38,391 nt of DNA from Candidatus Sumerlaeia bacterium (lineage in GTDB: Bacteria; Sumerlaeota; Sumerlaeia; JABWBI01): NCBI GenBank assembly GCA_013360565.1, contig JABWBI010000006.1, forward strand, positions 1 through 38,391, given 5' to 3'. A model generated the notes under the pieces. The model saw only the letters and a program-made list of their open reading frames with translations. It was not told the origin of the DNA and did not search any database. The position numbers and the translations under genes were made by a program. Position 1 is the stretch's first letter. Each line of letters begins with the position of its first letter. Below, piece after piece: positions 1-38,391 of the stretch.

Positions 1-2
1 TT

Positions 3-779
3 GGTCGCCGACTCGCATCCATCGGAGATAGTCGAGAAGGGGTCGGCGTGTCGGAAGATGGGTTGCCGAGCATTGTGTGGTGTGATGTGCCTGGTGGCAG
101 TGTGACGCTCGAGATCAATTATGGGGGCGAGAGAACTGAACATGTAAGACCCTTCAAGATCGCAAAGTACCCAGTCACGTGGGGGCAGTTTCGGGCGTTC
201 GAAAGGGCAAGTGATGGCTTGAGAGAAGATCGATGGTGGCGCGACATAAGCTATGACAGAAGGTGGAACGATGATAGTGACGAGAAGGACAACCACCCAG
301 TCATTACTGTTTCGTGGCATCACGCCGTTGCGTTTTGCTGCTGGCTAACATATCGCTTTAGAACTACGGGAGTTATCGATCAAACGAGTGTTGTCCGATT
401 ACCGACGGAGTGGGAATGGTTTCAAGCGGCAACTGGAGGTGATCCGAGAAACAGTTACCCGTGGGGGTCAGGCAGTGATGCTCGAAATGCCAATTCTAAG
501 CACAGCAAACTTGGTCGCACCATAGCAGTCGGGATGTACCCAAACGGAGCCTCGGCGGCAGGAATACTGGACATGGTGGGTAACGTAGATGAGTGGTGTT
601 TGAACAATGGCGATGACCCTTTCGACGTCACAGGTGCGATACCAGCGGTGTGTGGGGGTTCATGGGACTCGGATCTGACTCATGGCCTACATCTACTGCG
701 AGGCACGCAATCCCTCGGATCTCCAAGTGGCTTGATTGGCTTTCGAATCTGTCTGATTTCCGGTGTTTGGCAAAACTGA
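3..779 (+). CDS. FGE/SUMF1-domain protein, 5' end outside window
   Basis: C-terminal formylglycine-generating-enzyme-sulfatase (C-type-lectin-like) domain. Visible family marks are GLPSIVW at the domain entry, FKIAKYPVTWGQFRAF, RLPTEWEWFQAA, GNVDEWC, GGSWDSD and the terminal GFRI. A GTG at 48 could be read as the start, but the frame is open back to base 3 and encodes RLASIGDSREGVG. That resembles the linker typically preceding this domain in large multidomain proteins (family knowledge), so the gene very probably continues upstream and 48 is not its start. The paired active-site cysteines of true FGE are not evident, so sulfatase activation should not be assumed; ligand binding or a structural role is equally possible. 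Base composition is noticeably lower in GC than everything to the right, consistent with transfer. Stop is TGA at 777-779. Confidence 0.85.
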   Translation, partial: GRRLASIGDSREGVGVSEDGLPSIVWCDVPGGSVTLEINYGGERTEHVRPFKIAKYPVTWGQFRAFERASDGLREDRWWRDISYDRRWNDDSDEKDNHPVITVSWHHAVAFCCWLTYRFRTTGVIDQTSVVRLPTEWEWFQAATGGDPRNSYPWGSGSDARNANSKHSKLGRTIAVGMYPNGASAAGILDMVGNVDEWCLNNGDDPFDVTGAIPAVCGGSWDSDLTHGLHLLRGTQSLGSPSGLIGFRICLISGVWQN

Positions 780-1310
780 TACCGGGATGACAGGATAACG
801 GGGAATAGAGGAGAGCACGAATCTGTGCGAGATCGGCAGGTATGAATTGAGACGTAATACCACCGACAGCGACAAGTTGATGCGCGAGATGCGATCATCC
901 CAGGAAATCCAGGCGAGAGGAACGCTTCGCGAATTTCACACCATGCTCGACTGAATCATCCAACCATCTTTCATCAATGCTCCAACTGTCAAAAGACCAG
1001 GATCGCAGGGCGTGAACGATAACTTGATGACAACAATATTATTGACATCCGGTATGACAATCTCCTGCGCAATCTCCTACGCATTCACCTGCGCAGGCAC
1101 TCGAGAAGCACGCGCCAACCCCCATGCCGCTCAGCGGCAAACTCATCTTCTCGTCCCATGTCCCATGGGCTTCGTTGGTCATTCCCGCCCACATCTACTG
1201 CTATCACCGACGACTTCTTTGGCTAACTCCAACAACTTCTTTGCCTATCGCGACCCACTTCTTTGCTTATCACCCACCGCATCTACCGTGATCGCCACCC
1301 ACTTCTTTGC
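780..1310. other. Non-coding spacer with two repeat arrays
   Basis: This 531-bp stretch lies between two convergent genes. It holds an AT-rich patch at about 1020-1050, a 12-bp triple repeat (1064-1099), a 15-nt near-palindrome at 1125-1139 (TGCCGCT, one base, AGCGGCA) and a degenerate 22-bp repeat array from about 1169. A frame open from 799 to 954 has no convincing start or Shine-Dalgarno and is not called. No T-tract terminator was found. Confidence 0.6.
1064..1099. repeat. 12-bp imperfect tandem repeat, three copies
   Basis: Three consecutive 12-mers: CCTGCGCAATCT, CCTACGCATTCA and CCTGCGCAGGCA. The third contains the perfect 10-bp palindrome CCTGCGCAGG. The block sits just right of an AT-rich patch and left of the 22-bp array. 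Function unknown. Confidence 0.7.
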
Positions 1311-1344
1311 TTACTGCCGACCGCTCTTACCGCTGTCGCCGCTG
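1169..1344. repeat. 22-bp phased degenerate tandem repeat array
   Basis: Units begin at 1169, 1191, 1213, 1235, 1257, 1279, 1301 and 1323, exactly 22 bp apart. The core ACTTCTTTG is perfect at 1213, 1235, 1257 and 1301; the next positions favour CTATC followed by a C/G/A-rich tail. Units at 1169, 1191, 1279 and 1323 are diverged but keep the register, and a still weaker one may exist at 1147. Because 22 is not a multiple of 3, the repeat is not coding in origin, yet the unit at 1301 contains the TAA stop of lptD and the last codons of lptD are read from it. The spacing is about two helical turns, so repeated sites would face the same side of the DNA. Confidence 0.8.
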
Positions 1345-3836
1345 CGGAAGGAGTCGTTCTTGGCGGCGATGCCGAGCTCGAGAATGGCGTCGTGCAGGTC
1401 GCGCTGCAGGCGGATGGCCGTCGAGCCGTTCGCCCCGAGGCCGCTGATGCCGCCGCCGTCATCATCGTCGCCGTCATCGTCGTCGCCGTCATCACCCCGG
1501 TCCGTCACCCGGACGAACCACTGGAGGTTCCACACGGGACTCACCTTGACGTTGAGGAGGTTGGAGACGGAGATCTCGCCGTCGTTCTCATCGATCTCGT
1601 TGTCGCGGTCGTCGTCGTCGAAGGTGGCGAAGGGGTCGTCGTCGAGGGGGAAGAAGGCGGTGATGGCGAAGTTGTCGTACCAGATCTCGCTCCGGGGGCG
1701 GACGCTGGCATTGAGGCCCGCGAAGAGCGAGGTCTGCTGGAGCTCGCGCGAGTCGCTGGGGTGGCGGAGCTGCGTCTCCTCGAGGCCGCCGCTGAGGGCG
1801 ACCTGAAGTGTGCGCGCCGCGTTGCGCCAGGAGGTGTAGGCCGAGAGGCGCTGAATCCGCTCCGCGTTGTAGATCTCGCTGTGACCCTGCAGGTTGCGCT
1901 CGTAGCGGATGCCCGAGGCGATGTCGGGGCGGCGGAGGGTGTGCCGGAGGCCGAGCTCCATCCAGTGCTCGTCGAGGCGGTAGGCGTAGAGGTCCTCGAG
2001 GAACGTCTGATTGCCCGCCTCGGCCCAGAATTCGCCCAGGCTCTGGCCGGTGGACTCGCGCAGACGCCACTCCGCGTAGGCCACGAGGGCGTCGCTGAGC
2101 CGGGCCTGCAGGCGGGTGGCGATGTCACCGTAGAGCCAGACGGTGTCGACGTCGTCGAGGTCGAGGAGCTCGGTGTCGAAGGCACCCTCGGTGCCGTCGA
2201 TGGCGAAGTCGTTGAGGCCATCGTCGCCGGTGAGATCCGTGCCGACATAGAAGGAGTGGTCGTCCTCGAAGATGACGTTGTCCACGCGGCGGGGGAAGGG
2301 ACCGTCGATGTCGAAGCTGTCGCTGTCGCGCTCCGAGGCGGCGACGCCGAGCCCCCCGCGGACGAGGAGCGTCAGGCGCTCGGTGAGACGCACCTGCCAG
2401 AGGAGAGACTGATAGAGGTCGATGCCGTAGACCCGGGCATCGTCGCCGGTGGAGTTCCGGTTGAGGCCGGCGTCCAGGTTGCCGAAGGCGCGGAGATCGA
2501 GGTCGTAGAAGAGAGGGAGGTGGCCGATCTGCAGCTCGTTCGTCGAGAAGCGGTACTCCACACGCTCGCTGACGCGGCCGTAGCGGCTGTCGTTGAACCG
2601 CTCGTCGGTCTCCTCCTCGCCGTCGCCGTCGCGGTCGAAGAAGAAGTCGTCGTTGTTGTCGCTGGGCTCGGAGAAGTTGGTCACCCGGTCGCGGCTGAGG
2701 CGCTCGCGCCAGTCGGTGGAGATCCGGCTGACAAAGTCTTCGTCCGTGTAGGTCAGTGCCCCATACACGCGGCGCTCGGCCTGCCGTCCCCGCTCGCGCT
2801 CGATGTCCCGGAAGAAGAAGAAATCCTCGTACATCTCGGGGTCGCCGACGAGGTCGGCACCGATGAGGCCGACGAGCTGATCGCTGATCTGCCAGCGGTG
2901 GGCGCCGTGGAGGAGCCAGCGGCGGTCGTCCTCGCGGCCCCGGTCGTCGATCATGTAGGTCTGCCAGCGGCCGCGGTGGCGTCCGTAGTCGAAGGTATAG
3001 CCGTACTCGGCGGCGTAGGCGAGGCCGCGGCGGGTGAAGAAGTCGACACCGGCGCGCAGGTGGCCGGCGGACTTGCGCTCGAGTTGTCCGGTCACAGGGT
3101 CGGGTTCGTAGAGCCGGTGGCGGTAGTTGTACCGGACATTGACGAAGCCGCCGAGGAACGAGGAGTAGCCGGCACGGATGTCCCACGGCTGCCCCGCGCC
3201 GAGGCCGCGGGTGAAAAACGGCAGATAGAAGACCGGCGTCCCCAGGACCTCGATGACCACATGCCGGGCGAAGATACGGTCGCTGGGGTAGAGATCGAAC
3301 TCGCGGGCGCGCAGGGCGACGTGCGGCTCGGGGAACTCGCAGGTCGTGTAGCGGGGTGTGACCCACTCGGGCTCCTCGGTGTCGAGGCGGTCCCAGTTCC
3401 GGGCGGCACGGCGGAAGATGATCTCCTCGCCGGAGAGTTGGCGGAACTCCGCGCCGCGCATGTAGATGTCGCCGTCGTAGCCGCGGACGTTGTAGGCCAT
3501 CCCCTCCTCGGAACGGAAGTTGAACCAGGCGGAGTCCGCCTCGAAGTGCTCGCGGGGCCCGTCGAGAATGACGTCGCCGAAGGCCTGCGCCTCGCGCGTC
3601 ATGGGGTCGAAGACGATGGCGTCGGCCTCGAGGCGCCGCTCGCGGTAGGTGATCACGACGCGCTCGGTGCCGTAGAGGAGGTTGCGCTCCTCGTCGTACT
3701 GGACCATGCCCGCGGGCGACTCGATGCGAATCGCCTCGGCCCCCTCGCCCAGGTCCAGCGCCGGAGCGCGGCCCTGAGGCCAGGCGCCGGTGGCGGTGAG
3801 GATCAGCAGGAGCAGGAGAAGGGAACAGCGTGTCAT
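1311..3836 (-). CDS. lptD: LPS-assembly outer membrane protein LptD
   Basis: Outer-membrane beta-barrel that, with LptE, inserts lipopolysaccharide into the outer leaflet. The start is ATG 3836, followed by a hydrophobic signal peptide (about residues 4-18). An LptA/OstA-like periplasmic domain follows (about 25-150; YGTERVVITYRERRLEAD, AFGDVILDG), then the barrel with alternating aromatic strands (VFYLPFFTRGLG, GYSSFLGGFVNVRYNY) to the C-terminus. Length 841 aa is normal for the family. The start overlaps the stop of the upstream permease gene as ATGA (3833-3836), implying translational coupling. Oddities: the mature protein has one cysteine only (in RYTTCEFPEP), so the disulfide-gated maturation known from E. 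coli cannot operate. Predicted loops contain long Asp runs (for example DDGDDDDGDDDD near the C-terminus and DDDDRDNEIDEND). An open frame reaches 3950, but it runs into the upstream gene and adds no signal peptide. Confidence 0.92.
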   Translation of the reverse strand: MTRCSLLLLLLILTATGAWPQGRAPALDLGEGAEAIRIESPAGMVQYDEERNLLYGTERVVITYRERRLEADAIVFDPMTREAQAFGDVILDGPREHFEADSAWFNFRSEEGMAYNVRGYDGDIYMRGAEFRQLSGEEIIFRRAARNWDRLDTEEPEWVTPRYTTCEFPEPHVALRAREFDLYPSDRIFARHVVIEVLGTPVFYLPFFTRGLGAGQPWDIRAGYSSFLGGFVNVRYNYRHRLYEPDPVTGQLERKSAGHLRAGVDFFTRRGLAYAAEYGYTFDYGRHRGRWQTYMIDDRGREDDRRWLLHGAHRWQISDQLVGLIGADLVGDPEMYEDFFFFRDIERERGRQAERRVYGALTYTDEDFVSRISTDWRERLSRDRVTNFSEPSDNNDDFFFDRDGDGEEETDERFNDSRYGRVSERVEYRFSTNELQIGHLPLFYDLDLRAFGNLDAGLNRNSTGDDARVYGIDLYQSLLWQVRLTERLTLLVRGGLGVAASERDSDSFDIDGPFPRRVDNVIFEDDHSFYVGTDLTGDDGLNDFAIDGTEGAFDTELLDLDDVDTVWLYGDIATRLQARLSDALVAYAEWRLRESTGQSLGEFWAEAGNQTFLEDLYAYRLDEHWMELGLRHTLRRPDIASGIRYERNLQGHSEIYNAERIQRLSAYTSWRNAARTLQVALSGGLEETQLRHPSDSRELQQTSLFAGLNASVRPRSEIWYDNFAITAFFPLDDDPFATFDDDDRDNEIDENDGEISVSNLLNVKVSPVWNLQWFVRVTDRGDDGDDDDGDDDDGGGISGLGANGSTAIRLQRDLHDAILELGIAAKNDSFRSGDSGKSGRQ

Positions 3837-4954
3837 CGGCGAGCCACCCACCAGAGCATTCCGAGTCCGATGGACCCAAGAACAACATTTGGGGACCACA
3901 TGGCAAGAGGAGTCAGCGCACTTCCTGACTCGGCGACGGCCGAGCCCCATTCGAGGAGGCCGAAGTAGACCAGGATGAGCAGGAACGAGAACATGAGCCC
4001 CAGACCCTTGCCGGAGGTCTTCGTGATGATGCCGAAGGGAATCCCGATCAGCGTGAAGGCCAGAGCCGCGAAGGGAAAGACCCAGCGGCGCAGACGCTCG
4101 GCGCGGAGCTCGGCGCGGTAGTCGCTGTCGCTCGAGGCGCCGGCCGCCTCGCCGAGTTCGCGGAAGCTCATCTCCGAAGGGGGCTTCTGGTACTGCCCAT
4201 CCTCCATCCGGCGGAGCGCGGGCTGGATAAACTGCTCGAGCCGCTCGAACTTGACGACGCGGATGGCCTCCTGCTCGGCGCGGCTGCGCACCTGTGTCGT
4301 GCCGTTCTCGAGGACGATGTGAACCGCCCGGCGGTCGAGGTCGGGGGCGATTGTCCCGCGCTCGGCGACCGTGTGGATGAGGCGCTGCCCCCGCTCACGG
4401 TCCTCGTGGATCATCTGAATGACGACGCCGCGGAGCTGGCCCTCACCGTCCCCAGCCCGTTCGAAGGTGAAATTCATCTCCTCGCTGCCGCTGGAGAACT
4501 CGTCGTACAGCCGCCCGGGCTCGAGAGTCGTGATCGACTGGAAGACGAGCTGGTAGGTGAGGTCGGACAGGCGCGTGTGCAGGCGCGGCATGAACCCCAT
4601 GTTCAGGAGCCCGAGCGCCAGGCTCAGCCCGAAGGCGAGAAGCAGAGCGGGAGAGACGAGCCAGAAGAGGTGAATGCCGCTCGTGCGCATGGCCATGATC
4701 TCACGGTCGGTGGCCATGCGTCCGAATCCCATCAGGGCGCCGACGAGGATGGCCATCGGGATGGTGAGGGCCATGACCTGGGGAATGAGGCAGGCGAAGA
4801 CCTGGAGAACCGTCCAGCCGGAGGCACCGCGATTGATGACGAGATTGATGATGTCGAACAGCTCGCGCAGGAGCAGGACGAAGGTGAAGACGACGAGACC
4901 CAGCAGCGTGGGGCTGAGAAGCTCGCGCAAAACGTAGCGGTGAACCAGCTTCAA
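3833..4954 (-). CDS. LptF/LptG family LPS export permease
   Basis: YjgP/YjgQ-family transmembrane subunit of the LptB2FG exporter, which extracts LPS from the inner membrane. Pattern: three N-terminal membrane segments (LLGLVVFTFVLLL; LIPQVMALTIPMAILVGAL; LVSPALLLAFGLSLALGLL), a periplasmic jellyroll domain (about residues 125-270), then three C-terminal segments (FPFAALAFTLIGIPFGI; LMFSFLLILVYFGLLEWG; NVVLGSIGLGMLWWVA). Only one such gene is present, directly before lptD with an ATGA overlap, so whether it is LptF or LptG cannot be told. The frame is open to ATG 5047, which would overlap the FG-GAP gene. TTG 4954 is preferred because the product then begins KLVHRYVLREL, as in the family, and a predicted promoter places transcription start only a few bases upstream. 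No Shine-Dalgarno is visible. Confidence 0.88.
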   Translation of the reverse strand: MKLVHRYVLRELLSPTLLGLVVFTFVLLLRELFDIINLVINRGASGWTVLQVFACLIPQVMALTIPMAILVGALMGFGRMATDREIMAMRTSGIHLFWLVSPALLLAFGLSLALGLLNMGFMPRLHTRLSDLTYQLVFQSITTLEPGRLYDEFSSGSEEMNFTFERAGDGEGQLRGVVIQMIHEDRERGQRLIHTVAERGTIAPDLDRRAVHIVLENGTTQVRSRAEQEAIRVVKFERLEQFIQPALRRMEDGQYQKPPSEMSFRELGEAAGASSDSDYRAELRAERLRRWVFPFAALAFTLIGIPFGIITKTSGKGLGLMFSFLLILVYFGLLEWGSAVAESGSALTPLAMWSPNVVLGSIGLGMLWWVARR

Positions 4955-4963
4955 AACGCCCGG

Positions 4964-4992
4964 ACCGTAGCTGCCAAGTGAGGCTATGTCAA
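4964..4992 (-). promoter_or_regulatory. Sigma-70-type promoter for lptF/G-lptD
   Basis: On the minus strand, TTGACA (4987-4992), a 17-bp spacer and TACGGT (4964-4969, fitting TAnnnT). Expected transcription start is about 4957, only a few bases before the TTG start at 4954, so the transcript would be nearly leaderless. Prediction from sequence only. Confidence 0.5.
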
Positions 4993-5018
4993 GGCTTTGG
5001 GGACAGTCCGCGGAGAGA

Positions 5019-7193
5019 TCACAGCCCTTCGAGAAGGTCGGCGACATTGATCTTCCGATCGCCGTTGAGATCGAAAACGGGGTGCTCGGGCCGCTGGCCG
5101 AGGAGGACCTCGAGGACCGAGGCGCTGTCGGCGTCCGAGGCCCGCGGAGCCTGGGCGATGAGGAAGAGGCCGAGGTGTGTCACCGGGGCCGAGACGCGAT
5201 TGCGGATCGCGTCGAAGGCCGCCCCGGGGACGTGGACCCAGGGGCCGAAGGGACCGGGCGCGGTGTACAGGCACAGGCGGCTCTCGTCGAGCCCGGGGAT
5301 CTCACGGTCGAGGTAGTGGAAGACGACCTCGCCCGAGACCCAGTCGGCGCGGTCGGTGGTGACATACCAGACGATGTCGGCGATGGTCTCGCGCGGGCCG
5401 AAATTCTGGAGGCCGAAGTCGGGATCGGTGAAGACGACGCGCTGGAGGCTGGCGCCGGCATTGCCGGGCCCTTCGCCGCCCGTGAAGCCCACCTCGCAGC
5501 GGGAGGGGGGGATGGAGCTGAAGTCTGTGCCCACAATGCCCAGGTCGGAGATGGGCGCACTGAATCCCGGAAGGAATGACGCATACGAGGTCTCCGCCCG
5601 GAAGGAACTGCCGAAGATGAGATATGCCCGCCCCGCGTCGACGATTCCACCAGGATCTGCCAAGTAGGCCGTCGTCATGAAGTCCTGAAATCCATCCCCG
5701 TCGACATCTCCGACACCGCAAGGCTCCCGCCCGGACTGATCGTTCGCACCTTCCCCTTGGAAGCGGAAGCCATTGGTCCCATTGAGACCGGCCAAGCTCA
5801 AGATGCCTCCCTGGCCCAGCAGGGCCTCGGACCCCAGGATGAGGTAGGTTTCGCCGGCGTCGACTTCGGCGGAGACATCGGCCGCCGCCGCGCCGACCAA
5901 GAAATCGGCAAAGCCATCGCCATTGATGTCGCCAGCCGCCCGGGCCTGATAACCAGCGAGGTCGCCTTCACCGGCTCCATCGATTCTCAGGCCATCCGCT
6001 GGCCCGAACTCGGCGAGGTCCAGCGTCGCTCCGGTTCCGATGCCCGCTGCCGATCCGTAGATGAGATAGACCACGCCCGAGTCAGGCAGTCCGTTCACGG
6101 CGCTGAAGGGCGCTGTCAGAATGAAGTCACCCGTCCCATCTCCATTGACGTCGCCAGCCGCGCTCGCCCGAAAGCCGGTCATTGCGCCCTCGTCGACGCC
6201 TCGGATGAGGACTCCCTCAGCCGAGGTGAGATCCGCCAAATTGAAGACGCCCGCCGTGCCAAGCGGCGAGCGTGAACCATACAGAACAACGGCTTCGCCG
6301 ACATCGGTGAGGCCCGCGCGGTCCGCGCCCCAGAGCCCGATCAGGAAATCGTCGATCCCGTCGGCATTGATATCACGCAGCCCTGCGACACAGAAGGCCC
6401 TGTCGCCGCTCTGAACACCGTTGATGCGAACGCCCGTTGGGCCGTCGAGAGCGGAGACATCCAGGGTACCTCCGGCACCGATCGAGGGTGAGCCATAGAT
6501 GAGATACGAGTGGCCAGGGGCCACTGTCTGCGCCTGGCCGGCTCCCAAGAGAAAGTCGTCGATGCCATCGGCGTTCACGTCTCCGGCGGCCGCAATGCGA
6601 GAACCCAGATCCTCGTGAGAGAATGTGCCTTCGACGATGAATCCATTGGCTCCGTTCAGAGAGTTGAGATCGAAGACCAGCTGATCCGAGACGCCGCCGC
6701 TCCTGCCGAAAACGATGTAGGCCGTCCCGCTGTTGATGAACCCCGGCTTCGCGTCGAGGCGGCATGAGAAGCCGAAGTCGGAGATCCCATCGCCGTTGAT
6801 GTCGCCGAGCCCGGCAATGCCATTGAGGCTGATCTGATCGCCGGCCTGCCGCCCATGGAAGACGACACCCTGGCCCATGCCGAGAGTCTCCACCTCGAAC
6901 TGTTCAATCGATGCGAGGGAGGGTGTGCCATAGATGAGATACACCGTGCCCGCAGCATTGCGCCTGAACGGGTCGTCGAGCGGCGACGTGATGGCGAAGT
7001 CTTCTCGGCCATCAGCGTTCACGTCGCCGACTCCGTTGACGATGTGACCGGTCGTGTCATTGACGCCCGAGCCGTCGAACTTGACGCCGGGAATGGCGAG
7101 CCCCACCTCCCCCAGACTGACGACCGGCTCCATCGGGGCCGTGACCCCCTGGGGACTGGTGGCCAACAGGACCGCGAGTGCGAAGGATCGCAT
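5019..7193 (-). CDS. Secreted seven-repeat FG-GAP protein with half dockerin
   Basis: Integrin-alpha-like beta-propeller protein of unknown ligand. ATG 7193 follows AAGGAG ten bases upstream and opens a signal peptide (RSFALAVLLATSPQGVTA). Seven FG-GAP calcium motifs are visible in order: GDVNADGREDF, GDINGDGISDF, GDVNADGIDDF, RDINADGIDDF, GDVNGDGTGDF, GDINGDGFADF and GDVDGDGFQDF. That is the right number for one closed seven-bladed propeller. A beta-rich C-terminal region (about residues 550-690) follows, and the protein ends with one dockerin-type calcium loop, DLNGDRKINVADLL, i.e. half of a normal duplicated dockerin. Probably surface-attached or secreted. It lies 64 nt upstream of lptF/G on the same strand and may be partly cotranscribed with it, although lptF/G also has its own predicted promoter. 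Confidence 0.88.
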   Translation of the reverse strand: MRSFALAVLLATSPQGVTAPMEPVVSLGEVGLAIPGVKFDGSGVNDTTGHIVNGVGDVNADGREDFAITSPLDDPFRRNAAGTVYLIYGTPSLASIEQFEVETLGMGQGVVFHGRQAGDQISLNGIAGLGDINGDGISDFGFSCRLDAKPGFINSGTAYIVFGRSGGVSDQLVFDLNSLNGANGFIVEGTFSHEDLGSRIAAAGDVNADGIDDFLLGAGQAQTVAPGHSYLIYGSPSIGAGGTLDVSALDGPTGVRINGVQSGDRAFCVAGLRDINADGIDDFLIGLWGADRAGLTDVGEAVVLYGSRSPLGTAGVFNLADLTSAEGVLIRGVDEGAMTGFRASAAGDVNGDGTGDFILTAPFSAVNGLPDSGVVYLIYGSAAGIGTGATLDLAEFGPADGLRIDGAGEGDLAGYQARAAGDINGDGFADFLVGAAAADVSAEVDAGETYLILGSEALLGQGGILSLAGLNGTNGFRFQGEGANDQSGREPCGVGDVDGDGFQDFMTTAYLADPGGIVDAGRAYLIFGSSFRAETSYASFLPGFSAPISDLGIVGTDFSSIPPSRCEVGFTGGEGPGNAGASLQRVVFTDPDFGLQNFGPRETIADIVWYVTTDRADWVSGEVVFHYLDREIPGLDESRLCLYTAPGPFGPWVHVPGAAFDAIRNRVSAPVTHLGLFLIAQAPRASDADSASVLEVLLGQRPEHPVFDLNGDRKINVADLLEGL

Positions 7194-7244
7194 GACGAGT
7201 CGACTCCTTGGGGCCCCTCGGCCCGTGGACTCCACCCGGTGCGC

Positions 7245-7274
7245 AGTCTGGGGACTCGGATCCCCCGGTGTCAA
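7245..7274 (-). promoter_or_regulatory. Candidate promoter for the FG-GAP gene
   Basis: Minus-strand TTGACA (7269-7274), an 18-bp spacer and CAGACT (7245-7250). The -35 is perfect and the -10 matches 3 of 6. It gives a leader of about 45 nt that includes the AAGGAG ribosome site before ATG 7193. Confidence 0.4.
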
Positions 7275-7387
7275 GTGTCGTTTGTCAGGCGATGCGGGAT
7301 TTCAGCCAGGAATCGTGTGCAAAACCGTTCACACGGGTGCGGTGCGACGGAATCGCAAGGCACTGTCCCTTCCCCCTGCTCCCTGGT

Positions 7388-8614
7388 ATGGCCTGGGGGA
7401 TGATTCTCTGGACCCTGGCGCTTCTGTCACTCGGCCTCTGGCTTTTCTATCTGGTCAATGCGCTGGACTGCCTGCGGCTCTTCCCCCGGCTCACCAGCAT
7501 CCCGGCGGATGAAGCACGGCTTCCGTCCGTGACCGTTCTCGTCCCTGCCCGAAATGAAGAGCGGGCACTGGCGAGATGCCTGGAGTCGCTGCTGGCCCAG
7601 GAGCTCGACGAGCTGGAGATCATCGTGCTGAATGACCGCTCGACAGATCAGACAGGGCGCATCGCGGAAAAATGGGCTGGCCGGAGCGGCGGACGTCTGA
7701 GAGTGATTCACCTGTCCGCGCTCCCGGAGGGATGGCTGGGGAAGTGCCATGCGCTTCACCGCGGTGCTGCAGAGGCCCGTGGGGAGATCTTGCTGTTCAC
7801 GGACGGAGACGTGATTTTTGAGCCGGGGGCGATCCGCCAGGCGGTGGCGCTGATGGTGCGCGACAGGCTCGATCATCTCGTCGTGCTGCCCTCGCTCATC
7901 ACACACACCTTTGCCGAGCAGGTGGCGCTGACGTCGTACGCACTCAATCTGACGGCGGGGATCCCCGCGCGGCTCTATGCGAGGCACGGTTCGTGGGTCT
8001 ACCTGGGCATCGGAGCGTTCAACATGGTGAAGCGCCGGGCCTACGATGCTGCTGGGGGCCACGAGCGGCTGCGACTCCACGTCGTCGACGACATGGCCCT
8101 GGGACAGCTCATGAAGTGGAGCGGGTTCCGGTGTCTTGCGGCCCGGGGGCAAGGGCTGGTGCGTGTCCGCTGGCAGGACTCGCTCTGGGGGATCGTGAAG
8201 GGACTGGAGAAGAACGCCTTCGCGGCCACGGGCTATTCGCTTCCCGTGGCCACGCTCGCCGTGAGCGCGCTCACCGTGATGAACTTCTGGCCCTGGGTGG
8301 GGCTGTTCGTGGGGCCGGGGGCGGCGCGCATGATCTGTGGGGTCACCGCTCTGGGACTTCAGCCGCTGCTGGGTGTGGGAACGGCCATCACCATGCGGCA
8401 TCATCCGCTGAGCGGCCTGCTGCTGCCGCTCGGTTCGCTGGCGACCTCAGCCGCCTTCGCTCACTCGACGGTGAAGACGCTCCGCCTCGGCGGCATCCGA
8501 TGGCGCGAGACGTTTCACTCGACGCGCGAGCTGAAGGCGTGGCTCGCGGACTATCGCCGGGAGATGCGAGAGCGCCGGCGGCGGATCAGGTCAGCTCGGC
8601 CGCGTCCGGATTGA
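7388..8614 (+). CDS. Membrane-anchored family 2 glycosyltransferase
   Basis: Inverting GT-A glycosyltransferase. ATG 7388 is chosen because the product then starts at an N-terminal membrane segment (ILWTLALLSLGLWLFYLV); ATG 7400 is also possible, and the frame open to 7208 would enter the divergent promoter region. The catalytic domain has VTVLVPARNE, IIVLNDRSTDQTG, PEGWLGKCHAL and the metal-binding TDGDV, with VVDDMALG later. Two or three C-terminal hydrophobic segments follow. The PEGWLGKCHAL block and topology resemble carotenoid- and hopanoid-linked transferases (CrtQ/HpnB type), suggesting a lipid acceptor at the cytoplasmic membrane; donor and acceptor are not determinable. No pathway partner is adjacent. 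Its 3' end overlaps the convergent ccsA by 29 bp. Confidence 0.85.
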   Translation: MAWGMILWTLALLSLGLWLFYLVNALDCLRLFPRLTSIPADEARLPSVTVLVPARNEERALARCLESLLAQELDELEIIVLNDRSTDQTGRIAEKWAGRSGGRLRVIHLSALPEGWLGKCHALHRGAAEARGEILLFTDGDVIFEPGAIRQAVALMVRDRLDHLVVLPSLITHTFAEQVALTSYALNLTAGIPARLYARHGSWVYLGIGAFNMVKRRAYDAAGGHERLRLHVVDDMALGQLMKWSGFRCLAARGQGLVRVRWQDSLWGIVKGLEKNAFAATGYSLPVATLAVSALTVMNFWPWVGLFVGPGAARMICGVTALGLQPLLGVGTAITMRHHPLSGLLLPLGSLATSAAFAHSTVKTLRLGGIRWRETFHSTRELKAWLADYRREMRERRRRIRSARPRPD

Positions 8615-10298
8615 CGGCTTCGGCCGAGAGAGGTCTGCGCTCGCGGCGAAGTGTGCGCCAGAGGATGACCCCCGCCAGAAGGAGACCGGCAGCCAGCCAG
8701 AGGGGCCAGTGAGTGACGAAGAGACTCTTCACGCCGGTGAGGGCCACGGGATCGTTGCCGGCGTAAGAGTGGAGGCCCGAGAGGACGAAGTTGACGCCGA
8801 GGTACGTGAACAGCACGCAGCCGTAGCCGGCGATGGAGGTCCATGCGGTCGCTCGCCCGCTCCAGCCGTGGACGAGGCGGACGTGCATGTAGGCGGTGTA
8901 GATGAGCCACGTGATGAGCGCCCAGGTCTCTTTGGGGTCCCAGGACCACATGCGGCCCCATGCGGTGTCGGCCCAGATCGCGCCGAGCACGACCCCGATG
9001 CCGAGGATCGGCCAGCCGGCCTGAATGGCGCGGTGGTTGTAGAGGTCGAGCTCCTCGGGCGGCGGCGCCCAGCCCATGAGGCGGGGGGCGTGGGTCTTGA
9101 GGAGATAGAGGACCGCCATTCCGAAGGCGACGGTGAAGGCGGCGTAGGAGATGATCATGCAGGTGACGTGGTAGTCGAGCCAGTAGGAGTTGAGCACGGC
9201 GCGGAGCGGCTCGATGGCATCGTTGCCGTAGATGTCCGAGCTCTTGAGCCAGCGGTAGTAGAGAAAGGCGAGGGCCGCGGAGCACAGACCGACGACGCGC
9301 ATCCGGTAGGTGAGCTCGAGGACGAGCGCCACGCCGATGGCGAAGGCCAGGCCAGTGGTCGTGGCCTCGTAGAGATTCGAGAGCGGCATGCGCTGGAGAA
9401 GATATCCGCGGGCGGCGGCGCCGAGCATGTGGACGGTCCACCCCGCGCCCATGACGCCGATCGCCATCCACCACCAGAGATCACGCTTGGTCACGAGGCT
9501 CACGAAGAAGAGGACGGCGCAGAGCACGTACGCGAGCGAGGCCCAGAAGTACGGGCGAAGCGTGGTGTACGCGTGGTCGATGCTCAGCCGCGTCCCGGAG
9601 GGATAGTTGGGCAGGGCCCTCAGGCCCGCTGCGAGCGGGGCGGCGGCCAACCGCGCAGCCTCGGGATCTCCCGCGGCGACGGCGTCCAGCAGTGCTCCCT
9701 GGTGAGGCAGAAGGGCCGCGCGCTGACCGGGTGGCGCCTCGTCGAGCGTCGTCCAGAGGCCATTTGGGTCGACGGGGTGGGGAACGAGCTTGAAGTCGCG
9801 CGAGAGCATCGAGAGGGCCTGAAGCCTCCCGGCCAGGCGGTCGATCGCCGTGTGCAGGGGCGTGCCCGACGGTGCGGTGGCGTAGGCCGTCGAGGCGGCG
9901 AAGAGCGCAGGCCCCTGGCCGCGGATCTGACCCCGGCCGTCGAAACCCAAGCAGTCACTGAGCCTCAGCGCGCGGTCCTCGACCGCGATGCCCGCCTGCT
10001 CGAGGACGGGAATGAGGTCGTCGCCTTCGATGGGGATGAGACGCCGGCCAGCCAGCAGACCGGGCTGGGCGATGAGCGTGAGAACAAGCGTGATCTCGTC
10101 CTCGCCCTTGATCAGCGCATGGGTGGTCACCTCGCGCAGGGCGTCGCGGGCGAAGGTGACCATCGTGCGGTTGAGGCCGTGGAACTGGACGGCGACGCGG
10201 TCGAAGCCGGTCTCGCTCCAGACGTCTTCGAACGGGCTCTCCGCGGCGGGCGCGGAGAGCGCGGCCAGGGCGATCAGCGTCGAAAGAGTTCGTCTCAT
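8586..10298 (-). CDS. ccsA: Cytochrome c biogenesis protein CcsA (System II)
   Basis: Haem-handling membrane subunit of the ResB-CcsA cytochrome c synthase, which exports haem and attaches it to apocytochromes. The WWD signature is complete at about residues 442-457 (WADTAWGRMWSWDPKE), flanked by conserved membrane-face histidines (H290, H377, H472 and a late THWPLW). Roughly eight hydrophobic segments occupy residues 250-560. The first 240 residues form a periplasmic extension behind a signal-like segment (TLSTLIALAALSAPAAE); it makes the protein 570 aa against about 300 for the minimal family. ATG 10298 overlaps the resB stop as ATGA, so the two subunits are probably made in equal amounts. 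Confidence 0.92.
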   Translation of the reverse strand: MRRTLSTLIALAALSAPAAESPFEDVWSETGFDRVAVQFHGLNRTMVTFARDALREVTTHALIKGEDEITLVLTLIAQPGLLAGRRLIPIEGDDLIPVLEQAGIAVEDRALRLSDCLGFDGRGQIRGQGPALFAASTAYATAPSGTPLHTAIDRLAGRLQALSMLSRDFKLVPHPVDPNGLWTTLDEAPPGQRAALLPHQGALLDAVAAGDPEAARLAAAPLAAGLRALPNYPSGTRLSIDHAYTTLRPYFWASLAYVLCAVLFFVSLVTKRDLWWWMAIGVMGAGWTVHMLGAAARGYLLQRMPLSNLYEATTTGLAFAIGVALVLELTYRMRVVGLCSAALAFLYYRWLKSSDIYGNDAIEPLRAVLNSYWLDYHVTCMIISYAAFTVAFGMAVLYLLKTHAPRLMGWAPPPEELDLYNHRAIQAGWPILGIGVVLGAIWADTAWGRMWSWDPKETWALITWLIYTAYMHVRLVHGWSGRATAWTSIAGYGCVLFTYLGVNFVLSGLHSYAGNDPVALTGVKSLFVTHWPLWLAAGLLLAGVILWRTLRRERRPLSAEAVNPDAAELT

Positions 10299-12211
10299 GG
10301 ATGGGACTCCTCCGGAGGGGCCTCGAGGTCTCGCTTCATCTGGTCGAGCATCGCGGGCAGTGTCGCGCGGCGGCCCCGGGCGCGTCCACCGACAAGCGCG
10401 CGGCTGCCGTCGGGGGCCACCCAGGCCCAGACCTGCCAGTGGCGCGAGGCGAAGGCGATGTAGGGCCCCAGCCCGAAGAGGACGAAGCTGAGGTAGAAGA
10501 AGATCTTGAGGACGTCTGACTCGCGCATGACGCCGAAGACGCTGTAAGCGGCGGGGAGGCGCCCGCTGACGCTCGCGTCGAAGGCCTGCGCGGACGTGTC
10601 TGCGCTGCCCGCGAAGGCATGGGGGTCTGGCGCCGGCAACTCCTCGCCGCCGGTGAGCCGCCGGGTTTCGCCGATTTCCATCATGACGGTTTCGAGGGAC
10701 GCCCCCGATGCGTCGACCAGGGCCAAGCGGACGGCGAACGCCTGCCCCTCGGTCCAGTCGCCGGCGGAAGCCGGCTCATGGCCCAGGAACCGCGCCCTGA
10801 GGGGAAGGTCGGCGAAGTACATGTCGCGGAACTCCGGTGCGAGGAAAGCGGTGTCGGAGCCGATCTCGTTCTCGCCGCGCAGCAGCGTGTAGGTGATGGC
10901 CGGGTTGCGCATCGCAGAGCCGCGGGACACAGGGCCCTGCTCCGTGCGCTGGTAATCGGGGTAGAGATTGTCGACTCGGATGGACCACGGGCCAGCCGTC
11001 ACCTCGGCGGTGGCCTGCGACGTGACACCGGGGACGCGCAGGGTGCCGTGAGCGAGCATCTGGCCAGCACGCAGAATGTGGAAGCTGCGGCCGTCGAGTG
11101 TCTCGAACTCGAGGTCGCTGTTGGGGACGGGCACGCGGACACCGGGCGCGGCGTCGAACTGGGGGAATTCGCGGGCGAGGGTGTTGTCGACGAGACGGAT
11201 GGCGAGCCGGCCGCGCTGACGGAGGTCGGCGAAAGCGGGCCCGTCCATGCGGGCAAACTGCTGGGCTTGATCGGGTTCGAGGGAGGAGTCGAGAATCGCG
11301 TATGAGTTTTGGCTGAACTTCCATCCGCGCCAGCGAAGAGCCTCATTCATGGTGACGTGGTGGAACGAGCTCTTGCCCGAGGCATCGATGAGTTCGACAT
11401 AGGAGCCGAAAAAGCGGGGCACGTTCGTGCCGGGGAAGAAGTCGGCGTCGAAATCGTGCAGCCGGATCGCGAAGGGAAGCGGGGCGGGCTCGAGGAGATC
11501 GGGATTCTCGGCGACGGGCGTGTAGATCCAGTCGCGGGCCATGCCCTCGCCGACCCAGAGTGTGTCCGTGCCGGGCGGCCCCTGGAAATGGGCCATCACC
11601 GAGAGGAACACGCTCCCCGCGAGGAGAAGCGTCATCCCGGCGTGGGTGACGATGAAACCCCAGCGCTGGATGATGCCTCGCTGTGCGAAGAGGGCGTTGC
11701 CATCCTGGACGATCCTCGGACCGATGCGCCTCTCGAATTGCGCGCGCAGCCGCTCGGCGGTGAGCGGGCCGGCGATTTCGCGCACGACGGGGAGGCCGGT
11801 GAAGTGGGCCGGGTCGCGGCGAAGGGCGCGCATGCGGGGGAGGTTCCAGGTGCGCACGTAGTGGGGCCACGAGGCGGCATTGAGGGTGATGGCGAGCAGC
11901 GTCATCACGGCGATGTACCACCAGGCGTGATAGACGAGGCGCTGAGCGGTGGGTGTGCCGTCGGGGGTGCCGACGTAGGACTCGATGAACGTGCCGGCGA
12001 TGGCGCCCAGCGCCAGGACGACGAGCAGGAAGATGCCGAACTTCACGCTGGTCAGGAGACCGGCGAGGACGTTGCCGGTCGAGGCGAGGATGCGAAGCGG
12101 CCACGCGCCGGAACGCGCAGCGCCTCTGTCAGGCTGTGCGGAGGCGGGGAGCGAGTGCGAGGAGACGGCGGGATCCAACAGGATTCTCCGGGGCAAGAGA
12201 GGGATCGGCAC
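10295..12211 (-). CDS. resB: ResB-family cytochrome c synthase subunit (Ccs1)
   Basis: Partner of CcsA in System II cytochrome c maturation, thought to bind apocytochrome and help haem delivery. Membrane segments: KFGIFLLVVLALGAIAGTFIE, WWYIAVMTLLAITLNAASW, GFIVTHAGMTLLLAGSVFLSVM, and a last one near the C-terminus (FFYLSFVLFGLGPYIAF). A large periplasmic domain lies between the third and fourth. The frame is open to 12592, but that would bury the whole acetyltransferase gene, so a start after 12261 is required. GTG 12211 (638 aa) is the best candidate; TTG 12196 and 12178 are alternatives, and none has a strong Shine-Dalgarno. It sits 49 nt after the acetyltransferase and overlaps ccsA by 4 nt. 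Confidence 0.85.
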   Translation of the reverse strand: MPIPLLPRRILLDPAVSSHSLPASAQPDRGAARSGAWPLRILASTGNVLAGLLTSVKFGIFLLVVLALGAIAGTFIESYVGTPDGTPTAQRLVYHAWWYIAVMTLLAITLNAASWPHYVRTWNLPRMRALRRDPAHFTGLPVVREIAGPLTAERLRAQFERRIGPRIVQDGNALFAQRGIIQRWGFIVTHAGMTLLLAGSVFLSVMAHFQGPPGTDTLWVGEGMARDWIYTPVAENPDLLEPAPLPFAIRLHDFDADFFPGTNVPRFFGSYVELIDASGKSSFHHVTMNEALRWRGWKFSQNSYAILDSSLEPDQAQQFARMDGPAFADLRQRGRLAIRLVDNTLAREFPQFDAAPGVRVPVPNSDLEFETLDGRSFHILRAGQMLAHGTLRVPGVTSQATAEVTAGPWSIRVDNLYPDYQRTEQGPVSRGSAMRNPAITYTLLRGENEIGSDTAFLAPEFRDMYFADLPLRARFLGHEPASAGDWTEGQAFAVRLALVDASGASLETVMMEIGETRRLTGGEELPAPDPHAFAGSADTSAQAFDASVSGRLPAAYSVFGVMRESDVLKIFFYLSFVLFGLGPYIAFASRHWQVWAWVAPDGSRALVGGRARGRRATLPAMLDQMKRDLEAPPEESHP

Positions 12212-12260
12212 CTTACCGGTCTGTGAATTCCGGCGCAAGCGAGTTCCGCCCGGAGGAGCG

Positions 12261-12737
12261 TCAGACTCGGCCCAGAGGCCGCGTGAGGAGCAGAGCGTCT
12301 TCCCCATTGGGGTAGTAGCCGGGAAGGAGCCCAATGATCGAGAAACCCTCCGCGCGGTGGAGGGCCAGTGAGGCCTGATTCTTGGCGCCGATTTCGCAGA
12401 GCGTGCGCCTGTGGCCACCCCACCGGCGGAGAAGGTGCAGGGTGATGCGCAGCAGGCGGCGGCCCAGGCCTCGTCGCTGAAACCGGGGATCGACATCGAG
12501 CGTGATGAGATGGCCGGTGCCGAGCTCGCTGATCTGCGCCGCGATGAGGAGGTCGCCACTCCAGAGCCCCAGAGTGAGAGTGGCGGAGTCACTCAGCCAG
12601 CCGGCGAGCATCTCGGGCGAGTACGCGAGGCCGGGGGGATAGCAGCGGCGCTCGAGGCGCCAAAGGGCGGCCAGCCAGCGGCCATCGGGCTCGCCTCCGC
12701 GCGGCCGGTGAATCTCGCCGCGCAGCCTCTCAGTCAC
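12261..12737 (-). CDS. GNAT-family N-acetyltransferase (RimI-like)
   Basis: Acetyl-CoA-dependent acetyltransferase, probably protein N-terminal or small-amine directed. The acetyl-CoA pyrophosphate loop is seen in DVDPRFQRRGLGRRLL; the C-terminal part (EIGAKNQASLALHRAEGF, GYYPNGEDALLLTRPL) follows the RimI pattern of motif B and substrate strand. Length 158 aa is typical. GTG 12737 is preceded by a GAAGAGG-type ribosome site. It lies 24 nt downstream of the ABC ATPase and upstream of resB on the same strand. RimI proper acetylates ribosomal protein S18, but that target cannot be read from sequence. Confidence 0.82.
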   Translation of the reverse strand: MTERLRGEIHRPRGGEPDGRWLAALWRLERRCYPPGLAYSPEMLAGWLSDSATLTLGLWSGDLLIAAQISELGTGHLITLDVDPRFQRRGLGRRLLRITLHLLRRWGGHRRTLCEIGAKNQASLALHRAEGFSIIGLLPGYYPNGEDALLLTRPLGRV

Positions 12738-12761
12738 GCCCGCCTCTTCGCCTCACCGCGG

Positions 12762-13868
12762 TCAGATGATGACCCTCTCGGTCTCGGGGTCGAAGAAGTG
12801 GGCCTTGTTGAGATCCATCACGAGTGTCTTGGACTCGTCGATGCGGGCCTGCACGTGGGGATCGACGCGGGCGATGAAGGGGTTCTTGCCGGTGGTGAGA
12901 TAGAGGTAGATCTCGGCGCCCATGGGTTCGATGACTTCGACCTGGGCGGCGACCTTGGCCATGCCGGGGGCCTCGGTCGCCTGCGTGCCCGGGTCCATGA
13001 TGTCCTCGGGGCGGATGCCGAAGACGACACGGCGGCCCTTGTAGGCCGCGAGGGCGTCCTTGAACTTGGGGGGGAGGGTGAGTGAGACGCTCCCCTCCTG
13101 GAAGACGGGTCCGCCGCCGTTGCCCTCGATCGTGCCGTCCATGAAATTCATCGGGGGCGAGCCGATGAAACCGGCCACGAACTTGTTGGCCGGACTGTCG
13201 TAGAGCGAGATGGGGTCGGCCACCTGCTGGACCACGCCGTCCTTCATCACGACGATGCGGTCGCCCATGGTCATGGCCTCGACCTGATCGTGGGTGACGT
13301 AGATCATCGTGGCCTGGAGGCGGGAGTGGAGCTTGGAGATCTCCGTGCGCATCTGAACGCGGAGCTTGGCATCGAGGTTGGAGAGCGGCTCATCGAAGAG
13401 GAAGACGGCCGGCTGGCGGACGATGGCGCGCCCGACGGCGACGCGCTGGCGCTGGCCGCCGGAGAGGGCCTTGGGTTTGCGGTCGAGCAGATTCTCGATG
13501 CCGAGGATCCGCGCGGCCTCCTGCACGCGGGCCTTGATCTCATGCTTGGGGAACTTGCGGAGTTTGAGGCCAAAGGCCATGTTGTCGTAAACGGTCATGT
13601 GCGGGTAGAGCGCGTAGTTCTGGAAGACCATCGCAATGTCGCGATCCTTCGGGGCGACGTCGTTGACGAGCCGGTCGCCGATGTAGATCTCCCCCTTGGT
13701 GATCTCTTCGAGGCCCGCCACCATGCGGAGTGTCGTCGACTTCCCGCAGCCGGAGGGGCCGACGAGGACGAGGAACTCCTTGTCCTGGATGTCGAGGCTG
13801 ACCTCGTTCACGGCGACGACATCGCCGGGGTAGACCTTCCAGACGCTCTTGAGTTGGACGCGCGCCAT
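12762..13868 (-). CDS. ugpC: Sugar ABC importer ATPase, UgpC/MalK type
   Basis: Cytoplasmic ATPase that powers carbohydrate or glycerol-3-phosphate importers. Walker [10 protein letters not shown] at 37-45, Q-loop in [10 protein letters not shown], signature LSGGQRQR at 135-142, Walker B FLFDEP at 156-161, D-loop SNLDAKLR, and switch His193 in YVTHDQVEA. The C-terminal regulatory TOBE/OB region ([17 protein letters not shown]) marks the MalK/UgpC/MsmK branch. Length 368 aa is standard. No permease or binding protein is adjacent, so it is probably a shared ATPase serving several remote permeases, as MsmK-type proteins do. ATG 13868 has GGAGAG about six bases upstream and a candidate promoter beyond. 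Confidence 0.9.
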
Positions 13869-13918
13869 CGTGTGAACTCTCCGTGCCCTGTTGAAGCGGT
13901 CTGATGCAGCGTTTCGGG

Positions 13919-13947
13919 AGTCTGGAGCGGGATCGCGTGGTTGTCAA
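13919..13947 (-). promoter_or_regulatory. Candidate promoter for ugpC
   Basis: Minus-strand TTGACA (13942-13947), a 17-bp spacer and CAGACT (13919-13924). Same perfect -35 and same CAGACT -10 as the FG-GAP promoter. Predicted leader about 45 nt, containing GGAGAG. Confidence 0.45.
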
Positions 13948-14056
13948 GCCGGGGTGGAGGGCATCTCCTCTCGCATTGGTCCGCCGGGGAGAGAGGGGAG
14001 GCGTCGCGGCCGGGCAGAGCGCCGGGTCGCGTGGCCCGCGCAAAGGAGGCAGAGGC

Positions 14057-14959
14057 TCAATCGGGGAGAACGCCGGCGGGGAAGAGAGCGATGAGGCCCT
14101 CGCGGGCGTTGGCGAGCAGTCGAAGATCACCCCCGTCGAGGCGGTGCAGGCACAGGGCGTCCGTGGCGGAGGACAGGCCGCGACCGTTCCGGTTGAGCAG
14201 CGTGAGGGGTGCAGGTGGCGTCCAGGTGAGACCGTCGGAGGAGGTGGAGACGGCAAAACTCGAGGAGGCTGTCTGAAAGGCGCAGGCGATCTGGCCTGGA
14301 GCAAACTCGACGAGAGCGGGCGCTTGGCCGCCCGGGAAGAGAATGCGATTCTCGATTTCCCACGCGAGGCCGTCGGGAGAGGTGGCGAGCATGATGCCCT
14401 CTGCCTCGCCGCGCAGGAGGCGGCCGAAGAAGAGGAGAATGTGCACGCCGTCACTCCGGATGAGGGCCGCGCCCTGTTCGGCCTGGGCCAGTCCTGTCGA
14501 TGGCCCGATCTCAATGACCGTGCGTTCGAAATCGAAGTCGAGGGGATCGTCTGTGCGACTGATGGCGCAGCGCAGGCGCGTGGGGGTGCGGTGTCCCGTG
14601 TTCGACTCGAAGTGCATGCGCCATCGTCCGTCCCGCAGCCGGAGGAGCCAGGGATTGGCGATGTCGAAGTCGTCGCGACCGACAACCCGGCGGCTCTGGA
14701 GGCGCAGCCCGGCCTCCGCGGCCCAGTGAACGCCATCTTCGCTGCGCGCGCTGGCGACTCCCTGGCCAGTGACGGTGTAGAAGAGGCGCCAGCGACCATC
14801 GTCGAGGCGGACGACCTCGGGGCCACGGGCGTCCTGCCCCGCGCGATTGATCACGGCGAAGCCGTGATCCTGAATCCAGGTGCGAGGGAACTCGACGGGG
14901 GCAGGGGACACACGCGGCACCGTCGAAGCGAGCATCAGAGCGAGAGGGAGTCTCCACAT
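14057..14959 (-). CDS. Secreted five-bladed beta-propeller (glycosidase-like) protein
   Basis: ATG 14959 has AGGAAG upstream and opens a signal peptide (WRLPLALMLASTVPRVSPA). The 300-aa product carries repeated D-G-x-x-W-x-x-x-F blade motifs: LDDGRWRLFYT, SEDGVHWAAE, LRDGRWRMHFE, SPDGLAWEIE and SSDGLTWTPP. This is the sequence style of the GH43/GH62/GH32/GH130 propeller superfamily. The catalytic acid and base cannot be assigned with confidence, so enzymatic activity is unproven and a binding role is possible. Its start faces the alcohol dehydrogenase across 98 bp. Probably periplasmic or extracellular. Confidence 0.7.
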   Translation of the reverse strand: MWRLPLALMLASTVPRVSPAPVEFPRTWIQDHGFAVINRAGQDARGPEVVRLDDGRWRLFYTVTGQGVASARSEDGVHWAAEAGLRLQSRRVVGRDDFDIANPWLLRLRDGRWRMHFESNTGHRTPTRLRCAISRTDDPLDFDFERTVIEIGPSTGLAQAEQGAALIRSDGVHILLFFGRLLRGEAEGIMLATSPDGLAWEIENRILFPGGQAPALVEFAPGQIACAFQTASSSFAVSTSSDGLTWTPPAPLTLLNRNGRGLSSATDALCLHRLDGGDLRLLANAREGLIALFPAGVLPD

Positions 14960-15057
14960 GAGCGTCTTCCTGATCACCGGTGGATGGTGCGCTTGACACG
15001 GGTGGCGTGGCAATGGGGAGATACGCGGAACCTGTCTCGCCTGAGGAGTATCATCTC

Positions 15058-16074
15058 ATGACAGCCATCCGCGGATTTGCCGCCAAGGCGGCAGGAGCAC
15101 GCCTGGAGCCTCACGAGTACGACCCGGGCCCCCTGGGGCCGGAGGAGGTCGAAATCCGTGTCACCCACTGCGGCATCTGCCACTCCGACCTCTCGATGAT
15201 CGACAACGAGTGGGGAATCTCCGCCTACCCGCTGGTCGCCGGACACGAGGCCGTCGGGCGCATCACTGCCACGGGGAGCGACGTCACTCACCTGGAAGCC
15301 GGGCAGTGCGTCGGTCTGGGCTGGTACGCCAAGTCTTGCATGATCTGCCCGCAGTGCATGGCGGGCGATCACAATCTCTGCCGCGTGGCGGAGCAGACGA
15401 TCGTGGGGCGGCACGGGGGCTTCGCCGACCGCGTGCGATGTCACGCCGCCTGGGCAGTGCCGCTGCCCGCAGGCCTCGACACGGCCAAGGCCGGACCGCT
15501 CTTCTGCGGCGGCATCACCGTCTTCAACCCCATCGTCCAGTGCGGTGTGCGCCCGACGAATCGGGCCGGTGTCGTTGGGATCGGCGGCCTGGGTCACCTG
15601 GCCCTTCAATTCCTCCGGGCGTGGGGCTGCGAAGTCACGGCGTTCTCATCGAGTGACTCCAAGCGCGACGAGGCGATGGCGATGGGCGCGCACCGGGTGA
15701 TCAACTCGCGTGACCCCGGTCAGGTCAGAACCGTCGCTGGTCAGCTCGACTTCATCCTGGTCACCGTCAACGTGGCGCTCGACTGGGATGCCTATCTTGC
15801 CGCCCTCGCCCCCCGCGGGCGCCTGCACATCGTCGGCGCCGTGCTCGAGCCGATCCCCGTCCACGTCTTCCCGCTCATCATGGGCCAGAAGGCGATCTCC
15901 GCCTCGCCCCTGGGCAGCCCGGCGACCACGGCGCTGATGCTCGACTTCTGCGCGCGGCACGGCATCGCGGCGGTGACCGAGGCATTCCCCCTGACTCGGG
16001 TCAACGATGCCCTCGATCACCTGCGGGCTGGCAGGGCGCGCTACCGCGTCGTGCTGGAGAACGACCTCGGCTGA
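15058..16074 (+). CDS. Zinc-dependent alcohol dehydrogenase (YahK/CAD branch)
   Basis: Medium-chain dehydrogenase that interconverts aldehydes and alcohols with NAD(P)H. Catalytic zinc ligands C38, H63-E64 (AGHEAVG) and C150; structural zinc ligands C94, C97, C100 and C108 (CMICPQCMAGDHNLC). Rossmann motif GIGGLG at 174-179. The second strand ends FSSSDSK rather than in an acidic residue, favouring NADP. Overall pattern matches the YahK/cinnamyl-alcohol-dehydrogenase group of broad aldehyde reductases. ATG 15058 has AGGAG nine bases upstream; the frame open to 14980 adds non-family residues. Its stop abuts the stop of the convergent FMN reductase. Confidence 0.9.
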   Translation: MTAIRGFAAKAAGARLEPHEYDPGPLGPEEVEIRVTHCGICHSDLSMIDNEWGISAYPLVAGHEAVGRITATGSDVTHLEAGQCVGLGWYAKSCMICPQCMAGDHNLCRVAEQTIVGRHGGFADRVRCHAAWAVPLPAGLDTAKAGPLFCGGITVFNPIVQCGVRPTNRAGVVGIGGLGHLALQFLRAWGCEVTAFSSSDSKRDEAMAMGAHRVINSRDPGQVRTVAGQLDFILVTVNVALDWDAYLAALAPRGRLHIVGAVLEPIPVHVFPLIMGQKAISASPLGSPATTALMLDFCARHGIAAVTEAFPLTRVNDALDHLRAGRARYRVVLENDLG

Positions 16075-16081
16075 TCAGCCG
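16068..16081. other. 14-bp perfect palindrome at a convergent stop junction
   Basis: CGGCTGATCAGCCG, centred on TGATCA, where the TGA stops of the two converging genes sit back to back (16072-16074 plus, 16075-16077 minus). It could form a short stem in either transcript but has no T-tract. The inner 12 bp recur at 20641-20652. Confidence 0.7.
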
Positions 16082-16614
16082 CGGGGGACGATGTCCCGGA
16101 GCGCCGCGGCGAGCCCGAGAGCCGTCCCGGCGAGCTCGTCGACGCGATGCTGAATGTCCGCGGTGCGAATCGTGTCGCCGTCGAAGTCGTCGCCCTCCGC
16201 GTAGACAAAGCGCGGGATGATGAGGCAGCGGAAGTCGAGCATCAGACTGTTGGCGAAGCTCATCACCGACATGTAGCTCGTGCCGCCGCCGGCCGCGCAC
16301 AGAAAGCCGACGATCTTCCCAGTCCACGCGCTCCCGGTCAGCTCCAGCGCGTTCTTGAGGGCGGCATTGACGTCGTAGTTGTAGACCGGCACCCCCACCA
16401 GAATCGCCGAGGCACGCCGGATCAGATCGGCGATGCGCCGGACATTCGGATCGCCGTAGGCCGAGTCGCCGTCGCACATGGGCAGCGGAAAGTCGCGGAG
16501 ATCGGCGAAGGCGACCTCCGCGCCGCGTGTCTCGAGCGCAGCCAGACATGCCCGGCAGAGGATGCGCGAGCGGCTCGTGGGATGGAGTGACGTGCTCAGG
16601 ACAAGCAGTGACAT
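16075..16614 (-). CDS. NAD(P)H-dependent FMN reductase, flavodoxin-like fold
   Basis: Small flavin reductase or quinone-reductase-like protein (179 aa). The N-terminus, VLSTSLHPTSRSRILC, is the flavin phosphate-binding loop of the NADPH-dependent FMN reductase family. Further family marks are VGVPVYNYDVNAALKNALEL and the glycine-rich CAAGGGTSYMS loop near the isoalloxazine. It would reduce FMN or quinone-type substrates in the cytoplasm; the partner is unknown. It follows the M16 peptidase gene by 6 nt on the same strand, so the two are probably cotranscribed. Its 3' end abuts the alcohol dehydrogenase. Confidence 0.85.
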   Translation of the reverse strand: MSLLVLSTSLHPTSRSRILCRACLAALETRGAEVAFADLRDFPLPMCDGDSAYGDPNVRRIADLIRRASAILVGVPVYNYDVNAALKNALELTGSAWTGKIVGFLCAAGGGTSYMSVMSFANSLMLDFRCLIIPRFVYAEGDDFDGDTIRTADIQHRVDELAGTALGLAAALRDIVPRG

Positions 16615-16620
16615 GGGGAC

Positions 16621-17871
16621 TCAGGCTCCGGGGCCCAACGTCGTGATGACGCGCGGCCCCTCAGCGAGGTGCCTCCGGGCGACGTCGAGGATGTCGTCTG
16701 CCGTGACCGCCTCGATCCGTGCGAGGGTCTCCTCGAGAGGGATGTGACGCCCGAAGTGGAGCTCGAGCTCGGCCAGGCGGGACATGCGGTGGTTCATGCT
16801 CTCGAGCGAGAGGAGCAGGTGCGCGCGCATCTGCTCCTTGGCGTTTCGGAGTTCGGCGGGGGAGACGGGCTCGCGGCAGACGCGGTCGATCTGCGCCCGG
16901 CAGCAGCCGAGGACCTCCGGCAGGGCCCCGGGCGACGTGCCGCCCGAGATGCCGAAGCAGCCCGAATCCTGGAAGCCCTCGAGGAATGACCCGATCGCGT
17001 AGGCGAGGCCGCGCCGCTCGCGGATCTCCTGGAAAATGCGCGACGACGTGCCACCGCCGAGGATGGAGTTGAGCAGGTTGAAAGCGTACCGGCTCTCGTC
17101 CAGGCGATTGGGCGCATCGCCGCCGAGGCAGAAGTGCATCTGCTCAGTGGATCGATGCGTGTGGCAGACGGCGTGCCCGGGAATCGGGGGGACCAGGGGG
17201 GTGCCACCGCCATTGCGCTCAACGAGATCTCCGAGGAATTCCTCGACGAGCGCGGCGGCACGGATGGGATCCACCGCGCCCGCGATGGCGACCACGAGTC
17301 GGCTGGGCAGGAACTCGTGCTCTATGAAGGTGAGGAGATCCCCCCGCCGGAGCGCCGAGACAGTCTCCGGGGTGCCGAGCACCGATCGGCCCAGGCCGTG
17401 CTCGCCCCAGAGGCTCTCCTGAAAGAGATCGTGGATCAGATCGTCGGGCGTGTCGTTCGTGAGTTTGATTTCCTCGAGGATGACCGAACGCTCTCGTTCG
17501 AGCTCGCCGTCGTCGAAGAGCGAACGGCGCAGTTGGCCGACAAGGAGCTCCAGCGCCCGCTCGAAGTGCTCATCGATGACACGCGTGTGGAGGCAGATGG
17601 TCTCCTGTGAGGTGAAGGCGTTGAAATGGCCGCCCAGCGCGTTCATGGCGAGCGCCAGACTCTCGGCGTCGTGGTCGGCCGTCCCCTTGAAGAACATGTG
17701 CTCGAGCAGGTGCGCGACGCCGTGTTTCGGGGGCGGCTCCAGGCGGGAACCCGCGGCGATCCAGAGCCCGAGCGCCACGGTGCGTGAGCCGGGCACCGGC
17801 TCGGTGACCAGACGCAGGCCATTGGGCCAGGAGTGGCGGTCGATGCCGGGGCCGATGTTCTCGCGGATCAT
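16621..17871 (-). CDS. M16 family zinc peptidase (processing-peptidase-like)
   Basis: Inverzincin metallopeptidase of the PqqL/YmxG/mitochondrial processing peptidase type. The HxxEH zinc site is HLLEH at 54-58, with the downstream glutamate ligand in SVILEEI (E133/E134). The C-terminal half has the family R/Y signature, RERRGLAYAIGSFLEGF, plus GGGTSSRIFQEIRE. Length 416 aa is that of a single catalytic subunit, and no inactive partner subunit lies nearby. There is no signal peptide, so the mature location is probably cytoplasmic. ATG 17871 has no Shine-Dalgarno but lies two or three bases after a predicted transcription start. Confidence 0.92.
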   Translation of the reverse strand: MIRENIGPGIDRHSWPNGLRLVTEPVPGSRTVALGLWIAAGSRLEPPPKHGVAHLLEHMFFKGTADHDAESLALAMNALGGHFNAFTSQETICLHTRVIDEHFERALELLVGQLRRSLFDDGELERERSVILEEIKLTNDTPDDLIHDLFQESLWGEHGLGRSVLGTPETVSALRRGDLLTFIEHEFLPSRLVVAIAGAVDPIRAAALVEEFLGDLVERNGGGTPLVPPIPGHAVCHTHRSTEQMHFCLGGDAPNRLDESRYAFNLLNSILGGGTSSRIFQEIRERRGLAYAIGSFLEGFQDSGCFGISGGTSPGALPEVLGCCRAQIDRVCREPVSPAELRNAKEQMRAHLLLSLESMNHRMSRLAELELHFGRHIPLEETLARIEAVTADDILDVARRHLAEGPRVITTLGPGA

Positions 17872-17879
17872 GGGGAGCT

Positions 17880-17909
17880 GTTATCCGTTCCCCGGGCGGC
17901 GTGCGTCAA
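17880..17909 (-). promoter_or_regulatory. Promoter giving a near-leaderless M16 transcript
   Basis: Minus-strand TTGACG (17904-17909), an 18-bp spacer and GATAAC (17880-17885). Expected start is near 17873, two or three bases before ATG 17871, which fits the absence of a ribosome site. The -35 begins immediately after the stop codon of the upstream GHL10 gene. Confidence 0.5.
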
Positions 17910-17910
17910 G

Positions 17911-19356
17911 TCAGCGGTCACGCGCCGATCCCACGTCGAAGCGGGCCGCGCGGCCGGGCTCGACGATCACGCCCTCACCCGTCACTCGGCGGGCGGCCTG
18001 AGGCATCGTGACCTGGACAGTGTGCGGCCCGGGATCGACGCGGAAGAAGCCGTAGAACCCCGTGCCGTCGGTGACCATGGAGCGGACGCCGTCAAGGGTG
18101 ACCGTGGCGCCGTCCACCCAGTTGCCCTGTCCGTCGAACACTTGGCCGATCACGGCCCCCGTGTTGGGCCGCGAGCGCCAGAGGCGTGCGGGAACTTCGG
18201 CTCTCGTGGGGAAGACCTCTGCCCGGAGACGGGCGAAGTAGGCGTCTCGCGGGAGATCTTCATTGTTGGTTGTCCCGTAGTCGTAGAGCAGCACACCGTC
18301 GGCGCCCATTGCCAGAGCCTGCCGCAGCTGCGTGAAACCGTGCTCGACCGTGTTCATGTAGACACCCGCGCCGATGATGGCGTGGCGGTCGAGGCGCGTC
18401 CGGATCGCCAGGTCGGTGTAGGTGGGGAACCGCAGCGGCTGCGTGACAAAGCGCGAGTAGTTCATCAGGCAGTTCAGATCGAGGATGCCCTCGTCCATGA
18501 AGGAGACCCAGTCCTGATGCGCCTGCAGGCGGGGGCGCGACATCGGCCAGTCCCACACGCTCGTCTCGAGTCCCCAGTTGAGCGTCGAGGCGCTCACGAG
18601 GCAGCCGGGATTGGCCTCCATCACCTCGCCGTAGACGCGGCGGACCGTGGCCCGGACCTGCTCACGCCGCCAGGCCTGCCACCGTGGATCGCCGGACGCC
18701 GGGACGCCCGTCAGGTTGTTGCGCCGGTTGAACCGCTCGATGCTCACGGGGTTGTGGCCCCAGTCGCCCTCGTATTCGGGGTAGCGGACGTAGTCGAAAT
18801 GCACCCCATCGACATCATAGCGCGCCGCGACATCGCGGTAGACGGCGACCGTCCAGTCCTCGGTGATGGGATGCCCCGGATCGGCGAAGACGGAGCCCTC
18901 GCCATCGGCGTCGCCGCTGGCGCTCGTCATGACCACCTCGGGGTGCTCATGGAGCAGGTGGCCGGGCGGCGGAGCCCCCAGACTGTTGCGCCAGACGCGG
19001 AACGTGACCATCCATGCGTGCACCTCGATGCGCTGCTGGCCTCCGGATGTGTCATGACAGAGGTCAATGATCTGCTGAAGGGGGTCCCAGTCCTCGGGGC
19101 CTTGGATGTTCGACGCGCGCGGCTCGAGGCCGCCCAGGTAGTAGGCGTCGCCGACCTTGCGCACCTCGACGACGACCGCGTTCAGATTGGCGCTCCGCAC
19201 GTCGCGCACCATCTGCTCGACCTGCTCGGGCGACAGCATACCGTCGTTCCACGAGTTGACCCAGATCGCCCGGAGCTGTGGTCTCGGCTCCTGCTGAGCG
19301 GCGGCGCCGGTGGCCAGCGTGGCGGCGAGGGCGGCGAGCGCGATTCGACGTGTCAT
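17911..19356 (-). CDS. Secreted GHL10/DUF187 glycoside hydrolase-like protein
   Basis: Family-10-like glycosylhydrolase (TIM barrel) of the YngK group. ATG 19356 has GAGGAG upstream and starts a signal peptide (RRIALAALAATLATGAAA). The barrel shows RAIWVNSWND, LNAVVVEVR, VHAWMVTF and the diagnostic DGVHFDYVRYPEYEGDW. Further marks are CLVSASTLNWG, QDWVSFMDEGILD and MGADGVLLYDYGT. After about residue 400 there is a carboxypeptidase-regulatory-like beta-sandwich (GAVIGQVFDGQGNWVDGATV, TDGTGFYGFFRVDPG). Probably acts on an extracellular or periplasmic polysaccharide; the substrate is unknown. The frame is open to 20091, but that part crosses the oppositely oriented kinase gene and has no signal peptide. 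Confidence 0.88.
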   Translation of the reverse strand: MTRRIALAALAATLATGAAAQQEPRPQLRAIWVNSWNDGMLSPEQVEQMVRDVRSANLNAVVVEVRKVGDAYYLGGLEPRASNIQGPEDWDPLQQIIDLCHDTSGGQQRIEVHAWMVTFRVWRNSLGAPPPGHLLHEHPEVVMTSASGDADGEGSVFADPGHPITEDWTVAVYRDVAARYDVDGVHFDYVRYPEYEGDWGHNPVSIERFNRRNNLTGVPASGDPRWQAWRREQVRATVRRVYGEVMEANPGCLVSASTLNWGLETSVWDWPMSRPRLQAHQDWVSFMDEGILDLNCLMNYSRFVTQPLRFPTYTDLAIRTRLDRHAIIGAGVYMNTVEHGFTQLRQALAMGADGVLLYDYGTTNNEDLPRDAYFARLRAEVFPTRAEVPARLWRSRPNTGAVIGQVFDGQGNWVDGATVTLDGVRSMVTDGTGFYGFFRVDPGPHTVQVTMPQAARRVTGEGVIVEPGRAARFDVGSARDR

Positions 19357-19392
19357 GACTCGATCTCCTCTCTCTCGGGGGCAGTCGTGCAC

Positions 19393-19421
19393 ACTCTGGG
19401 CCGGACGGCGGGCACTCGCAA
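19393..19421 (-). promoter_or_regulatory. Weak candidate promoter for the GHL10 gene
   Basis: Minus-strand TTGCGA (19416-19421), a 17-bp spacer and CAGAGT (19393-19398). Both boxes are partial matches. Listed because spacing is ideal and the -10 resembles the CAGACT boxes upstream of ugpC and the FG-GAP gene. Confidence 0.28.
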
Positions 19422-19523
19422 GGGGGAAGCGCTCCGGCTTCATCTCGAATGCAGTTGCACTCATGGATGGGGTCTGGCTTGGAATCGGGTCAAGCAGCCG
19501 TGATCTGATCGAAGGAGGCCACC

Positions 19524-19694
19524 ATGGCGCAGTGCATCCACTGCGAGCATGCGACAGCGCCGGCCCGGGAGGGCATTGTCGACTGCGGGAACTCGGAGGC
19601 ACGGCGGGCGCTGGGCGACGGGACGATCGGGCAGTGCAGAGCAGGCGGTGAGAACGGCTACCCCTTCTTCGAGGACAACATGCTCCCATGGTGA
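19524..19694 (+). CDS. Small four-cysteine protein, 56 aa
   Basis: ATG 19524 is preceded by AAGGAGG six bases upstream, the strongest ribosome site in the window; stop is TGA 19692-19694. The product begins MAQCIHCEHATAP and has four cysteines, C4, C7, C21 and C38 (C-x2-C-x13-C-x16-C), with His6 and His9 nearby. This suggests a zinc or iron-sulfur site. It ends PFFEDNMLPW. The kinase gene starts seven bases later on the same strand, so the two are almost certainly cotranscribed. The family is not recognised. The cysteine spacing loosely recalls small subunits of glycyl-radical decarboxylases, but no such enzyme is nearby, so that is only a thought. Confidence 0.7.
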   Translation: MAQCIHCEHATAPAREGIVDCGNSEARRALGDGTIGQCRAGGENGYPFFEDNMLPW

Positions 19695-19701
19695 GGGCGA
19701 G

Positions 19702-20646
19702 ATGATTCACGCGCTGTCCCTCAACGCGGCCCTGGCCGAGTCCGTCTGGTTCCGCGAGCCGACGGGCAGCGTCGAGCGCGATCTGCCGATGGACTTCGGA
19801 GGACCCTCCGTGGCGTGCAAGGCCGTGAATGCGTTCCGCACGATCCAGGCCCTCGAACCAGGGCGGCACCGGCTCCTGATCTCGCTCGGTGGCGAACGTG
19901 GTCAGAGGATCGCTCATCTGCTCGGCGCGGACGGGGTCCCGCACGAGCCCCTCCCCCGGACGGTCGAGAATCGCCGCACGCTTGTCATCTTTCGGCGGCG
20001 GCGTGGAGCGGGGTACGACTCGTGGGAGTGGAAGGGCGAAGCCCGGCTGAGCGCCAGTGAGCTGGCCGCGCTTGTGGACCGTGTCAGCCATGTGGCCCTT
20101 CGGGGAACCCTCGTGCTCGTCTCCGGCACGCCGCCGGCTCTGCCAAGGGAGTTCAGCTGGAGTCCCCTTTTCGATGCACTGGGTGCCGCCGGTGCGCGAG
20201 TGGTTCTCGACTCATCTCAGTGGCGGGCCGTCATGGCCGGCGGTTTCACGCCCTGGGTCCTGAAAATCAATCGAGCGGAGTGGGGGAGAGGAGCGCCGAC
20301 TCAGCGGCTCCTGGTGTCGCAGATGCAGCGACTTGCCCGGCGCCGCTCGATGCACGCGGTCATCGTCACGGATGGCAGACGCGGGGCCCATGCGGCGACC
20401 GCGGACGCCGCCTGGCGCGTCTGGCTCGAGCCCCGGGAGGGGGTGGTGTACCCGATCGGCAGCGGCGATGCCTTCGCCGGAGGCCTCTGCGTCGCACTCG
20501 ACCGGGGCGAGTCGATTGAGAAGGCGCTCGAGCTCGCCACGCTGTGCGCATTCGAGAATCTGAGTTCACCCCAGCCGGGCGAAGTCGACCCGGCGCGGTT
20601 CAAGCACTGGGCCAAGCGGGTGAACGTCCGGCGATTGGCCGGCTGA
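19702..20646 (+). CDS. PfkB-family sugar kinase (LacC/FruK-like, divergent)
   Basis: Ribokinase-fold carbohydrate kinase, 314 aa, closest in style to 1-phosphofructokinase/tagatose-6-phosphate kinase: the N-terminus MIHALSLNAALAES mirrors the SLNPALD start of that branch. The ATP and catalytic-base motif is present as GSGD at 253-256 (IGSGDAFAGGL), and LKINRAEW (187-194) corresponds to the family KPNxxE. The substrate loop that normally reads GGKGxNVA is GGPSVACKAVNA, so substrate specificity may differ. ATG 19702 is taken because it directly follows the small cysteine-protein gene; earlier codons in this frame overlap that gene. The stop abuts the convergent rhodanese gene. Confidence 0.82.
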   Translation: MIHALSLNAALAESVWFREPTGSVERDLPMDFGGPSVACKAVNAFRTIQALEPGRHRLLISLGGERGQRIAHLLGADGVPHEPLPRTVENRRTLVIFRRRRGAGYDSWEWKGEARLSASELAALVDRVSHVALRGTLVLVSGTPPALPREFSWSPLFDALGAAGARVVLDSSQWRAVMAGGFTPWVLKINRAEWGRGAPTQRLLVSQMQRLARRRSMHAVIVTDGRRGAHAATADAAWRVWLEPREGVVYPIGSGDAFAGGLCVALDRGESIEKALELATLCAFENLSSPQPGEVDPARFKHWAKRVNVRRLAG

Positions 20647-20652
20647 TCAGCC
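20641..20652. other. 12-bp palindrome at a convergent stop junction
   Basis: GGCTGATCAGCC, identical to the core of the palindrome at 16068-16081 and in the same context: back-to-back TGA stops of the kinase (20644-20646) and the rhodanese (20647-20649). Confidence 0.7.
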
Positions 20653-21057
20653 CCGCTCGCGGGGACCTGTCCAGGCGTGAATGCCCCCCGTCAGGTTGCT
20701 CACGTCCGTGAAGCCGTTGTCGAGGAGGTAGCAGCCCACATCATACGAGCGCATGCCCGAGGCGCACTGCACGACGATGGGGCGTGTCCTGTCGAGCTCG
20801 GCCTCCCGCCCCTGGAACGTGCTCATGGGCATGTGAACCGAGCCGGGAATCCAGCCGTCGCTGGCCAGCTCCGGGGCCTCGCGGACGTCGATGAGAATCG
20901 GCGAATCTGGGCCCTGCATCCGTGCTGCGAGCTCGGCGGCGGTGATCTCTTTGGGCTCCCTGGAATCCATGGCGGACACCGGTTTCTCCTGTGTCGGTCG
21001 CGGCGGTGGTGCGGACGGCGGCGCCGCCTTGCCGAAGAGTCTGTTCAGTAGGCCCAC
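20647..21057 (-). CDS. Rhodanese-like domain protein
   Basis: Single rhodanese domain (136 aa) after a short Pro/Ala-rich N-terminus. The persulfide-forming cysteine is C98 in the loop CASGMRS (98-104); IDVREAPELASDGWIPGSVHMP and the C-terminal NLTGGIHAWTG complete the domain. It may carry sulfane sulfur or serve as a sulfur- or phosphate-binding partner. GTG 21057 lies 12 bp after the DUF4340 gene, so it is likely the last gene of the ABC-system operon. No secretion signal, hence cytoplasmic. Confidence 0.9.
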   Translation of the reverse strand: MGLLNRLFGKAAPPSAPPPRPTQEKPVSAMDSREPKEITAAELAARMQGPDSPILIDVREAPELASDGWIPGSVHMPMSTFQGREAELDRTRPIVVQCASGMRSYDVGCYLLDNGFTDVSNLTGGIHAWTGPRERG

Positions 21058-21069
21058 GGAAGTCGCCCG

Positions 21070-22668
21070 TCACTCGATCTCGGGCGACGCGGGGGCTGCC
21101 GCTTCGGGAGAGCTGGCCTGATCTGCCGGGGCCTCACCGGGAGCCTCGACCCCGGGCTCGGGCGAGGGATCAGCGGCTGTCAGCGGGCCACTCTCATCGG
21201 CGGTGTCTCCCAGCCCGAGTGCGTCCAGGTCCAGGGCGAGGTTATCCCCCCGCCACTGCTCGAGGAAGAGGACGGCACTCCGCCCGCTGCGGCGGATCGC
21301 CCGTCCCTGCGTCCCTGAACGCTCGATCTCTGATCCCAGTTCCAGCACCACAGGCTCGTCCTGCCCCTCCAGCGACACGGTCATGGTGATCTCAGGCGGA
21401 TCGAGGCCGAGGGCGGCCAGGTCGTCCGTCTCGTCTTCCGGGATGACCTCGCGCGCGCGCAGCAGGCGCAGCGAGTCAGTCAAGTTGCGCAGAGGTTCGG
21501 CGGCCTCCTCAGAGCTGTGGCTCGGGGGCGGATCGACCAGCGTCCAGCCCTCCTCGGGGCTTGCTGGTAGCCACGTCCAGGTCCGCCCCCGGCGCTCGTA
21601 GCGCAGCGCGGTGATCTCCTCGGGGTCGATCTCGGTCACAATCTTCGAGCGGAGCCGATCTGGATTCTCGAGGGCGGCGGAGAGGGCGTCGACGGTGATG
21701 GAGACAATGGCGGTGCCGTTCTCCAGCATTGCCGGTCGCTCGCTGTCACGCTCGCGCCCAATCAGCAGACGGCGCGTCACGCGGCCGGTTCCCTCGGCGG
21801 TCACCACGGTGAAGCTGTACTCCGGTGAGGCCAGACCGCGGCCGGCGATCTGTTCGGGTGTGACGTCCTCGGCGAGGAAATCGGTTGCCCGGACGTTGCT
21901 GATCATCGACAGAGTGCTGTTGATCTCCGCGGGGTCCGCGTCGTCCTCCACAGGGACGCTGAGCCGCCACGGGGCCTCGGGATCGGCGCGTTCGGCGCGG
22001 TAGACGATCTCGCCCGAGGCATCCGAGAGCGAGAGTGCGACGGCCTCCTCCTGGTCGATGCGAAGGATCTGCTTGTCGCGCAGATCATGGAGGGAGCGAT
22101 TGAGCGCCGCGTCCCGGTTCTGAAGCACGAGGACTTCGTCATCTCCCTCGATCATGCCGAACATGAAGCTTCCCGTGGGGTCCTGGTCGCCGACGAGCAG
22201 CGTCTGGACAGACGCCTCGCCGTCGTAGCGAAGACCCACGCGCAGAACAGCGGCCTCGAGTCCGAAATTGGCCAGCTCGCCGGAGCTCACATCGGTGAAG
22301 ACATTGTCCTCGACGGGGCCAGCCAGCTGCAGGCCGACCAGCGTCGACACCAGCGAGTCGACCGTGGAGTTGTCGGCCCCCGTCGCGCGCGGGGCCGTGA
22401 TGCGCCACGATCCGGTGGCCGACCCTTCCTCCGGGGAAGGGTCCCGCGCCAGGACGATCTCCACGCTCGATCCGCGCGGCGTCAGGCGCACCTCGGCCAC
22501 GGCGTCGCGCAGGACAGCGTTGTCCTCCTCCTCACCACGGGGAAAGACTCGCAGCGACAGGCGATCCGAGCGCTCCTTGGCCTCCTCCTGCTCTCGCGAT
22601 GCGCTGTAGTACCAAGTGAGCCCCGCCGCGATGGCCAGCAGGACAAAGTACTGGACGGCGGTCTTCAT
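21070..22668 (-). CDS. DUF4340 domain protein, membrane-anchored
   Basis: An N-terminal membrane anchor (YFVLLAIAAGLTWYYSA) precedes an exported region with repeated DUF4340-like units: TLVGLQLAGPVEDN, DLRDKQILRIDQEE, LASPEYSFTVVTAEG, RLRSKIVTEIDPEEITAL and LGLDPPEITMTVSLEG. The tail (about the last 50 residues) is a Pro/Ala/Glu-rich linker. DUF4340 proteins are regularly encoded beside GldG-like ABC auxiliary proteins, as here, and are presumed periplasmic parts of that system; the molecular role is unknown. ATG 22668 overlaps the gldG-like stop as ATGA. Confidence 0.85.
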   Translation of the reverse strand: MKTAVQYFVLLAIAAGLTWYYSASREQEEAKERSDRLSLRVFPRGEEEDNAVLRDAVAEVRLTPRGSSVEIVLARDPSPEEGSATGSWRITAPRATGADNSTVDSLVSTLVGLQLAGPVEDNVFTDVSSGELANFGLEAAVLRVGLRYDGEASVQTLLVGDQDPTGSFMFGMIEGDDEVLVLQNRDAALNRSLHDLRDKQILRIDQEEAVALSLSDASGEIVYRAERADPEAPWRLSVPVEDDADPAEINSTLSMISNVRATDFLAEDVTPEQIAGRGLASPEYSFTVVTAEGTGRVTRRLLIGRERDSERPAMLENGTAIVSITVDALSAALENPDRLRSKIVTEIDPEEITALRYERRGRTWTWLPASPEEGWTLVDPPPSHSSEEAAEPLRNLTDSLRLLRAREVIPEDETDDLAALGLDPPEITMTVSLEGQDEPVVLELGSEIERSGTQGRAIRRSGRSAVLFLEQWRGDNLALDLDALGLGDTADESGPLTAADPSPEPGVEAPGEAPADQASSPEAAAPASPEIE

Positions 22669-24551
22669 GCCAGTCTCCTGCGGCGGACCGCGACGATGAC
22701 GCCGGACATGGCGGTGAGAACCGGCATGGCGATCAGGATCACAAGGAGCAGGCGTGCCTGGAGTGCCGAGAGCTCGAAGCCGGTGTTGAGGGAATCCCGC
22801 GGACGGATGGCGATCAGGTCCGTGTCGGCCGCCAAGTAGTTCATCGCGTTCAGCACGAAGTCCCGGTTGCCCCCGCGGCCAGGGATCATGAGCGGGTCAT
22901 AGAGAACCGTCGCGTCGCCGATGACGAGCAGCCGCGCCGGGGGGGCGGTGGCGGTCTCCCCAGCCGCGTCCTCCGGGGACGCGGCCGCCGCTGCCACTGC
23001 GTCCTCCCCATGATCGTGGCCATCATCTTCGGAGTGATCGTGTCCTTCGTCCACGGCGCCACCCGGCTCCGGAATCTCGTCCATGCTCAGCCCCATGTCG
23101 GGCGGCGTGTCGGACACGGGCATCGGCTCTGGGGCCGGCGGCACGGCAGCGTCCTCCGGTGAGGAGACAATGGTGACGGTCCCCAGAGGCATCGCCCCCG
23201 GCATCGTCGCCGGAGTGAAGACGGCTGGATGCTCGTTGACATCGACCGTGAAGAGCTGCGCCACGGGGGCTGCAGTCGCAATCGGATCGTTCCCTGGAGT
23301 GACCTGCCCTTGGCGGAATCGGTCGAGATCGGCCTCCGCCCACGAGTTTCGCGAGGCGCTGATTAGCAGCTCGGCATCCACGCCCGGGGGGAGCGTGGGC
23401 GCGGCCGAGACCGACCGGGCGAGATAGAACGAGACAGGGTTGATGAGATCCTTCGTGATGTCGCTGGACTCGCTCAGGTTGACCGCGTCGAAGTTGAAGG
23501 AGACCTGATCGACGAGACCCTGGGTGAAGCTCAGCGCCGCACTGCGCTCGACGACGACATCCTTGCCGACCTGGATGCCGAACTGGCCGAAGAAGTCGAC
23601 CAGGGCGGTGTCCGCCAGTCCGTCCAGCAGAGGCTCCACATCGATGCAGGCGAAGACCTGGCCACCGCGGTTGATGTGGCTGGCGAGCGCCGCGAGGTCC
23701 GTGTCGCCGAAGCTGTACTCCGGATCGGCGATGATCAGCACCTGGCAGTCGTCGGGGACCTCCGGGCTCTCGGTCAGGTTGAGCGTGTGAACCGTGAACT
23801 GCTCGCTCTCGAGCCCCCGTCTCAGCTCGCTGAAGCTGAAGCCCGTCTGCTCGTTGGGGGTGAAGATGTCCTCTCCCCGGCGGGTGACGATGTACGCGCC
23901 CTTCTGTTCCTCCCGGGTGACCGCGATGATGGCCCGCGTGATCTTCTCCTCCAGGTCGGTGATCTCGCGGTACGACTCGACCTGGACCGTGCGGTCGCCC
24001 ATTGTCACGTAGATGTTGCCCTCCATGGGGTTGGGCAGATCGCGGACCGCCTCGGGATTCCGGCGCGCGCTCACGACGCGGTAGTTCACGCGCCCCGACG
24101 CCGAGCGGTAGAGATCCATCTGGCGGGCGAAGAGAGTGGCGAACAGATCGCTGTCAGTCGCCAGGTCCCCGCGCGAGATGGCCGTCACCATCACGTCCCC
24201 GTCGAGGGCGGAGACGACCTGGAGGCTCTGAGGCGCGAGCGAGAAGCGGCGATTCTGGGTCGTGTCCCACTGGATGCGCTTGCCGGTGATGACGACGTTC
24301 ACCATGACGATGATGAAGCCGACGATGAGGCTCAGGGCGAAGAGATTGACGCCGTAGCGGGCCGAGCGGCTGGTGGCGAGCCGGACGATGTTCTTGGCGT
24401 TGAAGACGAGCCACACCAGGCCGAGGATGGCGGCGGCGGCGAGGGGGACGATGACCCACAGCGGGGAGTCGACGTCGAGCCCGAGGTACTTGGTGGCGAG
24501 TCCGACGGCGGCCGAGAAGACCGCGACGATGCCGAGAATGTTCACCCACAT
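22665..24551 (-). CDS. GldG-like ABC transporter auxiliary protein
   Basis: Large membrane protein of the Gldg/ABC_transp_aux family. N-terminal membrane segments (LGIVAVFSAAVGLATKYLG; VIVPLAAAAILGLVWLVF; LFALSLIVGFIIVMVNVVI) are followed by the marker KRIQWDTTQNRRFSLAPQSLQVV and a long periplasmic domain (LEEKITRAIIAVTRE, ADPEYSFGDTDLAALASHINRGGQV). A C-terminal membrane segment (ARLLLVILIAMPVLTAMSGVIVAV) closes the protein. Inserted before the last conserved block (LLVIGDATVLYDP) is a Pro/Ala/Asp/Glu-rich linker with the His-rich sequence GHDHSEDDGHDHGED, a plausible metal-binding tract. In Bacteroidota, GldG works with GldA and GldF; in other phyla the function is unsettled. Confidence 0.87.
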   Translation of the reverse strand: MWVNILGIVAVFSAAVGLATKYLGLDVDSPLWVIVPLAAAAILGLVWLVFNAKNIVRLATSRSARYGVNLFALSLIVGFIIVMVNVVITGKRIQWDTTQNRRFSLAPQSLQVVSALDGDVMVTAISRGDLATDSDLFATLFARQMDLYRSASGRVNYRVVSARRNPEAVRDLPNPMEGNIYVTMGDRTVQVESYREITDLEEKITRAIIAVTREEQKGAYIVTRRGEDIFTPNEQTGFSFSELRRGLESEQFTVHTLNLTESPEVPDDCQVLIIADPEYSFGDTDLAALASHINRGGQVFACIDVEPLLDGLADTALVDFFGQFGIQVGKDVVVERSAALSFTQGLVDQVSFNFDAVNLSESSDITKDLINPVSFYLARSVSAAPTLPPGVDAELLISASRNSWAEADLDRFRQGQVTPGNDPIATAAPVAQLFTVDVNEHPAVFTPATMPGAMPLGTVTIVSSPEDAAVPPAPEPMPVSDTPPDMGLSMDEIPEPGGAVDEGHDHSEDDGHDHGEDAVAAAAASPEDAAGETATAPPARLLVIGDATVLYDPLMIPGRGGNRDFVLNAMNYLAADTDLIAIRPRDSLNTGFELSALQARLLLVILIAMPVLTAMSGVIVAVRRRRLA

Positions 24552-24566
24552 GATGCAGCCAGCCTC

Positions 24567-25358
24567 TCAGTGCACTTTGGAGTCGAGGACATTGACGGTG
24601 AGGAAGAGCGCGAACCCCGTCACGCTCAGGTAGTAGAGGGCGTCGCCCAGGTTGACGACACCCTGCGCGAAGTTCTGGAAGCGCAGGATGATCGACGCGC
24701 TCGAGAGGAACTCGGTCAGGCCGCTCTCGACGGTGTTGGTCTGCACCAGCGCCGCGAGGAGCCACAGGAACAGAAGCGTCGCGAAGGTCAGGGCCCCCGC
24801 GACGATCTGGTTCTCGGTGATCGAGGAGAAGAAGATGCCGATCCCCACGAAGGCCGAGGCGAGGAGAAGCAGCCCCAGGTAGCCCGTCAGGATCGGTCCG
24901 GTCTCGAGCGCCGTCTGGAACGAGAGCCACAGCGGGTAGACGATCGAGATGGCGAAGACAACGGCGCAGACGCTGAGAGCGGCGAGGAACTTGCCGAGGA
25001 TGACCTCGATGTCGCGCACCGGGCAAGTGAGCAGCAGCTCGATCGTCCCCATCTGATTCTCCTCGGCGAAGAGACGCATCGTGAGCATGGGGACGAGGAA
25101 GAGAAGCACGACGCCCATCTGATAGAACATGAAGGCGACGATCAGCTCGGTGGCGTTGAAGTTCATGTCCGGCGGCATGCCCCGCATCTGGGCCATGAGC
25201 GTGGCGTTGGCGTACTCCTGGACGAACTGCGTCGTGCGGACGTAGAAGAAGACGTTGGCGATGATGGTGAAGAGGGTCATCACGACGTACGCCATCGGCG
25301 TCGTGAAGAAGGTGCCGATCTCCCGCCGGTAGATGTGCCAGACGTTGCGCATGGTCAC
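24567..25358 (-). CDS. ABC-2 type permease, GldF-like
   Basis: Six-segment ABC exporter permease (263 aa). The YRREIGTFFTTPMAYVV start and the RLFAEENQMGTIELLLTCPV coupling region are typical of the GldF/NosY-like branch. Membrane stretches include VVMTLFTIIANVFFYV, MGVVLLFLVPMLTM, LSVCAVVFAISIVYPL, GYLGLLLLASAFVGIGIFF and LTFATLLFLWLLAAL. GTG 25358 overlaps the ATPase stop as GTGA; ATG 25352 two codons later is the alternative. It forms the membrane channel with the ATPase encoded upstream. Confidence 0.88.
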   Translation of the reverse strand: MTMRNVWHIYRREIGTFFTTPMAYVVMTLFTIIANVFFYVRTTQFVQEYANATLMAQMRGMPPDMNFNATELIVAFMFYQMGVVLLFLVPMLTMRLFAEENQMGTIELLLTCPVRDIEVILGKFLAALSVCAVVFAISIVYPLWLSFQTALETGPILTGYLGLLLLASAFVGIGIFFSSITENQIVAGALTFATLLFLWLLAALVQTNTVESGLTEFLSSASIILRFQNFAQGVVNLGDALYYLSVTGFALFLTVNVLDSKVH

Positions 25359-26311
25359 GCCGCCTCCCGCTTGGACTCGGTTCGGATGAGCTGCACGAAG
25401 ATCTCCTCGAGCGACAGGGTGTGCTCTTCGAGGTGCAGGAGATCGTGCCCGGCCCCCACGACCGCGCGCGCCAGCTCCGCCCGCAGATCGTGCTCGGAGC
25501 CGCTGTCCACGCGGAACCGGTGCGAGCCCTCCGCGGTTCCGCCGCGCTCGAAGGTCACAGCCCGGACCGGTGCCGCCTCCCGCAGCACCTTCTCGATTGC
25601 CACGCGGTCACCGCGGGCCTCGATGAGCACCTGCTGGGTCTTCTGGAGCTGCCGCGCGAGCCCCTTCGTCGTCTCGCTCGCGACCACTTGCCCCCGGTTG
25701 ATGATGACCACGCGCTCGCAGACCTCGCTCACCTCGGGGAGGATGTGCGAGGAGAGAATGACAGTTCGCCGCTGCGCCATCGCGCTGATCAGGTGGCGGA
25801 TCTCGATGATCTGCGTCGGGTCCAGCCCGATCGTCGGCTCGTCCAGGATGAGAATGTCCGGATCGGAAACGATGGCCTGCGCCAGGCCCACACGCTGGCG
25901 GTAACCCTTCGACAGGTGCTTGATCAGGCGATTGGCGACATGCGTCGTGCCTGTGGACTCCATCGCAGCTGCTACGGCACGGGACCGCTCACGGGCCGTG
26001 ACGCCCTTGAGCGACGCCATGAAAGTCAAGTACCGCCGGACGGTCATGTTGGGATACAGCGGGGTGTTCTCCGGCATGTATCCGATGTGCCGCCGGGCTT
26101 GGAGCGACTCGGTGGCGACATTGTGGCCGGCGACGAGCGCCTGGCCACTCGTCGCGGGGAGGAATCCCGTGAGGATCTTCATCGTTGTCGACTTGCCAGC
26201 GCCGTTGGGGCCCAGCAGGCCGAGAATCTCGCCTTTCTCGACGCGGAAGGAGATGCCGTTGACGGCGGTGATCTCGCCGTACTGTTTCGTGAGGTTCTGG
26301 ACCTCGATCAT
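25355..26311 (-). CDS. ABC transporter ATPase, GldA-like
   Basis: ATP-binding subunit (318 aa) of the GldF/GldG-type exporter. Walker A GPNGAGKST at 34-42, Q-loop region IGYMPENTPLYPNMT, signature LSKGYRQRVGLAQAI from 133, Walker B ILILDEP at 153-159, followed by GLDPTQ and the His-switch SSHILPEV. The IEVQNLTKQYG start and the C-terminal extension of about 90 residues match GldA/YxlF-type ATPases. ATG 26311 has GGGAGGG eight bases upstream; the frame open to 26434 is not preferred. First gene of a five-gene operon continuing with permease, GldG-like, DUF4340 and rhodanese. Confidence 0.92.
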   Translation of the reverse strand: MIEVQNLTKQYGEITAVNGISFRVEKGEILGLLGPNGAGKSTTMKILTGFLPATSGQALVAGHNVATESLQARRHIGYMPENTPLYPNMTVRRYLTFMASLKGVTARERSRAVAAAMESTGTTHVANRLIKHLSKGYRQRVGLAQAIVSDPDILILDEPTIGLDPTQIIEIRHLISAMAQRRTVILSSHILPEVSEVCERVVIINRGQVVASETTKGLARQLQKTQQVLIEARGDRVAIEKVLREAAPVRAVTFERGGTAEGSHRFRVDSGSEHDLRAELARAVVGAGHDLLHLEEHTLSLEEIFVQLIRTESKREAA

Positions 26312-26614
26312 CCGAGTCCCTCCCTGGGGTCGTCTACTCGCCGGCAGGCGCAGGTCACAAAGCCCGTTGGCGCGATGCAAGCCCGATGCCGGGGGCGGGG
26401 CGGAGAATCTGCTGTCCAAATTCAAGGATGGCAAGTCCTGTCAGTACCCGTTCCGAGCCATCCGGGCGTTTTCAGGGTGGACACTTTGTCGCGCCCCTGG
26501 AGCAAAGCTGTGGCGCCCTGAGCCACTTCTTGGCGCCGGTGGAATGGGATTGAGCGCCGGAGCCCGGGCAGGCTAAGGTCCGCTCCTTCACGCATCCACA
26601 GGCAATCACATCAC
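26312..26614. other. Divergent promoter region, gldA-like and M20 genes
   Basis: No gene is visible in these 303 bp. On the minus strand TTGCCA (26429-26434), a 17-bp spacer and AATCTG complement (CAGATT, 26406-26411) make a weak candidate for the ABC operon. On the plus strand TTGAGC (26550-26555) with a poor -10 near 26573 might serve the peptidase. Neither is strong. Confidence 0.3.
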
Positions 26615-28105
26615 ATGCCCGCACCCCTGTCTTCCGCCGTCTCCGCAGCCCTCGCCGGCTGGATTCAGCGGCATGAGCCGGAGATCCTGGCCGGCCTTCG
26701 GCGCCTCATCCAGTTTCCGACCGTGAGCGGGGCTGCGGATGCCGCGGGCCGCCAAGCCTTCGAGCGCCACGTCCACGAGGCCCATCACTGGCTGATCTGC
26801 GAGGCCGGCCGATGGGGACTCCGTTCGCGCTCTCACCGGGACTGGGCGCTCGTGATCGAGGCGGGAGATGTCCCCGAGGTGATCGGTGTGCCGCTGCATG
26901 TCGACGTCGTTCCGCCGGGAGAGGGGTGGCGGCATGGCGATCCATTTTCGGGGACCATCGAGGACGGTCAGGTTTGGGGCCGGGGCACGCAGGACAACAA
27001 GGGCCCGCTGATGGCGATGCTGCACGCGGTTGCAGCCATCGTGGCGCTCGGCAGACCCCTGCGGCGCCGCGTCAAGCTCATCATCGGTCACGGCGAGGAG
27101 GTCAGCGAGTGGGAGGATGTGGAGTACGTCCGGGACCTTGAGGGACCTCCACTTTGGAGCATCGTTCCGGACTCGTCGTTCCCGCTCGTGACAGGTGAGA
27201 AGGGGTGGCTGAACGCAGCACTGAGAGGGGACTGGGACCCAGTGGCACTGGGGGAGGCGCCCGTGCGCCTCGAGTCCCTCATGGCCGGGGACCGGGTCAA
27301 CATCGTGCCCGATCGGGCGCAGGCGGCCCTTCAGTTCAGCGCCTCCGCGGACGAAGCGCGACAGCGGCTCGAAGCCGCTGCGGCGAAAATCGGATCGGAC
27401 GAAGTTGGACGGCCGGAGATCGCGTGGCCGGAACCGGGACGGTGCGAGATCGTCACGCATGGCAAACGCGCTCACGGGAGTTCCCCCCACCGCGGGCACA
27501 ACGCGGCGCTCGATCTGCTGCGTCTGCTCTCGGGCGGGCTGGGCGCGTCCCTCGGTGAGGAGCTGAGCGGAACGCTCGGGGCCCTGGAGGCAGCCTGCCG
27601 CGATCACCTCGGCGGAGTCTTCGGCGTGAAGAGCGAGCATCCGTTTCTCGGCGCGACGACCGTGAGTCTGGGTGTGCTGCAGGTCCGGCCGGGAGGTCTC
27701 GAAGCGCTTCTCAACTTCCGGCCCACCCTGGGCCTGACGACTGCGGCGGCGCTGGAGTCGGTGCACCGGCGAATCGCCGAGTGGCCTGGCGCGACTGCTC
27801 TCGGGTTGCGTCTGGAGGCCTCGGACCAGCCTTATGAGGCCTTCCTCGTGGAAACGTCGGAGATGGCGGAGTGCATCGCCGCTCTGGAGGACGCGTTCCG
27901 CTCGGTCACCGGCGCCGAACCCGCTCACCTGCCGATGTCGGGCTCGACCTATGCCAAGGTCTTCCCGCGCGCGGTGGGGTTTGGCCCGTGCTGGTCAGCA
28001 CAGGAGCCGGGTCTTTTTCACCAGATCGACGAGCGCATCCCCGTCGCCTCCCACCTGCGCAATATCCGGATCTACGCCGAGGCGCTGGCTCGATTGGTGC
28101 TCTGA
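26615..28105 (+). CDS. M20 family dipeptidase (PepV/Sapep-like)
   Basis: Di-zinc peptidase that cleaves dipeptides or short peptides in the cytoplasm. The first metal motif is LHVDVVPPGEGW (H95, D97), the bridging aspartate is D127 in GRGTQDNKGP, and the catalytic glutamate pair is E161-E162 in GHGEEVSEWED. The lid domain carries GKRAHGSSPHRGHNAA. C-terminal PMSGSTYAKVFPRAVGFGP and LFHQIDERIPV complete the PepV/Sapep signature. Length 496 aa fits that subfamily. ATG 26615 follows only a weak CAGG. No secretion signal. Confidence 0.92.
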   Translation: MPAPLSSAVSAALAGWIQRHEPEILAGLRRLIQFPTVSGAADAAGRQAFERHVHEAHHWLICEAGRWGLRSRSHRDWALVIEAGDVPEVIGVPLHVDVVPPGEGWRHGDPFSGTIEDGQVWGRGTQDNKGPLMAMLHAVAAIVALGRPLRRRVKLIIGHGEEVSEWEDVEYVRDLEGPPLWSIVPDSSFPLVTGEKGWLNAALRGDWDPVALGEAPVRLESLMAGDRVNIVPDRAQAALQFSASADEARQRLEAAAAKIGSDEVGRPEIAWPEPGRCEIVTHGKRAHGSSPHRGHNAALDLLRLLSGGLGASLGEELSGTLGALEAACRDHLGGVFGVKSEHPFLGATTVSLGVLQVRPGGLEALLNFRPTLGLTTAAALESVHRRIAEWPGATALGLRLEASDQPYEAFLVETSEMAECIAALEDAFRSVTGAEPAHLPMSGSTYAKVFPRAVGFGPCWSAQEPGLFHQIDERIPVASHLRNIRIYAEALARLVL

Positions 28106-28157
28106 GGAGCCAAACGCGCCGCCGCTCGGGCGGGTCCCTGTCTAGGGAAAGTGGGAG

Positions 28158-28186
28158 TCGACAAGCGACACCTTTTGGCCGATACT
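28158..28186 (+). promoter_or_regulatory. Promoter for the 28216 secreted protein
   Basis: TCGACA (28158-28163), a 17-bp spacer and GATACT (28181-28186). Expected start is near 28193, leaving a short leader with AAGGA nine bases before ATG 28216. It lies entirely in the gap after the peptidase gene. Confidence 0.5.
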
Positions 28187-28215
28187 GTGTGATGCGAGGA
28201 CAAGGACCGACCCGA

Positions 28216-29343
28216 ATGCCCCGCCTCCCTGCTGTGATCTGTGCCGCTGTGGGAGCCCTGTGCCTGGGCCCAAGGGCACATTCGCAGCCGGTCGACCTCG
28301 AACCTGGGCTCCTTCAGGACGTCTCTCAGCCTCAGGTGGCGGCTGGCCCGGGAGGCGAAGTCCACCTTGTCCACCTCGGAGAGTTCGCCGGCGGCATGGC
28401 GGTGGCCCACCGGGCCTGGAGCGGCGGCCGGTGGGGAGACGAGGAGATCGTCTCGGCCTCGGGGGGCTCGCTCTTCGATCCTCAGGTGACTGTCAGCGCC
28501 GATGGCACCGTTCACGTCGTCTGGTCGACGGAGTCACCGGCTCATGTCCTGCACGCCTTTCTCCGCGACGGGGTCTGGAGTGTCCCCGCGAATCTCTCCG
28601 AGGGACTGCCGGGGGCCTCGGAGTTCCCCTCGCTCGCGGCGCGCCCCAGCGGCGCCGTCGATGTTGTCTGGCAGACTCTCGCCGGGACCCAGTTTCAGGT
28701 GGTGCACGCCGAGGTCGCGCCCAGCGGGCGGCGAGTCACGATGGCGCCGATCAGCGCGCAGAATCCGCGGGCGGCCAATCGCTATCCGCAGGTTTTCTCA
28801 AGTCCCGTTCCCATCGTGGCCTGGTATGAAGCGGTGGACGGCGACCTGATGCTCCGGGTGGCCGAGCAGATTCCTGGCAACGAGTGGCGCCTCCTTCCCG
28901 TGATCGATCTGCTCCAGGTTGATCTCAACCGCCTTCCCTATCTGTTGCTCAGCGACCTGGGGACATGGGCCGCGCTCTGGCACGATGCCGCGCCTCACCA
29001 TGACCGGGTGCTCTTCGGCAGAGGAGGCCCCCCCGGCTTCGGCCTGGGTGTGGCCGTTGACAGCAATCCCGAGGTCGACAATGTCGCCCCGTGTGCCACG
29101 TCGCTCGGGGATGACCTCTGGGCCATCGCATGGCGTGCGGAGGAATCGGAGGGGGCGGAGATCTACGTGGCGGTCGAGTCACTCGACGGCTGGGTTCAGG
29201 AGAACCTGAGCCGGGGAATGACACCGGCGGCCGCACAGCCCGCCGCTGTGGCCTCAGGCGGACTTCTGCATGTCGTCTGGGTCTCCGACGCGGACGCCGG
29301 CGGGACGGGGGCGCTCGTCTCCACGACGGTCCCCATGGAGTGA
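28216..29343 (+). CDS. Secreted beta-propeller (BNR/sialidase-like) protein
   Basis: ATG 28216 is chosen for its AAGGA site and because the signal peptide (RLPAVICAAVGALCLGPRAHS) starts there; ATG 28192 is an in-frame alternative. The 375-aa product repeats a blade pattern of V-x-V-V-W followed by variable loops: DGTVHVVWSTE, SGAVDVVWQT, PVPIVAWYEAVDG, DDLWAIAWRAEE and GGLLHVVWVSD. This resembles six-bladed sialidase-superfamily propellers, but no Asp-box set or catalytic Arg triad is complete, so no activity is proposed. It precedes the signalling operon by 53 nt on the same strand, so read-through is possible. Confidence 0.7.
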   Translation: MPRLPAVICAAVGALCLGPRAHSQPVDLEPGLLQDVSQPQVAAGPGGEVHLVHLGEFAGGMAVAHRAWSGGRWGDEEIVSASGGSLFDPQVTVSADGTVHVVWSTESPAHVLHAFLRDGVWSVPANLSEGLPGASEFPSLAARPSGAVDVVWQTLAGTQFQVVHAEVAPSGRRVTMAPISAQNPRAANRYPQVFSSPVPIVAWYEAVDGDLMLRVAEQIPGNEWRLLPVIDLLQVDLNRLPYLLLSDLGTWAALWHDAAPHHDRVLFGRGGPPGFGLGVAVDSNPEVDNVAPCATSLGDDLWAIAWRAEESEGAEIYVAVESLDGWVQENLSRGMTPAAAQPAAVASGGLLHVVWVSDADAGGTGALVSTTVPME

Positions 29344-29356
29344 CGTTGTCCCAGCC

Positions 29357-29385
29357 TTGACGCTCCGGCAGGGGCTCCGCATGGT
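29357..29385 (+). promoter_or_regulatory. Weak promoter for the binding protein-kinase-activator operon
   Basis: TTGACG (29357-29362), a 17-bp spacer and CATGGT (29380-29385). Expected start is about 29392, five bases before ATG 29397, which has no Shine-Dalgarno. A third case of a near-leaderless arrangement. Confidence 0.33.
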
Positions 29386-29396
29386 GCGTCTCTGTG

Positions 29397-30443
29397 ATGG
29401 TGCGGTTGACGCTCTCCCTCCTCCTCGGAGCCTCGCTCCTCCGCGTCTCCCCGGCGCAGGAGGAGCCGAACCTTCCCCCCGAGCCTTGGCTTCTCCCCCC
29501 GCCCGCCTCGGAGGAAATCGTCGAGACGGCCGACCATGCGCTCGCGGTCGTGACGAGCCAGGGCGCCTTCTCGGTCGCTTATCTCCGCGGCAATGACGAG
29601 ATTCCGCTTCGTCCCGGGGAGTTCGAGGCGCTGCGATCCGCTCTGGCGGCCGACGAGGTTTTCCGCGAGGCGGCACGCTTGGCGGGCCGAAGTGCGCCGG
29701 TGATGATCGGGACGGACTCCCACGAGGACCTCGCGCGCCGGATGGATGCCGGCGAGTTCGACCTCGTCGTTGCTCCCGCCCTGATCTTCGCCCGCCACGC
29801 TTCCCGCTACAGCGTCCTCGGTCAGGTGCGGACACCCGACGTGAGCGGCTCGTCTGATCGCGGCGGCGGCCTGACTCAGACCTCCGTGATCTTCGTCAAC
29901 GCGGCGAGTCCTCTCTTTGCGCTGGAGAACGCGCGCGCCGAGCTGATGGATGACGCCACGCTCACCCGCGCCACCACCGCGCTCACCACCCGGCCCCTGG
30001 CCGTCGTCAGCGCGGCCAGCGCCGTTGGGTACGTGTTTCCCCTTCTCAAGTTGCGCCAGGTCTTCGGCATCGCCGCCGAGCCTCCGCTTCTGTGGTGCGG
30101 CACCGCCGAGGAGGCTGTCATCGCGGTGCTGAACAACCTCGCCCCCGCCGGTGCCTGCGACGAGGCCACCTATCTCCGCGTCGTCAGTGCCCACGCGGAC
30201 GGGATCAACCCCAGCACGCTCATCCGCGTTCTCCAGACCACGGAGCCGATCCCCGTGGCCGCTGTCGCCCTGCGCCGGGACCTCATCCCCGGGCCGCTGC
30301 GCGAAGCCCTCTTCTCCAGCATCAATCGGTTCTTCGAGCGTCAGGGTGACGTCCCGCGCCAGCTCATTCCCGCCACCGACCGGCCCTATCAGCGCCTCCG
30401 CGAGCAGACCGATGAGTTCTACCGGCTCCGAGGCGAGCGGTGA
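29397..30443 (+). CDS. PhnD-like periplasmic substrate-binding protein
   Basis: Exported protein (348 aa) with a signal peptide ending near SPA-QEE and a type 2 periplasmic-binding fold of the phosphate/phosphite/phosphonate (PhnD) group. Visible marks are a strand-loop with LARRMDAGEFDLVVAPALIFA, a ligand-lobe switch SVIFVNAASPLFALENARAEL, SAASAVGYVFPLLKL, and the hinge-returning ALRRDLIPGPLREALFSSI. No ABC permease or ATPase is adjacent; the next gene, a histidine kinase, begins inside its stop codon (GTGA, 30440-30443). It is therefore inferred to be the periplasmic sensor subunit of that kinase rather than a transport component. The ligand is unknown. ATG 29397 follows an in-frame GTG at 29394. 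Confidence 0.75.
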   Translation: MVRLTLSLLLGASLLRVSPAQEEPNLPPEPWLLPPPASEEIVETADHALAVVTSQGAFSVAYLRGNDEIPLRPGEFEALRSALAADEVFREAARLAGRSAPVMIGTDSHEDLARRMDAGEFDLVVAPALIFARHASRYSVLGQVRTPDVSGSSDRGGGLTQTSVIFVNAASPLFALENARAELMDDATLTRATTALTTRPLAVVSAASAVGYVFPLLKLRQVFGIAAEPPLLWCGTAEEAVIAVLNNLAPAGACDEATYLRVVSAHADGINPSTLIRVLQTTEPIPVAAVALRRDLIPGPLREALFSSINRFFERQGDVPRQLIPATDRPYQRLREQTDEFYRLRGER

Positions 30444-31693
30444 GCACCCAGTCCCCACGCGACCGTTTCACCCAGGGGCTCATTGCCCTGGCGCTGCTCG
30501 GCATGGCCGTGAGCCTGGCGACGCTGCTGTGGCTGGAAGGGCGATTCGCCGACGCTCTCGAGCAGGACATTGCCCGGACCGCACGGATCTTCGAGGAGTC
30601 GGGCGTCCTCGGCGAGCCAGGGCGCCGGGAGGGCGTCCGATTCCAGCAGCTTCTGCTGCCTCTGGTGCGGGCGAACAGCCGCGGCTTCATCCGTGACATC
30701 TGGGTGACCAAGTTCCTCGACGACGGAACGGAGCATCTGCTCGTGCCCGTCACCGGCTGGTTCACCACGCCGGACTGGCGAAACCGGGTTGCCGCCTGGA
30801 GATCGTATGAGCTCCGCATGTCCGGGGGCCAAGTGGTCGGCCGCCTCCACTTCGACCTGGACCGGACCTGGCTGGCGCGGACGGCGCTCGCGGCCCGGGG
30901 AGTGGCTGCTCTCCTGATCGTGTCGGTGGGGACTCTGCTGTGGCGGTTGATCTTCACGCGGCGCCGGCTGGAGGCGACGACCGAGGCGCTGCGGGAACGC
31001 CAGCGCGAGCTCATTCACATCGAGCGCCTTGCGCTCGCGGGCCAGCTCTCCGCGAACGTCCTGCACGATCTCAAGAAGCCGGTGCTCAACATCCGCCACG
31101 GCCTCAGCGACCTGCTCTTCGCCCTGGGAGAGTTCAGCGGTGTCCGGCGTGCCCTCGAGGAGCTCCAGCAGCAGACCGATCTCTTCCAGTCGATTCTCCG
31201 CGAGACCAATCTCGAGCGCTTTGTCCAGGCGCGCGATGAGGACCAGGAGTTTCTCGACATCAACGAGACTCTGCGCCACGCCGCGGGACTCGTGCGCTAC
31301 GAGCGCCGCGACGTCGAGGTGTTCCTGGATTTCAACGGCGGCCTGCCTCCCGTGCTCGGCTCGCGGCATCGCCTGGTGCAGGTCTTCTCCAATCTGATCC
31401 TCAACGCCTACCAGGCGATGGGAGGCAAGGGGCGGCTCATGCTGCGCACCGCGGCACACCCGCGGGGGATGGTGGCCGAGGTCGCCGACACGGGGCCCGG
31501 GCTCGCGCCGCAGGTGCGCGAGCGGCTCTTTCAGCCGTTCGTGACAACCAAGGCTCCCGAAGTGGGCACAGGTCTGGGGCTGATGATCTGCCGCATGATC
31601 GTCGAGCAGATGGGCGGGAGCATCGAGGCCGCAAACCGCGATGGCGGCGGAGCGGTCTTCCGTGTGATTCTCCCCGCAGGAGGCCGCCCGTGA
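30440..31693 (+). CDS. Membrane sensor histidine kinase
   Basis: Two-component sensor (417 aa). TM1 at about 12-33 and TM2 at about 148-172 bracket a periplasmic domain of about 110 residues. The phosphoacceptor is H209 in VLHDLKKPVLNIRHG. The ATPase domain has an N-box around N318-N322 (SNLILNAYQAM), G1 DTGPG at 350-354, an F-box LFQPFVTTK, and G2 GTGLG at 376-380. The HDLKKP box and downstream NtrC-type regulator place it among NtrB/AtoS-like kinases. GTG start overlaps the binding-protein stop, and its own stop overlaps the regulator start (GTGA, 31690-31693), so the three proteins are translationally coupled. Confidence 0.92.
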   Translation: MSTQSPRDRFTQGLIALALLGMAVSLATLLWLEGRFADALEQDIARTARIFEESGVLGEPGRREGVRFQQLLLPLVRANSRGFIRDIWVTKFLDDGTEHLLVPVTGWFTTPDWRNRVAAWRSYELRMSGGQVVGRLHFDLDRTWLARTALAARGVAALLIVSVGTLLWRLIFTRRRLEATTEALRERQRELIHIERLALAGQLSANVLHDLKKPVLNIRHGLSDLLFALGEFSGVRRALEELQQQTDLFQSILRETNLERFVQARDEDQEFLDINETLRHAAGLVRYERRDVEVFLDFNGGLPPVLGSRHRLVQVFSNLILNAYQAMGGKGRLMLRTAAHPRGMVAEVADTGPGLAPQVRERLFQPFVTTKAPEVGTGLGLMICRMIVEQMGGSIEAANRDGGGAVFRVILPAGGRP

Positions 31694-33093
31694 CGGCTCA
31701 GAGCATCCTGCTCGTCGAGGACGACGAGGCCTTCGGCCGGCGGATCGTCAAGAATCTCGAGTCGGCGGGCTACCGCGTCACGCTGGCCGCGGATGGGGTG
31801 GCGGCGCTGACGTGCTTGGCCCAGAGCCACTTCGACCTGGTGGTCACGGACATCCGCATGCCGCGGATGGATGGGCTGGGGCTCCTCCAGGCGCTCAAGG
31901 GGCCGGAGGCGCGAGACCCTGAGCTCCCGGTGCTCGTCCTGACGTCGGTCAACAGCGTGCAGACCGCGGTCGAGGCGATGCAGCTGGGGGCGTCCGACTA
32001 CATCGCCAAGGAGAGCGAGCGCGCGGAGATCCTGGTCCGCATCGAGAAGGTGCTCAGCCAGTCCCGGCTGGTGAACGAGAACCGGCTGCTGCGGCGTCAG
32101 CTCGACCGGGCGAGCGAGTTCGGCGATATCGTCGGCGGGTCGGAGGCCATCGCGCGGATCAAGCGGGAGGTGCGCGAAGTCGCCCCGAGCGATGCGACGG
32201 TCCTGATCACGGGGGAGACCGGCGTCGGCAAGGAGCTCGTGGCCCGCGCGATCCACCGGCTCTCGCTCCGGCGCGACGGCCCCTTCGTCGACGTCAACTG
32301 CGCGGCGCTCCCCGACGAGAACCTGCTCCTCTCCGAGCTGTTCGGCCATGAGCGCGGGGCATTCACCGGTGCGGTCTCGCTGCGCCGGGGCCTCTTCGAG
32401 ATGGCCCAGGGCGGCACGGTGTTCATGGACGAGATCGGCGAGCTCAACAGCGAGGCCCAGGGCCGGCTGCTGCGGACGATCGAGTCGAACTCGGTGATGC
32501 GCCTCGGCGGGCAGCGCCCGGTCCCCATCTCCGCGCGGCTGGTGTCCGCGACGAATCGTGACCTCGACGAGGAGGTGCGTGAGGGGCGCTTCCGGGAAGA
32601 TCTCTACTACCGGGTCAATGTCGTGCCGATCCACGTCCCGCCACTCCGCGAGCGCCCCGAAGACATCTCCGCGCTCCTGGATTTCTTTCTCTCGATGTAC
32701 GCGGCGAAGTACGCGCGCCAGCCCAAGCGCGTCACCGAGGCGGCGCTGGCGCGCCTGGCGGCACACCCGTGGCCGGGGAACATCCGCGAGCTCCGCAACC
32801 TCGCCGAGCGGCTGGTGATCCGTGTGCCGCAGCTGGAGATCGACGTGGCGGACCTGCAGGGCCCTGGGCTCTTCGCGCCCCCGAAGGCCTCCGAGGGGGG
32901 GAGTGGCGTTCAACTGCCGATGGAGGGCATGGCCCTTGAGGAGATCGAGCGATCGCTCGTGATCCAAGCGCTCGAGCGGGCGGGCTGGAACCAGAAGGAG
33001 GCTGCCAAGCTGCTGCACCTCACGCCCGATCAGATGCACCACCGGGTCAAGAAGTTCGAGCTCCGGCACCCCTCCTGGCGGCGGCACCGCTGA
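31690..33093 (+). CDS. NtrC-family sigma-54 activator response regulator
   Basis: Receiver, AAA+ and Fis-type DNA-binding domains in 467 aa. Receiver: acidic pair D11-D12, phosphoacceptor D54 (VVTDIRM), conserved Lys in YIAKESE, where the usual Pro after Lys is absent. AAA+: Walker A GETGVGKE at 175-182, the sigma-54 contact loop GAFTGA at 223-228, Walker B GGTVFMDEI at 241-249, and arginine-finger region YYRVNVVPIHVPPLRERPEDI. C-terminal helix-turn-helix: RAGWNQKEAAKLLHLTPDQMHHRVKKF. The intact GAFTGA means it should activate sigma-54 promoters. No clear TGGCAC-N5-TTGC site was seen in the window's gaps, so targets probably lie elsewhere. Cognate partner of the overlapping kinase. Confidence 0.94.
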   Translation: MTAQSILLVEDDEAFGRRIVKNLESAGYRVTLAADGVAALTCLAQSHFDLVVTDIRMPRMDGLGLLQALKGPEARDPELPVLVLTSVNSVQTAVEAMQLGASDYIAKESERAEILVRIEKVLSQSRLVNENRLLRRQLDRASEFGDIVGGSEAIARIKREVREVAPSDATVLITGETGVGKELVARAIHRLSLRRDGPFVDVNCAALPDENLLLSELFGHERGAFTGAVSLRRGLFEMAQGGTVFMDEIGELNSEAQGRLLRTIESNSVMRLGGQRPVPISARLVSATNRDLDEEVREGRFREDLYYRVNVVPIHVPPLRERPEDISALLDFFLSMYAAKYARQPKRVTEAALARLAAHPWPGNIRELRNLAERLVIRVPQLEIDVADLQGPGLFAPPKASEGGSGVQLPMEGMALEEIERSLVIQALERAGWNQKEAAKLLHLTPDQMHHRVKKFELRHPSWRRHR

Positions 33094-33097
33094 GACC

Positions 33098-34264
33098 TCA
33101 GAGGCCGGTCAGGCGCCCATAGAGGTCCTCGGTCTCCATCACCTGTCGCGCGAGCGCGTAGTGCTCGACGATCCGGGCCCGGGCCGACTCACCCAGCGCC
33201 ATGCGGCGCGCCGGGTCCCTCACAAGGTTTTCGACGGCCTCGGCGAGCTGGGCCGCGGTCACTCCGGCGGGCAGCAGGAGCGACTCGTCGACGGGGCCCA
33301 CCACCTCCGGCGCCACGCCGAGGGCCCCCGCGAGGACAGGCCGGCCCGTGGCCATCACCTCGAGGACAGCGCGAGCCGAGCCCTCGGAACCCGGTGCGAG
33401 CCAGACACTCAGGTCCATGGCCGCCAAGACCTCCGGCCAGGGGTGTCGGCGGTCTGTGAGGATGTGCGTCTGCGCGAGGCATCCGGCGGCCTCCATCTCG
33501 GCCCGAATCCACTTCACCAAGCGCGAGTGCCCTCCGGCGAGGAGGAAGTGCACCCCCGGATTCCGGCGATGCACCTCGGCAAAGGCGGGGACAGCGGTGC
33601 GCCATCCACGACCGGCCTTGAAGTGGGCGATCATTCCGGCAACGGGGGCCTGTGGGGGAATTCCCAGCGACTCGCGAACGCGGATTCCCGGAACGCGCGG
33701 ATGAAACTGCTCGATGTCGACACCCCCGTGGATGACGTGGAGGCGATCGGGCGAGAGATTGGCAAATCGGCGCTCGTGGCGGCACGACTCCGCCAGCACG
33801 ACCACGGCGTCGGTGAAGCGCCCCCACAGCAGCCGTTCCCCGAGCTGACGGCGCGGGTCCCCGACGCGGTGCAGCGTGCGGACGATGGGCGTGGTCAGCC
33901 GGTGGAGCTCTCGCGCAATGCCCGCGAGCCAGTGGTCGTGGCTGAGGTGACAGTGAAGGAGGTCAACGCCCTCGCTCCGGACGAGATCTGCAAGGGCGCC
34001 CTTGTCCACCCAGTGCTTGATGGGGCTGAAGCGGCGGCTCAGGTTCAGACCCTCGACGAGATCGAGCCCCATCTCCCGGCAGTGACGCTCGAGCGACTTG
34101 CCGGCCACGATACCCAGGAGCACCCGGTGACCGCGGCCCCGGAGCCCCTGGACGAGACTGCAAACCGGTTGCGCCGCGCCGGTCCACCGGTCCGAAGTCA
34201 GAAGGTGAAGGATCGTCAAGCTGGGCACTGGCAGCACTCTGACAGGGAGGGGCGGAAAATCCAT
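33098..34264 (-). CDS. Family 4 glycosyltransferase
   Basis: GT-B retaining glycosyltransferase (up to 388 aa). The N-lobe starts ILHLLTSDRWTGAAQPVCSLVQGLRGRGH, with the acceptor-side LLHCHLSHDHW and IVRTLHR. The C-lobe has VIHGGVDIEQFHP, AGMIAHFKAGRGW and LLAGGHS. The nucleotide-sugar EX7E region is EGSARAVLEVMATGRPVLAG. Sugar and acceptor unknown; probably envelope polysaccharide or lipid glycosylation in the cytoplasm. ATG 34264 has GTGAGGG almost touching it; GTG 34237 or 34228 would give starts nearer the family N-terminus. It converges on the activator gene with 4 bp between stops and diverges from the receiver-AraC gene. Confidence 0.88.
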   Translation of the reverse strand: MDFPPLPVRVLPVPSLTILHLLTSDRWTGAAQPVCSLVQGLRGRGHRVLLGIVAGKSLERHCREMGLDLVEGLNLSRRFSPIKHWVDKGALADLVRSEGVDLLHCHLSHDHWLAGIARELHRLTTPIVRTLHRVGDPRRQLGERLLWGRFTDAVVVLAESCRHERRFANLSPDRLHVIHGGVDIEQFHPRVPGIRVRESLGIPPQAPVAGMIAHFKAGRGWRTAVPAFAEVHRRNPGVHFLLAGGHSRLVKWIRAEMEAAGCLAQTHILTDRRHPWPEVLAAMDLSVWLAPGSEGSARAVLEVMATGRPVLAGALGVAPEVVGPVDESLLLPAGVTAAQLAEAVENLVRDPARRMALGESARARIVEHYALARQVMETEDLYGRLTGL

Positions 34265-34271
34265 CCCTCAC

Positions 34272-34300
34272 TTGACTCATACACGGTCAGGGCTTATTTT
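34272..34300 (+). promoter_or_regulatory. Strong sigma-70-type promoter for the receiver-AraC gene
   Basis: TTGACT (34272-34277), exactly 17 bp, then TATTTT (34295-34300). It is the best promoter match in the window and lies in the intergenic gap. Predicted start near 34307 gives a leader of about 60 nt before GTG 34367. Confidence 0.6.
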
Positions 34301-34366
34301 CCAGAAGGCAGTGTGGATTCTCTGGGGTCCGCGGTACGGGACTTCGCGGCGGGGGTGACCTCGAAG

Positions 34367-35086
34367 GTGTCAACCGATCAACAGGCCCACGTCCTCGTCG
34401 TCGACGATGACGCGCTCGTGCGCCGCTTCACCGCGCGCGCGCTGGGGGAGAAGGTGAGGCTCGATCTGGCGGAGAGCGCCGAGCAGGCTCGCGAGTTTCT
34501 GCGAAGCAATCACTACGCGCTGGCCCTCGTGGACGTGTACCTGCCCGGGGACGACGGGATCTCCCTGCTGACGGACATCCGCCGGCAGCATCCGGGGACG
34601 AAGATTCTCATCTTCACGGGACAGCCGAGCGAGGCGGTGACCCGGAGTATCATTCAGGGGAAGGCCGACGACTACCTGGAAAAGCCTTTCACTGTCGAGC
34701 AGCTCAACGAGGCCGTTGAGCGCCTGACCGCGACACACCGCCCCATGTCGCGATTCGACGAAGTCTGCAACTACATCCGGCTCCACCTGGCCGAGGATCT
34801 CCGGCTCTCCACGGTGGCCCAGCGTTTCCAGATGCAGCCCTCGAGCTTCAGCCAGTGGTTCAACGCGGAAGCCGCGCGCCGCAGTGCTGCCCCGGGCTAC
34901 AAGGCCTTCATCACCCAGGCCCGGATCGAACGGGCCGAGCACCTGCTCTCGACGACGGACATGCTCATCAAGGAGATCGCCCACTCGGTCGGTTTCTCCT
35001 CTCACCAGCTTCTGAATCAGCACTTCCAGGAGAAGCATGGCGTCTCACCGAGTGAGTGGCGCGAGCGGCTCGGCGCTCAGGGGTGA
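34367..35086 (+). CDS. Response regulator, receiver plus AraC-type DNA-binding domain
   Basis: Orphan response regulator (239 aa). Receiver: VLVVDDD at 9-15, phosphoacceptor D56 in LVDVYLP, Lys106 in YLEKPF. The AraC/XylS helix-turn-helix pair occupies about 135-236 (LSTVAQRFQMQPSSFSQWF; IKEIAHSVGFSSHQLLNQHFQEKHGVSPSEWRERL). GTG 34367 is chosen because GGGGGTGA, complementary to the 16S anti-Shine-Dalgarno, ends eight bases upstream and the receiver then starts eight residues in. GTG 34313 and 34355 are in frame but lack this. No kinase is adjacent; the NtrB-like kinase upstream already has its own partner. Confidence 0.88.
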   Translation: MSTDQQAHVLVVDDDALVRRFTARALGEKVRLDLAESAEQAREFLRSNHYALALVDVYLPGDDGISLLTDIRRQHPGTKILIFTGQPSEAVTRSIIQGKADDYLEKPFTVEQLNEAVERLTATHRPMSRFDEVCNYIRLHLAEDLRLSTVAQRFQMQPSSFSQWFNAEAARRSAAPGYKAFITQARIERAEHLLSTTDMLIKEIAHSVGFSSHQLLNQHFQEKHGVSPSEWRERLGAQG

Positions 35087-35092
35087 GAGGCC

Positions 35093-35767
35093 TCAGTGCG
35101 GCTCGAGCGTTTCGACGAACTCCCGGTAGTCCCCCTCGCGCATGAATCGCTGGATCAGCATCATGAGCTGAACGCGTGTGAGCTGAAGCCGGCGGCTCAC
35201 GGAGGGCTCATTGAGAATCGACTGCCTGTCGTAGACGTCCCGCACGAAGCGGTGAGCGATCAGATCCGCAACCTCGGACGGGGAAGCCCCCTCGCGGGAC
35301 AGAGGGGCGATCTCGCGGTGGAACTGCGGGAACAGCTCCGTCAGCTTGGCCGCCAGACGCCTGAGTCGCGAGATCTCCTCGGCGATGAGCGGGGCATCGC
35401 CGGACTCGCGCAGATCTCCGATGATCTCGAACCGCGCCACGCGGTAGGGCGTCTGCCGGACCTCCTCAAGGAGGCGAATCCGGCTTCGGCCATCGACGGC
35501 GAGGTTGAAGCGGCCCTCTTCGAGCCGCTCGAACCAGACGATCTCTCCCATGCCGCAGACCCGGTGCACCGCGGGCGCTTCGAAGTAGTGCGCCTCCCAG
35601 CCCGGCCGCAGGAGCGGAATCGCGAGGTGCCGGTCGCCCTCCAGGACGTCATTGACCAGCAGCTTGTACCGCTCCTCGAAGATGTGAAACATCTGCCGCG
35701 TCCCGGGAAAGAGCACGGCCCCATCCAGAGGGAAGAGCGGAACTTCTGTGGGTGTCTTGTCAGCCAT
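35093..35767 (-). CDS. LON substrate-binding-domain protein
   Basis: Stand-alone Lon N-terminal (PUA-like) domain, 224 aa: VPLFPLDGAVLFPGTRQMFHIFEERYKLLVNDVL, then VHRVCGMGEIVWFERLEEGRFNLAVDGRSRIRLL, and a helical C-terminal part. It lacks the AAA+ and protease domains, so it cannot degrade proteins itself; such proteins are common and of unclear role. ATG 35767 overlaps the folK stop by 8 nt (ATGGCTGA), so it is the last gene of the dapF operon and translationally coupled. Confidence 0.9.
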   Translation of the reverse strand: MADKTPTEVPLFPLDGAVLFPGTRQMFHIFEERYKLLVNDVLEGDRHLAIPLLRPGWEAHYFEAPAVHRVCGMGEIVWFERLEEGRFNLAVDGRSRIRLLEEVRQTPYRVARFEIIGDLRESGDAPLIAEEISRLRRLAAKLTELFPQFHREIAPLSREGASPSEVADLIAHRFVRDVYDRQSILNEPSVSRRLQLTRVQLMMLIQRFMREGDYREFVETLEPH

Positions 35768-36260
35768 GATCGGCGTGGAGCCGTCTACCCCAGGCGGTCT
35801 GCGGGAGGCCGCTGAGGATGTCCCGGTAGGCCTCGCCCGTCAACGGGTCGTGGAGGTCTGGCGACACCTCGAGGAGAGGCACCAGGACGAAATGCCGCTC
35901 ACGCATCCTCGGGTGGGGGAGCATCAGCGTGGGGGTCTGGCAGACCGTCTCGCCGTGGGTGAGCAGATCGAGGTCGATGATGCGTGGGCCCCATCGCTCC
36001 GCTCGCACGCGGCCCATGGACGCCTCGATCGCGAGGAGGCGGCTCATCAACTCTTGGGGGGCGAGTGATGTCTCCACGGCCATGACGGCATTCACGAAGT
36101 GAGGCTGATCGAGTTTCCCCACCGGCGCCGTCTCGCAGAGGGAGGAGACCGCGGTCACCTCGATTCCTGGAGTCGCTGCGATGGCCCCGATGGCCCGGTG
36201 CAGGGCCGCGACCCGGTCACCCAGATTCGAGCCGAGGGCGATGTGGGCACGCTCACGCAT
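35760..36260 (-). CDS. folK: Dihydropterin pyrophosphokinase FolK
   Basis: 2-amino-4-hydroxy-6-hydroxymethyldihydropteridine diphosphokinase, which pyrophosphorylates the pterin in folate synthesis. IALGSNLGDR at 7-16, the magnesium-binding aspartates D96 and D98 in RWGPRIIDLDLL, and HPRMRERHFVLVPL from 116 are the family signatures. Length 166 aa is normal. ATG 36260 overlaps the stop of the upstream FAH gene by 8 nt (ATGCGTGA). No folP or folB is adjacent. Confidence 0.95.
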   Translation of the reverse strand: MRERAHIALGSNLGDRVAALHRAIGAIAATPGIEVTAVSSLCETAPVGKLDQPHFVNAVMAVETSLAPQELMSRLLAIEASMGRVRAERWGPRIIDLDLLTHGETVCQTPTLMLPHPRMRERHFVLVPLLEVSPDLHDPLTGEAYRDILSGLPQTAWGRRLHADHG

Positions 36261-37062
36261 CCGTGTCGGCCATGACAGGATTCGAGAGCGTTCCCACCCC
36301 CTCGACTTCGACTTCGATGCGGTCGCCGGGCTCGAGCGGTCCCACGCCCGAGGGCGTGCCCGTGGCGATCACATCGCCCGGGTAGAGCGTCATGCAGGCG
36401 GTCACGTGGGCAATGAGGCGCTCGACCGGGAAGATCAGGTCGCGCGTGTTGCCGTCCTGCTTCGTCTCGCCGTTCACCCGCGAGGTGACTCGCAGGCCAC
36501 GGAAATCGAGCCCGAGCACGATGGCGGGACCCAGCGGGCAGAACGTGTCGAATCCCTTTGCCCGCGACCACTGGCCGTCACGCCGCTGGAGGTCACGCGC
36601 GGTCACATCGTTGAGCGCCGTGACTCCGAGGATGACACTCGCCGCCTCGCTCTCGGACACGCGCCGGCACCGGCGACCGATCACCAGAGCCATCTCGGCC
36701 TCGTACTCCACGCGCTCGCTGATCGACGGCAGCCGGATGGGAGCCTCCGGGCCGATGACGGCGCTGGAGGGTTTCAGGAACATGATCGGCTCGGGGGGCG
36801 GGGCGTCGCTCCCCATCTCCTTCACGTGGTCGCGGTAGTTCTTGCCGATCGCGCACACCTTGCTCGGCACCACGGGGGGGAGCAGCCGCACCGCGCGCAG
36901 CGGGACGCGCTCCTTGCCCCGGAGCCGAATGCTCTCGCTGAACGGCGAGGTGCCCAGCGGCGTGATCTCGTCACCCTCGAGCGCCCCATAGAAGGGGGTG
37001 TCCTCCCCTTCGAGCCGCCGAGCGTGGACAATGGCCAGTGGTGTGCGCGGGAGTTCGGTCAT
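36253..37062 (-). CDS. Fumarylacetoacetate hydrolase family protein (FAHD1-like)
   Basis: Metal-dependent enzyme on 2-oxo-diacid-type substrates (269 aa). Metal ligands are visible as E121 and E123 (VEYEAEMALVIG) and D152 (ALNDVTARDLQ), with catalytic-region H79 in GKNYRDHVKEMG. The sequence RDGQWSRAKGFDTFCPLGP and the C-terminal TGTPSGVGPLEPGDRIEVEVEGVG are diagnostic. Family members act as acylpyruvate hydrolases, oxaloacetate decarboxylases or tautomerases; which applies here cannot be read. ATG 37062 overlaps the dapF stop as ATGA. Confidence 0.9.
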   Translation of the reverse strand: MTELPRTPLAIVHARRLEGEDTPFYGALEGDEITPLGTSPFSESIRLRGKERVPLRAVRLLPPVVPSKVCAIGKNYRDHVKEMGSDAPPPEPIMFLKPSSAVIGPEAPIRLPSISERVEYEAEMALVIGRRCRRVSESEAASVILGVTALNDVTARDLQRRDGQWSRAKGFDTFCPLGPAIVLGLDFRGLRVTSRVNGETKQDGNTRDLIFPVERLIAHVTACMTLYPGDVIATGTPSGVGPLEPGDRIEVEVEGVGTLSNPVMADTDA

Positions 37063-37889
37063 GGCAGCAGCGCCGAGGCGAGCGTTCCTCTGAATGTCAG
37101 GGTGGCGGGTCCCTCCAGCGTGAGGTCACGGAAGGTGTCTCCCTCGCGCCGGAAGCCGATGGTCAGGCTGTGGCCGCTGCGGGTCGTGATCTCCACGGGC
37201 GAGCCCTGGCCACGGTCCAGAGCCATCGTCAAGGCCGTGGCCGTCGCCCCTGTTCCGCAGGCGAGCGTCTCCGCCTCCACGCCGCGCTCGTACGTGCGCA
37301 TCCGGACGCTCTCCCCGTCGCAACGGAAGAAATTGATGTTCGCCCCCGCCGGGAGCACTTCGGGGTGATGGCGCAGCGCCCGTCCGATGGTGCCCACGTC
37401 GATCGCATCGAGCTCCAGGCACAGCGGTTCGAGGTCGATCACCACCTGCGGCACGCCCAGGTCGAAGGCCGTCGCGTAGTACGTGCGCCCCCCATGGTCC
37501 AGGGCGAGGCCTCTCCGGATGGAACCCGGATCGGTGATGCTCACCCGCACCTTCGTGTCATCGACGATCTCCGCCCGGTGTCTTCCCGCCATCGTCCTGA
37601 CCGTCATCGCCGGTCCCGCCGCTCCGATCAGATGCGCGAACCGCGCCAGGCAGCGCAGGCCGTTGCCGCACATCCCCGCCTCGCCCCCGTCGGCGTTGTG
37701 GTATCGCATCCGCACGTCGGCGTCGCCGGTGGACTCGAGGATCAGGGCCCCGTCCGCGCCCACGCCCTCACCGCGGGCGCACAGACGCCGAATCCAGGCC
37801 TCTCGGGCCGGGCCCCCGGGCAGGGCGCCGACCCGGTTGTCGAACGTCACGAAGTCGTTTCCCGCCCCGCTGAACTTCCAGAATTCCAT
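37059..37889 (-). CDS. dapF: Diaminopimelate epimerase
   Basis: Converts LL- to meso-diaminopimelate for lysine and peptidoglycan synthesis. It starts with the canonical KFSGAGNDFV; the two catalytic cysteines are C74 in AGMCGNGLRC and C211 in ACGTGATATA, with N-A-D-G-G-E before the first. The 276-aa length is standard. ATG 37889 follows GAGAGGAG with good spacing; an in-frame GTG at 37910 would overlap the GerMN stop as GTGA, matching the genome's habit, and remains possible. It implies DAP-type peptidoglycan. Confidence 0.95.
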   Translation of the reverse strand: MEFWKFSGAGNDFVTFDNRVGALPGGPAREAWIRRLCARGEGVGADGALILESTGDADVRMRYHNADGGEAGMCGNGLRCLARFAHLIGAAGPAMTVRTMAGRHRAEIVDDTKVRVSITDPGSIRRGLALDHGGRTYYATAFDLGVPQVVIDLEPLCLELDAIDVGTIGRALRHHPEVLPAGANINFFRCDGESVRMRTYERGVEAETLACGTGATATALTMALDRGQGSPVEITTRSGHSLTIGFRREGDTFRDLTLEGPATLTFRGTLASALLP

Positions 37890-37906
37890 GCTCCTGCTCC
37901 TCTCGT

Positions 37907-38391
37907 TCACCCGCCGCTCCGCAGGGCCGCATTCGGGACCAGAGGCTCCGTGAGGTCCAGCGCCCCCGCCAGTGTTGCCGATGGGACCCCATCGACCAGA
38001 ATCTGCACGCCCTGGATCTCATCGAAGTTGTCCGCCACACTGTTCACGATCGAGTACGCCAGCAAGCACTCCCCCCGGAAGTCGAGGGACCCCGCCGCGC
38101 TCTCCCGAGCCAGGTCGACGATCACCAGCCCGTCCAGCTCGTACACCGCCCGCACGGTGAACGGCAGCGCGCTCCCCCCCGCCTGCCCCGCCGACAGGCC
38201 GATCGACGAGGACTGCACAGCCTCCTCCACCAGCTCTGTGAGCACCTCCGAGCGCGCCGCCGACGATGACACTCGCACGAACTGCGGCTGGAGCGTCAGC
38301 CCGTCCGTGCAGACATGCACCAGCATCTGGCCCATCCGTGCGGGACGCGCGGCCGGAGCCGCCGGTGCCACGGGGCCGGCGGCGGCCGCTT
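37907..38391 (-). CDS. GerMN domain protein, 5' end outside window
   Basis: A GerMN (sporulation/germination-type) domain occupies most of the visible part: LQPQFVRVSSSAARSEVLTE, VRAVYELDGLVIVDLARE, CLLAYSIVNSVADNFDEIQGVQILVDG. A GTG at 38371 could act as start, but the frame stays open to the edge as an Ala/Pro-rich linker. An N-terminal anchor plus linker is expected for the family, so the gene probably begins outside the window. GerMN proteins in non-sporulating Gram-negatives are found near cell-wall genes; with dapF next door, an envelope role is plausible but unproven. Confidence 0.8.
   Translation of the reverse strand, partial: AAAAGPVAPAAPAARPARMGQMLVHVCTDGLTLQPQFVRVSSSAARSEVLTELVEEAVQSSSIGLSAGQAGGSALPFTVRAVYELDGLVIVDLARESAAGSLDFRGECLLAYSIVNSVADNFDEIQGVQILVDGVPSATLAGALDLTEPLVPNAALRSGG

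Follow-up and report, generated by a model that had tools for sequence, protein, structure and literature searches.

A probable orphan family of small cysteine proteins and a PfkB-family kinase gene at one locus of a Candidatus Sumerlaeia bacterium

The cysteine miniprotein encoded directly ahead of a PfkB-family kinase gene in a Candidatus Sumerlaeia bacterium is, judged from the sequences of its relatives, a genuine small protein. It probably belongs to a small, likely metal-binding orphan family that is older than the linkage to the kinase, and the copy described here would be a divergent member behind which an incoming kinase gene landed. The gene lies within a stretch of 38,391 nucleotides (contig JABWBI010000006.1; hereafter the window). 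An earlier note on this DNA had proposed that the miniprotein is coupled to the kinase as a metal- or iron-sulfur-binding partner; this coupling is not supported by the only other genome of the class in which a homologue was found. The source genome is a draft (82% complete, 422 contigs), the comparison set of the class comprises 38 other genomes, and the evidence for the family comes from four sequences in two draft assemblies.

The miniprotein gene and its relatives

The locus contains the following features:
16621..17871, minus strand: M16 peptidase (PF00675/PF05193), a conserved neighbour in the sister genome G001 (L022 4925-6325; blastn match)
17911..19356, minus strand: GHL10 glycosyl-hydrolase-like protein (PF02638), divergent to the miniprotein gene; the G001 counterpart is 68% identical and in the same position
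19512..19518, plus strand: Shine-Dalgarno sequence AAGGAGG, 5 nt 5' of the miniprotein ATG
19524..19694, plus strand: cysteine miniprotein of 56 amino acids, diverged from the other members of its family-restricted small-protein family (conserved: C4, C7, H9 and C21; private: C38)
19702..20646, plus strand: PfkB-family kinase of 314 amino acids (PF00294), 1-phosphofructokinase/hexose-kinase-like
20647..21057, minus strand: rhodanese-domain protein (PF00581), convergent with the kinase gene, the stop codons abutting
21070..22668, minus strand: protein that we take to be DUF4340-like by resemblance, a conserved neighbour in G001 (tblastn to L034/L064)

The earlier description of the frame proved accurate. 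Starting with an ATG, it has 56 codons with cysteines at positions 4, 7, 21 and 38 (C-x2-C-x13-C-x16-C), and its TGA, with 19694 as the last base, is separated from the ATG of the kinase at 19702 by exactly 7 bases. The statement that it has the best ribosome site of the window holds for the core motif with its spacing, as this is the only perfect AAGGAGG at normal distance before an ATG in the whole window (the other perfect AAGGAGG, at 28896 on the minus strand, stands ahead of a TTG); by raw duplex energy, however, the start ranks only 57th of 2831 start codons in a cruder scan that applies no spacing rule. The suggestion that automated gene calling could miss the gene is weak, since its 57 codons exceed the usual lower limit of gene callers; the lower size limit of Prodigal is 90 nt. 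Simple scans found neither a promoter nor a terminator around the miniprotein-kinase pair, and there was no match in Rfam.

The same genome carries a second full copy of the miniprotein on contig C112 (45% identity, E = 1.6e-10) and a third, partial copy on contig C410. In the 38 other class genomes, a single homologue turned up (E = 2e-8), in G001, a genome from the same family but a different genus. An alignment of the three full copies spans 55 residues with zero gaps, and cysteines 4, 7 and 21 are conserved in it. The dN/dS ratios of all pairs are about 0.3 to 0.55; for the three full-length pairs they are 0.44, 0.33 and 0.32 (NG86; 0.47/1.07, 0.54/1.66 and 0.38/1.19), and the sense frame gives a higher protein similarity (BLOSUM score) than any of the other five frames. 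Because homologues exist and are under purifying selection, the frame represents a real gene rather than a chance reading frame. Antisense coding at this site was rejected: one antisense frame, well conserved and free of stops at the C112 copy, is interrupted by a stop codon in both the window and G001, and all antisense frames score below the sense frame. At the C112 locus itself, a minus-strand DUF1573 frame (L020 3852-4604) is open across the entire antisense of the miniprotein, the frames overlapping tail to tail. The C410 copy is 90% identical to the C112 copy at the DNA level over 111 bp, with the likeness stopping right at the stop codon; in this region (L021 2178-3130), it lacks the N-terminal half with the CxxC motif where an IS4/5-type transposase gene lies. 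Its final residue is Cys, where the other copies have Trp.

More members may exist than those described here, as a species-level genome collection of 257 billion bases was scanned with exact peptide patterns taken from the window copy, which is divergent. Several candidates from the searches were discarded. L006 (Azospirillaceae, 46% over 41 residues) was retrieved from this large collection via a shared 8-residue pattern, has no CxxC part, reaches a profile score of 10 bits and was taken as chance, as were L015 and L016, which match at 22-23 positions within longer frames (E ~0.002). An intact matching frame or the cysteine pattern is missing in L008, L011 and L012, and L017 is the antisense of a long, apparently real gene.

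Divergence of the window copy

In the genomes searched, the family of proteins of about 55-63 residues with the pattern CxxCxH ... C-x-C ... AGGEHDCPxFEDDxLPW is confined to two genera of one bacterial family. The intact members, C112 and G001, have C4, C7, H9, C21, C23, H44 and C46 in common (window numbering). From this residue pattern we lean slightly towards metal binding by the intact members, which would most likely bind a single metal (zinc or an iron-sulfur cluster) via CxxCxH, CxC and HDC, and which may function on their own as a small metal or redox/binding module. The window copy retains C4, C7, H9 and C21, but has N23, N44 and Y46 instead of C23, H44 and C46. Thus, only part of the four-cysteine site proposed in the earlier note has stood up: C4, C7 and C21 are conserved, whereas the residue at position 38 is Cys in the window, Tyr in C112 and Phe in G001, and the window has Asn and Tyr in place of the family cysteines 23 and 46. 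The five-cysteine pattern of the family (CxxC, CxC, CP) is therefore reduced to C4, C7 and C21; the ungapped similarity with AGGE and the PxFED..LPW end is retained, the C-terminal end reading AGGE...PFFED.MLPW. With two family cysteines and His44 gone, the metal site would have been altered from its original form or lost altogether, and metal binding by the window copy itself is doubtful.

The window copy is the fastest evolving of the three. At sites at which C112 and G001 agree, it has 12 private changes, including C23N, H44N and C46Y, versus one private change in C112 at sites where the window matches G001 (binomial P = 0.003). It is odd that the window copy, and not C112, is the positional orthologue of the G001 gene. 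Since an intact paralogue exists with C112, the constraint on the syntenic copy may have been relaxed, and the window copy could be a decaying duplicate that is losing its metal site and mainly serves as a translated leader for the kinase. Its fast evolution and the missing cysteines and His44 agree with such a decay, and the C410 copy of the same genome, without its N-terminal half and next to a transposase gene, is already broken. We nevertheless consider decay unlikely: the frame in the window is intact and preceded by a strong ribosome site, dN/dS is still below 1 in the comparisons with the intact copies (0.44 and 0.33), and the C-terminal end is retained.

The kinase and its probable arrival at the locus

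With a PF00294 match above the cut-off (E = 6e-20), the kinase is a member of the PfkB family, and it is indeed divergent, as the earlier note had recognized. An alignment with ten distant homologues revealed that the GxGD catalytic motif is kept as GSGD, while LNPxLD reads LNAALA and GGKGxN is disrupted. The protein is most similar to the 1-phosphofructokinase/tagatose-6-phosphate kinase group, with which it shares PF00294, a match to TIGR03168 (E = 8e-27, below the cut-off) and GxGD; however, it differs from this group in the altered LNPxLD and GGKGxN motifs and in its NCBIfam scores, all of which are far under the cut-offs (TIGR03828, 1-phosphofructokinase: 83.4 versus 292 bits). Because of the two altered motifs, its substrate probably differs from that of the 1-phosphofructokinase group. 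No match at E<=1e-10 was found in any of the 38 other genomes of the class, and the best matches in a wider set of 386 genomes are 26-31% identical. The GC3 of 0.81 resembles that of the neighbouring genes and gives no sign of recent import.

In G001, the M16 peptidase gene is followed by an extra gene and then by the GHL10, miniprotein, rhodanese and DUF4340-like genes, and the relative strands match those of the window. The kinase gene is absent, and the rhodanese gene is directly convergent with the miniprotein gene; the gap between their stop codons is 5 bp in G001 versus 952 bp in the window, where it holds the whole kinase gene. The C112 copy has other neighbours, namely glycine dehydrogenase (GDC-P) and DUF1573 genes. 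The search for homologues next to PfkB genes, which the earlier note had suggested, hence found no kinase at either site, and no close relative of the kinase turned up in the other class genomes either, so that the proposed coupling finds no counterpart. In the fetched loci of other families of the class, no miniprotein was found beside GHL10 or rhodanese genes. GHL10 proteins are present in 38 of 39 class genomes, with up to 19 matches in G003, an apparent expansion. Upstream of the DUF4340-like gene, positions 22665-24551 encode a long membrane-type protein that resembles the gliding/ABC-transporter auxiliary type.

The shared synteny places the miniprotein gene between GHL10 and rhodanese already in the common ancestor of the two genera. 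In the lineage of the window, a kinase gene of the PfkB type then probably came in from elsewhere, between the miniprotein and rhodanese genes, as its absence from the rest of the class suggests. Entry in the lineage of the window is a simpler assumption than loss elsewhere, because the other class genomes contain no such kinase and the 386 genomes only distant relatives; with four sequences from two draft assemblies, the choice between a gain here and a loss in G001 rests on this absence of the kinase from the rest of the class. Given the spacing, the kinase now probably rides on the miniprotein transcript and its strong ribosome site. The window copy would have changed fast afterwards, with two of five family cysteines and His44 being lost and the metal site altered or lost.

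It is very improbable that the miniprotein is a dedicated metal- or FeS-binding partner translationally coupled to the kinase, and as an ancestral pairing this is largely refuted. The same strand and short spacing, the four cysteines and the divergence of both proteins would fit a partnership; however, the orthologue and the paralogue have no adjacent kinase gene, the kinase has no orthologues in the class, and C38 is unconserved. A special metal-binding partner is not supported, because the kinase is absent from the matching site in G001 and two family cysteines are lost here. We give just as little credence to co-evolution after the arrival of the kinase, during which the miniprotein would have swapped its metal site (loss of C23 and C46, gain of C38) and the kinase would have lost its sugar-binding motifs; if true, the result would be a two-part metal-dependent or redox-regulated kinase in this lineage only. 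A chance open frame in GC-rich DNA, where other frames of the stretch are open in places too, can practically be dismissed in view of the homologues in another genus, the synonymous excess and the conserved position.

Comparison with known systems and significance

The miniprotein has no significant match in Pfam, NCBIfam, PHROG, PADLOC or PDB, and no match was obtained in phage, plasmid and viral collections or in an anti-phage library. Single-sequence folding of the miniprotein reached a pLDDT of 45, and the predictions for both the miniprotein and the kinase were too poor to use. Residues 3-22 of the window copy, which span the CxxC motif, weakly resemble the DmmA-like C-terminal domain (PF22289; E = 0.016); however, the 15.6 bits stay below the gathering score of 27.4, and the other three copies do not match. 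HiPIP-like folds are described for the small 4Fe-4S accessory subunits of glycyl radical enzymes, namely BSS beta/gamma, HPAD gamma and MASS beta/gamma (PMC12358834). Like the miniprotein, they are small and contain few cysteines, which in their case bind the cluster; in contrast, neither of the two profiles of the miniprotein found a sequence match among solved structures. The neighbours examined included no gene for a glycyl radical enzyme. The family also recalls the lineage-specific small proteins of microbiomes catalogued in GMSC, which are likewise small, confined to related genera and devoid of a domain assignment: more than half of the 96.7 million GMSC families are genus-specific, and 6.1% of the small protein families contain a CDD domain (PMC11364881). 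Small proteins that are restricted to related genera and have no known domain are the common case (PMC11364881).

Close spacing by itself can suggest a functional pair; here, the coupling falls away in view of a single sister genome in which the neighbourhood is the same but lacks the kinase. The family of small cysteine proteins documented here is not covered by any Pfam or NCBIfam model, and the miniprotein joins the very large number of small lineage-restricted proteins without a known function.
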